From assembly GCA_022749845.1 (NCBI GenBank), contig JAKIWX010000007.1, positions 1-38,056 on the forward strand: a stretch of 38,056 nt of DNA, written 5' to 3'. The DNA is from Thermoplasmata archaeon. Lineage in GTDB: Archaea; Thermoplasmatota; Thermoplasmata; Lutacidiplasmatales; UBA184. The notes below the pieces were generated by a model that worked only from the letters and a program-made list of their open reading frames with translations, did no database searches and was not told the origin of the DNA. Position numbers and translations under genes: made by a program. This document shows positions 1 through 38,056 of the stretch, piece after piece (positions within the stretch are counted from its first letter, which is position 1; each line of letters opens with the position of its first letter).

Positions 1-76
1 AGCCGCCCCACCTTTCAATCGCTACCGGGAGAAAGAACTCTCGAGCAATACTTGCAAGCGTAAGCATCTAGAGGCC

Positions 77-94
77 AAGGCCCGAGCGGATTCG
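77..94 (-). repeat. tRNA-Gln 3'-end repeat, copy 1 (att-like)
   Basis: This copy matches the 18-nt 3' end of the tRNA-Gln gene at 16 of 18 positions, including an unbroken 14-base match at 81-94. It has the same orientation as the tRNA. It lies in gene-free DNA about 240 bp before the first gene and forms the left edge of module A. Confidence 0.7.
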
Positions 95-302
95 TAGGGA
101 AAGGCCCAGCGGGAGATATCGATGTGAATCTGGCTAGCTTTCTATCGCCTGCCAACAACCACGGCGTGAGGAGGGTGATTCCAGCCGCTGCGAGAGGGTG
201 AGTCAAGGCCGTGCCGATCGGACGCGATTCCTGGGACGTGCAGGCTTGCCGCCCGCAACGCGCGGGAGAGGACACGCGAAGCAAGACCGTTCCGGCAGCA
301 TA

Positions 303-316
303 TTATATATATTTAA
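303..316 (+). promoter_or_regulatory. TATA box of the 336 gene
   Basis: An A/T-only run (tatatatatttaaa) stands out in G+C-rich DNA. Its centre is about 26 bp before the ATG at 336, the usual archaeal TATA-to-start distance. The transcript should therefore begin at or next to the start codon, giving a leaderless mRNA. Confidence 0.75.
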
Positions 317-335
317 ACGAGCGTCATCTCGTCGT

Positions 336-902
336 ATGCGTATCGAAGGTTCGCTGATCCGAGACGCCCGGGAGCGTCCGCTACCGGCGGGCATGCGGTC
401 GGCTAGTAGGGTCCGTCGGGGGAGGCCGCGAGTTCGATATCGGCCGATTGTCCGCTCGCCCGAGGACGTTCGATCGCTTCGACGTCACGGAGTCCCCGTT
501 TTCCTCGTGACGGACGAGTGGGTAACTCAGAGTCGATACCCGGTCCGATTCGACCCCTGGCTCGCGGTGCCGGAGTCGATCGCCGGAAGCTTCGATTCCG
601 CCTACCGGATTCTTCGCATCCGCGACGAGGACGCCTTGAGGCGTCCGGGGCTTGCGGAACTCGTCACTTGGCTTCTGCGGTTCGATCCTCTCGCCGCTCG
701 AGCGGTCGCGCTCCGCAATCGAGATGCGATTCCCGCCCTCGAACTGTACCGACGCATTCGCAACGAGGGACTCGAAGGGCCGGCCACGAAGGTCCGTCTC
801 CAGCAGCTCATGCCCTCCATCCCTAGGGTCGGGCCGTCGCTCCCGGCCAAGGACCTCGCATGGGCGGATCGGAACAACCCGGAGCTCAAGTCCACGGCAT
901 GA
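336..902 (+). CDS. Hypothetical protein paired with a nucleotidyltransferase
   Basis: I do not recognise this 188-residue protein. The N-terminal 35 residues or so are Arg-rich. The C-terminal half (about 110-175) is predicted helical with many Leu, Ala and Arg residues and could bind nucleic acid or its partner. An in-frame start exists at 198, but I chose the ATG at 336 because the TATA box at 303-316 sits about 26 bp upstream of it, implying a leaderless transcript. The stop overlaps the start of the next gene as ATGA, so the two are translationally coupled. By analogy with toxin-antitoxin or Abi pairs that use nucleotidyltransferases, it may be the partner or regulator of that enzyme. That is inference from context only. 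Confidence 0.6.
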   Translation: MRIEGSLIRDARERPLPAGMRSASRVRRGRPRVRYRPIVRSPEDVRSLRRHGVPVFLVTDEWVTQSRYPVRFDPWLAVPESIAGSFDSAYRILRIRDEDALRRPGLAELVTWLLRFDPLAARAVALRNRDAIPALELYRRIRNEGLEGPATKVRLQQLMPSIPRVGPSLPAKDLAWADRNNPELKSTA

Positions 903-1477
903 GCGCAACAACGGTCGATCTCGCCGATGTGATCCTACGCGGACACGGGATCCAGTACGTAGTGGTCGGAGGACAGGCGGTCGCCCGAACCGTCCGGACC
1001 GGTACCGTCGACGTGGACGTCATGGTGACGACCTCGGACTTTCAGGGAACCATCGAGCGCCTGCTCAAGGATCCGCGGATACGCCTGCGAGGCATGCGAG
1101 AGGGGCTCGCCCTCCTCTCGATCGAGAGCGCCCGGGGTGCGGGGCTCGACATTCTGGACTCCGCCCCGTTCGCCGGAGACCAATCCGGCGGAGAGTTCTA
1201 CCGCTACCTCGTCGAGGAGGAATCGAGCGAATCGGCAGGCGTCCGCTACGCCTCGACCGCCATCGTCTGGTACACCCGCCTGCTGACGTCTCGGTGGAAG
1301 GTCTACGCCGAAAAGATTCTCGTGAACATCCTGGACGGCGCCGATCCCGGCCTACTCGCCCAGGCAGAGCGGATCGCAAGACGCTTCGGAACGCTCGAAC
1401 TCGTGCGGTCTCGTTTGGAGTATGTGCGGCGAGAGCTCGGCGGACGGCGCGAGCGGCCGAGAGAGCGGCTCCCATAG
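899..1477 (+). CDS. Nucleotidyltransferase-fold protein (DUF6036/AbiEii-like)
   Basis: This 192-residue protein has the signature of the DNA polymerase beta nucleotidyltransferase superfamily. It shows Gly-Gly (VVVGGQAVAR, about residue 21) followed by D-x-D in TVDVDVMV (about 38-41) and a third acidic site in GLDILD near 85, which together would bind metal and NTP. Such proteins add nucleotides to tRNA, proteins or antibiotics; stand-alone forms of this size often serve in toxin-antitoxin or abortive-infection systems. The ATG at 899 overlaps the upstream TGA by four bases, so both belong to one leaderless operon. The pair is the whole cargo of module A between repeats 77 and 1611. The superfamily is confident; substrate and toxin role are not. 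Confidence 0.75.
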   Translation: MSATTVDLADVILRGHGIQYVVVGGQAVARTVRTGTVDVDVMVTTSDFQGTIERLLKDPRIRLRGMREGLALLSIESARGAGLDILDSAPFAGDQSGGEFYRYLVEEESSESAGVRYASTAIVWYTRLLTSRWKVYAEKILVNILDGADPGLLAQAERIARRFGTLELVRSRLEYVRRELGGRRERPRERLP

Positions 1478-1887
1478 TCGCTTCCGAGACATCCTGACAG
1501 CTTGCGATCGCTCCCCTACGGTGAAGGAGGACGAAGCCGGCTCGATCAAGGTCGGTGCAACCTAGTCGGCGGCAGCGGTGCGGCCCCACAAAGGCAAGAG
1601 CATGGTCGGGTAGCCCCGTGCGGATTCGCTCGCTGCTACAGTACGAGGGCTCGCATCACCGAGGTGGAGCACGCACCTCCCGCGGCCTTCCTACGGTCAT
1701 TCTTCGCTGGTGATGTTCCGTGTCTACCCACTTTGGGCCCTCCAACGGGGTCGCCATTCGGAGGGGGACCAGACCGCGTCGCGAGGGGGTGCGGGATGGG
1801 CTCGGGCCAGGAAGGAACCCAACGCGACAAGCGCGAAACGAAGCATCTATCATCACGACCTCTATAGGCGCTCCTCGCGGGAGCTCA
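1478..1887. other. Gene-free module junction A/B
   Basis: No credible gene is visible in these 410 bases. The stretch holds repeat copy 2 (1611-1628) that separates modules A and B. A TATA-like tctatagg at 1861-1868, about 24 bp before the ATG at 1888, may serve the oxidoreductase gene. Confidence 0.6.
1611..1628 (-). repeat. tRNA-Gln 3'-end repeat, copy 2 (att-like)
   Basis: This copy matches the tRNA-Gln 3' end at 17 of 18 positions (one A-to-T change at its ninth base) and has the tRNA's orientation. The match stops at the next base on the tRNA-body side. It lies in gene-free DNA between the nucleotidyltransferase and the oxidoreductase. Confidence 0.8.
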
Positions 1888-3270
1888 ATGGGCGCGAAAG
1901 GGTTGGAAAATCTTCAGAGCGAGGTGCGGGGTGACGTCATCCTCCCAGGGCAGGAGCGGTACGAGGAGGCCCGAAAGGTCTACAACGCGATGATCGACAA
2001 GCGCCCGGCGGCGGTCGTCCGAGTATCGGGGGTAGCCGACGTGATCGCCACGGTCAAGGCGGCGCACTCGGCCGGTCTCGCTGTGGCAGTCCGGGGAGGC
2101 GGGCATAGCGTCCCTGGGTTTGGGACTGCCGACGGGGCCGTTGTCGTCGACCTCCAACGGATGCGCGGAATCCGTGTGGACCCCAAGACTCGGTCCGCAT
2201 GGGCCGAGGGGGGGTGCACGTGGGGAGATTTCAACCACGCTACGCACGCATTTGGTCTCGGCACGACGGGTGGGATCATCTCGACCACCGGTATCGGTGG
2301 CCTCACTCTCGGGGGCGGAATCGGCTACCTGACACGTGGCCGGGGCCTGTCTCTGGACAACGTGGCCGGGGCCGATGTAGTCCTGGCTGACGGGTCCTTC
2401 GTGTCCGCCTCGGCCGAGACGAATCCCGACCTTCTCTGGGCCCTGCGGGGAGGAGGGGGGAACTTCGGCGTGGTGACCAACTTCCAGTTCCGCCTTCATC
2501 CGGTGACCCAGATCTTCGGGGGTCCCATCTTCTTCGAGCGCGAGGACGCGGAGAAGGTGATCCGCGCCTACGACAAGTACATCGTCAACGCGCCGCGCGA
2601 GCTTGGGGCGTTCTTCGCCTGGCAGATTGCCCCGCCCGTGCCGTTCATCCCCCCAGAGCGCCAGGGGGACCGGCTCTGCGCCATCGTCACCTGTTGGTCC
2701 GGACCGCTCGACCAGGCGAAGAAGGCCATCGCCCCGCTCCGCGAGGCGGCCCCCGTGGTGGCCGAGCTCCAGGCGGAGATGCCCTACCCCACCCTGAACG
2801 CGGCCTTCGACGGTCTCGTACCTCCAGGCCTGCAGCATTACTGGAAGGCGGCGTACGGCGGACCGCTCTCCGACGGGGTCATCGCCGCGCACCTCAAGCA
2901 CGGACCCGGTCTTCCAGCGGTCAATTCGACGATGCACATCTACCCGATCAACGGGGCAGTGCACGACGTGGGCGCCGACGAGACCGCGTTCGGCTATCGT
3001 CACGCCCAATATGCGACCGTAATCGCGGGAATGTGGCCCGACCCGGCGATGAACGATTCAAGCATCAAGTGGGTGCGAGACTACTACCAAGCGATCGCCC
3101 CGTTCTCCGAGAAGGGCGGCTACATCAATTTCATGGCGAGCGACGACGCGGACAAGGTCCGGGCCAACTACGGCAGAAGCTACGATCGACTGCTCCAAGT
3201 GAAAACCAAGTTCGATCCCGGGAACACGTTCCGGATCAACCAGAACATCAGCACGGCTGCCAAAATGTAG
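1888..3270 (+). CDS. FAD-linked oxidoreductase, BBE (berberine bridge) type
   Basis: This 460-residue protein has the PCMH/VAO layout: an N-terminal FAD-binding domain (about 35-205) with RGGGHS at 69-74, the GGGIGYLTRG stretch and LRGGGGNFGVVTNF, then a C-terminal BBE domain ending in the typical YDRLLQVKTKFDPGNTFRINQN pattern split over 430-455. His73 is the expected site of covalent FAD attachment. The second attachment Cys seen in bicovalent members is absent: the loop reads TTGGIISTTGIGG. Family members oxidise sugars, alcohols or alkaloid-like substrates with O2; the substrate here is unknown. The ATG at 1888 follows a GGAG at 5-base spacing; longer in-frame starts lack support. It is the only gene of module B and is of bacterial type, consistent with transfer. 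Confidence 0.9.
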   Translation: MGAKGLENLQSEVRGDVILPGQERYEEARKVYNAMIDKRPAAVVRVSGVADVIATVKAAHSAGLAVAVRGGGHSVPGFGTADGAVVVDLQRMRGIRVDPKTRSAWAEGGCTWGDFNHATHAFGLGTTGGIISTTGIGGLTLGGGIGYLTRGRGLSLDNVAGADVVLADGSFVSASAETNPDLLWALRGGGGNFGVVTNFQFRLHPVTQIFGGPIFFEREDAEKVIRAYDKYIVNAPRELGAFFAWQIAPPVPFIPPERQGDRLCAIVTCWSGPLDQAKKAIAPLREAAPVVAELQAEMPYPTLNAAFDGLVPPGLQHYWKAAYGGPLSDGVIAAHLKHGPGLPAVNSTMHIYPINGAVHDVGADETAFGYRHAQYATVIAGMWPDPAMNDSSIKWVRDYYQAIAPFSEKGGYINFMASDDADKVRANYGRSYDRLLQVKTKFDPGNTFRINQNISTAAKM

Positions 3271-3646
3271 ATCGTCAGAGCTTCGGGCCCGGAGAACCCA
3301 CCCACCGCCTAGGCCGTCCAGCGGACGGGTTGGAATCAGCCGCTGCCTTTCGCGCCCTTGGGAAGGCACCCCGTTCGATTAGGGCCAGGAGGGACGTACG
3401 GCCGGGAAAGTGCTCGCGCAACTATGAGGATGAGATCTAGCCCCGAGCGGATCCGCCTTCGGTTGCCGACGAAGTGGGATACACCGCTGACGGCGGAGTC
3501 TTGGCTGGCCGCACAGCTCGGAACGGCCTCGCCCCACCATGCATCCGGCCGGTTTGCCAGCTCTGCCGTCGCGCACGGGTCCGGCTGACAGAAGTGAGCC
3601 GGAGTGCTGACAAGCTTCGCCCTACCGGAGACCCGAGGGACTGGGA
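3271..3646. other. Gene-free module junction B/C
   Basis: No convincing gene is visible. A short frame starting at 3424 runs straight through the repeat and has no family resemblance. The stretch contains repeat copy 3 (3438-3455), the boundary between the oxidoreductase module and the arsenic module. Confidence 0.6.
3438..3455 (-). repeat. tRNA-Gln 3'-end repeat, copy 3 (att-like)
   Basis: The first 15 bases are identical to the tRNA-Gln 3' end at 5363-5377, and 17 of 18 match overall (one T-to-C change). Orientation is the same as the tRNA. It marks the distal end of the 1.9-kb arsenic module that abuts the tRNA. Confidence 0.85.
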
Positions 3647-4342
3647 CTAGGTCGATGTCTCGGTGCGACCGGAGCCTCGGTCGAGTCGGTCCACCGACCT
3701 CGGTCGCCATAGTGCGGCGACAAGGCAAGCCCCGAGAGGAACCGCGGTCAGGTAGATCCATAGTCCTGAGTAGGTGGCCGAAAGGACCGCGGGTGCTAGC
3801 GTCCTCGCAGGGTTGAGGGAGCTCCCCGACCACGCTCCGATAAAGTACGTAGAGAGCCCCACGACAGCCGGCGGTAGCAGGACCCGCCACCGATGGCGTC
3901 CTTCACCCCGATCCGCGAGGAGGAACACTGCGCCGACGAGGGCGGCGGTGAAGGCGAGCTCTCCGACAAAAGCTCGTAAGATGTCGCCATGGGCCGGGAG
4001 CGTCGCCCCGAGGTGGGCAAAGTCCCCCACAGCTCCGAGCACCAACGCACTCCCGAGGAACGCTCCGGATATCTGAGCGACCAGGTAGAGGGGGACTTCC
4101 CGCCAAGCGATTCGACCGCTGAGAGCGAGCGCCAGTGTGACGACTGGGTTGAGATGGGCCCCCGAGAGATGTATGAACAGGAAGATGGGCACCAAGACGG
4201 CGAGAAACCAGGCCGAGGCCAACATCCACTGGGGGATTCCTCCGAACCGACCTCCAAGGACGATGCTCCCGGTGCCGATGCCGACGAGGAGTGCTGTCCC
4301 GGCAGCCTCGCCAGCGGCGCGGCTCGCGACGGAGTCGCTCAC
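3647..4342 (-). CDS. MIP-family channel (aquaporin/aquaglyceroporin) of an arsenic cassette
   Basis: This 231-residue protein has six hydrophobic spans and the two half-helix loops of the major intrinsic protein family. The first loop reads SGAHLNPVVT (N65-P66-V67) and the second SGSSLNPAR (N177-A179, with the selectivity-filter Arg at 180), so the first NPA is NPV. The GTG start at 4342 overlaps the arsC stop as GTGA; upstream in-frame codons would lie deep inside arsC. Known: MIP channels conduct As(OH)3, and Sinorhizobium meliloti couples AqpS with ArsC so that arsenite made inside flows out by the channel. No ArsB or Acr3 pump is seen here, so the same logic is likely. The family is certain, the substrate is inferred. 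Confidence 0.88.
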   Translation of the reverse strand: MSDSVASRAAGEAAGTALLVGIGTGSIVLGGRFGGIPQWMLASAWFLAVLVPIFLFIHLSGAHLNPVVTLALALSGRIAWREVPLYLVAQISGAFLGSALVLGAVGDFAHLGATLPAHGDILRAFVGELAFTAALVGAVFLLADRGEGRHRWRVLLPPAVVGLSTYFIGAWSGSSLNPARTLAPAVLSATYSGLWIYLTAVPLGACLVAALWRPRSVDRLDRGSGRTETST

Positions 4343-4788
4343 CTGGACTGGCGGTGAGGCATGTCGGCGGCTCGTCGATCCGAGAGGAGGAGTTCCGCTC
4401 TGAGTCCGCGGACGAGCGACACAAGGCGGTCGCGGACCCGACGGAAGCCCTCGTCGTCCAGCTTCGCAGGGTCCTCCAAGCTCCAGTCCCGAAGCTCCAG
4501 GGACTTGAGACGCGCAGGACAACTCGCGTCATCCAGGCAGCCCATCGTAACAAGGACCCGCGCCCGGTCCGTCAACTCCGGGGAGAGGTGCCTGGGGCGG
4601 TGCTCGGGGAGGGCGAGCTGGATCTCCTTGAGCATCGGACCGGTGCGCGGATTGGGAGCTGCAGCGGGCCTCGTTCCTGCGGAGGTCGCCCTCCAGTCGC
4701 CCGGCGGGTCGGCGTTGAACATCGACTCCGCCATGAGCGATCGGGCGGCGTTTTCCACGCAGATGAACACGACCAGCTTCTCTGCCAT
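4339..4788 (-). CDS. arsC: Arsenate reductase, thioredoxin-coupled LMW-phosphatase type
   Basis: The enzyme reduces arsenate to arsenite in the cytoplasm. The 149-residue protein starts with the C-x5-R phosphate loop CVENAARS (Cys10, Arg16). The relay cysteines follow in TMGCLDDASCP (Cys84 and Cys90), and the aspartate loop is DWSLEDPAK (Asp106). This three-cysteine pattern fits the thioredoxin-linked class. I placed the start at ATG 4788, six codons inside the longest frame, because it overlaps the stop of the upstream Cys-rich peptide as TGATG. It overlaps the aquaporin start by four bases. The three minus-strand genes therefore form one tightly coupled operon. Confidence 0.9.
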   Translation of the reverse strand: MAEKLVVFICVENAARSLMAESMFNADPPGDWRATSAGTRPAAAPNPRTGPMLKEIQLALPEHRPRHLSPELTDRARVLVTMGCLDDASCPARLKSLELRDWSLEDPAKLDDEGFRRVRDRLVSLVRGLRAELLLSDRRAADMPHRQSR

Positions 4789-4865
4789 CAGCAGCAGTCG
4801 TCGCAACAGTCAGGGCAGCAGGGCGGCGAACTGCAGCACGGCGCCCCATGGTAATCTTCGGGCAT
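4788..4865 (-). CDS. 25-residue peptide with four Cys-Cys pairs, first gene of the ars operon
   Basis: This short frame encodes 25 residues; 8 of the last 16 are cysteine, arranged as vicinal pairs at 10-11, 16-17, 20-21 and 24-25, spaced by Ser, Pro and Asp. The ATG at 4865 has the strongest ribosome-binding site I noticed in the window, GGAGGAGG at 4871-4878 with a 5-base spacer, and arsC has none of its own because its ATG overlaps this stop as TGATG. The peptide is therefore very likely translated and needed for arsC translation. Known: vicinal cysteines bind As(III), as in ArsD. Inferred: an arsenite or metal buffer, or a carrier to the channel; a regulatory leader peptide sensing cysteine or As(III) is the alternative. 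I know no named family for it. Confidence 0.75.
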   Translation of the reverse strand: MPEDYHGAPCCSSPPCCPDCCDDCC

Positions 4866-4870
4866 GGTAA

Positions 4871-4878
4871 CCTCCTCC
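4871..4878 (-). promoter_or_regulatory. Strong Shine-Dalgarno of the Cys-rich peptide
   Basis: On the minus strand GGAGGAGG ends five bases before the ATG at 4865. This is near-perfect complementarity to the 16S rRNA tail. It fixes the peptide's start and marks it as the ribosome entry point for the peptide-arsC-aquaporin operon. Confidence 0.75.
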
Positions 4879-4896
4879 ACTTCAATTGCTGAAGGA

Positions 4897-4904
4897 CTAA
4901 TAAC
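4897..4904 (+). promoter_or_regulatory. TATA-like box of the HxlR regulator
   Basis: An A/T-rich ctaataac is centred about 26 bp before the GTG at 4926, predicting a leaderless mRNA for the regulator. It lies in the 60-bp divergent gap shared with the ars operon, so a protein bound here could control both directions. Confidence 0.5.
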
Positions 4905-4925
4905 GCGCCGCTACGTACGGACATA

Positions 4926-5252
4926 GTGTTGCAGAGTTGCGAAGGTAGCCTTGAATGTCCGTGCCCACCGATCGGGCTCATCGACGTGGTTGGGAAGAAG
5001 TGGGCGGTGTGCGTCGTCTCTCTGCTCGGAAAATATGGGACAGTACGGTTCGGGCCGATCCAGAGGTGCCTCTCGGGGGTCAGCCCGGCAACCTTGACCT
5101 CTACACTCCGGGCCCTTGAACGGGCACGCTTGGTCGATCGAAGGTCGGTGGACGGAGCGAGGGGCCCTGTCAGGGCGTACCTCCTGACGCCGGCAGGACT
5201 CAAGCTCTATCTGAGCCTCCTACCCCTGGCGAGCTGGTTGCAATCAAACTGA
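4926..5252 (+). CDS. HxlR-family winged-helix regulator, Cys-rich N-terminus
   Basis: This 108-residue DNA-binding protein has the HxlR pattern: an N-terminal CP element, VVGKKWAVCVVSLL, a helix-turn-helix around GVSPATLTSTLRALERARLV (51-70) and a wing ending in YLLTPAGLKL. The GTG at 4926 is chosen because a TATA-like box lies about 26 bp upstream. Cysteines at 5, 11, 13 and 29 are more numerous than the single conserved HxlR cysteine, and a C-x5-C-x-C cluster could bind As(III) or report thiol oxidation. It is divergent from the peptide-arsC-aquaporin operon, where an ArsR repressor would normally sit, so it is probably the arsenic sensor. The family is secure; the ligand is inferred. Confidence 0.85.
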   Translation: MLQSCEGSLECPCPPIGLIDVVGKKWAVCVVSLLGKYGTVRFGPIQRCLSGVSPATLTSTLRALERARLVDRRSVDGARGPVRAYLLTPAGLKLYLSLLPLASWLQSN

Positions 5253-5339
5253 CTTTCTCTGCCCAGAACTGGGGACCATGTGGGAGCAACCGCTTGTTGG
5301 CCCGACGCGGTCGAGGTCGACGCGCGCGCTACGTGGGAC

Positions 5340-5362
5340 TAGCCCCCGTCGGCTTCGAACCG
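5340..5362 (-). repeat. Degenerate tRNA-Gln 3' fragment abutting the tRNA
   Basis: These 23 bases match the adjoining 23 bases of the tRNA gene (5363-5385) at 19 positions, including the whole TTCGAA T-loop core and the terminal GGGGCTA. The copy is in direct tandem with the tRNA end. It looks like a diverged tRNA 3' end left or delivered by an integration event. It may be the true right end of the arsenic module. Confidence 0.65.
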
Positions 5363-5435
5363 TAGCCCCGAGCGGATTCGAACCGCTGTCGCCGGCTCCA
5401 AAGGCCAGCATGCTTGGCCACTACACCACGGGGCT
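5363..5435 (-). tRNA. tRNA-Gln (anticodon TTG)
   Basis: The 73 nt fold into a full cloverleaf. The acceptor AGCCCCG pairs with CGGGGCT, the D stem is GTGT/GCAT (two G-U pairs), the anticodon stem is CTGGC/GCCGG with loop CTTTGGA, and the T stem is AGCGG/CCGCT with loop TTCGAAT. Anticodon TTG reads CAA (Gln). CCA is not encoded. A TATA-like element at 5459-5467 is centred about 28 bp upstream of the 5' end, so the gene is intact and self-promoted. Its last 18 nt are the source of the direct repeats to the left. Confidence 0.95.
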
Positions 5436-5458
5436 GCGTGCTCGAGGAGAGTAACGGA

Positions 5459-5467
5459 CTCATAATC
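5459..5467 (-). promoter_or_regulatory. TATA box of tRNA-Gln
   Basis: The minus strand reads gattatgag here. The element is centred about 28 bp before the tRNA 5' end at 5435, the expected geometry for an archaeal tRNA promoter. From 5470 to 5693 I see no gene. Confidence 0.6.
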
Positions 5468-5693
5468 ATCACCCTTTGGCACGTCGCGGAAGGAACCGGC
5501 GAGGAGTCCGGTCGCATCGGCCGTGGGGAGTAGAGTTACTCCCGCAGGAACACCTTCCGGTGAAGGCCGAATCTTCTGCAAACACTTGTTGATTGCTTCG
5601 AAACTGAGCGGGCCGAGTGACCAGCGGGCAACGGGCAGAGCGGAGAATCTCCCTTTGCATGCAGCGCTAAGCCCTCACGAACTCTAGCCGTTC

Positions 5694-6533
5694 GTGACCG
5701 GCGCGAGGCCTCGAGGACGAAAGCGGGCTCCCCCACGTCCAGTTCAACCTCCGCGAGGAGGTCGAAGAGAGTCCGATGCTGGACGCTGGGAGGGGTGGGT
5801 CGACTTGTGGGACCGGCAGCAGACCCGTTACATTCCTCATCGAGAGGCGCGGTTCGAGGCGATGTTCGATACCCTCGAGGCAAGATTTGGGGAACGGTTC
5901 ACGGTGGTCGATCTCGGCTGTGGGCCGGGGTCGCTGAGCTCGCGTCTCCTGGATCGCTTTCCGCTCGCGCGCGTCGTTGCCGTGGATTTCGACCCGGTTC
6001 TGTTGTTTCTCGGCCGACGGACCGTTCACGCTGGCCCCCGAAGGCTTACCTGGGTCGAGGCGGATCTTCGGGACCCGTCCTGGAGGAGCCAGCTGCCGGT
6101 CTCCCGTGCGGACGCCGTGGTTAGCACGACCGCGCTGCACTGGCTCCGGCCGCCCCGGCTTCGCTCGCTCTACAGGGAGCTCGCCCACCTACTGCGACGG
6201 GGCGATCTCTTCCTCGATGGAGATCACCGGGCGCTTCCCACCACCGTTCCGGAACTCGGGCGACTCGCCCACGACGCGAGCCGGATCGCGCGTCGGCGGC
6301 TTCGCGAGGCGGCCCCGGCTCCGAGCTGGGATGACTGGTGGGCCGAGCTCGAGAAGGAGCCCGAGCTGCGACCGCTGTTTGCGATACGCCGGGAGCGCTA
6401 TCCGGGCGGCAGCCACCACGAGCACACCGCCACAGTCGGCGCGCACCGGCGCTGGCTACGGGCGGCGGGGTTCCGGGAATCGGCCCCAGTGTGGCAACAG
6501 CTTGACGATTTCGTTCTCGCGGCCCTGCGTTAG
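5694..6533 (+). CDS. Class I SAM-dependent methyltransferase
   Basis: The 279-residue protein has a Rossmann-type methyltransferase core: motif I VVDLGCGPGS (71-80), a motif II acidic end in VVAVDFDPVLL, a motif III region ending in WVEADLRDP, and motif IV DAVVSTTALHWL, which resembles trans-aconitate-methyltransferase-like (Tam) proteins. The acceptor is unknown; a small acid or other metabolite is plausible. The C-terminal third is rich in Trp and Arg and includes GGSHHEHTATV, perhaps the substrate pocket. I took the GTG at 5694 because a TATA-like gctaagcc is centred about 25 bp upstream; later starts near 5800 would also keep the whole catalytic domain, so the first 30 or so residues (Arg/Pro-rich) are uncertain. 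Confidence 0.82.
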   Translation: MTGARPRGRKRAPPRPVQPPRGGRRESDAGRWEGWVDLWDRQQTRYIPHREARFEAMFDTLEARFGERFTVVDLGCGPGSLSSRLLDRFPLARVVAVDFDPVLLFLGRRTVHAGPRRLTWVEADLRDPSWRSQLPVSRADAVVSTTALHWLRPPRLRSLYRELAHLLRRGDLFLDGDHRALPTTVPELGRLAHDASRIARRRLREAAPAPSWDDWWAELEKEPELRPLFAIRRERYPGGSHHEHTATVGAHRRWLRAAGFRESAPVWQQLDDFVLAALR

Positions 6534-6541
6534 CCCGGAGG

Positions 6542-7060
6542 CTAGCCGGTCTGTGCGTACGCGAAGTAGTAGAACACCGCGTAGCCCACGAAAACATTCG
6601 CCGCCCAGACGCACCACGTGACCACCATGGCAGCCCGAAAGTTCCGGACTGCCAGCCAAGCAGGGAACCGTTTCCAGCGCATTCGAACCAGCAGGTAGAC
6701 ACCGAGGGCGGCGGAGATCGCACCCAAGGCGATGTGGACGAGCAGCAGCGAGGCGTGCTTGAGCGGCATCCCGGCGTACGCGAAGTACGACTGGGAACCA
6801 CCCGTGCCGTACCCGAGTCCCGAGGTCGAGTAGTACCATCCATCGAGCAGGCTGGGCACCATCCAAAGCAGCAGACCGATCCCCGAGAGCAGAATGGCCG
6901 CAGTCATGATCTCCCGGTGGATCCGCTCGGAGGGAGCTGGGGCAGCACCCGAACGGAGCTCGCGATGCGTGCGAAAGGCGAACCAGAGCCCGACGAAGAG
7001 AAAGATGAGGGCAACCGTCTGAATCCCGAGGTTGATCTCGGAACCGAGCGGAATTCGCAT
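6542..7060 (-). CDS. DUF420-like four-helix membrane protein
   Basis: The 172-residue protein has about four to five membrane spans, at about 9-27, 48-66, 95-118 and two near the C-terminus. His residues near the membrane faces (IHREIMTAA, PLKHASLLLVHIALG) resemble DUF420 membrane proteins, some of which assist haem-copper oxidase assembly. No oxidase genes lie nearby, so that role is not supported by context. The ATG at 7060 is chosen because it follows a GAGGT and begins just before the first span; the longer frame adds a Pro/Gly-rich tail of no likely function. It is convergent with the methyltransferase, 8 bp apart. Family assignment is tentative. Confidence 0.65.
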   Translation of the reverse strand: MRIPLGSEINLGIQTVALIFLFVGLWFAFRTHRELRSGAAPAPSERIHREIMTAAILLSGIGLLLWMVPSLLDGWYYSTSGLGYGTGGSQSYFAYAGMPLKHASLLLVHIALGAISAALGVYLLVRMRWKRFPAWLAVRNFRAAMVVTWCVWAANVFVGYAVFYYFAYAQTG

Positions 7061-7322
7061 GGTCGTACCTCGAGCTAGCGGGTCAAGCCGGCGGGCCTTC
7101 ATCTGCCCCTTGTTCGAGCCTCCTGCGCCCGAGCCTCCGGGCCCGGGCGGGACCTTGTCTCGAGTTGACGCTCGATTCGGGAGACTCGTCCAAGCGACTC
7201 CCATTTCGTTGGGCGGTCGAGTTCTGACGCGTAAGGGACCGCCGCTACGTGGGCTGCGCCGCCAGCTTTACGCGGCTGGAACTACTACCTCTGAACGGAA
7301 GCTGGAGCCGGAGAGATCAGTC

Positions 7323-7817
7323 GTGCCGACCTTGAACGCTACGGAGGCCACCCGATTCCAGGGCCCGGCGCTCCTGGAAAGGACGGCCGGAGTCCTCACC
7401 ATAACCACCGAGCGAAACCTCTTCACGCACGTGACTGGGGTTACTCGAAAGCGTGAGCACTTGGACCTCGATATTCCGCTGGAGACCCTCCTCAGCGCCG
7501 AGGTAGAGCGCCGGCTCGCGCGCCACGTGCTTCGCCTCGTGGCGCACGGGGACGGTTACACCGGTCCGCCGCAGCTCGAGATCGACGTGAACCGACCGCC
7601 CGACCTTCAGCTCTTGCTCGGCAACCTTGTGGCCGAACGACGACGACAGTTGCGGGAGCTCAAGGAGGAATCCTCCCGCTCCCCCCGGCTCCATGTCACC
7701 ATTCACGCGCCTCCCGCCGCGGCGCCCAACCCGAAGGTCATGCTGCGTTGTGCTTACTGCAGGACCGTGTACCCGGAGCTCGAAGGGAAGTGCCCGAGCT
7801 GCGGCGCGGCGTTCTAG
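7323..7817 (+). CDS. PH-like domain protein with C-terminal zinc ribbon
   Basis: The 164-residue protein begins with a beta-rich segment (about 8-95) whose pattern ERTAGVLTITTERNLF...RKREHLDLDIPLETL resembles the bacterial/archaeal PH-like fold. A short basic helix follows (LVAERRRQLRELKEES). It ends in a zinc ribbon with Cys pairs at 143/146 and 157/160 (CAYC and CPSC). Such proteins are common and uncharacterised in archaea; the ribbon suggests protein or nucleic-acid contact in the cytoplasm. I chose the GTG at 7323 because a purine-rich GGAGCCGGAGAG lies just upstream and the longer frame is low-complexity. The function is not known. Confidence 0.75.
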   Translation: MPTLNATEATRFQGPALLERTAGVLTITTERNLFTHVTGVTRKREHLDLDIPLETLLSAEVERRLARHVLRLVAHGDGYTGPPQLEIDVNRPPDLQLLLGNLVAERRRQLRELKEESSRSPRLHVTIHAPPAAAPNPKVMLRCAYCRTVYPELEGKCPSCGAAF

Positions 7818-7875
7818 CTCGGTGAGCGTCTCGTCGGAGCGGCGGCGCCGCACGAACCTCGGGGCATCGCACCGG

Positions 7876-8079
7876 TCAAAGCCGGTGGGCGTTCAGGAGA
7901 TGCGCGGAAAGGGCCTCGGGGCTAGGAAGCATCGCGCCGCATTTCACGCACTTGTGTTCTGCATGCGCGCGCATCTCGGCGATCTCGGGCTCCGTGGAGG
8001 CCGTGTGCTGGGTGCGAACATGCTCGGAGAGGGCTTCCGCCTCGAACGTCTCGTGGCAGATCGGGCATTGAGGTGGCAT
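7876..8079 (-). CDS. Two-finger C2H2 zinc-finger protein
   Basis: The 67-residue protein consists almost wholly of two classical C2H2 fingers. The first is Cys5-x2-Cys8-x11-His20-x4-His25 and the second Cys44-x2-Cys47-x12-His60-x4-His65, separated by a short acidic linker. Small C2H2 proteins occur in several archaeal lineages and are presumed DNA- or protein-binding regulators. It stands alone between a plus-strand zinc-ribbon gene and a minus-strand transporter. The ligand spacing makes the fold secure; target and role are unknown. Confidence 0.85.
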   Translation of the reverse strand: MPPQCPICHETFEAEALSEHVRTQHTASTEPEIAEMRAHAEHKCVKCGAMLPSPEALSAHLLNAHRL

Positions 8080-8155
8080 GCTGGCGCGATAGCGCGGGGT
8101 GCCTTACGAGTTGCTTCGCCAAAATGCGGCTTTCCTGCCGGACTTCCATTGCGCC

Positions 8156-9403
8156 TTAGGCTCTGTCGGCTTCCCCTCGGATGCGAGAGGCGGCGTGGCG
8201 GAGCAGCAATGCCGCCGGGACGGCCGGTACGACCAACACCAGCCAGATGAGGAGCGGGTCCGCGGTGAGGGCAAGGACCACCCCTCCTAGCAGTGTCGCG
8301 CCGAGAAACCCCGCGCCTCCGACCGTGTTAAAGGCACCGTTGTAGGAGCCGACCTCCCCCGCTGGGGCGAGGTTGGAGGGGAGGGTCGACTGCGGAATCG
8401 CGACGAGGTTCTCCCCGATAGTGAGCACCACAACGGCTACGAGAAACGCAATCGACGGGAAGAGAAGCCACAGCCCCGCCGCGCCAAGCCCGACGAAGGC
8501 GGCGACGTACAGGAGCATCCCGACAATGGCTAGGGTGGTGTGCCGCCAACCGATCGCCGCCTCGGTGGTGGGAGCCTGTCCGAACACCACGACGAGCCCG
8601 TTCAACGCAAGTCCCACCCCGAGGAGGGCAAAGGAGATTCCGAGCACGTTGTGGACAAACAGCGGAAAGACGACCGCCCACTGTCCCTCTACGAGGGTGC
8701 CGAGGAGAAAGGCGAGCGCCACTTCGAGCGCGACACTATCCCTTCGAAGCACCGCGAAGCTTTCCCTGAGGCTGCGGCCGACAGGAGCCGCCGGGCCCGG
8801 GATGGCGAGAGCCTCGCGGCGTCCTCGTCGCAACTCGAGGTCGAAGGGGGAGGGGGCCAAGCCGATGAGAAGGACGAACGCCGCCGCGGTCACCACACCC
8901 GCAGCGACGCCCACCGCCGTCGGGAAGCCTGCGAGGGTCACGAGGATGCCTCCGAGCGCTACCCCCCCGGAGAAGCCGGCGTTGAACCCGATTCGATACC
9001 AGGTGAACGCGCGAGTCCGCTGGGAGCCATCGGAGAGGTCGGCGATGTACGCCGAGTAGGCCGCGCCGGCGAGCGTCTGGACGGCACCGCCCACCGCTAT
9101 CGTGACGAGGGCAAAGAGGAGCGACCGGACCGAGAACGCGTAGGCCAGGCCGAAGGTGGTGAGCGCCTCGGCAAAGATCCCGAGGAGGATCATCGGCCTC
9201 CGGCCGATGCGGTCCGCGACCAGCCCGCCCGCGTAGCCGAACGGGAGCTGGACCAGCCCTACCAGAACGACGAGGAGCCCGATCTCGACGTAGCCAACGT
9301 GCAAGACCGTGTACATGAAGAGGGCGAAGAACGGGAGGTAGAGCGCCGCACCCAGCGCCCGTATCGAGACGCCGAGAGTGAGCAGCCGGAGCTGGCGGTC
9401 CAT
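8156..9403 (-). CDS. Major facilitator superfamily transporter
   Basis: The 415-residue protein has about twelve membrane spans and the MFS motif A in the loop after the second span (GGLVADRIGRRPM). It probably exports or imports a small solute by ion antiport or symport; drug/metabolite efflux is the commonest role of this subgroup, but the substrate cannot be read from sequence. The ATG at 9403 is chosen because the longer frame carries a non-homologous Arg/Ser-rich stretch and because a TATA-like actatctt lies about 30 bp upstream. It is divergent from an aldo/keto reductase across 127 bp. Confidence 0.88.
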   Translation of the reverse strand: MDRQLRLLTLGVSIRALGAALYLPFFALFMYTVLHVGYVEIGLLVVLVGLVQLPFGYAGGLVADRIGRRPMILLGIFAEALTTFGLAYAFSVRSLLFALVTIAVGGAVQTLAGAAYSAYIADLSDGSQRTRAFTWYRIGFNAGFSGGVALGGILVTLAGFPTAVGVAAGVVTAAAFVLLIGLAPSPFDLELRRGRREALAIPGPAAPVGRSLRESFAVLRRDSVALEVALAFLLGTLVEGQWAVVFPLFVHNVLGISFALLGVGLALNGLVVVFGQAPTTEAAIGWRHTTLAIVGMLLYVAAFVGLGAAGLWLLFPSIAFLVAVVVLTIGENLVAIPQSTLPSNLAPAGEVGSYNGAFNTVGGAGFLGATLLGGVVLALTADPLLIWLVLVVPAVPAALLLRHAASRIRGEADRA

Positions 9404-9530
9404 CGTGCGCTCACGAGCCCTCCCGCCAAGATAGTTGCGCACGACCGGTGAGCTCCAAACGTAACGTCGACGAGCTTCTCTCGAGGTGCCTCCTCGCGCG
9501 GCTGAAATAGCTCTCGGGGCATGGGCAGTC

Positions 9531-10391
9531 ATGGCGCCGAAAAGTGCAGTCCAGGGGTTCTCTCTCGCCGAGGGAATCCGGTCCCGGGTGAGACTGCGCG
9601 ACGGAGTGGCGATGCCGGTTCTCGGCTTGGGGACCTGGAAGCTGTCTGCGGGGAGAAGCACGCGGGAGGCGGTCGGGCATGCGCTCGATGCAGGGTATCG
9701 CCTCTTCGATACCGCGAAGCTCTACGCCAACGAGGCCGACGTCGGCGCGGCTCTCTCGGCCTCAGGCCTCCCGCGCGAGGAGTACTTCGTCACAACAAAA
9801 GTGTGGAACGACGACCAGGGGTACGAGACGACGCTCCGTGCGTTCGAAAGGAGTCGTCGGGCGTTGGGGCTGGACCAAGTTGATCTCTACCTCATTCACT
9901 GGCCTGTCCCGGGCAAGCGGCTCGACACATGGCGGGCGCTCGAAAAGCTGCACCGTGACGGGCTTTGCCGCTCTATCGGGGTGAGCAACTTCACCGTCGA
10001 TCACCTGAAGGAGCTCTTCGGAAGTTGCTCGGTCCGGCCGACGGTAAACCAGGTCGAGTTCAATCCGTTCCTTTTCCAGCACGAGCTGCTCGAGTTCTGT
10101 CGTAAGAGCGAGGTCCAGCTCGAAGCCTACGCCCCGCTCACGCGAGGCCAGCAACTCGCCCACCCTCTGCTGGTCAAGGCCGCCACGGCCCACGGCGCGA
10201 CCCCTGCGCAGGTCATGCTGCGTTGGGGTCTCCAGCACGGTGTCGTCGAGATCCCGAAGTCCTCCCGCGCCGATCGAATCTTGGAGAACGCCGGAGCACT
10301 CGGGTTCGAGCTGAGCGCCGAAGAGATGGGGGATCTCGACCAGCTGGGACTGGGTCTGCGCACGACTTGGGACCCGACCGGCCTCGCGTGA
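9531..10391 (+). CDS. Aldo/keto reductase
   Basis: The 286-residue NADP(H)-dependent reductase has a TIM barrel with the complete catalytic tetrad: Asp60 and Tyr65 in YRLFDTAKLYANE, Lys90 in FVTTKVW and His123 in YLIHWP. The cofactor region reads GVSNF and later EIPKSSRADRI. Its pattern is that of the AKR5/2,5-diketo-gluconate-reductase-like group, which reduces aldehydes and ketones; the substrate is open. I use the ATG at 9531, which has a TATA-like gaaatagc about 25 bp upstream; an earlier in-frame start would add 15 residues. It is divergent from the MFS gene, so the two may share control. Confidence 0.92.
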   Translation: MAPKSAVQGFSLAEGIRSRVRLRDGVAMPVLGLGTWKLSAGRSTREAVGHALDAGYRLFDTAKLYANEADVGAALSASGLPREEYFVTTKVWNDDQGYETTLRAFERSRRALGLDQVDLYLIHWPVPGKRLDTWRALEKLHRDGLCRSIGVSNFTVDHLKELFGSCSVRPTVNQVEFNPFLFQHELLEFCRKSEVQLEAYAPLTRGQQLAHPLLVKAATAHGATPAQVMLRWGLQHGVVEIPKSSRADRILENAGALGFELSAEEMGDLDQLGLGLRTTWDPTGLA

Positions 10392-10483
10392 CGTCCACTA
10401 CCTCGCTGCGTGTCCCGGCCTCAACCGCCCTGTCGTAACTGAGCAAGGCGTTATCATCCCGCTCGGACCCACCTACCTTGGGC

Positions 10484-10762
10484 ATGGGCCTCCTCGAGCT
10501 TCTCCTCCCCTCCGTCATGAGCGGAGCGGCCGCCCTAGGGTCCGGCGTGCCCGTTGCCGCATGGAACCGCACGCGGGACGCGAGGTTTCTCCTCATCGCC
10601 CTGGCGAACCTGGGCCTTCTCGCCCTCGGACTTGTCTGGCTTTGGGCGGAGGCGGCGCCTCAACCCCCCGCCTACGCCGTCGTGTCCTTGCCGGAGTTGT
10701 TCCTCGGGAGTGTCGCTTCTCTCGCCCTCCTCGGCGCAAGCCTGCTGCCTCGTCGGAGATGA
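10484..10762 (+). CDS. Small three-span membrane protein
   Basis: The 92-residue protein has three hydrophobic stretches (about 3-24, 35-55 and 63-86) and ends in a basic PRRR. No family is recognised. A TTG lies two codons upstream of the ATG chosen here; both fit a TATA-like gttatcat about 30 bp upstream. The next gene, a double winged-helix regulator, starts three bases after its stop. Small membrane protein plus winged-helix pairs recur in archaea and may form membrane-tethered sensing units, which is inference. Confidence 0.65.
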   Translation: MGLLELLLPSVMSGAAALGSGVPVAAWNRTRDARFLLIALANLGLLALGLVWLWAEAAPQPPAYAVVSLPELFLGSVASLALLGASLLPRRR

Positions 10763-10765
10763 CGG

Positions 10766-11293
10766 ATGGGGGAGGATCCCCTCGCGCTCGAGACACGCAG
10801 GCGTTTGTACGCCGCAGTCGAGCGGACACCGGGCTTGAGCGCGCGCGAGATCCAGCGCTCCGCGGGGACCGCTTGGGGAGAAACGGCCTACCATCTCGAA
10901 CGCCTCGCGTTGAGCGGACTTCTCCACCGAGAGCGGGGCTCGCACCAGGACTTCTACTTCTGTGCCAAGTTGCCTCTCGGTGACCGAACGCTGCTCCGCG
11001 TCGCCCGTTCGGCCGCGACACGACGGATTCTGGTCACGCTCCTCGAGACTTCGGACCTTACCCTCGGCGAGATCACCGCACGCTCCGAGCTGAGCGTCTC
11101 TCGGGGTTCCATCCATCTCCGACGCCTGCTCGCCACGGGCATCGTCGGATCTGGCCGCCGGGAGCAGCTCCGCACGTTCGCGGTCGTGGACCCGCCCCGC
11201 ATCGCCCGCATCCTCGTCGCCTACCGCGAGAGCTACACCGACCGCTGGGTGGAGCGGCTCGTCGATACGTTCGGGGAGCTGTTCCCTCCGTGA
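10766..11293 (+). CDS. Double winged-helix transcriptional regulator
   Basis: The 175-residue protein contains two consecutive winged helix-turn-helix units: residues about 5-62 (GLSAREIQRSAGTAWGETAYHLERL then a wing) and about 72-135 (LTLGEITARSELSVSRGSIHLRRLL then a wing). This tandem architecture is typical of archaeal ArsR/MarR-like regulators. No effector domain or metal-binding Cys cluster is visible. It follows the small membrane protein by three bases in one operon. A pair of direct repeats 21 bp apart lies just downstream (11313 and 11334), in front of the surface protein gene, and is a candidate operator. Confidence 0.8.
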   Translation: MGEDPLALETRRRLYAAVERTPGLSAREIQRSAGTAWGETAYHLERLALSGLLHRERGSHQDFYFCAKLPLGDRTLLRVARSAATRRILVTLLETSDLTLGEITARSELSVSRGSIHLRRLLATGIVGSGRREQLRTFAVVDPPRIARILVAYRESYTDRWVERLVDTFGELFPP

Positions 11294-11312
11294 GGTTCCT
11301 CGCTGGGCCGGG

Positions 11313-11343
11313 TTCGCACCAAGCGGTTTCGGTTTCGCACCAA
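11313..11343 (+). repeat. Direct repeat ttcgcaccaa, two copies 21 bp apart
   Basis: The ten bases ttcgcaccaa occur at 11313-11322 and again at 11334-11343, a 21-bp period or two helical turns. They lie between the regulator stop (11293) and the surface-protein start (11387). Same-face spacing is typical of a dimeric or paired regulator site. The neighbouring winged-helix protein is the obvious candidate binder, by inference. Confidence 0.55.
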
Positions 11344-11386
11344 AAACAGGGTCATACCGCCCTTCCCTCGTTTCGGCGGAGGAACG

Positions 11387-12358
11387 ATGCGCGAGGGTAG
11401 CCCCACGATCCGGCCCAGGGTCCTCTCCCCCTGGTCCTGGGCTCCCGCCTTTCTGGCGGCGCTCGTCGTGGCGATCGTCCTCATCGGTACCTCCCCCACC
11501 GGCCGGGCGCCGTCTCCCTCGGTCGGCGCCTGGTCGGTGGGCGACCATTGGACGAACGGGGTCGTGACGGCGGAGTTCGTTCCCACCGCCCCAGCCGTCA
11601 CCGTCGCCTCCGTGTGGACGGAGCCGGGTTACGGTCTCTACGCCGGACTCGGGGGCCTCGGGGAGTACAGCCCGAGCGGTGCCGAAGCGGCGAGCGCTGA
11701 CTTCTCGGGAGCGCACTGGGCGGTTCGGAACGCGTCGGATTCCCAGGAGCTCCAGCTCGACTACGCGGCAACTCTGCCCGTAAGTGGTGGGAGCGGCGGC
11801 CACGTCTCGGTGGAGGTCAATTTCACCTCGGGTGCCGCCGGAGGACCCGCGGGCGTAGACTCAGGCGGAGTTTCCTTCACCGTGGCCGCCCAGGGCTGGC
11901 CCTGGGTCAGCAACTCCGACTCGCTGGGTCTGCTGTTCCCGCTCTGGCCCAACGACACCAATCTAGAGCACCTGAGCGAGCACGCGAGCGGCATGACCCT
12001 CAACTGCCTCGCGAACGATTCGGGCGTAGCCCAGGAGTATTTCGGATGGTCGGGCCCGGCGTCGGCGCGCGGACCGACCGGCCAACTTGCCGCCCTCACA
12101 CCGGCGGCGGTCGTTTCCGGTAATCCCCAGTACGATCCGCTGGTCGTGATGCTCACCGGAGCGCCGGGCGGCTACAGCTCGCTGTCCTACGACCCCGAAC
12201 TCGGGATTCTAGGCCTCGTCGGGGCCCCATCCGTCCCCGTCACAGGGCTCGGGATTGTCTTCGGTGCGACGGGAGGAGGGCTACTGCTAGCCGCTCTTCT
12301 CCTCGGGCGTGTCCAGCTCCGCGTCCCGGGCCTCGAGCGGGTCGAGGAGGCGGCATGA
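11387..12358 (+). CDS. Surface protein with N-terminal signal anchor and C-terminal membrane span
   Basis: The 323-residue protein has an Arg-containing N-terminus followed by a hydrophobic span (about 16-35, WAPAFLAALVVAIVLIG), a long Gly/Ser/Ala-rich beta-like ectodomain with several N-x-S/T sites, and a C-terminal span (about 283-307) ending in a short charged tail. This layout is that of an exported protein anchored in the membrane with the bulk outside. No catalytic motif is seen. The ATG at 11387 follows GGAGG at 5-base spacing. Its stop overlaps the next small gene as ATGA. The paired repeats upstream suggest regulation by the preceding winged-helix protein. Confidence 0.72.
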   Translation: MREGSPTIRPRVLSPWSWAPAFLAALVVAIVLIGTSPTGRAPSPSVGAWSVGDHWTNGVVTAEFVPTAPAVTVASVWTEPGYGLYAGLGGLGEYSPSGAEAASADFSGAHWAVRNASDSQELQLDYAATLPVSGGSGGHVSVEVNFTSGAAGGPAGVDSGGVSFTVAAQGWPWVSNSDSLGLLFPLWPNDTNLEHLSEHASGMTLNCLANDSGVAQEYFGWSGPASARGPTGQLAALTPAAVVSGNPQYDPLVVMLTGAPGGYSSLSYDPELGILGLVGAPSVPVTGLGIVFGATGGGLLLAALLLGRVQLRVPGLERVEEAA

Positions 12359-12555
12359 GCGCCGGCGAATGGTCGGAGGCGAGCCGTGGAAGCGAGGAGG
12401 TCGTGATCCTCCCGTGCGGTCACGACGTGAGCGCAGGCAAAGACGCGGTCGTGATGGGGCTCTCGCGGGCGGTGCTCGAGCACCAGCGCCTCTGCCGAGG
12501 GGCCACGCGGCTCGCGGTCCCGCTCTGGGCGGGGCCGGCAAGCCCGCTCCTCTAG
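12355..12555 (+). CDS. Small protein with CxH...HxxxC putative zinc site
   Basis: The 66-residue frame begins at an ATG that overlaps the surface-protein stop as ATGA, the same coupling used by other pairs here. I do not recognise a family. Cys21-Gly-His23 and His43-x3-Cys47 bracket a helix-like stretch and could bind one zinc. It lacks a signal or membrane span, so it is cytoplasmic while its partner is exported. The frame could be non-coding in this G+C-rich DNA; the coupling and the paired Cys/His residues favour a real gene. Confidence 0.5.
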   Translation: MSAGEWSEASRGSEEVVILPCGHDVSAGKDAVVMGLSRAVLEHQRLCRGATRLAVPLWAGPASPLL

Positions 12556-12694
12556 TATCCCCAGCTGTAGGCGAGACCCCGCCCCAGAACAGCCTCCCCT
12601 ATAGTTCCGCCGGAAGCGCCCCCCCTGCCTAGCCGCCCTGAATGGACTACGGGGCCGGCCGTATCGCTCAAGAGCGGAGGTCCCTCGTCGGACC

Positions 12695-15112
12695 ATGGAG
12701 GTGGCCGAGTACGCGCTCCACCTCGACGTGGACTACCCGAGGGAGCGGTTCTCAGGAGACCTTCGCGTCGTCACACAGGACCCTCCCGCCGAGCTCACCC
12801 TGGACTGCGAGGGGCTGTCCGTCGCTCGCGTCTGGGCCGGAGAGAAGGCCGCGTCCTTCGACCACGACCCAACCCGCCACGAGTTGAGGATCCGTCACGA
12901 CCGTTCGGGTGCGGTCGAGTTCAGGATTCAGTACACAGGCGCCGTCGGCCAGAAGACCCTCTCCGGGCTGTACGCCTCGCGGGACGCAGGGCGCACCTAC
13001 CTCACCACCATGATGGAGCCGGTCGGGTGCCGCCGGCTTCTCCCGTGCCTCGACCGTCCTGACCAGAAGGCGGTCTTCCGACTCTCGGTTACGACCGAGC
13101 GCGGACTGACCGTCATCTCGAACACCCCTGTGGCGACCGTGGAGGAGCAGGAGGAGCGCACCTGCTGGCGCTTCGAGCCGACGCCCCGGATGTCGACCTA
13201 CCTGCTTTACCTCGGGATCGGACCGTTCGAGCTCCTCGCGCGGACCGAGAACGGGATCGAGTTTGTGGCCGCCACCGGTCCCGGCAAGTCCGCGCAGGCG
13301 GCGACGAGCCTCGACCTGAGCGTACCGCTCCTCAAGGGGTACGAATCGTACTTTGGCCTCCCCTACCCGCTGCCTAAGCTCCACCTCGTCGCCGTCCCCG
13401 ACCTCGGCGCGGGCGCGATGGAGAATTGGGGCGCGATCGCCTTCTCTGAGATCGGGCTCCTCCTCGACCCGGCGACGAGCCCTTCCGTCCGACGCTGGGC
13501 TGTGGAGACGATCGCCCACGAGATCGCGCACCAGTGGTTCGGAAACCTCGTCACCATGCGCTCCTTCACCGACATCTGGCTCAACGAGAGCTTCGCGACG
13601 TTCGTCGCCGCGAAGATGGTGGACCGGCTCCACCTCCGGGAGGACCCGTGGAGCGAGTTCCTCATCCGGATCCGAAACTCCTACTTCACCGACTCGCTCG
13701 CCAGCACTCACCCGATCCAGCTCGAGAGCGCGGCCCCCGACGACATCATGCAGAACGTCGACGAGATCACCTACTTCAAGGGCGCCGCGGTGCTTCGGAT
13801 GATCGACGCCTACCTCGGGGAGGAGGCGTTCCGGCGGGGAGTCTCCACCTACCTCGCGCGGTACCAGTACGGGAACGCCGAGGGACCAGATCTGTGGCGC
13901 GCGATGGAGGAGGCCTCGAACGAGCCCGTCGGTAGGGTCATGCGCACCTGGGTCGAGCGTCCCGGCCTCCCGGTGATCCGCGCCTCCCTCCAGGATGGGA
14001 GGCTCCTCTTGCGCCAAGAGCGATTCCGGCTCACGCCGCAGGAGGCCCCCGAACCGCCCTGGCCCATCCCGCTCACGGCGCTGATCGATGGGCGTCTGGA
14101 ACGCCGACTCTTCGACGACCGGGAGCTCGAGCTTCCGTTGGAGCACCCCGAGTCCCTCCAGCTCAACCCCGGCCGTGCGGGATTCCTGCGTGTCTGGTAC
14201 GACCTTCCGCTCCGGGCGAGCTACCTTCGGCGGCTTTCCGACGTTGCGCCGTTCGACCGCTGGGCGTTCCTGAGCGACGCCTTTGCGTTCCTGCTCGCCG
14301 GCGAGTACCGGCTCGAGGATTACCTCGGCGCGCTCCGGGCACTCGAAGGGGTCGGGGACTACCCCAGCGTGATGGAGGCGGTCATCACTCTTGACTCTCT
14401 CCACGCGATCCTCGGAAACGACCCGAGGTACCTCGAGGCCGCGGACCGGTTCAGCCGCGCGCAGCTCGCGCGGCTCGGTCTCGAGCCACGGCAAGGGGAG
14501 CCGGAGTCGGACGCGATGCTTCGGGAGTCGGTGACCCAACTGCGGGTTCGCGCCGACTCCGCTTTCGCCGCGGAGCTTGCCCAGCGGTTCGACGCGATCG
14601 ACCGTTCCGACGCCGCCCTGCGGCCGGCGATCGCCCTCGCCTACGCGAGGGTCGGCGCGCCCGAGGCGTTGGAGCGGCTCTACGCCCGGCTCGAGGACAC
14701 GACGAGCGAGGACTCCGCCTCGCAGGCGGCCACCGCGATGGGGGAGTTCCAGGACCCCGTCCGCCTCTCGAGCGCACTCGAACGATCGCTCGCTCCGGCC
14801 CGCCGCGTCACGCTCTCGCTCGAGGTGATCGGGAGCGTCGTCGAGAATCCGGTAGGCGCCGAGATCGCCTGGCCGTGGGTGCGCTCGAACCTCGACGAGG
14901 TCCGGCGCCGCGCCGAGGGCAGCTGGTACTTGGCCCGCCTCTTCCAGCGGATCCTTCCCCGGCTCGGCCTGGCCCATCCGACCGCAGTGCGAGCCCACTT
15001 CCGGGAGGTGAGCTATCCCGAAGCGAGCACCGGCGTGCGCCGTGGCATCGAGCTCCTGGGCGTGCTCGAGCTCGCGAGGGCGCGGCTTCTCCCGAGAGCG
15101 CCTCCGCCGTAG
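12695..15112 (+). CDS. M1 aminopeptidase (tricorn-interacting-factor F2/F3 type)
   Basis: The 805-residue zinc aminopeptidase removes N-terminal residues from oligopeptides, in archaea finishing peptides made by the proteasome or tricorn protease. The exopeptidase loop is GAMEN (240-244). The zinc site is H275-E276-x2-H279 in AHEIAHQWFGNL, followed 18 residues later by Glu298 in WLNESFATF. The N-terminal beta-saddle (about 1-190) and a C-terminal helical domain (about 520-800) complete the usual layout and length. There is no signal peptide, so it acts in the cytoplasm. A very long open frame exists on the opposite strand but has no family resemblance. Confidence 0.95.
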   Translation: MEVAEYALHLDVDYPRERFSGDLRVVTQDPPAELTLDCEGLSVARVWAGEKAASFDHDPTRHELRIRHDRSGAVEFRIQYTGAVGQKTLSGLYASRDAGRTYLTTMMEPVGCRRLLPCLDRPDQKAVFRLSVTTERGLTVISNTPVATVEEQEERTCWRFEPTPRMSTYLLYLGIGPFELLARTENGIEFVAATGPGKSAQAATSLDLSVPLLKGYESYFGLPYPLPKLHLVAVPDLGAGAMENWGAIAFSEIGLLLDPATSPSVRRWAVETIAHEIAHQWFGNLVTMRSFTDIWLNESFATFVAAKMVDRLHLREDPWSEFLIRIRNSYFTDSLASTHPIQLESAAPDDIMQNVDEITYFKGAAVLRMIDAYLGEEAFRRGVSTYLARYQYGNAEGPDLWRAMEEASNEPVGRVMRTWVERPGLPVIRASLQDGRLLLRQERFRLTPQEAPEPPWPIPLTALIDGRLERRLFDDRELELPLEHPESLQLNPGRAGFLRVWYDLPLRASYLRRLSDVAPFDRWAFLSDAFAFLLAGEYRLEDYLGALRALEGVGDYPSVMEAVITLDSLHAILGNDPRYLEAADRFSRAQLARLGLEPRQGEPESDAMLRESVTQLRVRADSAFAAELAQRFDAIDRSDAALRPAIALAYARVGAPEALERLYARLEDTTSEDSASQAATAMGEFQDPVRLSSALERSLAPARRVTLSLEVIGSVVENPVGAEIAWPWVRSNLDEVRRRAEGSWYLARLFQRILPRLGLAHPTAVRAHFREVSYPEASTGVRRGIELLGVLELARARLLPRAPPP

Positions 15113-15131
15113 TCCACTGCGTTGGCTCACT

Positions 15132-15168
15132 CCGGGCGAGGGCAGTCCCTTACGCGAGGGACGCCCGG
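15132..15168 (+). other. Bulged hairpin in the 15113-15269 gap
   Basis: CCGGGC (15132-15137) pairs with GCCCGG (15163-15168), and GTCCCT (15145-15150) with AGGGAC (15157-15162), giving 12 pairs with a 7-nt bulge and a 6-nt loop. It follows the aminopeptidase stop by 19 bases. No T-run follows it. It may protect the 3' end of the aminopeptidase mRNA or be part of an RNA; I see no known riboswitch. Confidence 0.4.
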
Positions 15169-15238
15169 CGATCGGCGGACGCGTAACTCGAAAGGCGGGT
15201 CACCCAGCCGAGGTTTCGGGGTCGGCCACCGGCGGTGG

Positions 15239-15246
15239 TATTATTT
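15239..15246 (+). promoter_or_regulatory. TATA box of the 15270 gene
   Basis: The A/T run tattattt is centred about 27 bp before the ATG at 15270, which predicts a leaderless transcript and decides for that start over the GTG at 15255. Confidence 0.6.
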
Positions 15247-15269
15247 GATGTACGGTGCAAGGAATCCGC

Positions 15270-15632
15270 ATGCACCCGGCCACCGGGGCCCTGCCGGACC
15301 ATCTCGTTCAGAAAATCCAGCGGGTGCTGGACGCGAATCCCGATGTCCCCTGGTGCATGCACCGTCTGTACGAGGACATCGTCACTCCGGAGCTCATCGG
15401 GGGTCGAGATAGCCTCCTCGAGCTCACCGAGCGCGCCGCGAACCTTCTCGTGAAGGAGGGCCGTGCCCAGTTTGAAGCGGTCTCCACCCTCGCGATCGGC
15501 GTTCACTGTCAGGATTCCGTCTACTGGTCGATCCAGTCCGGGAAACGGCGGCTCGAGGAATTCGGGCCAGAATACGAGTCCCCCAGGGTCCTGCGCCGCC
15601 TCGCCTCGCACATGCAGTGCCACGGGCTCTGA
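15270..15632 (+). CDS. Hypothetical protein, Cys/His motifs
   Basis: I recognise no family in this 120-residue protein. It is mostly helical by composition and has no membrane span. Three Cys residues each lie next to a His (PWCMH, GVHCQ, QCHG), which could form a zinc or other metal site. A stretch from about 40 to 75 (LIGGRDSLLELTERAANLLVKEGRAQ) has a helix-turn-helix feel but is not diagnostic. The ATG at 15270 is preferred because of the TATA box at 15239-15246. It is a single gene; a short OB-fold gene follows about 110 bp later. Confidence 0.65.
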   Translation: MHPATGALPDHLVQKIQRVLDANPDVPWCMHRLYEDIVTPELIGGRDSLLELTERAANLLVKEGRAQFEAVSTLAIGVHCQDSVYWSIQSGKRRLEEFGPEYESPRVLRRLASHMQCHGL

Positions 15633-15741
15633 GCTCGAGGTCCGAGGGGGAACCGTCCCTCCGCTGCGGGAGTTTGGGCTCCCGTTGCCGTCTTGGCCCG
15701 GAGCGATAGGCTTAACTCCGGCCGACCTACCGGGGCCCGCC

Positions 15742-16029
15742 ATGCCCGGAATAGCTACCCTGCGAGCGAACTCGAACGCGACACTCGATGCCACCATCAC
15801 CGCCATCTCCCCCGTGCGGGACGTAACCACGAGCCGGGGACCGGCGCAGGTGGCGGATGCGACCCTCCAGGACGACACGGGCACCATCACCCTCACGCTC
15901 TGGGGCGCGGACGCCAAGCGCTTCACCGTGGGACAGAAGATCCACGTCGCCGACGGTTGGGTGAAGGAGTACCGAGGAAAGCTCCAGCTCTCCCTCGGCC
16001 GCTCCGGCTCGATCCAAATCTCGGCGTAG
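15742..16029 (+). CDS. Small OB-fold nucleic-acid-binding protein (SSB/RPA-like)
   Basis: The 95-residue protein is a single OB fold of the RPA/SSB type. The pattern includes ATITAISPVRDVTTSRG, then VADATLQDDTGTITLTLWGADAKRF, VGQKIHVADGWVKEY and KLQLSLGRSGSIQI, matching the strand order of archaeal single-strand DNA-binding domains. It likely binds single-stranded DNA or RNA. There is no zinc finger or second OB fold, so it is a minimal form. The ATG at 15742 has a TATA-like gcttaact about 30 bp upstream and starts just before the first strand; the longer upstream frame is unrelated sequence. Confidence 0.85.
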   Translation: MPGIATLRANSNATLDATITAISPVRDVTTSRGPAQVADATLQDDTGTITLTLWGADAKRFTVGQKIHVADGWVKEYRGKLQLSLGRSGSIQISA

Positions 16030-16069
16030 CGCGCAAGCGACCTTGTTTGGGCCGGGCGGCAGCCCAGGT

Positions 16070-16462
16070 CTACGCCTCGAAATACGCCCTGAGCGGCGTC
16101 CAGTAGAAGTCGCGCCAGCCGCTCTGGATCCCCGCGAAATCGCTCGAGGGGATCCCGTATTGGTCGAACACGAGGCGTGTGCCTCCGCGGAGCTTCGTGA
16201 GCGCGAACCTCGCGATGGAGAACTCCCCTGCGGGCCAGCTGTTGGCGCGCCAGGCGAGGACGATCCGGCGGTCGGGGACGAGCTCGACGACGAACCCCGT
16301 GAGGGAGCCGTCGTAGTGGGAGAACGGAGCCCCGGACCTTCGGGCCATGCTCGCTCTCGCACCGCTGAACGCCGCGTGCCGCTTCGGATCGACGAGCGCC
16401 TCGTACACGTCGTGAGGCGTAGCCGGGAGGGTCACACTCTGGCGGAGGTTCCTTGGGGCCAT
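16070..16462 (-). CDS. AHSA1/SRPBCC-domain protein
   Basis: The 130-residue protein is a single START/Bet v1-like (SRPBCC) fold of the AHSA1 type. Typical elements are SVTLPATPHDVYEALVDPKRH at the start, DRRIVLAWRANSWPAGEFSIARFAL in the middle and GWRDFYWTPLRAYF at the end. Members bind hydrophobic ligands or resemble the Hsp90 co-chaperone Aha1; in prokaryotes the ligand is usually unknown. It is convergent with the OB-fold gene and downstream of an unrecognised gene on the same strand. Confidence 0.87.
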   Translation of the reverse strand: MAPRNLRQSVTLPATPHDVYEALVDPKRHAAFSGARASMARRSGAPFSHYDGSLTGFVVELVPDRRIVLAWRANSWPAGEFSIARFALTKLRGGTRLVFDQYGIPSSDFAGIQSGWRDFYWTPLRAYFEA

Positions 16463-16520
16463 CGCACGAGCCGGAGTCGGGCCGAGTAATGAGCGAGCGC
16501 TTGGGCCGTCGTCGAGACGA

Positions 16521-16988
16521 CTAGCGTCGCGACGAGCTCTTCGGAACCGTCCGACGGCAGCGCTCGGCGAGCCACTCGAAGTTCTCCCCGAGCACGGGGC
16601 TCAGCGACTTTCGCTCGCGTTCGAAGGTCGGCTTGAGGAAGTCCCAGTAGAGGTACGAGGGCCAGCGGTGGTGGACGAGCTCCTCGTTGAGGAGCTCGCT
16701 CCGAGTAAGGGTTCCCACGAGCTCGAACAACTCCAGCAGCCGCAGAACGTGCGCGAATTCGGCGGCGTCCTTCGGGACCCGACGCCCTGGTTCCTCGGTT
16801 GGCCCGCGGGCGGTGCGTTCGAACCAGTCGAGGGCGGCCCGGGTCTGGGGATTCGCTGCGAGCTCCTCGATCCGCAGCAGGAGGTCCGCATCCTCCCAGG
16901 TCGGTTTCTTCGCCAAGCGTGCCTCGTCGGCCGGGTCATGAAGGGTCCGGCGTAAAGAAGCTTCCGGCGGGGAGGCAGCCCAGATCAC
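16521..16988 (-). CDS. Hypothetical helical protein (DUF4760-like, weak)
   Basis: The 155-residue protein is predicted to be all-helical, with repeated Leu/Glu/Arg patterns (LLLRIEELAANPQTRAALDWF, AAEFAHVLRLLELFELVGTL) and a Trp-rich stretch WPSYLYWDFLKP. This is loosely like DUF4760 proteins, but the N-terminal membrane span common there is missing. The basic C-terminus ends in SSSRR. It lies between the VIT-type transporter (25 bp upstream) and the SRPBCC gene on the same strand, so it may be in their operon. Function unknown. Confidence 0.6.
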   Translation of the reverse strand: MIWAASPPEASLRRTLHDPADEARLAKKPTWEDADLLLRIEELAANPQTRAALDWFERTARGPTEEPGRRVPKDAAEFAHVLRLLELFELVGTLTRSELLNEELVHHRWPSYLYWDFLKPTFERERKSLSPVLGENFEWLAERCRRTVPKSSSRR

Positions 16989-17013
16989 CGGGGTCGAGGC
17001 CGGCAGCCGCCGC

Positions 17014-17715
17014 CTAGAGTCCGGGCGCTGCGCCCAAGAAGTGCCCGATCAGGAATCCCGCGAATCCGGCGGCAAGTCCTATCGCCGCCATGCGAAGCCC
17101 GGACTTCCAGAGGGAGCCGACGGTGGTCCGGGCCTCATACACCCCTATCGCGATCAAGGCGGCAGCGCTCAGCACGACCGACGCGACCACGGCGGCGTGC
17201 GGGTTGGCCGAGTAGAACAGGAACGGGAGGAGCGGTACGAAGGAGCCGACCACCGTGGCCCCAAAGACGGTGAGCCCACTTCGGCGAGGCTCGTCGGGTT
17301 CTACGGGGGAGAGCTTGAGCTCGAACGCCATCATGAATTCGAGCCAGACCCGCGGGTGCCGGCAGATCCGCTCGACAAGCTCCTCGAGCTCGGTCCCTAC
17401 GAGTCCCCAACCTTCGAGGACCAGCTCCACCTCTCGCCGCTCCACTCCCGGGACCTCCTTCATCTCGCGGAGCTCCCGGTCCACCTCGCTCAGGTAGAGT
17501 TGGCGCCGGGCTCGGGTCGAGGTGTAGGCCACAGCGCCCATCGAGATCGACTCGGCGCCGAGGGCCGCGAGCGTTGCGACCAAGAGGAGCCGAAGTCCGG
17601 TGGCTGCGGCGGAGAGGCCGAGGACGATTCCGAGGATGTTGACGAGGCCGTCCTGGCTCCCGAGGATGAAGTCCGAGAGGAACGTCCGGCGTGGATGTTC
17701 CTCTACGGGCGCCAT
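17014..17715 (-). CDS. VIT1/CCC1-family iron/manganese transporter
   Basis: The 233-residue protein is a membrane metal transporter of the VIT1/CCC1 family. The first span carries FILGSQDGLVNILGIVLGLS, the family hallmark, and the second reads LGAESISMGAVAYTSTRA. The cytoplasmic loop (about 75-130) is rich in Glu (EVDRELREMKEVPG, EVELVLEG) and corresponds to the metal-binding domain. Three more spans follow. It would move Fe2+ or Mn2+ out of the cytoplasm. I chose the ATG at 17715, close to the family start; a GTG at 17790 overlapping the upstream TGA as GTGA is an alternative that adds 25 residues. Confidence 0.88.
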   Translation of the reverse strand: MAPVEEHPRRTFLSDFILGSQDGLVNILGIVLGLSAAATGLRLLLVATLAALGAESISMGAVAYTSTRARRQLYLSEVDRELREMKEVPGVERREVELVLEGWGLVGTELEELVERICRHPRVWLEFMMAFELKLSPVEPDEPRRSGLTVFGATVVGSFVPLLPFLFYSANPHAAVVASVVLSAAALIAIGVYEARTTVGSLWKSGLRMAAIGLAAGFAGFLIGHFLGAAPGL

Positions 17716-17786
17716 CCCCACGCCGAGGAGGGCAAGGAGAAAACCCCATCGCGCGGTGGCCACCGAGCGTCCGGCGCGGGCGAAAA

Positions 17787-18107
17787 TCACTTTGGACCGA
17801 CGACGGTGACGGAGACCTCGTGCTCATCCGCGGTCGCACTTCGCCAAGCGGAACGGTACCGAAGGTGAAGGGGCCCGCGCCCCTGGCCCACGGCCTGGAA
17901 TCGGAACCGTTGGACGCCGCCCGCACCCGGCCGATCCACACCCCGGACGTACTCCTCGGAAAGCAGACAGAGGAGCGCAGGGTCGAACTCCGCCTCCCAG
18001 CGGTAGCCTGTGGTTGGGTTGGCGTCGAGCTCGAGCAGGAAGCCTTCTCCGGCCCTCACCTCCACCTCCCGCGGAGGCTCTCGGACCATCCGAGGCCACC
18101 CCGTCAC
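17787..18107 (-). CDS. Chagasin-like cysteine-protease inhibitor (I42)
   Basis: The 106-residue protein shows the three inhibitor loops of the chagasin/ICP family: NPTTGYRW (30-37) for the BC loop, GAGG (61-64) for the DE loop and YRSAW (84-88) in place of the usual RPW-type FG loop. The family wedges these loops into the active site of papain-type proteases. There is no signal peptide. The GTG at 18107 overlaps the stop of the upstream papain-family gene as GTGA; the ATG at 18089 is an alternative that loses six residues. The adjacent protease is the obvious target. The inhibitor family is confident, the partnership is inferred from coupling. Confidence 0.87.
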   Translation of the reverse strand: MTGWPRMVREPPREVEVRAGEGFLLELDANPTTGYRWEAEFDPALLCLLSEEYVRGVDRPGAGGVQRFRFQAVGQGRGPLHLRYRSAWRSATADEHEVSVTVVGPK

Positions 18108-18970
18108 ACCGTGCGAAGGCCGTACATCGGGTACCGGCTGAGCATGTTGCACGCCCCGAAGGCGATGCGGAAGAATCCGTCCTCGCCCCACTGCGTCCCC
18201 CAGCTGTTCTTGCAGATCCACGCGGAGGCGGTCCGATCGTAGCCGACGACCGCGACCGCGTGCGAGCCCTCAAGGGCGATCGAGGTGGGCTCGTACACGC
18301 CGGCCGTGTAATGGAAGAAATCCTCGTAGACGTCCAGTGCGGCAATCACCGGCCCGTTGGAGGTGACCCACGCTAGCACGGCCGCTTGCGTCGACAAAAG
18401 CTCGGAGCCCTTGAGGCGCTTGGTCCGCGGTGCCCAGTCCGAGCAGCGGCCACCGCAGGGCTGGTCGACCCCCGTCCCGTGGTAGGGAAAGCACCCGGCG
18501 TCGACAACACCGGGGTCGATCAGGAATTCCAGCGCGAGGGGGATCTCCCAGCCCTCGGCGCAGCTCCCGCCACCGCAGAAGAACAGGAACGCCTCCGATA
18601 GCTCCGAGAGGCTCGAGGAATCCCCAGCGCCGATCGCGAGTTGCGATTCCATCGAGGCGCACGTCCCGAAGGCCACACAGGATCCGCAGGCGCCCTGATC
18701 CTTCACCGGGGTCACCCAGTTCGTACCTCGGTGGCTCCTCCAATCAAGCTCTGGGGGAAGACCGGACAGATCGGCCGGCGCTCCCGGCGAAGTTCGCGCG
18801 ACCTCGTCGGCCGTCGGTCCTCGGAACTGAAGCCCAAGACGTCGTGCCCGCAGCTCGCGCGACAGGGCCGAGAGGCTCGTCTCACCGGCCTTCCACCGTA
18901 GCCTGAGCTCGGCGATGCGGGATTGGACCTCTGCGATGCGCTGGGTCGCCCCCGGAACCTCACCCGACAC
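18104..18970 (-). CDS. Papain-family (C1A) cysteine protease, leaderless of signal peptide
   Basis: The 288-residue protease has the full papain active site: Gln92 (oxyanion) and Cys98 in DQGACGSC, His237 in EGSHAVAVVGYD and Asn255 in KNSWGTQWGEDGFF. Residues 1-75 may form a short propeptide; a coiled helix at 10-45 and the LPPELDWRSHRG junction fit that. Several extra Cys (131, 137, 160, 172, 176) could form disulfides. No signal peptide is visible, so it may act inside the cell, where the co-encoded chagasin-like inhibitor would protect the host. The start is a GTG with AGGTG 7-8 bases upstream. C1A enzymes are uncommon in archaea. Confidence 0.9.
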   Translation of the reverse strand: MSGEVPGATQRIAEVQSRIAELRLRWKAGETSLSALSRELRARRLGLQFRGPTADEVARTSPGAPADLSGLPPELDWRSHRGTNWVTPVKDQGACGSCVAFGTCASMESQLAIGAGDSSSLSELSEAFLFFCGGGSCAEGWEIPLALEFLIDPGVVDAGCFPYHGTGVDQPCGGRCSDWAPRTKRLKGSELLSTQAAVLAWVTSNGPVIAALDVYEDFFHYTAGVYEPTSIALEGSHAVAVVGYDRTASAWICKNSWGTQWGEDGFFRIAFGACNMLSRYPMYGLRTV

Positions 18971-19185
18971 TCGTGGGCACCTGCCGCGTCCTTGGAAGGA
19001 ATCCTCGGCTTAGCGCCGACGGTCCCGCGGGAAGCTCACCTGCCTACGCAGAGCTCTTCCGCGGCGTCTACGTTTCACGACTTCGACCTTGCCCTGGCCC
19101 GCCGCGCGAGGAGCGCAGAGCTGAGCGAACGGCCCGCGTCCGCGAAGGTTCATAAGTCGCAGCGCGTCGCATCGCCCGAGCCGCC

Positions 19186-21204
19186 ATGCAGGGACCAGGA
19201 TCCGCCGGGTTGTCGCTCGGGACGCTCCCGCTTTCCGCGAACGCCGTCGAGCTCAAGTCCGCCTCGCAGGCGATTCTCGACGAGGCCGCGTCCGACCTCG
19301 AGAAGGTGCTCGCGCGCGAGGGAACGAGGACTGTCGCGAACACGCTCGAGCCCATCGACCGGATCCTCCTGCGCGTTCTCGACGTGCAGGACCACGGGAG
19401 CACGCTGTTCTCCGTCCACACCTCCGCCGACGTGAGGACCGCCGCGAGGGAGGCCTCGGAAGCCTCGCACCGGTTCTTCAGCGCCTTCTTCGTGAACCGC
19501 GCCGCCTACGACGCCCTCCAGGCGATCGACTGGTCGGACGCGCCTCCGCTCGCTCGACGGGCCTCGGAGAAGCTGCTCCTCGAGATGCGTCGCTCGGGCG
19601 TGGAGCTCGACCTCGCTAAGCGGGAGGCGATGCGCAAGCTCTCCGACGAAATCGACGGGATCCAATTCGAATTCATGGACCAGCTGACGAAACCCTCCCA
19701 GGCCGTCGAGGTGGCCAGCGCGGCCGAATTCGCCGGGCTTCCCGAGGACTACATCCGCCAGCACCCGCCCGACGCGCAGGGCCGCTGCACGCTGAGCACG
19801 GCCTATACCGACGTGTTTCCCGTGCTCTCGTTCGCCCGGAGCGCCGACCTGCGGCGACGCGTGTTGGGGGCGTTCTACTCACGGGCGTATCCGCAGAACG
19901 AAGAGGTGCTGCGCCGCCTCCTCACCCGGCGGCGGGAGTTCTCCGACCTCCTCGGCTACCCTTCGTACGCGGCCTACGCCATGGAGGACAAGATGATGCG
20001 AACGCCGGAAGCCGCCTGGGGTTTCCTCGACCGGATCGCCGAGCTCCTTCGCCCCCCCGCCGCCCGCGACCGGGACACGCTGCTCGCCCGCAAGAGACAG
20101 GACGACCCCACCGCCGCCCGTCTCGACCCATGGGACGTCGCGGGCGGCCTCGGGCACGGCTTCTTCGAAGAGCAGCTCAAGACCGAGCGGTTTCGTGTAG
20201 ATTCGAAGAGCGTGCGGGAGTACCTTCCCTACGCCCAGGTGCGCGACGGGCTCTTCTCCCTCTGCGAGCGGTTGTTCGCCATCGAGATCCGCCGCGTCGA
20301 ACCCTCCGACCTCTGGCATCCGTCGGTCGAGGCCTACGACGTGCTCCGCGGGGGCGAGCTGCTCGGCCGGTTCTTCCTGGACCTCGTCCCTCGCGAGGGG
20401 AAGTTCAACCATGCCGCGCAGTTCACGCTGCGGACGGGCGTGCTTGGCCGTCAGCTTCCGCAGGCCGTGCTCGTCTGCAACTTCTTCGCCTCGACGACCG
20501 AGGCGGAGCGCTCGCTCTTCCGGTACGAGGACGTTGTCACCTTCTTCCACGAATCGGGCCACCTCCTCCACCACATCTTCTCGGGGCACACCGCGTGGAC
20601 CGCGACGAGCGGAGCCTGGATCGAGACCGACTTCATCGAGGCCCCGTCGCAGTTGTTCGAGGAGTGGGCCCGCGACCCCTCACTCCTCGTCGAGTTCGCC
20701 CGTCACTGGAAGACCGGCGAGCCCATGCCAAGGGAGATCGCGGAGCGGCTCGTAGAAGCGGAACGGTTCGGTCGGGCCTTCCGTTGGCTCTCCCAAGTGG
20801 GGGCCGCCGCCGCTTCCCTCGACCTGTACGAGCGCGACCCCTCCAGCTTCGAGGCGGGACGCCTGATGCGCGAGACGTTCGCGCGCTACGGGCTCGTTCC
20901 GCTCCCCGAGAGCTCGCACTTCGAGTGCTCCTGGGGGCACCTTACCGGGTATTCGGCTCTGTACTACACGTACGCCTGGTCGCTCGTCATCGCTCGGGAC
21001 CTGCTCGGACCGTTCCTCGAGAAGGGGACGCTCCTCGACCCCGCGCTCGCCCAGCGGTACGTGAAGGAGATCCTCGCCCCCGGCGCAAGCGCTCCTCCCC
21101 AGCAGCTCGTCGAGAACTATCTCGGCCGGCCGCTGAGCTACGAGGCCTTCGAGCAGTGGGTCACGATGCCCTCGACCGCGACGACCCCGGCGAATGCACC
21201 GTAG
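19186..21204 (+). CDS. M3-family oligoendopeptidase
   Basis: The 672-residue zinc metallopeptidase cleaves short peptides in the cytoplasm. The zinc motif is H455-E456-x2-H459 in TFFHESGHLLHH, with the third ligand Glu485 in ETDFIEAPSQLFEEW, the thimet-oligopeptidase pattern. The helical N-terminal half and the C-terminal HLTGYSALYYTYAWS motif complete the channel-shaped family fold. A TATA-like ttcataagt at 19149-19157 gives a transcript start about 5 bases before the ATG. It complements the M1 aminopeptidase in peptide recycling, though the two are not in one operon. Confidence 0.94.
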   Translation: MQGPGSAGLSLGTLPLSANAVELKSASQAILDEAASDLEKVLAREGTRTVANTLEPIDRILLRVLDVQDHGSTLFSVHTSADVRTAAREASEASHRFFSAFFVNRAAYDALQAIDWSDAPPLARRASEKLLLEMRRSGVELDLAKREAMRKLSDEIDGIQFEFMDQLTKPSQAVEVASAAEFAGLPEDYIRQHPPDAQGRCTLSTAYTDVFPVLSFARSADLRRRVLGAFYSRAYPQNEEVLRRLLTRRREFSDLLGYPSYAAYAMEDKMMRTPEAAWGFLDRIAELLRPPAARDRDTLLARKRQDDPTAARLDPWDVAGGLGHGFFEEQLKTERFRVDSKSVREYLPYAQVRDGLFSLCERLFAIEIRRVEPSDLWHPSVEAYDVLRGGELLGRFFLDLVPREGKFNHAAQFTLRTGVLGRQLPQAVLVCNFFASTTEAERSLFRYEDVVTFFHESGHLLHHIFSGHTAWTATSGAWIETDFIEAPSQLFEEWARDPSLLVEFARHWKTGEPMPREIAERLVEAERFGRAFRWLSQVGAAAASLDLYERDPSSFEAGRLMRETFARYGLVPLPESSHFECSWGHLTGYSALYYTYAWSLVIARDLLGPFLEKGTLLDPALAQRYVKEILAPGASAPPQQLVENYLGRPLSYEAFEQWVTMPSTATTPANAP

Positions 21205-21234
21205 GTCGCGCTGGCCCACGCTGGAATCCCGCCC

Positions 21235-21720
21235 GTGAGGCAGCGAGCGACCCCCCAGGCGCGGGACTCCCACTCCCCCCCGCGACAGGTGGAGGCAGCT
21301 TTCGAGATTCGGCGCCTGCGGCCGGGAGAGGAGTCGGAGATCGTACGTGCCGCAGAGCTGCAGGACGAATTGCCCGATCCTGAGGCGGCACGAGCGTACC
21401 TCTCGGACTCGAGGAATGTGTTCCTCCTCGCCTACCACGGGGGTCGAGCCGTGGGGTACCTCCGTGGCACCTCCCTCGGTCAGGTGAAGAGTACGCAAGC
21501 CCAGATGTTCCTCTACGAGATCGCCGTCGCGACGAAATTCCGTCGCAGGGGGGTGGGTACGAGGCTCGTACACGAGCTGCTCCGCTACTGCCGGAAGGTC
21601 GGGTGCGAGGAGGTGTTCGTTTTCACCGACCCTGGAAACACCGCCGCGGTCCGGCTCTTCACATCGACAGGTGGGGTCACCGAAACCCCGGCCGACCGGA
21701 TGTTCGTCTACCGACTCTGA
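21235..21720 (+). CDS. GNAT acetyltransferase (AAC(3)-I-like)
   Basis: The 161-residue protein has the GNAT fold. The acetyl-CoA loop is RRRGVGTRL, after the LYEIAVATKF strand, and the C-terminal FVFTDPGNTAAVRLFTSTGG resembles the aminoglycoside 3-N-acetyltransferase I group. The actual acceptor may be another amine; resistance is not implied by this alone. The GTG at 21235 is the first start of the frame, 30 bases after the oligopeptidase stop. The first 20 residues are low-complexity, so a later start is possible. Confidence 0.85.
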   Translation: MRQRATPQARDSHSPPRQVEAAFEIRRLRPGEESEIVRAAELQDELPDPEAARAYLSDSRNVFLLAYHGGRAVGYLRGTSLGQVKSTQAQMFLYEIAVATKFRRRGVGTRLVHELLRYCRKVGCEEVFVFTDPGNTAAVRLFTSTGGVTETPADRMFVYRL

Positions 21721-21792
21721 GGCCCGCTCGGCCAGGAGGAGATGGGAGGAGCGACCGCCCGAACTGCGTCCGATTGGCTCCCCGAGCTCTTC

Positions 21793-22446
21793 TCAGCTCG
21801 AGGATCTCCCCGGGAGTACCTTTCGCCGAAGCGTGAGGAAGACCCCTGCGAGGATCACGTAGGTCAACACAAGCCCCGCCATCGCGAAGGCCACCGGGGC
21901 AAACGTGGTGAGCAGCGCGGGAAGGTTCGTGACGAGCTCGTGCAACAGTGCGACCGAGCTCGCGCCTAGGAGTACGCCGGCGTAGACGGCAACGACGACC
22001 GACCAACCCACGGCCAAAAGGAGCAGCGCGCGCAGGCGCGGACCCGCGGCCGGCGCGGCCACGCGGTAGAGTCCCGAAAAGAAGTCGGCGAACGCGACTA
22101 CGGTCACCCCTCCCACAAGTACGCCGAACCAGAGTGGGGAAGAACCCCCCGATCCCTTCCCGAGAAGGAAGAAGCCTAGCAGCGAGGCCGCGAAGGCGCA
22201 CGCCAGTCGGAGGAGCCGTGGAGCCCTGACGACCCTTTGTCCGGCCGGACGGCCCTGGAGGTAGCGCAGCCACCGGCGGCTCCCGAGATACATGACATAG
22301 AATCCGAGGATCGTCGTGGCAAGGCTCGCGTAGTAGAGCGCGGGGACGCCCTTAGTGCTCCTCGTGAGGCCCACGAGCTGGTATGCCTCGGTCGCGGCCT
22401 CGATGAGGAAACCGATCGCAAACAGACGAAGGCTGTCGGAGAACAA
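21793..22446 (-). CDS. Hypothetical multi-span membrane protein
   Basis: This protein of about 217 residues has six or so hydrophobic spans and no recognised family. Spans are separated by short Arg-rich loops (GSRRWLRYLQGRPAGQRVVRAPRLLRL), giving a clear positive-inside pattern. I placed the start at TTG 22446 because GGAGGGG lies six bases upstream and the first span follows at once; the longer frame overlaps the upstream transporter gene in a different reading frame. It is last in a minus-strand run of genes from 26345. Confidence 0.65.
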   Translation of the reverse strand: MFSDSLRLFAIGFLIEAATEAYQLVGLTRSTKGVPALYYASLATTILGFYVMYLGSRRWLRYLQGRPAGQRVVRAPRLLRLACAFAASLLGFFLLGKGSGGSSPLWFGVLVGGVTVVAFADFFSGLYRVAAPAAGPRLRALLLLAVGWSVVVAVYAGVLLGASSVALLHELVTNLPALLTTFAPVAFAMAGLVLTYVILAGVFLTLRRKVLPGRSSS

Positions 22447-22570
22447 CGCCGACCCCTCCGCGGGAAGATGCGTCGAACCGGTTTCCGTTCGCCGTGGGTC
22501 GGACGCGGCCGAGGGAGTCGCGTCGATCAAGGTCGCGGCCTGCTTCGCGACGGGAGTTCCTCGAGTTCGG

Positions 22571-23794
22571 TCATGACGGAAGGCTCGGGGTCTCTCGGGG
22601 AAGCGAGAGTCGTTCGGGCAGCCGCGGGATGAGGAGAAGGAGCGGGAGGAAGGCGAGCCCAAGGAAGGCGCTCAAGTACCACGCGGTCGGGAAGCCGTAC
22701 AGCTGCGCGACGACCCCGAAGAGGATGGTGAGGGCGCTCCCTACGAGGACTTGGACCGAGTTGATGAGCCCGACCGCGAGAGCCGCACCGTCCCCCGACG
22801 ACTCGGGAAAGTACGCCGGCATGAGATACTGGACCGCGAACACCACGCCGTCGGCGGTGCCGAGGACAAGGAGGAGGACAAGAAGCGGCCCAAGTGCCAG
22901 GAGCGGGATCGCCACCACGAACGTGGCCGTCAGCCCAGCGAAGAGCGCCACGAGAAGGCGCCGGTCGCGGCTCCGCTCGGCGAGCCAGCCCCCGATTGGA
23001 CCGCCCACCCCCGAGATGAGCACCACCCCCGCCGCCACGGCCGCGGCGGTGCCGAGCCCCCAGGATGGACGGGACTTCTCCGCGAATTCGACGAAGTAGA
23101 GTCCGACGACGTTCACGACGGCCCAGAACCCGATGAGGCCGGTCGCGAGAGCCCAGACGGAGCGCGACCGGAGGACCCCGCGTCCCGCGAGCCAGAGCGC
23201 GCCCCGGCTCCGGGGCCGGTCCCGCGGCGTCTCCGCGGGGATGAGGAGGGCCACCCCGGCGCCCGCCAGCAGGATCGCGCCGCCTCCCACCAGCAGCGCG
23301 GCCGACCAACCGAAAAGTTCCCCGACAAACGCCCCCCCGACGAGGCCCGCACCGGCTCCGACGTTGAACGCGCCGTTGTAGAGCCCGATTGCGGGACCCT
23401 TCTCGCCTGCGGGATAGTAGGAAGAGATGAGGGAGAGACCGGGGGCGAAGAAGAAGGCGGCCCCCACTCCTGCGAGGAAGCGTGTCGCGGCGAGCAGGGC
23501 GAGGTCCGGGGCGAACGCCGAGAGTACGCAGGCCCCTCCCATGAGGAGAAGCCCAAAAATCGAGGAGTTTCGATTCCCCCACCGGATCGCGGCGAAGCCC
23601 GCGGGGACCTGAAAGAGCCCCGCGCCGGCGAGGAAGGCGCCGAGAACTACGCCGAGAGCGTCCGTGCCGGCTCCGAAGCGGCCGCCGATGAGGGGCAGTA
23701 CGGCTCCGATGTTGTACCAGCTGAAGGCATACGCGATCCGCGCGAGGAAAAGCACCGCGGCTACCGAACGACGATCCGCAGGGGCCAGGGTCAA
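22571..23794 (-). CDS. Major facilitator superfamily transporter
   Basis: The 407-residue protein has about twelve membrane spans. The loop after the second span (GFAAIRWGNRNSS) is a degenerate MFS motif A, and the GPAIGLYNGAFNVGAGAG stretch in the fifth span is typical of the superfamily. The substrate is unknown. The TTG start at 23794 overlaps the stop of the metallo-beta-lactamase-fold gene as TTGA, so the two are coupled. It is not closely similar to the MFS protein at 8156-9403. Confidence 0.87.
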   Translation of the reverse strand: MTLAPADRRSVAAVLFLARIAYAFSWYNIGAVLPLIGGRFGAGTDALGVVLGAFLAGAGLFQVPAGFAAIRWGNRNSSIFGLLLMGGACVLSAFAPDLALLAATRFLAGVGAAFFFAPGLSLISSYYPAGEKGPAIGLYNGAFNVGAGAGLVGGAFVGELFGWSAALLVGGGAILLAGAGVALLIPAETPRDRPRSRGALWLAGRGVLRSRSVWALATGLIGFWAVVNVVGLYFVEFAEKSRPSWGLGTAAAVAAGVVLISGVGGPIGGWLAERSRDRRLLVALFAGLTATFVVAIPLLALGPLLVLLLVLGTADGVVFAVQYLMPAYFPESSGDGAALAVGLINSVQVLVGSALTILFGVVAQLYGFPTAWYLSAFLGLAFLPLLLLIPRLPERLSLPRETPSLPS

Positions 23795-24732
23795 GGCCCC
23801 CCTTCGCCGAGAAGCCCGCGAGTCCGAAAGTAACGGAGCAATCCTTGGGCGGCGAGCTCGTACCCGGAGACGAGCTCCGCCCTATCCTCAACCCCCGTGC
23901 CTCCTCCCAGTCGCGCGGCCACCTCCTCTTCGTGACGGCGCAGCGCGGCCGCGACCGCAGGAACCTCGGGCTGGACGAGCGCGATTTCCAACGCGACACG
24001 GCGCCACGCTTCGACCGAGATGCGATACGCGTCGAGCAGCTCCTTCCCCCCAGGTACCGGGCCGAAGTGGGTGTAGTCGAGTTCGCGGGGGTTCCGAGCC
24101 GCCATTTGCCGCAGGCTCTCGAACAGGAGCTCGAAGTCGAGGTCCGGCGCGGGGATGGCCGGCCGGGCCCGTCCGCTCCCCGGAAGGGCCACGCCGGCGC
24201 TGTCACCCGTGAGGAGGGCGCCCCGCGGGGCGTCGAAGAAGGAGAGGTGGTGCTTCGCGTGGCCTGGGGTAGCGATCACTTCGAGCTCCCCACCCTCCAC
24301 CTGGAACCGCTCCCCCCCGCTCAACGGACGGAGCCGGGCGGGGGGTACGGGCTCGACCGGTCCCCACAGAGCGTCAGCGGCCTCCCCCCACGCTCGACGG
24401 GCGCTCGACACGAGGCGGGACGGGTCGACCAGGTGCGGCACCCCCTCGCAGTGGACGCCGAGCTCGGCGGTTGGAAACTGCCTCGCGAGCGTCCCGAGCG
24501 CCCCTGCGTGGTCGAGATGGATATGGCTGACCAGAATGCGTCGGACCTCACTAGGGGAGACCCCCGCGGCGGCTAGGCCACGGTCGAGCTCCGCTCGGCA
24601 GGAGCTCGGACCGGTCTCGATGAGCGTCCAGCCCTCCGGGCCGGGGATGAGGTAGGAGGCGATCAGGCCCTCTCTCTCACGGAATCCGAGGTCGAGGAGA
24701 AGCCGTCCGCGGCCGAGCTCGAGCGGGGGCAT
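23791..24732 (-). CDS. Metallo-beta-lactamase-fold hydrolase
   Basis: The 313-residue hydrolase has the dinuclear-zinc signature H70-x-H72-x-D74-H75 in SHIHLDHAG, further ligands in TPGHAKHHLSFF and LLTGDSAG, and a final His in YTHFGP. The pattern is glyoxalase II/RNase Z-like with a helical C-terminal extension (about 230-313). Its substrate is unknown; thioester, lactone or phosphodiester hydrolysis are all family options. It is 6 bp downstream of the site-2 protease homologue and overlaps the MFS gene by four bases. Confidence 0.9.
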   Translation of the reverse strand: MPPLELGRGRLLLDLGFREREGLIASYLIPGPEGWTLIETGPSSCRAELDRGLAAAGVSPSEVRRILVSHIHLDHAGALGTLARQFPTAELGVHCEGVPHLVDPSRLVSSARRAWGEAADALWGPVEPVPPARLRPLSGGERFQVEGGELEVIATPGHAKHHLSFFDAPRGALLTGDSAGVALPGSGRARPAIPAPDLDFELLFESLRQMAARNPRELDYTHFGPVPGGKELLDAYRISVEAWRRVALEIALVQPEVPAVAAALRRHEEEVAARLGGGTGVEDRAELVSGYELAAQGLLRYFRTRGLLGEGGP

Positions 24733-24738
24733 GCGCGC

Positions 24739-25434
24739 CTAGAGGCTCAGCACCCCGAACGCGAGGAAGTAGGTGAAGAGCGTGAACGCGGCGGCCGTCG
24801 CGAACCCTACGGCCCAGATTCCCTTGTTCCAGCGGAGCACTTTCCGGCCGTCGAGCGGCCCTACGGGAATGAGGTTGAAAGTGGCGAACCAGCCGTTGAA
24901 GAAGGCGAGCGGGAACAGAACCTCCGGCCACAGCGCCCCGGGTCCGGCGAGCGCGAGCACTCCCGCCGCCGCGGCGAACACCCCGCCTTCGGCGAGGTTC
25001 ACGGCCGGCCCCGCGAGGCTCGTGCGTCCGAAGTCTCGTACGTCGGCGATGTCCTCCACGACGGTCGCGCCGGGGAGCGCAAACAGGAACCCGACGAACG
25101 AGGTCACTAGCGCGAGGAAGAGCCCGAGCGGGAACATCTGAAACTCCGCCCAATAGCCTCGGCGTTGCGCGACGATCTTGTGGGCGAGTTCGTGGGCGAC
25201 GAATCCGGTGAGGGCGGCCACCGCGCCGAAGCCGAGCGCGAAGGCGATCTCTTGTTGCGATACGGCGTAGCTCACCCCGAGACGAAACGTGCCGAGCGCG
25301 AGAACCGCGATCGCCACGCTCAGTACGAGGAAGGCGAGCGCGAGCTGTCCCACTTCCTTCGCCGAGGTGGAGAAGCGGGCCGGGACGCGCACGACCGGCG
25401 CGTAGCTGACGCCGTAGTACGGCGCCCCGCTCAT
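24739..25434 (-). CDS. Site-2 protease family (M50) membrane metalloprotease
   Basis: The 231-residue integral membrane protein has H81-E82-x2-H85 in the third span (GFVAHELAHKIVA) and the third zinc ligand Asp195 in FNLIPVGPLDGRKV, so the active site is complete. No PDZ or CBS domain is attached; it is a minimal form. Such enzymes cut membrane-bound anti-sigma factors or regulators, but archaeal targets are mostly unknown. The ATG at 25434 overlaps the stop of the cobalamin-binding-like gene as ATGA. Confidence 0.92.
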   Translation of the reverse strand: MSGAPYYGVSYAPVVRVPARFSTSAKEVGQLALAFLVLSVAIAVLALGTFRLGVSYAVSQQEIAFALGFGAVAALTGFVAHELAHKIVAQRRGYWAEFQMFPLGLFLALVTSFVGFLFALPGATVVEDIADVRDFGRTSLAGPAVNLAEGGVFAAAAGVLALAGPGALWPEVLFPLAFFNGWFATFNLIPVGPLDGRKVLRWNKGIWAVGFATAAAFTLFTYFLAFGVLSL

Positions 25435-26345
25435 GTCGCGGCTCCGGCGGGTTGAGCAACAACGTGCTCGAACGGCATGGGCGTTGCCGGGCGGCGGCCG
25501 GCGACGATCGCCCGTAGGAGGTCGAGGCCCTCCCAGAGACGAGGGCCCGGTCGGCTGAAGTACGCCTCATCCGCGACCCACCATCCGTCCCCGATTCCGA
25601 AATGGGAGAGTGACGCGCGGAGGCCGGGGGTTTCAACTTCCCCGAGAGTGCGTGGGACGGAGAAGCTGCAAGGACTCAGCACGAGGTGGTCGGGGGGATC
25701 CGCCCGGAGATCCTCCCAGCTGGAGCGGACGCCGGTGGATCCCTCGCGTGCCCCGTTCCACGGCTCGCCGCCGGCGAGACGGATCATTTCGGGCACCCAC
25801 AGCCCCGCAAGGATGGGCGGGTCGAGCCACTCGACCACCGCCACGCGGGCCGCCGGCGCGGAGCGGGCGCTACGCCGTTCAAGGCGCTCCTCCAAGCGGG
25901 CGGCCGCCCGCTCTCCCGCACCGGCGTCGTGGACGGCGCGCGCAATCTGGCGGAGCGAGCCCGCCACGTCGCGCAGGCCGCGGGGGGAGAGGGAGAGGAT
26001 CTCCGGGGCGACCCTAGCCGAACGGCACGCCTCGAGGACCTCCTCCTCCGTGACGGAACAGACGCCGCACAAGTCCTGCGTCAGGATGAGCTCCGGCCGA
26101 AGCTCGCGCAACAGCTCGAGGTCGAGGGAGTAGAGGCTCTCCCCGCGGCCCCTCGCCGCTCGCACCCGCGCGTCGATCTCCCCCGAGGGGAGCTGGCCGT
26201 CCAAGGTCCTGGCCCCCATGACGACGGGGCGGTCCCGGATCTCTTGGGGGAAATCGCACTCCTCGCTCCGGCCGACGAGTTCGGGGGCGTGCCCGAGGTA
26301 CGCCAGCATCTCCGTCGCGCTCGGCAGCAAGGAAACGACGCGCAT
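25431..26345 (-). CDS. Cobalamin-binding-like protein (BtuF/TroA superfamily), no signal peptide
   Basis: The 304-residue protein opens with RVVSLLPSATEMLAYLG and has SEECDFP, LILTQDLCGVCSVTEEEV and the C-terminal WWVADEAYFSRPGPRLWEGLDLL, the pattern of the COG0614 cobalamin-binding group. Family members bind vitamin B12 or haem-like ligands outside the membrane for an ABC importer. Here there is no signal peptide or lipobox and no permease or ATPase next door, so it may act in the cytoplasm or have another ligand. Residues DLCGVC resemble a thiol ligand loop seen in this subgroup. It heads the run of coupled genes that ends at 21793. Confidence 0.85.
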   Translation of the reverse strand: MRVVSLLPSATEMLAYLGHAPELVGRSEECDFPQEIRDRPVVMGARTLDGQLPSGEIDARVRAARGRGESLYSLDLELLRELRPELILTQDLCGVCSVTEEEVLEACRSARVAPEILSLSPRGLRDVAGSLRQIARAVHDAGAGERAAARLEERLERRSARSAPAARVAVVEWLDPPILAGLWVPEMIRLAGGEPWNGAREGSTGVRSSWEDLRADPPDHLVLSPCSFSVPRTLGEVETPGLRASLSHFGIGDGWWVADEAYFSRPGPRLWEGLDLLRAIVAGRRPATPMPFEHVVAQPAGAAT

Positions 26346-26387
26346 CTGCCACCCTCTCGAGAGAACACTCGAGCACCCGGGACGGGG

Positions 26388-27503
26388 CTATTGGGCTTTG
26401 CGGGAGCGAGACTTCGTCCGGGGCCGTGGGCTCGCTGTCGCCGCTCGGACGCGAGGCCGTGGGCGCGTGGGCTTGGCGCGACGCGGAGGCCGTACGGTCG
26501 GCGGCGGAGTCTCCGGCGGAGGCCGGGAAGCGGAAGGAGATTTCGGGAGGGCAGGGATCGGAAGACCGAGCTCGCGGCAGATCGCGCGCTCCGCCTCCGG
26601 GGTGAGTCCGAGTTCCCTAGCCTTCGCGCGCTCGGCGCTTGCCTCGCGCGCGGACTCGGTGTGCTCGAGCGCGAACGATCGCAGCAGGCGAAGCCGAGGG
26701 TCCTCGGGGACCCGGCGGAGCAGCGTCTCAACCTCCGGCCGGAGCTCGGCCCATCGGTGATGGGAGGCAAGGGCCGCGACGAGGTGAGCTCGGACCGTGA
26801 GGCGGTCCGGCTCCTCGGCGAGCATCGCACGGTAAGCCTCGAGCTCGCCAGCCGTGTCCCCCGCGACTCCTTTCGCCGCCGCGAGTCCCAGGCGCGCATC
26901 CACCGACTTCGGATCTGTGGAGAGCACCTCACGGTACGCCGCCTCCGCCTCTGGAATCAGCCCGAGAGCGAGGAGCGAGGAGGCGATGCCTACCCGCGCC
27001 GGGGCGAACGCCGGCTTTAGGTCGTTCGCCTGGCGGTAGAACCGGAGCGCGAGCGCCGGAACCCCCCAATCGAGCCAATTCCGCGCGCGCGAGACGATCT
27101 CGTCGAGGACCTTCGCGCTCGGAAGGAGCCGGCGCTCGCCCCCTGAGCGCTCGGGTCGTGGCTCGATACCCAGGTACTCGCCAAGACCAAGACCACGCAC
27201 GAGCTCGGTGAAGCGGGAGCCTTCGACCACGCTTGCCCCGGCGCGAAGCAGTCGCTCCGTGACGGCGAGCGGGAGTCGGGAGGGCGAGAACAGCACGAGG
27301 CGTTTCGGCCCGCCTTTCGACTCCACGAGGAGCCGGTCGCCGGTCGCGAGGGAGACCGCCCCAGGGTCCTCGATGAATCCGTACAGGAAGCCGTCCGTCG
27401 TCTCGAGCAGGATGCCCTCCCCGACCCGTCGAGAAGAATCCATCGATTGGCCTAGAGACTCGGTGAGCCTCCCGACAAGTTGCGCGAACGCTGGCGATTC
27501 CAC
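26388..27503 (-). CDS. TPR-repeat protein with basic Pro-rich tail
   Basis: The 371-residue protein has an N-terminal beta-rich domain (about 25-100, GILLETTDGFLYGFIEDPG...GDRLLVESKGG), a helical TPR block (about 135-290, with SRARNWLDWGVPALALRFYRQANDLKP and AEAAYREVLSTDPKSVDARLGLAAA) and a tail of about 60 residues made of Pro, Arg, Lys and Ser. The tail is likely disordered and could bind nucleic acid. TPRs mediate protein contact; partners are unknown. The GTG at 27503 lies about 26 bp from a TATA element it shares with the divergent prenyl synthase, which supports this start. Confidence 0.75.
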   Translation of the reverse strand: MESPAFAQLVGRLTESLGQSMDSSRRVGEGILLETTDGFLYGFIEDPGAVSLATGDRLLVESKGGPKRLVLFSPSRLPLAVTERLLRAGASVVEGSRFTELVRGLGLGEYLGIEPRPERSGGERRLLPSAKVLDEIVSRARNWLDWGVPALALRFYRQANDLKPAFAPARVGIASSLLALGLIPEAEAAYREVLSTDPKSVDARLGLAAAKGVAGDTAGELEAYRAMLAEEPDRLTVRAHLVAALASHHRWAELRPEVETLLRRVPEDPRLRLLRSFALEHTESAREASAERAKARELGLTPEAERAICRELGLPIPALPKSPSASRPPPETPPPTVRPPRRAKPTRPRPRVRAATASPRPRTKSRSRKAQ

Positions 27504-27525
27504 GCGGGCGAGAGCCGGACGGGGG

Positions 27526-27533
27526 TTAAATAT
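27526..27533. promoter_or_regulatory. Shared TATA element between TPR and prenyl synthase genes
   Basis: The near-palindromic ttaaatat lies about 26 bp from the GTG of the minus-strand TPR gene and about 25 bp from a GTG (33 from the ATG) of the plus-strand prenyl synthase gene. No other A/T-rich element is present in the 60-bp gap, so one box may serve both directions. Confidence 0.6.
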
Positions 27534-27562
27534 GTAGAGACCCCCCGGGGGAGGTGGACGGG

Positions 27563-28621
27563 ATGCGGTTCTCCGAACTCCTCTCTTGGGTCCCGCGGGT
27601 CGAGGCGGAGCTTGCCCGGTCCTACGACGCGGAGGCGCGCCGAGCCCCTGGGTTCCGGAGCTACACCTCGACCCTCAAGGGGTTCTCGCTCCGCGGTGGC
27701 AAGCGGCTGCGCGCGCTGTTGCTCCTCGCGGGATATCACCTCGCCACGGGGAGGAGCCCGGCCCCTGTGCTGCCCGCCGCCGCGGCCCTCGAACATTTTC
27801 AGAGCTGGATGCTCGTGCACGACGACATCATCGACCACGCCAACGTACGCCGGGGCGCCGCGACGGTCCACCGGCTCCTCGAACGGGAGCACGACCGCCT
27901 TCACCGCGCCGGGAACCGCGAGGAGTACGGCGTGGGCATGGGCATCACCCTCGGGGACCTGGAGGAGCCGTACACCGTCCGTGGACTCCTGAGCGTCCGG
28001 GTCTCGGGCGAGTACCGACTGGCGGCGCTCGAGGAGTACGGCCGAATGACCACCGAGACCGCGTACGGACAGCTGCTCGACATCCGCCTCGCGGGCCTCC
28101 CCGTGGCCCGAGTCCGGGAGCGGGACGTGCTCGAGGTCCATCGGCTCAAGACCTCCATCTACACCGTCTCCTCGCCGCTCCGGATCGGAGCGATCCTCGG
28201 AGCAGCGCGCGCCCGACTGCTCGAAGAGCTCGACCAGATCGGCGCCGACTTCGGGGTCGCCTTCCAGCTCCGGGACGACGTGCTCGGGGCCGGACTCGGA
28301 CCGGATCCGACGGAGAAGAGCGCGAACGACCTGAGGGAAGGCAAGCGAACGCTCCTCGTGGTGAAGGCCTGGCGTGCCTCGGACAGGTCGGGCCGGAAGG
28401 CCCTCGAACGGGAGCTACGAAGTGCGCACCGTTCGGCGGCTTCCGTGCGCGCCCTGCAGCGCAGGATCCGCGAGAGCGGGAGCCTGGCCCACTCCGAGCG
28501 ACGCATCGAGGATCTCACCCGACGAGCCAAGCAACGCATCCAGTCAAGCCGAGTACTCAGCGGTAGCGGCCGACGGCTGCTCGAGGAGATAGGCGACCGT
28601 CTGGTCCACCGCGCTCGCTGA
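27563..28621 (+). CDS. Polyprenyl (geranylgeranyl/farnesyl) diphosphate synthase
   Basis: The enzyme condenses isopentenyl diphosphate with allylic diphosphates to make the C15/C20 chains for archaeal ether lipids. The 352-residue protein has the first Asp-rich motif DDIID (87-91), the RGGKRLR basic motif (44-50), Lys196-Thr197, and a second Asp-rich motif DDVLG (238-242), where the last Asp is Gly, a variation also seen in other archaeal synthases. Phe79-Gln80 before DDxxD helps set chain length. The ATG at 27563 follows GGGGAGG; a GTG three codons earlier is possible. The C-terminal 90 residues are Arg/Ser-rich. It is convergent with prefoldin beta. Confidence 0.93.
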   Translation: MRFSELLSWVPRVEAELARSYDAEARRAPGFRSYTSTLKGFSLRGGKRLRALLLLAGYHLATGRSPAPVLPAAAALEHFQSWMLVHDDIIDHANVRRGAATVHRLLEREHDRLHRAGNREEYGVGMGITLGDLEEPYTVRGLLSVRVSGEYRLAALEEYGRMTTETAYGQLLDIRLAGLPVARVRERDVLEVHRLKTSIYTVSSPLRIGAILGAARARLLEELDQIGADFGVAFQLRDDVLGAGLGPDPTEKSANDLREGKRTLLVVKAWRASDRSGRKALERELRSAHRSAASVRALQRRIRESGSLAHSERRIEDLTRRAKQRIQSSRVLSGSGRRLLEEIGDRLVHRAR

Positions 28622-28629
28622 CGCGAGCC

Positions 28630-29022
28630 CTACTCGGCATCCGAGGCGGCCGCGCGCGGCTCGCCGGGCGTGCCGAGACCGGCCGCCTGGATCTGGGCGG
28701 TGATCTCTCGCTGCATGGTCGTGTACCGCTCCTTGAGCGAGTTCTCTTGCCGCTCGAGCGCCTTCACCCGAACCTCGAGCGTCTCCTTCTCTTCCCCGAG
28801 AAGGCTCTCCACCTCGGGCCGGTCCTTCGCCCGGACGAGCAGGCTGCCGATCGGGCGGTAGATGGCGGACTGCTCGGGGAGCGACTTCAGCTCCTCGAGA
28901 GTGTGCGTCGTTTCGCGCAGCTTGAGCTCGAGCTGCATCCGCTGCTGGCCCATCGTGCCGAGGTCCTGCTGGAGCCGCTGGAACTGCTTCAGGTCGTTCT
29001 GGAGCTTGGCCGGAATTGCCAC
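28630..29022 (-). CDS. pfdB: Prefoldin beta subunit
   Basis: The 130-residue subunit forms the jellyfish-shaped alpha2-beta4 prefoldin hexamer that hands unfolded proteins to the archaeal thermosome. Two long coiled-coil helices (about 5-50 and 70-113) flank the beta-hairpin segment AIYRPIGSLLVRAKDRPEVESLL, and the N-terminus PAKLQNDLKQFQRLQQDL is typical. The start is a GTG at 29022; a TATA-like ctcataagc on the other strand (29044-29052) is about 26 bp upstream of it, so the mRNA is probably leaderless. It follows the Pcc1 gene by 57 bp. Confidence 0.93.
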   Translation of the reverse strand: MAIPAKLQNDLKQFQRLQQDLGTMGQQRMQLELKLRETTHTLEELKSLPEQSAIYRPIGSLLVRAKDRPEVESLLGEEKETLEVRVKALERQENSLKERYTTMQREITAQIQAAGLGTPGEPRAAASDAE

Positions 29023-29043
29023 GGCGCGCGACCGGACTCTCCG

Positions 29044-29052
29044 CTCATAAGC
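29044..29052 (-). promoter_or_regulatory. TATA box of prefoldin beta
   Basis: The minus strand reads gcttatgag here. It is centred about 26 bp before the GTG at 29022 and gives prefoldin its own promoter inside the purB-pcc1-prefoldin run. Confidence 0.6.
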
Positions 29053-29079
29053 ACATCGCCCACCGTCGGGCGCGAGCTG

Positions 29080-29358
29080 TTACCGGGGCTCCGTCGAGGG
29101 CAATCGAAGCTCCGCTTCGGTCCGCTCTGCGAGCGCGACCCACCCCAGGAAAGTGTTGACCCCTGCCCGTAGCGCGCCCGTGTCCCGGGCGGTCAGCGCG
29201 ATCTCGATCTGGGCCGGCGACGGACGCCGAAGCTGGACGTGCGTGCGTGGTACCTCTCGGCTCGCCTCCGGTTCAAGGGAGGCGAAAAGCCGGTCGGCGT
29301 CGGTGCTTCTCCCTCGGTGGATCCGAAGGGTCGCGGACCAGGCGGACGGCCCGGTCAA
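29080..29358 (-). CDS. pcc1: KEOPS complex subunit Pcc1
   Basis: The 92-residue protein matches Pcc1, the dimerising subunit of the KEOPS complex that makes t6A37 in tRNAs. Typical stretches are ATLRIHRGRSTDADRLFASLEPE and ARDTGALRAGVNTFLGWVALAE, an alpha/beta fold of the usual small size. The TTG start at 29358 overlaps the adenylosuccinate lyase stop as TTGA, so it is translationally coupled to purB. No other KEOPS subunit lies in the window. Confidence 0.88.
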   Translation of the reverse strand: MTGPSAWSATLRIHRGRSTDADRLFASLEPEASREVPRTHVQLRRPSPAQIEIALTARDTGALRAGVNTFLGWVALAERTEAELRLPSTEPR

Positions 29359-30722
29359 CCCGCGAGCTCCCGTTCGAGTCCGGCAAGCACGCGGTCGGTC
29401 TTCGCCGCCGCCGCTTCGACGTAGCGGGCCGGATCGAGGAGCGCCGAGACTTCCGCCTCGGTCAGATGGGCGCGCACGCGCGGGTCCGCAAGCGCCCGCT
29501 CGAGAAGGGTCGTCGAGACGTCGGCGCGGCGCGTAAGGTTGCGCAACAGTTCGTGCGCCTCCGCCCGGGGAACCCGCTTCGCCGTGAGCCCGAGCATGAG
29601 GTTCTCCGTCATGGTGCTCCCGCCGCTCGACTCGAGGATCTCCTCCATCCGGGCGACGCGGACCTCGAGTCCGCGGACGACCGCCTCGAGCTTGCGGAGG
29701 ATGTCGTCGAGGAGGAGCACGGAATGGGGGATCACGATCCGCTCGTTCGCCGAGTTCGCGAGGTCCCGTTCGTGCCAGAGCACCATGTTCTCGAGCGGAG
29801 GGAGCGCGAAGGCTCGCACGAGCCGGGCGAGCGACGTGACGTTCTCGGAGACCATCGGGTTCCGCTTCTGGGCCATCGTCGAGCTCCCGACCTGGCGGGA
29901 TTCGTCAAACGGCTCCTGCACCTCGTCGATCTCGCTCCGCTGCAGGTTCCGGATCTCCGTCGCGAGACGCTCGGTGGTCCCTGCCACGAGCGCCATGAAG
30001 TTCGTGAACTCGGCGATCCGGTCCCTCCCTACGATCTGCGTGGGGGCCTCGTCGGCGGACAAGTCGAGCTTCGCCATCACCCGGCGCTCCACCTCGGCGG
30101 CATGGCCGCCGAACCCAGCACCGGTGCCGACCGCGCCCGCGATCTTGCCCACCGCGAGGCGAGGCGTGAGCTCGGTCAGACGTCGACGATGGCGCAGAAA
30201 CTCCGCGGCGAATCCGGCAAGCTTGTAGCCGAAGCTCGTCGGCACCGCGTACTGGCCGTGGGTCCGGCCGACTTCGGCGGTCCCCCGGTGCCGGCGGGAG
30301 AGCTCGACGAGGGCGCGAACGAGCGAAGTGAGGTCGCCGTGGAGAACGCCGGCCGCTTCCCGATGCTCTAGACCGAGGGCGGTATCGGTGATGTCCGCGC
30401 TCGTGGCCCCAAAGTGGACCCACGCGCCCGCCGGCCCCGCCGCTTCCCCGAGCGCCTGGGCGATAGCCATCACGTCGTGGCGTAGCTCCTTCTCGAGCTC
30501 GTCGACTCGCGCGATGCGAACTTTGCCGCTCTGCGCGGCGGCCTCGATGCTTGCCGCGGCCTCCTCCGGGATCAAGCCCACCTCCGCCTCGCTCCGCGCG
30601 AGGGCGGCCTCGACGCGAAGTGCCCGCTCGAGTCGCCGCTCGCGAGAGAAGAGCTCCCGGAGGGCCGGTCGCCCGTAACGGAACTCGAGCGGGCAGAACA
30701 ACCCAGTCTCGGAAGGGGCCAC
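29355..30722 (-). CDS. purB: Adenylosuccinate lyase
   Basis: The enzyme removes fumarate from SAICAR and from adenylosuccinate in purine synthesis. The 455-residue protein has the fumarase/aspartase superfamily signature GSSTMAQKRNP (279-289), with the catalytic Ser in the flexible loop, plus the TSADITDTA region (107-115) and general-acid His155 in GRTHGQYAVP. Length is normal. The GTG at 30722 is preceded about 24 bp upstream by a TATA-like ctaaatacg, indicating a leaderless message. It is coupled to pcc1 downstream. Confidence 0.94.
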   Translation of the reverse strand: MAPSETGLFCPLEFRYGRPALRELFSRERRLERALRVEAALARSEAEVGLIPEEAAASIEAAAQSGKVRIARVDELEKELRHDVMAIAQALGEAAGPAGAWVHFGATSADITDTALGLEHREAAGVLHGDLTSLVRALVELSRRHRGTAEVGRTHGQYAVPTSFGYKLAGFAAEFLRHRRRLTELTPRLAVGKIAGAVGTGAGFGGHAAEVERRVMAKLDLSADEAPTQIVGRDRIAEFTNFMALVAGTTERLATEIRNLQRSEIDEVQEPFDESRQVGSSTMAQKRNPMVSENVTSLARLVRAFALPPLENMVLWHERDLANSANERIVIPHSVLLLDDILRKLEAVVRGLEVRVARMEEILESSGGSTMTENLMLGLTAKRVPRAEAHELLRNLTRRADVSTTLLERALADPRVRAHLTEAEVSALLDPARYVEAAAAKTDRVLAGLERELAG

Positions 30723-30740
30723 GCCGTGCGAGCGAGGGGT

Positions 30741-30750
30741 GCGTATTTAG
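30741..30750 (-). promoter_or_regulatory. TATA box of purB
   Basis: The minus strand reads ctaaatacgc here. The box is centred about 24-25 bp before the GTG of purB at 30722 and predicts a leaderless purB-pcc1 transcript. Confidence 0.6.
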
Positions 30751-30818
30751 CGCTCGCCTAGAGTGCGGGAACGGCCCGTCGGCGGAGGTCTTGTACTCCG
30801 GCCGAGTCGCACCCCGCC

Positions 30819-31772
30819 ATGCCCAGGCTCGTAGTCGCTCTCGGGGGGAATGCGCTCGAGCGGGCAGGAGGAACCGGCTCCTGGGAGGAGTCGGTCATCC
30901 AGATGCGGACCGCGGCCCGCGCGCTCGCTACGGCGGCTGCCCAAGGCGAGGAGCTCCTCCTCACCCACGGTAACGGACCCCAGGTCGGGGCTCTGCTACG
31001 ACAAAATGAGCTCGCGGAGCGGGAGGTCCCGCCCCGCGCTCTCGACGTGCTCGTCGCGGAGACCGAGGGGCAGATCGGCTACCTCATCGCCCAAGAGCTC
31101 GAGCCGGAGCTCGCCCGGTCGGGGAGGCCGCGAATCGTGCAGAACTTCCCGAGCCGGATGGTGGTGAGCTCGCGCGACCCCGCTCTTCGCCGCCCTTCCA
31201 AGCCCATCGGCCGGTTTTACACCGAGAACGAGGCCAACCTGCTACGAAAGAACCGGGGTTGGACACTCGCCCGTGATGCGGCCCGCGGTGGCTGGCGGCG
31301 GCTCGTTCCCTCGCCGCGACCCATCGGATGGGTCGAAGCGGAGTCGTTCCTCCAGTTGCTCGCTCACCACCTCACCGACCGCACGATGCCGATCGTCGCG
31401 GGGGGAGGGGGCATACCGGTCCTTGACCGTGGTCACGGAAGGTTCTCGGGGATCGAGGCGGTCATCGACAAGGACTACGCCGCGGCGCTCGTCGGGCGTC
31501 TCGTCGGAGCGCCGCGACTCGCGATCCTCACCGACGTGCCGGCGGTGGCCGTCGGGTTCCACAAGCCTTGGGAGCGCTGGCTCACCGACGTCCGGGCCGC
31601 GGAGCTCCGTGGCTTCGTCGAGGCGGGCGAGTTCGGCGCGGGGAGCATGCTCCCGAAGGTGGAGGCCGCACTCGACTTCCTCGACGGCGGTGGCAAGGAG
31701 GTCGTCATCTGCGACACCTCTACGCTTCCGCGCGCGCTCCGGGGGGAGACGGGGACCCGAATCCACCCGTAG
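30819..31772 (+). CDS. arcC: Carbamate kinase
   Basis: The enzyme interconverts carbamoyl phosphate plus ADP with carbamate plus ATP. The 317-residue protein has the amino-acid-kinase fold: VVALGGNALERAGG at the start, LTHGNGPQVGALLRQNELA for the phosphate site, PIVAGGGGIPV, and the ADP-site AVIDKDYAAALVG. Without deiminase genes nearby its direction is unclear; in archaea it can supply carbamoyl phosphate or ATP. The ATG at 30819 follows a weak TATA-like cttgtact. It is divergent from purB. Confidence 0.94.
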   Translation: MPRLVVALGGNALERAGGTGSWEESVIQMRTAARALATAAAQGEELLLTHGNGPQVGALLRQNELAEREVPPRALDVLVAETEGQIGYLIAQELEPELARSGRPRIVQNFPSRMVVSSRDPALRRPSKPIGRFYTENEANLLRKNRGWTLARDAARGGWRRLVPSPRPIGWVEAESFLQLLAHHLTDRTMPIVAGGGGIPVLDRGHGRFSGIEAVIDKDYAAALVGRLVGAPRLAILTDVPAVAVGFHKPWERWLTDVRAAELRGFVEAGEFGAGSMLPKVEAALDFLDGGGKEVVICDTSTLPRALRGETGTRIHP

Positions 31773-31811
31773 CTCCGAGCCGCGCCGCTGAGCGGACGAC
31801 GGTCACCGTCC

Positions 31812-32576
31812 CTACCGGGTGCGCTCCAGAACCCGGGCGATCCCCGTGCCGTACTGGATGGCCCGCTTCGCCCGCGTCTGGCCCGCGGAAGGAACTCCTA
31901 GCTCGCGCGCGACCTTGCGTAGGAGCGGCTTGCTCTCTTCAGGGGAACAGTGGGCATCCGCCGAAAACGTGCCCACGAAGGCCCTCACTTCCATCTCGAG
32001 GTACGGGAGAAGCAGCTCCCTCCCGCAGGCGGCCGCGACACGTTGAGTCAGGGGGAGGTCGCTCGACAGCAGCTTTTCGAGCGCGAGCCGGGCAAGCCGC
32101 TCCGCCTCCCAGGGGTCGGCCCTGCGAAATCTCGCGTACCCCCAGAACAGCTCGTCGGCTCCTTGGCCAAGCAGAAGGTACCGAGTGCCGGCAGATTCGA
32201 ACGCAAGAGCGAGGGAGAGCTGGACACTTCGTTCGGGCTCGCGGAGGGGGCCGACCATTTCGAACCAGCGCCGCGCCCCGTCGCGAATCTCCTCGGCAGT
32301 GAGTATGCGGGCGCGCCACGGGAGTCCGATCTCCGCCGAGACCGCTTGGGCGGCGAGGAGATCCTGCGTTCCCTCCCGGCCGATCGTGAGGAGCTCGGTC
32401 GCGGGCCGCGTGCGAAGTATCCAGGCAAGGACCGAGGAATCGAGGCCGCCCGAGAACAGGATCGTGATGGGTACGCCGGCACCGGCGAGTCGTGCCGTGG
32501 CGTCCGCGAGAATCCGGGCGAGCCCCGCTACGTCAGGCGCCGTGCTCCTCGCACTCGCTTCGGAAGCGCCTCGCAT
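31812..32576 (-). CDS. Stand-alone asparagine-synthetase-type domain
   Basis: The 254-residue protein is the ATP-pyrophosphatase half of AsnB-like enzymes without the glutaminase half. It has the PP-loop SGGLDSS (42-48) and GQGADELFWGYARF (137-150), which correspond to the AMP and aspartyl sites. It could use free ammonia to amidate aspartate or another carboxylate, or pair with a separate glutaminase. The ATG at 32576 shares a TATA-like element with the divergent phosphatase gene. It is convergent with carbamate kinase. The fold is confident; the substrate is not. Confidence 0.85.
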   Translation of the reverse strand: MRGASEASARSTAPDVAGLARILADATARLAGAGVPITILFSGGLDSSVLAWILRTRPATELLTIGREGTQDLLAAQAVSAEIGLPWRARILTAEEIRDGARRWFEMVGPLREPERSVQLSLALAFESAGTRYLLLGQGADELFWGYARFRRADPWEAERLARLALEKLLSSDLPLTQRVAAACGRELLLPYLEMEVRAFVGTFSADAHCSPEESKPLLRKVARELGVPSAGQTRAKRAIQYGTGIARVLERTR

Positions 32577-32597
32577 GGCGGCGACGCGTACGCCCCG

Positions 32598-32608
32598 TTA
32601 CGGTAAAA
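32598..32608. promoter_or_regulatory. Shared TATA element between Asn-synthetase-like and GmhB-like genes
   Basis: The run ttacggtaaaa is centred about 27 bp from both divergent start codons (32576 on minus and 32631 on plus). Both messages would be leaderless. It is the second such symmetrical gap in the window. Confidence 0.55.
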
Positions 32609-32630
32609 GGGGGAACGGCTCCCACGCCGC

Positions 32631-33215
32631 ATGCCCTCTCTCGTAGGCTCCGATTCAACCCGGCCTGGGCGCAGGGTGGTCTACGTTGACCGGGACGGCA
32701 CGATCAACCCAGATTTCCACTATCTCTCGGACCCCGACCGGGTCGAAATCCTCGAGGGGGTCACGGCGGGCATCCGCGCGCTCCGCGAGCGCGGATTCGT
32801 CGTCGTGTGCACGACCAATCAGTCGGGCATCGCCCGCGGCTTGTACACTGCGGCTACGGTCGAAGCGATCCACGAACGGATCCAGCGGCGGCTTGCTTCC
32901 GGAGCGGCCCAGATCGACCGGTTCTACTTCTGCCCGCACCGGCCCGAGGAGGGATGTCCGTGCCGGAAACCCCGCCTTGGGATGTTCCTCGCGGCCGAAC
33001 AGGAGCTCGGGCTGGGTCGCAAAGGCTCGGCGATCATCGGCGACCGCTGGCTCGACATTTCGGTGGGCCAGCAGCTCGGGCTGCTCCGAATTCTCGTCCC
33101 CGAGCGGGGAAGAGAGAACGAAACTTGGGCCGAGTTCAGTTCGGACCGGCCCCGGCCCGAGTTCGTAGCCCCCGACTTCCTCGCCGCGGTCCGCCACGTG
33201 CTCGAGCGAGCGTAG
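32631..33215 (+). CDS. GmhB-type HAD phosphatase (heptose/sugar bisphosphate)
   Basis: The 194-residue HAD-family phosphatase has the nucleophile motif D20-R-D22-G-T, TTNQSGIARG (61-70) as motif II, a zinc site C101-x-H103...C109-x-C111 in FYFCPHRPEEGCPCRKPRLGM split around the loop, and GDRWLD (137-142). This matches D-glycero-D-manno-heptose 1,7-bisphosphate 7-phosphatase. In archaea it may serve heptose-like sugars for surface glycans or dephosphorylate histidinol phosphate; no heptose genes are nearby. The ATG at 32631 is about 27 bp from the shared TATA element. Confidence 0.88.
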   Translation: MPSLVGSDSTRPGRRVVYVDRDGTINPDFHYLSDPDRVEILEGVTAGIRALRERGFVVVCTTNQSGIARGLYTAATVEAIHERIQRRLASGAAQIDRFYFCPHRPEEGCPCRKPRLGMFLAAEQELGLGRKGSAIIGDRWLDISVGQQLGLLRILVPERGRENETWAEFSSDRPRPEFVAPDFLAAVRHVLERA

Positions 33216-33287
33216 CGGCGCATCGCCCCGGCGGGTCGGCGCGGCGGAAACCCTATCCCCACCACCCCCTCCCGCCGTCGGACCGCC

Positions 33288-34052
33288 ATGGTGCTCCCGC
33301 TCGAGCTGGCCGTGGTTGGCGCCCTTGCTACCGGATTCCTAGCGTTGGCCGCCGTCGTAAGCGGCGCGCTGACGCGGTCGGCTGGCTTGGTCGCCGCTGC
33401 GTTCGGCCTGGTCATCGTGATCCTCGGGGGATTCCCGTACCTCGCCCTGCTCGTGCTGTTCGTCGTCGCGAGCGTTCTGGCGACCCGGTACGGTTTCGAA
33501 GAGAAGCAGCGGCGCCACGTGCAGGAGGGGACGGCGGGCGAGCGCGGCGTGTCGAACGTTGTGGCGCACATCGTCCTCCCGACCGCGCTCGTCGTTGGGT
33601 TCGCCTCGGTATCCGGAAGCGGCAGCCTTTCGCCCGTCCTTCCGCTTCTTTACACGGCGGCGCTCGCGTTCGGAGCCGCCGACACCTTCGCGAGCGAGTT
33701 CGGCGTGCTCTCCGGGAAGGCCTGGGGCATCCTCTCGTTCAAGCCCGTGACACCGGGGACGAACGGCGGCGTCTCCGTCCTGGGTACCCTCTGGGCGTTC
33801 ACGGGCGCGGCCACGACCTCCATCGTCGGATGGCTCCTCTTTTATGGGTTCGGTTCGCCGGTGCTCGATGCAGGTTTCGCGGTCGCAGCGGCTCTCGTTG
33901 CCGGATTCCTTGCCTGCCAAGTTGATAGTCTCCTCGGCGCCCTTCTCGAGAACCGCGGCCTCCTTACGAAGGGCTCGACCAACTTCCTCGCGATGCTCTC
34001 GAGCATCGCGATCGCCTTCCTTCTCTTCCGGACGCTGGGGGGCCTCGTTTGA
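33288..34052 (+). CDS. DUF92/TMEM19-family membrane protein
   Basis: The 254-residue protein has about six or seven membrane spans and the DUF92 signatures ERGVSNVVAH, GAADTFASEFGVLSG, KPVTPGTNGGVSVLGT and QVDSLLGALLENRG. Plant VTE6 of this family phosphorylates phytyl phosphate, so a prenyl-phosphate kinase role is possible here. Its TGA is overlapped by the TTG start of QueC. The conserved polar residues in membrane loops suggest an active enzyme rather than a passive channel. The function in archaea is not established. Confidence 0.9.
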   Translation: MVLPLELAVVGALATGFLALAAVVSGALTRSAGLVAAAFGLVIVILGGFPYLALLVLFVVASVLATRYGFEEKQRRHVQEGTAGERGVSNVVAHIVLPTALVVGFASVSGSGSLSPVLPLLYTAALAFGAADTFASEFGVLSGKAWGILSFKPVTPGTNGGVSVLGTLWAFTGAATTSIVGWLLFYGFGSPVLDAGFAVAAALVAGFLACQVDSLLGALLENRGLLTKGSTNFLAMLSSIAIAFLLFRTLGGLV

Positions 34053-34780
34053 CGAAGGAGGGAACGCACGCGGCCAAGCGCCCTCGACGGGCGGTCGTCC
34101 TCCTGAGCGGGGGGATGGACTCGGCGACCTGTCTGGCCGAGGCGCTTTGCCTGGGGTTCCAGGTGCACGCGCTCAGCGTCGTCTACGGTCAGCGCCATGC
34201 GCGAGAGATCCGGAGTGCGCGACGGCTCGCTGCCCATTTCGGCGTGCGGGAGCATACGGTCCTCCCTCTCGAGCTAGGTCCGCTCCTCCGTTCCGCACTC
34301 ACCGACCCTCACGCGGCATTGCCCCGGCCGGGCAGGCGGGCGAGGGGGATCCCCGCCACGTACGTCCCCGCGCGTAACACCATTCTCCTCGCGATCGCCC
34401 TAGGGGTGGCAGAGACCGAGCGCGCGGAGGCGATCTTCCTGGGGATCAACGCGGTCGATTATTCCGGATATCCGGACTGTCGCCCCGAGTACCTGGCTGC
34501 GTTCGGCCGCCTGGCGCGACTCGCGACGCGGGCCTCCACGGAGGACGGCTGGACCGTCCAGTTCCGGGCCCCGCTTCTAAAGCTCTCCAAGGCCGGGATT
34601 GTCCGGAAGGGGGAACGGCTCGGAGTGCCTTGGGCACTCACATGGAGTTGCTACCGCGGGGGCCGGCGCCCATGCGGGGCCTGCGACGCATGCGCGCTGC
34701 GTGCCAAAGGATTCCAAGAGGCGGGCGTTCGCGATCCGCTTCTCGCGAGCGTCCCGCGTGTGGTGCCTAGCTCTAGGTGA
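34049..34780 (+). CDS. queC: 7-cyano-7-deazaguanine synthase (QueC)
   Basis: The enzyme makes preQ0 from 7-carboxy-7-deazaguanine with ATP and ammonia; in archaea preQ0 feeds archaeosine in tRNA. The 243-residue protein has the PP-loop SGGMDSAT (20-27) and a zinc site Cys201, Cys209, Cys212 and Cys215 in TWSCYRGGRRPCGACDAC. The middle has ATYVPARNTILLAIA, typical of QueC. The TTG start overlaps the DUF92 stop as TTGA, so it is coupled. Other archaeosine genes (queD, queE, arcTGT) are not in the window. Its end overlaps mscL on the other strand by 8 bp. Confidence 0.95.
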   Translation: MTKEGTHAAKRPRRAVVLLSGGMDSATCLAEALCLGFQVHALSVVYGQRHAREIRSARRLAAHFGVREHTVLPLELGPLLRSALTDPHAALPRPGRRARGIPATYVPARNTILLAIALGVAETERAEAIFLGINAVDYSGYPDCRPEYLAAFGRLARLATRASTEDGWTVQFRAPLLKLSKAGIVRKGERLGVPWALTWSCYRGGRRPCGACDACALRAKGFQEAGVRDPLLASVPRVVPSSR

Positions 34781-35180
34781 GCTTCGCGGTGCAGAACTTG
34801 CACCGGCTTGCCCCGATGGGGATGTCGGAGAGGCATTCGGGGCAGCTCTTTGTCGTCGGGGCGGCGGCCGGCTTCCTCGCCGCTCGCCGCGCCTCCATCT
34901 TCGCGAGGGGGCGGATGACTGCGAAGAAGACGACGGCGGCGATCAGGAGGAAGGAGATGAGCGACTGGATTACCGAGCCCGGGAGGAAGACGGCACTGCG
35001 GACATGGACGTCCCAGCTCGAGATGTTGATGCTACCAGGGACCGAGACGAGCGGAAGGACGAGCCCCTGCACGACCGCGTTGACGAGCGCCGTGAAGGCA
35101 AGGCCGATCACAATGCCCACGGCGATCTCGATGACGCTCCCCTTGGCGATGAAGTCCTTGAATTCTGACGCTAAGCCCAT
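34773..35180 (-). CDS. mscL: Large-conductance mechanosensitive channel (MscL)
   Basis: The channel opens under membrane tension to release solutes during osmotic downshock. The 135-residue subunit has TM1 with KGSVIEIAVGIVIGLAFTALV (12-32, near), a periplasmic-side loop and TM2 SLISFLLIAAVVFFAVI (73-89). The cytoplasmic tail ends in a zinc ribbon Cys113-x2-Cys116 and Cys127-x2-Cys130, seen in many MscL tails. I chose the ATG at 35180; a TTG at 35192 lies at the predicted transcript start (TATA-like gctttaa at 35214-35220) and would add four residues. Confidence 0.93.
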   Translation of the reverse strand: MGLASEFKDFIAKGSVIEIAVGIVIGLAFTALVNAVVQGLVLPLVSVPGSINISSWDVHVRSAVFLPGSVIQSLISFLLIAAVVFFAVIRPLAKMEARRAARKPAAAPTTKSCPECLSDIPIGASRCKFCTAKLT

Positions 35181-35213
35181 TGGTCTTCCCAAACCGCCCG
35201 ACCAGCCCCGGGC

Positions 35214-35220
35214 GCTTTAA
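35214..35220 (-). promoter_or_regulatory. TATA box of mscL
   Basis: The minus strand reads ttaaagc here. The box is centred about 25 bp before the TTG at 35192 and about 37 bp before the ATG at 35180, so the mRNA has either a 12-nt leader or none. Confidence 0.55.
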
Positions 35221-35244
35221 CACTTCGTCTGAGGGACCCACGCG

Positions 35245-37050
35245 TCACATTCGTTCGAGCCGGGCAAGCCCGAGCAGGTCGAGGGTCACCCCCAAGGTAA
35301 TCCGGGTGGCGGCGACGAGCGCGATGCGGCTCTCCCGTTCCGCGCCGGCCCGGAGCACAGGCACGGCCTGGTAGCAGCTGTGGAAAGCGTCGGCGAGCTC
35401 GTGAGCGTAGGTCGCAAGCGCATGCACGTGACCGGTCCGGGCGCTGTATCGAACGACGCCCGGAAGTCGGGAGAGCGCTCGCAGGAGTCTCCGCTCCTCC
35501 GGCGCCGTGAGTTGTCCCGCCTCGAAGGGGTGCGGAGGGTCGAGCCGGTCCGCCTTGTGTAGCAGAGTCGTAGCGCGTGCGTAGGAGTAGAGGAGGAACG
35601 GAGCCGTCCGGCCCTCGAAGGAGAGCGCCTCCTCCCAACGGAACTGGACCGGCTTGTCCGGCGCCACGCGGAGGATGGAGTAACGCACCGCGGAAGCGCC
35701 GACCGCCTCGGCGATCTCCCCGACCGCGTCGTCGTCGAGGTCCTCCCGACGCGCGAGCACCTCGGTGTGAGCGCGCTCCACGGCCTCGTCGAGGAGATCG
35801 TCCAGATAGACCGCGGTGCCGGCCCGGGTGGACATCTTGCTTCCGCCAGGGGCCTGGATGTACTGGTAGAAGACGAACTCCGGGCGTCGCGGTTCGCCGA
35901 CCTCCGCGAGCAGGGCGTCGAGCACCTTCGAGTGCAGGAGGTGGTCGGCCCCGAGCACGTCGATCACCCGGGGGAAGCTCGCGAACTTCGACTCGTGGTA
36001 GGCGAGGTCGCGGGTCGCGTACAGGGAGGTCCCGTCGGCCCGGGTGAAGATGAGGCGGGAGGACTCCTGCGGAAGTCCGTAGCCGGAAGCGTCGATCGCC
36101 CAGGCACCGTTCTCCTCTTGGACCGCGTGGGGCGCCTGCTTCAGGCGGGCGATCATCCGGTCGACGGAACCGTCGGCAAGGAATCGGGACTCCCACACGA
36201 ACTCGTCGTACTGGATCCCGAGCCGCGCGAGGGAGGCGAGCATCCCTGCGAGCACCCTCTCCGAGAGTTCGCGGTGGGCGGGCGGTGCATGCCCCTCCTC
36301 CACTTTTCGCGCGTACTCCCCGAGGTCCGCAGCCAGGGCCGCGTCCTCCTTGAGGAGGGCGCTGACGACAGGATAGGGACGGCCGTAGTAGTGATCGGCC
36401 TTTTCCCCGGCCTCGGGGCCCTCCCTCCCGGGTGGAAGCGTGGCCAACGCGGCCGGTGGCCACTGCGCCCGGGGATTCGACCAGATCCAGCTGATGACCG
36501 CGGCCTGCCGTCCGACGTCGTCCACGTAGTAGTGGACCGTCACGCGGTAACCCGCAGCCCGCAGGATGCGGGCGTAGGTGTCACCGATGATGGCGTTGCG
36601 GACGCGACCGATATGGAAAGGACCATTCGGGTTCGCACTGGTGTGCTCGACGCACACACTCGTGTTCGTCGAGCGAAGGAACCCGTACCTTTCCCGCCGA
36701 GTCCCGATCAGCTCGAGGGTGCGCGCGGCCAGGGTTGCAGGCTCCGCGTCGAAATTCAGGTAGGCGCCTTTCGCAGAAGCGCTCAAGGTCGAGCCACGTG
36801 CGGGCCATACGCCGGCGAGCTCCGCGGCGAGCTCCGCAGGATTCCGACCTCCCTGCCGTGCGACCCGGTGGAGCGGAACGCTGAGGTCCGCCGGTCCGCC
36901 GCTCGAGCCCTCAAGCTCGAGTCGGAGGGCTTCCAGGTCGATCGAAAGTCCACGTTCCTTGAGGAGAGCTGAGACCCCCGAGAGTACCTCGGTGCACGGT
37001 CGCTCCCAGGGGTCGACCTCCTCGGGCTCCGTAGGAGGAGGCGAGAGCAT
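35245..37050 (-). CDS. argS: Arginyl-tRNA synthetase
   Basis: The class I synthetase charges tRNA-Arg. The 601-residue protein has an N-terminal additional domain (about 10-110), the ATP motif ANPNGPFHIGRVRN (HIGR at 146-149), the KMSKS equivalent SKMSTRAG in the second half, and a C-terminal DALR anticodon-binding helix bundle ending in LDLLGLARLERM. The ATG at 37050 is chosen over starts at 37089 because the additional residues have no homology and it leaves a 49-bp divergent gap to the ThiI-like gene. Confidence 0.95.
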   Translation of the reverse strand: MLSPPPTEPEEVDPWERPCTEVLSGVSALLKERGLSIDLEALRLELEGSSGGPADLSVPLHRVARQGGRNPAELAAELAGVWPARGSTLSASAKGAYLNFDAEPATLAARTLELIGTRRERYGFLRSTNTSVCVEHTSANPNGPFHIGRVRNAIIGDTYARILRAAGYRVTVHYYVDDVGRQAAVISWIWSNPRAQWPPAALATLPPGREGPEAGEKADHYYGRPYPVVSALLKEDAALAADLGEYARKVEEGHAPPAHRELSERVLAGMLASLARLGIQYDEFVWESRFLADGSVDRMIARLKQAPHAVQEENGAWAIDASGYGLPQESSRLIFTRADGTSLYATRDLAYHESKFASFPRVIDVLGADHLLHSKVLDALLAEVGEPRRPEFVFYQYIQAPGGSKMSTRAGTAVYLDDLLDEAVERAHTEVLARREDLDDDAVGEIAEAVGASAVRYSILRVAPDKPVQFRWEEALSFEGRTAPFLLYSYARATTLLHKADRLDPPHPFEAGQLTAPEERRLLRALSRLPGVVRYSARTGHVHALATYAHELADAFHSCYQAVPVLRAGAERESRIALVAATRITLGVTLDLLGLARLERM

Positions 37051-37099
37051 GGAGAACCCGGAGCAACGCTCAAGCGGCGCCGCCATCATAACGGTGGCG

Positions 37100-37990
37100 A
37101 TGGCGGCGACTTTCCTCGTCCGCTACGGGGAGCTCGCGCTGAAGTCCCCGCCGGTTCGGCGGGAGTTCGAGCGAACACTCGAGCGCAACATCTTGGAACG
37201 ATTTCGCCTCGCCCAACTCCCGTGTCGGATCCGCTCGGATCACGGCCACCTCTACGTCGTTTGCGAGGAAGCGGCGAACGCCCTCCAGCTCCTCCGGACG
37301 GTGTTCGGGGTCACCTCCGTGAGTCGCGTCGAGGAGGTCCCTTCGGAGGTCGGCGTCATCGAGGCGGAGCTCCTCAAGCTCGCCGGTCCCGCGCTCGTGC
37401 CGGGAAGTCGGTTCGCCGTGCGGACGCGCCGCGTGGGAAGCCACCCGTTCTCAAGCCAAGAGCTCGCGCGGTCCCTCGGGGCCGCGGTGCTTCGCACGTT
37501 CCCCGACCGCGACCTCACCGTCGACCTCACCCACCCGACCGTGGAACTGCAGGTCGAGGTCCGTGGACCCCGGACCTACCTATCGCTCGACCGATCCTCG
37601 GGCCCGGGGGGGCTCCCTCTCGGCGTTGCGGGGTCGCTAGTCGCGCTGGTTGCCGACGAGCGCGGGGCGCTCGGTGCCTACCTCATGATGAAGCGCGGCT
37701 GCTCCACGTCGCTCGTCGTCGAGGGGGCGGGGACGCGCCTTGCAGAGGAGGTGCTGCGCCGTTTCTCGCCGACCGTACGGCTCGAGTCGCCGGTGCCCAC
37801 CGCAGAAGAGGCGCTTGGGCGACTTGCGGATGCGGTGCGGGCCGATGGTGTGGTGCTGCCGCTCACCGTCGAAGAGTACCCCGAGGCTCGCGCCCGTTGG
37901 GGAGACCGTGTGTTGTTCTCGCCGACGGTTGGATTCTCCGACGCCGAGGTCGGCCTGCGCTGGGACGAAGTTCGGAGGCTCGCGAGTTGA
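37100..37990 (+). CDS. ThiI-like THUMP protein with degenerate, truncated PP-loop domain
   Basis: The 296-residue protein begins like ThiI, the tRNA 4-thiouridine synthase: FLVRYGELALKSPPVRREFE, then a THUMP domain (about 60-165) ending in SSGPGGLPLGVAG. The PP-loop that should follow (SGGxDS) is replaced by ADERGAL (185-191), although LMMKRGC (195-201) of the next helix is kept. The rest (about 200-296) is shorter than a normal PP-loop domain and has no catalytic Cys pair. It should bind tRNA but not adenylate it. It may be a tRNA-binding partner of another ThiI or a decaying copy. The ATG at 37100 fits the family start. The next gene overlaps it as TTGA. Confidence 0.8.
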   Translation: MAATFLVRYGELALKSPPVRREFERTLERNILERFRLAQLPCRIRSDHGHLYVVCEEAANALQLLRTVFGVTSVSRVEEVPSEVGVIEAELLKLAGPALVPGSRFAVRTRRVGSHPFSSQELARSLGAAVLRTFPDRDLTVDLTHPTVELQVEVRGPRTYLSLDRSSGPGGLPLGVAGSLVALVADERGALGAYLMMKRGCSTSLVVEGAGTRLAEEVLRRFSPTVRLESPVPTAEEALGRLADAVRADGVVLPLTVEEYPEARARWGDRVLFSPTVGFSDAEVGLRWDEVRRLAS

Positions 37991-38056
37991 CGACCCCGGC
38001 ACGGAAAGAGCGTCCGCTCGACGCCGAGGAATCGGTGGCGCCTTCGGAGCCTCCAC
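37987..38056 (+). CDS. Start of next gene, cut by the window end
   Basis: A TTG overlaps the ThiI-like stop as TTGA, and the frame stays open for the remaining 23 codons (MTTPARKERPLDAEES at the start, then Pro/Ala/Ser-rich). The same coupling joins several gene pairs here, so a second gene of this operon is likely. Too little is visible to name it. Confidence 0.5.
   Translation, partial: MTTPARKERPLDAEESVAPSEPP

Follow-up and report, generated by a model that had tools for sequence, protein, structure and literature searches.

An Array of Small Gene Cassettes Anchored on tRNA-Gln in Lutacidiplasmatales Archaea, Likely Integron-Like and Recombined in Trans

Why does the end of a tRNA gene recur beside it?

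What are three further copies of the end of a tRNA gene doing in the DNA of an archaeon? The question is raised by a complete contig of a Thermoplasmata archaeon (JAKIWX010000007.1, assembly GCA_022749845.1), the whole 38,056 nucleotides of which are referred to here as the window. The copies divide the DNA beside tRNA-Gln into three small modules (Table 1). The answer reached below is that the locus is likely an integron-like array of small mobile cassettes, anchored on tRNA-Gln and recombined in trans, with the excision of the cassettes, their order of entry, and the identity of the recombinase all being inferred.

The 18-mer TAGCCCCGAGCGGATTCG starts at 5363, 3438, 1611, and 77 (0, 1, 1, and 2 mismatches), in a single orientation. 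The window thus has four matches at three or fewer mismatches, whereas 100 dinucleotide shuffles averaged 0.13 and none of them (0/100) reached four. In the entire 1.83-Mb assembly, matches with no or one mismatch are confined to the window cluster, and the sole copy of the 77–94 variant outside the window lies on contig C158, which is the identical locus. Contig C158 overlaps the left edge of the window and extends the locus farther to the left, so that edge does not truncate the array in nature. The site at 77–94 is the weakest of the three distal repeats, having two mismatches and lacking the class-A motif described below. The recombination target of the array is inferred to be the 3' end of tRNA-Gln (T-loop, T-stem, and acceptor strand); activity has not been shown.

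An earlier note, made from the sequence alone, had claimed three same-orientation copies of the tRNA-Gln 18 nt (matching at 17/18, 17/18, and 16/18), and this held, at the same positions and with the support of the shuffles. Its claim that the repeats fall in gene-free DNA also held, the repeats being intergenic. The claim of one functional unit per interval held in part: the arsenic-type and FAD cassettes are backed by Pfam, and the nucleotidyltransferase pair rests on motif inspection only, with no Pfam match for either ORF of module 3. In a search of plasmid DNA, the listed matches were limited to the FAD-oxidoreductase gene.

Table 1. Features of the tRNA-Gln array in the window.
Feature	Position	Strand	Evidence or remark
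tRNA-Gln(TTG), array anchor	5362/5363-5435	-	ARAGORN; Rfam tRNA 60.4 bits
att site 0, tRNA-Gln 3' 18 nt (CGAATCCGCTCGGGGCTA)	5363..5380	-	0 mismatches
att site 1	3438..3455	-	1 mismatch to tRNA-Gln 3' 18-mer
att site 2	1611..1628	-	1 mismatch to tRNA-Gln 3' 18-mer
att site 3	77..94	-	2 mismatches; also present on overlapping contig C158
Module 1, arsenic-type cassette	3456..5362	.	bounded by sites 0 and 1; Pfam
Left-end motif of module 1, second, imperfect core copy yGGTTCGAAnCCGACnGGGGCTAnTCCC	5335..5362	-	type found at 15 left ends
HxlR-family regulator, 108 aa (module 1)	4926..5252	+	PF01638 1.3e-13
Low-molecular-weight phosphatase (LMWPc)/arsenate-reductase-type protein, 155 aa (module 1)	4339..4806	-	PF01451 3.5e-18
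MIP-family channel, aquaglyceroporin type (module 1)	3647..4366	-	PF00230 3.9e-32
Class-A motif TGTATCCC, 28 nt before site 1 core	3476..3483	-	end-motif alignment
Module 2, single-gene cassette	1629..3437	.	bounded by sites 1 and 2
FAD-binding oxidoreductase (FAD_binding_4) with BBE domain (module 2)	1885..3270	+	PF01565 5.5e-30, PF08031 3.1e-11
Module 3, two-gene cassette, nucleotidyltransferase-like	95..1610	.	inspection only, no Pfam match
ORF with GG...DVD nucleotidyltransferase-like motif, 205 aa (module 3)	860..1477	+	inspection; no Pfam match
Overlap with contig C158, 98%	1..427	.	C158 extends locus leftwards to flank common to G005

How common are such arrays?

The family of the window genome (Lutacidiplasmatales, Thermoplasmatota) was sampled with 103 genomes, which were searched for the pattern CGAATCCGCYCGGGGCTA at one or no mismatch. 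In many of them a single contig holds between two and seven copies, all on one strand and none farther than about 11 kb from tRNA-Gln. The reversed control pattern had 0 hits in the same 103 genomes. The tally came to 28 tRNA-Gln arrays with 52 modules, and arrays are present in about a quarter of the genomes examined. The median module is 1.73 kb long (47 of the 52 are shorter than 3.5 kb), and the longest array, in genome G005, has five modules in a row. These genomes are mostly or all metagenome assemblies, many of them fragmented; sites with more than two to three mismatches were under-counted, and genes between sites were called with a simple codon-usage script. One array contig, JAKIVW010000026.1 (genome G085), comes from isolate AcS1-45, which is listed among the Ca. 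Lutacidiplasmatales of acidic pine-forest soil (PMC9287336).

Most modules hold just one or two genes, often toxin-antitoxin or stress genes, the toxin-antitoxin function being inferred from sequence. Protein clustering of the cargo found PIN/VapC, VapB, RelE/ParE-type, and other antitoxin genes at differing array positions among genomes. Further cargo includes SnoaL, glyoxalase, DinB, MFS, methyltransferase, cyclase-TPR, Fic, and beta-lactamase-family proteins.

The pattern is not limited to tRNA-Gln, which the earlier note had taken for the single target; tRNA-Lys, tRNA-Val, and tRNA-Ala display it as well. For example, in the 0.82 Mb examined of the near-closed genome G010, 3'-end copies of tRNA-Lys(CTT) lie at +865 and +2731 and one of tRNA-Val(TAC) at +3371, and most other tRNAs in that stretch have none. 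In the window genome, contig C149 has a 3'-end copy of tRNA-Ala(CGC) at +1531, and the interval so bounded holds a methyltransferase and a RelBE-like pair (both by inspection). A family-wide search also found eight genomes in which the tRNA-Lys 18-mer recurs in the same orientation no more than 5 kb away. Beyond tRNA-Gln, coverage was restricted to that one family-wide tRNA-Lys search, part of G010, and the tRNAs in retrieved loci.

Do the modules move between genomes?

The clearest view of turnover comes from setting the window, joined to C158, against G005, a genome of the same genus. The flanks are colinear, with 72–78% identity upstream, 90% in the tRNA region, and 82% downstream. The interior between them is about 7.4 kb in the window genome (G000) and 8.5 kb in G005, and the two interiors are unrelated apart from four matches of 46–64 nt, each at repeat sites. 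This means that between matching flanks G005 carries five modules unrelated to those of the window.

Whole modules are also shared. In G099 and G114, one module is 86.4% identical along a 1,595-bp alignment that opens 5 nt ahead of one site and closes 1 nt past the next; the module adjoins the tRNA in G099 and comes after another module in G114. The modules common to G087 and G088, and to G005 and G077, end at sites, and the match between G092 and G119 starts at one. A single array in G116 has two related copies of a module.

A precise empty site is provided by G092 relative to the first module of G119, an extra module that separates the tRNA from the one adjoining it in G092. When this first module was removed in silico, G119 and G092 gave a single 2,305-bp alignment; the intact G119 sequence aligned as two pieces split at the tRNA. 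The same module is found in G021, which belongs to another genus (g7), and the G021 copy is 87% identical to that of G095 from within the tRNA onwards. By comparison, the XerA of G021 is about 53% identical to that of g5 genomes (the XerA of G095 itself was not in the comparison), so the simplest explanation is transfer from one genus to another. Modules move whole between species and probably between genera as well.

Together these cases satisfy the criterion for a tRNA-anchored additive cassette island, in which tRNA 3'-end copies bound inserted cassettes and cassette content varies among close relatives at a fixed locus (G000 versus G005; G119 versus G092). They also bear on the plainest alternative, that the array consists of chance repeats, tRNA pseudogenes, or an order of genes inherited vertically. 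This is all but excluded by the shuffles, the lack of any reversed-pattern hit in 103 genomes, the wholly different modules in same-genus G005, the sharing of whole modules, and the G119/G092 empty site.

The earlier note had inferred serial integration of cassettes at the 3' end of the tRNA without a cis-encoded integrase, and the comparisons support it, recombination itself being inferred and not shown. It had suggested looking for the 18-mer and its cassettes in related genomes and for empty sites; the former search yielded the 28 arrays and the G005 locus with the same flanks and different modules, and the latter one precise case. It would have been refuted by modules in identical order in distant relatives or by an 18-mer scattered genome-wide. 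Neither was seen, and the 18-mer marks module borders.

What marks the ends of a module?

Aligning 61 distal sites separated the modules into classes with end motifs of their own, a correction to the interpretation in the earlier note. In class A, the commonest, TGTATCCC (one or no mismatch) lies 27–28 nt inside the right end, before the core, at 25 of 61 sites against 0.05 expected; site 1 of the window is of this class. In class B, a CTATCGGA-type sequence immediately precedes the core, and its inverted form is found at some left ends. The left ends fall into several unrelated classes, and fifteen of them, including the one in the window at 5335–5362, have a second, imperfect core copy 23 nt on.

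Could the 18-mer instead be the target-site duplication of a casposase- or transposase-like transposition? Casposons can insert in tandem into a single target gene (PMC6563490), some class-B ends are mutually inverted, and the left ends of G027, G032, and G116 have an inverted class-A motif at the mirrored distance. However, these three are the only ones (3 of 117 above the 99% background), so transposition with target duplication fits poorly, and the criterion of terminal inverted repeats is not met. The several unrelated left-end classes and the tyrosine integrases encoded by class-B modules count further against this explanation, which is very unlikely.

Which enzyme recombines the cassettes?

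No integrase was found in the window, and no PF00589 match in its genome, which is 88.5% complete; the earlier note had suggested looking there for a tyrosine integrase. Nor was an integrase found among the Pfam-tested genes of class-A modules, or a PF00589 match on the array contigs of G005, G010, G028, G031, G033, and G035 in a search of 61 genomes.

The idea that modules are free of integrases had to be corrected for relatives of the window genome, since a tyrosine integrase is encoded directly beside the same site in some of their modules. Class-B modules of this kind occur in G077 (an integrase of 368 aa) and G067, and satisfy the criterion of an intact tyrosine recombinase adjoining an attachment site. 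In G066 a tyrosine integrase lies next to the tRNA, in G117 only the C-terminal part of one remains, at a site, and in G082 there is a decayed fragment near a distant copy of the site. When aligned, the integrases of G067, G066, and G069 were 49–55% identical to the G077 protein, with the R, H-x-L-R, GH, and Y residues invariant; that of G069 is not near any tRNA-Gln site. Integrase remnants were found only at class-B-like ends. Since the class-A motif differs from that of class B, class-A cassettes are not necessarily served by the class-B integrase.

These remnants suggest one rival that remains possible, namely that the modules are decayed islands (CIMEs) accreted in tandem, which once bore integrases and shrank by deletion while retaining attL and attR. 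This process is documented for bacterial ICEs and IMEs (PMC5704250). Integrase-bearing class-B modules use the same site, the remnants in G117 and G082 fit such decay, and the window modules and tested class-A modules satisfy the CIME criterion of lacking an integrase and keeping both att sites. Against it, no integrase is present in the tested class-A genes, nor PF00589 on the six array contigs checked, and intact cassettes with both ends are common to different species and genera, which argues that the small cassette form itself moves.

By analogy, host XerA could recombine class-A cassettes. Xer recombinases act in this way on pdif modules in Acinetobacter. The array genomes G010, G063, G080, and G096 each have XerA and no other PF00589 protein, and PF00239 recombinases are absent from G063, G080, and G096 (G010 has one weak PF00239 match). 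However, the GC-rich T-arm core is unlike the 11-6-11 inverted repeat of dif-type sites (the dif site of the family is unidentified), these genomes are only 90–93% complete, and a transient integrase would give the same pattern. XerA as the class-A enzyme is therefore an unlikely proposal. What is likely, in the absence of activity data, is the broader inference that class-A cassettes are recombined in trans, whether by XerA or by an integrase that has since been lost, because the tested class-A modules lack an integrase and XerA is the sole PF00589 protein in several array genomes.

Other candidates were tried and rejected. A serine recombinase as the common agent is missing in 7 of the 13 genomes checked. 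A second integrase in G005 sits by a tRNA-Arg-like end, not a tRNA-Gln site. As for viral carriers, the class-A pattern occurs in 13 IMG/VR contigs, none running on into the tRNA-Gln 3' end, and no relatives of the class-B integrase were found in IMG/VR.

How might an array be built?

In the reading favored here, an integron-like array recombined in trans, each cassette would have at one end a copy of the last 18–24 nt of the tRNA together with a subterminal recognition motif specific to it. A trans-acting tyrosine recombinase would join this site to the T-arm within the tRNA gene. The copy brought in by the cassette would restore the tRNA, and the displaced tRNA tail would mark the far end of the cassette; it follows from this that new cassettes would enter beside the tRNA and push older ones outwards. 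Excision would be as circles. The recombinase would most likely be the integrase of a visiting autonomous element or host XerA. The repeats, the borders, whole-module sharing, the empty site, turnover between fixed flanks, the end motifs, and class-B integrases at the same site are shown; counting against this reading are the lack of an integrase in the window genome, as far as it is complete, and recombination activity that is only inferred. The distal sites of the window are degenerate, so its own cassettes may now be immobile.

One could consider a bolder version, in which Lutacidiplasmatales have a multi-locus integron-like system that uses the T-arms of several tRNAs (Gln, Lys, Val, and Ala) as insertion sites, with TGTATCCC-type cassettes recombined by XerA or another trans enzyme and a cassette pool shared across genera. 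The evidence falls a little short of favoring it, and it is offered tentatively.

What does it resemble, and what does it mean?

The kind of array is not wholly new, since tandem tRNA-repeat cassettes have been described in bacteria (PMC3146451, PMC7771536, PMC10872708). The closest likenesses are the additive flexible islands of Ca. Actinomarinales (PMC7771536) and of Methylophilaceae, fGI-2 (PMC10872708), where small cassettes at tRNA genes are marked by a tRNA-end repeat; in fGI-2, it is the final 20 nt of tRNA-Lys(ctt) that recur, and sizes start at 330 bp (PMC10872708). Those islands differ in being bacterial (marine and freshwater) with cargo that is mostly unknown or envelope genes, and end motifs, exact unit swaps, and an accompanying integrase class are absent from the sections bearing on them (PMC7771536, PMC10872708). 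The ssrA islands of Dehalococcoides likewise stand in tandem downstream of a single RNA gene, with 20-bp copies of the 3' end of that gene between them; an integration module is present in 16 of the islands and missing from 15 (PMC3146451). They are bacterial, larger, and served by the serine recombinase DsiB, whereas the archaeal modules mostly hold one or two genes and have tyrosine integrases in a minority class.

CIMEs and ICE/IME accretion are similar in that integrase-free elements retain attL and attR and accumulate one behind another at the 3' end of a tRNA, but they are described as decay products of ICEs and IMEs (PMC5704250); the archaeal modules are mostly 0.5–3.5 kb, with class-wide end motifs and units shared between species. 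In integrons, short and promiscuous cassettes form an ordered array, and toxin-antitoxin and stress genes abound among them. The archaeal arrays share the ordered short cassettes and this cargo, but the window has no intI (its genome has no PF00589 protein) and by that criterion is no integron, and the sites are tRNA 3' ends. In Thaumarchaeota, iMGEs also use tRNA 3' ends, and elements with tyrosine recombinases are known to form arrays; unlike the present modules, they are complex and multigene, and integrase-free one-gene cassettes are absent from the relevant sections (PMC6563490). The earlier note knew of no described archaeal system of this kind, and no archaeal precedent for arrays of integrase-free one-gene cassettes was found in the open-access literature searched.

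Most studies of integron-like gene capture have dealt with bacteria. In the present case, an entire family of uncultured archaea has small units that can be exchanged and that stand in ordered stacks at tRNA genes. The defined end motifs can be used to locate more arrays, and a recombinase that recognizes the tRNA T-arm and a TGTATCCC-flanked site is a directly testable question. For the acid-soil archaea themselves, cassette arrays would be a mechanism for part of their large accessory gene content.

The tRNA-Gln locus and the window's assembly

At the window's array, a second, imperfect copy of the core (the last 18 nt of tRNA-Gln) lies 23 nt past the first; counting this one, the arrangement is seen at 15 left ends (the module ends nearer the tRNA). 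The upstream neighbour genes that tRNA-Gln has in most of the other genera sit ~17 kb off in this genome, and pyruvate kinase is not adjacent to the tRNA. Two contigs of the assembly, C19 and C81, have an identical 141-bp end in common, which could be either an assembly break or a repeat.

Features at tRNA-Gln, at other tRNA sites and at contig ends in Lutacidiplasmatales
Feature	Genome	Position
Second core copy	G000 (window's own)	window:5335-5362
Upstream surroundings	G000	window:5500-38056
Common 141-bp end	G000	L018:1-141, L019:17495-17635
tRNA-Ala(CGC) site	G000, C149	L021:2900-4502
tRNA-Lys(CTT) site	G010	L360:163-2968
tRNA-Val(TAC) site	G010	L340:16424-19868
tRNA-Gln element	G067	L182:148-9299
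Integrase, tRNA-Arg-like end	G005:C116	L236:4600-5500
Class-B-clade integrase	G090 (in L221)	G090:C61:15493-16785

Other tRNA sites and integrases

The 3' end of tRNA-Ala(CGC) in the window's genome is repeated at 16/18, 1531 nt downstream, and from this copy we read the locus as a second site with a single cassette, whose contents, by inspection, are a RelBE-like pair and a methyltransferase. The near-closed genome G010 has two 3'-end copies downstream of tRNA-Lys(CTT) and one downstream of tRNA-Val(TAC), the latter module containing a VapBC-like pair.

The 9.5-kb tRNA-Gln element of G067 encodes two tyrosine recombinases, along with several proteins lacking a Pfam match, and is possibly an autonomous helper element. 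A further tyrosine integrase, at a contig end, adjoins a tRNA-Arg-like 3' end in G005. Because a G090 member of the class-B integrase clade sits ~0.7 kb downstream of tRNA-Lys(CTT), this clade may not be confined to a single tRNA.

Follow-up and report, generated by a model that had tools for sequence, protein, structure and literature searches.

A cysteine-rich mini-protein ahead of arsC and a three-cysteine HxlR regulator in arsenic operons of Lutacidiplasmatales archaea

Several described systems resemble parts of the arsenic locus that we report here. The bacterial metallothioneins SmtA, PmtA and MymT are very small, cysteine-rich, proposed buffers of soft metals, the metallochaperone ArsD is proposed to carry As(III) on vicinal cysteines within ars operons, and the AqpS-ArsC system of Sinorhizobium meliloti is regulated by ArsR, not by an HxlR protein. 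PmtA is described as a small Cys-rich protein in the available portion of PMC11237414. In the accessible parts of PMC6205960 and PMC4435449, the S. meliloti ArsC is followed by a MIP channel, AqpS, that serves as the arsenite exit. CutF is a copper-responsive leader ORF, linked to the next gene by translation and proline-rich in its C-terminal part, and a comparable role has been proposed for CruR (PMC9973294, available sections). Finally, AIRAP, an arsenite-inducible animal protein, binds arsenite directly and may relay it (PMC8465394, in the part available).

The locus described here lies in a window of 38,056 nucleotides, the whole stretch of DNA that was analysed. On its minus strand an ATG to TGA frame (4788..4865, stop included) encodes a Cys-rich mini-protein of 25 residues, MPEDYHGAPCCSSPPCCPDCCDDCC, whose last 16 residues include eight cysteines, every one of them in one of four CC pairs. 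The Shine-Dalgarno-like stretch GGAGGAGG (4871..4878, minus strand) precedes it and is followed by TTACC and the ATG, a spacing of 5 bases. An alternative in-frame GTG is found at 4880; since this falls in the operator and Shine-Dalgarno stretch, the ATG at 4865 is the likelier start. The spacing pattern of the first three CC pairs occurs once in the 1.83-Mb genome. The preliminary description had reported this peptide, its CC pairs, a near-perfect Shine-Dalgarno at 5-base spacing and its position at the head of an arsenic operon. All of this agrees with our reading of the DNA, and the observation at this locus is real and not due to chance.

The peptide stop shares TGATG with the start of arsC (4339..4788, minus strand), which encodes an arsenate reductase of LMW-PTP fold (PF01451, LMWPc, E 3e-18). 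The GTG start of the next ORF in turn overlaps the arsC stop as GTGA, and its product is a MIP/aquaglyceroporin-like channel (3647..4342, minus strand; PF00230, E 7e-32). ArsC carries the P-loop Cys and Arg and two further redox cysteines, which mark it as thioredoxin type, a type whose Cys triad has a redox role; among 106 ArsC sequences Cys10 is kept in 104, Arg16 in 106, Cys84 in 102 and Cys90 in 105. The window ArsC scores below the NCBIfam equivalog cut-offs of TIGR02691 (46 bits against 174.25) and PRK13530 (58.8 against 215).

Divergent from these genes is an HxlR-family regulator (4926..5252, plus strand; PF01638, 51 bits against a gathering score of 20.8) with cysteines at positions 11, 13 and 29. 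The palindromic operator CTTCA-GCAAT-TGAAG(T) (4879..4894, minus strand) is conserved in relatives, CTTCA-N5-TGAAGT being a single site in the whole genome, and it is likely that the divergent HxlR controls it. Beside it lies the TATA-like stretch GTTATTAG (4895..4904, minus strand), of which relatives keep CTTATNA and which is probably the promoter. Unlike the peptides, the DNA of this control region is strongly conserved, with the consensus GTACGTAGcGGcggcTTAtgAgCaCTTCAg..aTTGAAGTG over 41 sites. The preliminary description did not include the three-Cys HxlR, the palindromic operator or the tie to a passive channel. Just past the HxlR gene is a tRNA-Gln (anticodon TTG; 5362-5435, minus strand), and a protein with a SAM-dependent methyltransferase domain is encoded near the ars genes (5694-6533, plus strand); the latter was not seen as a recurrent neighbour among relatives.

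How does the peptide compare with the systems above? Like the bacterial metallothioneins it is very small and Cys-rich, with a proposed role as a soft-metal buffer; unlike them it is archaeal, carries its cysteines in CC pairs and runs, sits in an ars operon under an HxlR regulator and has no Pfam or NCBIfam match. With ArsD it shares vicinal cysteines in an ars operon, but it is far smaller and without an ArsD match. The order of ArsC and then a MIP channel is that of AqpS-ArsC, although a term search of PMC6205960 and PMC4435449 found no Cys-rich peptide there. AIRAP is larger, a eukaryotic proteasome adaptor, and unrelated. The CutF and CruR ORFs are also small, contain cysteines, precede a metal gene and are linked to it by translation, whereas our peptide has no DUF2946 match and, judged by eye, lacks a signal peptide and is of cytoplasmic type. 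Although arsenic operons rank among the most thoroughly studied stress systems, no such peptide was found in the open-licence literature that we searched.

We surveyed 151 loci (the window's own, then 29, 41 and 80 further stretches), of which 110 have distinct arsC DNA. In choosing the 80 further stretches we passed over most matches weaker than about E 1e-20, and the sources of the surveyed loci include metagenome assemblies, a point against the explanation favoured below. The relatives that carry these loci are soil archaea of the Lutacidiplasmatales, and the ArsC relatives include that of Candidatus Lutacidiplasma silvani. The reference genome of this species is isolate AcS3-62 (our locus L033), and arsenic is not mentioned in the available portion of the main text of PMC9287336, which describes it. 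Of the 110 distinct loci, 49 have an HxlR in divergent orientation or, within 260 nt, the operator, and a peptide was called where at least 5 cysteines were encoded directly before arsC. The preliminary description had proposed a search for short CC-pair frames ahead of arsC, on the expectation that a genuine peptide keeps its Cys pairs where the surrounding DNA is conserved. This search bore the peptide out: it was found at 27 of the 49 HxlR/operator loci and at none of the 61 others, while 4 of the 49 have arsM first and 18 have neither. Cys content served to pick the peptides and so accounts for part of their richness, but it does not account for their restriction to HxlR/operator loci.

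The 27 peptides have 22-42 residues and 6-15 cysteines, the very small size and high Cys share of metallothioneins. They differ greatly in sequence, some having spaced CC pairs and others unbroken stretches of up to eight cysteines, and the N-terminus is mostly MPE, MSE or similar. The core C..CPGCCxxCC is common to 17 aligned rows, a chosen subset, often as CDPxxCPPGCCDxCC, and many peptides read C(C)DPxxCPPGCCDxCC. ATG-started short ORFs of 18-60 residues number 1621 in the 110 arsC loci; at least 6 cysteines are found in 29 of these, 26 of which share the strand of arsC and are no more than 200 nt upstream of it. As a DNA pattern, CDPxxCPPGCC occurs in 2 of 389 genomes of the phylum, both times at these loci. 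A profile built from 17 of 29 peptides, with the poly-Cys forms left out, matched known HxlR sites up to E 0.001 in 103 family genomes; weaker matches, from E 0.011 upwards, resemble background, apart from the window peptide, and since this itself scores only E 0.055 the profile misses divergent members. Taken as a whole, these peptides form a genuine gene family, small enough to be commonly overlooked by gene finders, within an HxlR-type arsenic module.

Some loci depart from the general pattern. At three of them (L052, L090 and L107) the slot between operator and arsC holds a short ORF with 0, 2 and 0 cysteines, respectively, as if the cysteines had been lost while the frame stayed. At L143 (G029:C4) and L142 (G028:C18) arsC lies in two overlapping pieces in different frames, and is therefore frameshifted or wrongly assembled; the Cys-rich peptide before the split arsC of L143 is intact. 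At L044, L094, L095 and L109 the slot, some 300-370 nt upstream of arsC, is occupied by an HgcC-like AbrB-domain protein with several CC pairs in its N-terminal tail, the one of L095 matching NF040962.

Selection appears to act on the cysteines themselves. In the closest pairs (12 non-overlapping pairs covering 24 of the 27 loci) the Cys columns hold 28 silent and 21 replacing differences and the other columns 47 and 70, a comparison that is inflated because alignments favour matches. Only one of the nine possible changes to a Cys codon is silent, so these numbers point to purifying selection. The other two frames of the peptide ORFs encode 19 and 2 cysteines and no CC, and in 20000 base shuffles of each of three ORFs the observed Cys count was never reached. 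We reject chance or a simple-repeat artefact: the runs of TGY are confined to the Cys frame and mix TGC (215) with TGT (61) codons, and the peptide tracks HxlR and the operator. Inheritance together with arsC is rejected too, as on an ArsC tree built from 106 of the 110 rows, without 4 short sequences, the peptide label has to change 17 times, with at least 5 of the changes forced. Searches with 6 of the 29 peptides yielded nothing in NCBIfam, whether from a described metallothionein family or any other, no ArsD match in Pfam or NCBIfam and no DUF2946 match; the one keratin-type match in Pfam (E 0.0017) was below cut-off and we ascribe it to composition. One peptide searched against the PDB gave a single match, at E 6. 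A RiPP precursor was dropped, as the recurrent neighbours listed included none that we recognised as an enzyme of maturation type.

The preliminary description also suggested that arsC depends on translation of the peptide. Such coupling is likely, judging from the DNA: the peptide stop overlaps the arsC start in 20 of 27 cases (10 as TGATG and 10 within GTGA or TTGA), and by a loose pattern a Shine-Dalgarno-like motif precedes 22 of the 27 peptides, but precedes arsC in just 3 of the 27 loci with a peptide, against 30 of the 83 without. Since the two genes overlap and the arsC motif is scarce behind the peptide, arsC is probably translated by ribosomes arriving from it. That said, the peptide does not always have arsC behind it. 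Scanning 103 family genomes for the operator with up to 3 mismatches gave 36 sites in 32 genomes; 34 of these, matched to known loci by contig and position, precede arsC, whether or not arsM intervenes. At each of the remaining two the peptide stands alone: in L032 (G078) HxlR and an operator are followed by the GTG-started VPQPSESAPGCRPSNCCCCCCCCCGTSCD, with a second operator before arsM-arsC-MIP, and in L185 (G067) an operator is followed by MPTTRGSDGRCDPSCCPPGCCDE and then an unrelated gene, which we take to be Ppx/GppA-like. Given these two genomes, in which the peptide stands alone under the operator, it would be a product in its own right and not only a leader, unlike an ORF of the CutF/CruR type that is always upstream of and coupled to the next gene. 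Folding of 6 of the 27 leader regions gave no RNA structure beyond that of shuffles (z-scores -0.89 to 1.59), a further difference from CutF and CruR. An RNA attenuator was rejected on this result; the stop/start overlap also leaves no room for an attenuation hairpin or terminator.

The peptide is also associated with the type of exit. Among the HxlR/operator loci with the peptide 24 have the passive MIP channel and 2 have the pump Acr3, against 6 and 11 without it (p 1.1e-4). The trend holds after clustering of ArsC at 75% (p 0.004) and 80% identity (p 0.001), and is gone at 65% and 70% (p 1), where few clusters remain. Across all loci whose exit was recognised, and with arsM counted as Cys-rich from the few N-termini read, a Cys-rich partner lies just upstream at 54 of 65 arsC-MIP loci (24 peptide, 26 arsM, 4 HgcC-like), 11 being without one, and at 11 of 26 arsC-Acr3 loci (2 peptide, 9 arsM). 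No peptide locus was found to have arsM within 1.5 kb upstream. AqpS is called bidirectional in the available part of PMC4435449, and brings sensitivity to outside arsenite according to that of PMC6205960. A thiol buffer beside a channel would make sense because arsenite passes the channel both ways, a weakness that a pump does not have.

The three cysteines of the regulator (Cys11, Cys13 and Cys29) are invariant in 39 of 39 homologues from arsC loci and could plausibly form a three-thiol As(III) site. Lying beside arsenic genes, the HxlR of the window and its homologues are candidates for a new type of arsenite sensor; our search of the open-licence literature found nothing relevant that ties HxlR to arsenic. 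Of 389 genomes of the phylum, 29 have a match to this HxlR, and we read 14 loci outside the family. The regulators with both CxC and WxxC lie opposite a small Cys-rich protein in 6 of 6 cases, against 1 of 8 for those without all three cysteines (p 0.0047), a grouping made by eye after seeing the data. The small Cys-rich proteins opposite three-Cys regulators are those of L229, L230, L232, L234, L236 and L238, from other Thermoplasmatota families, and several of the distant partners have a coiled-coil tail whose weak resemblance to DUF5320 stays under the cut-off of that family. The 14 distant stretches, read to about 1.5 kb on each side, gave no match to arsC, MIP, Acr3, arsM or arsR. Since no ars genes were found there, the small Cys-rich protein, and not arsC, looks like the older partner of HxlR.

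The explanation that we favour, with moderate confidence, is that the peptide is a metallothionein-like, As(III)-binding mini-protein of the HxlR regulon that buffers or carries the arsenite produced by ArsC. Arsenite, whether produced by ArsC or admitted by the channel, would bind the three cysteines of HxlR, which would then free the CTTCA-N5-TGAAG operator over the promoter. The CC-rich peptide would be the first product of the operon, and the same ribosomes would continue to arsC and the channel through the stop/start overlaps. The vicinal thiols of the peptide would capture As(III), so that little arsenite is free until it leaves by the passive MIP channel. The peptide would be useful and not essential: 18 of the 49 HxlR/operator loci do without it and so it is dispensable, three loci have the low-Cys ORFs and 11 MIP loci lack a Cys-rich partner.

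It is most likely that the peptide binds arsenite, and the main rival, which may hold at the same time, is a role as regulatory leader. The nascent Cys-rich chain would bind As(III), or stall for lack of Cys-tRNA, and so alter the progress of the ribosome, making arsC translation track metalloid or thiol status. We consider this unlikely, yet it keeps some weight, given the overlap at 20 of 27 loci, an arsC Shine-Dalgarno at just 3 of 27, and the runs of Cys codons. In 13 of 29 peptides the final Cys pairs come after PPG, which is known to slow translation, although poly-Cys forms without PPG are equally common. CutF likewise joins a metal-binding Cys motif to a proline-rich C-terminal stretch (PMC9973294, available sections). 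The low-Cys ORFs of L052, L090 and L107 would suit a leader whose cysteines are unimportant; a leader role fits poorly with the two stand-alone copies, the six unstructured leaders and the distant HxlRs opposite Cys-rich proteins that lead no ars gene. The preliminary description had offered both roles, arsenite buffer or carrier and sensing leader; binding and carrying emerge as the better supported, because of the stand-alone copies and the lack of leader RNA structure, and the sensing leader as the weaker part.

The thiols may instead serve other soft metals or redox stress, such as Cu(I), Hg(II) or disulfide stress, with the arsenic genes having joined the HxlR module later, as passengers. 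The distant HxlR/Cys-rich pairs without ars genes in the stretches read agree with this, as do the HgcC-like proteins, named for mercury methylation genes, in the same slot at 4 loci. The HxlR weakly resembles the redox regulators RrpA/RrpB, far below cut-off, and poly-Cys runs also bind Cu(I). We think this reading rather improbable, however, with 34 of 36 family operator sites upstream of arsC and the other two before stand-alone peptides. We give very little credence to the idea that the peptide replaces thioredoxin as the reductant that recycles the Cys84-Cys90 disulfide of ArsC. The apparent coupling to arsC and the three redox cysteines kept in nearly all 106 ArsC would be in keeping with it, but at 83 of 110 loci arsC is not preceded by a peptide, stand-alone copies exist, and CC runs are unlike the CxxC motif of thioredoxin.

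More tentatively, and with less than even confidence, we propose an arsenothionein family, made on the ribosome and binding arsenite, which together with the three-Cys HxlR as a new arsenite sensor would enable exit by a passive two-way channel; paired with further small Cys-rich proteins, this type of HxlR would then form a wider thiol-defence module of the Thermoplasmatota. The finding illustrates how a conserved component of a resistance operon can escape gene finding if it spans 22-42 codons and preserves little except its cysteines. If the peptide binds As(III), HxlR would join the regulator families that may sense arsenite, and the use of a passive channel as an exit would be explained. 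The peptide would then be an archaeal, ribosomal counterpart of phytochelatins, the thiol peptides of plants.
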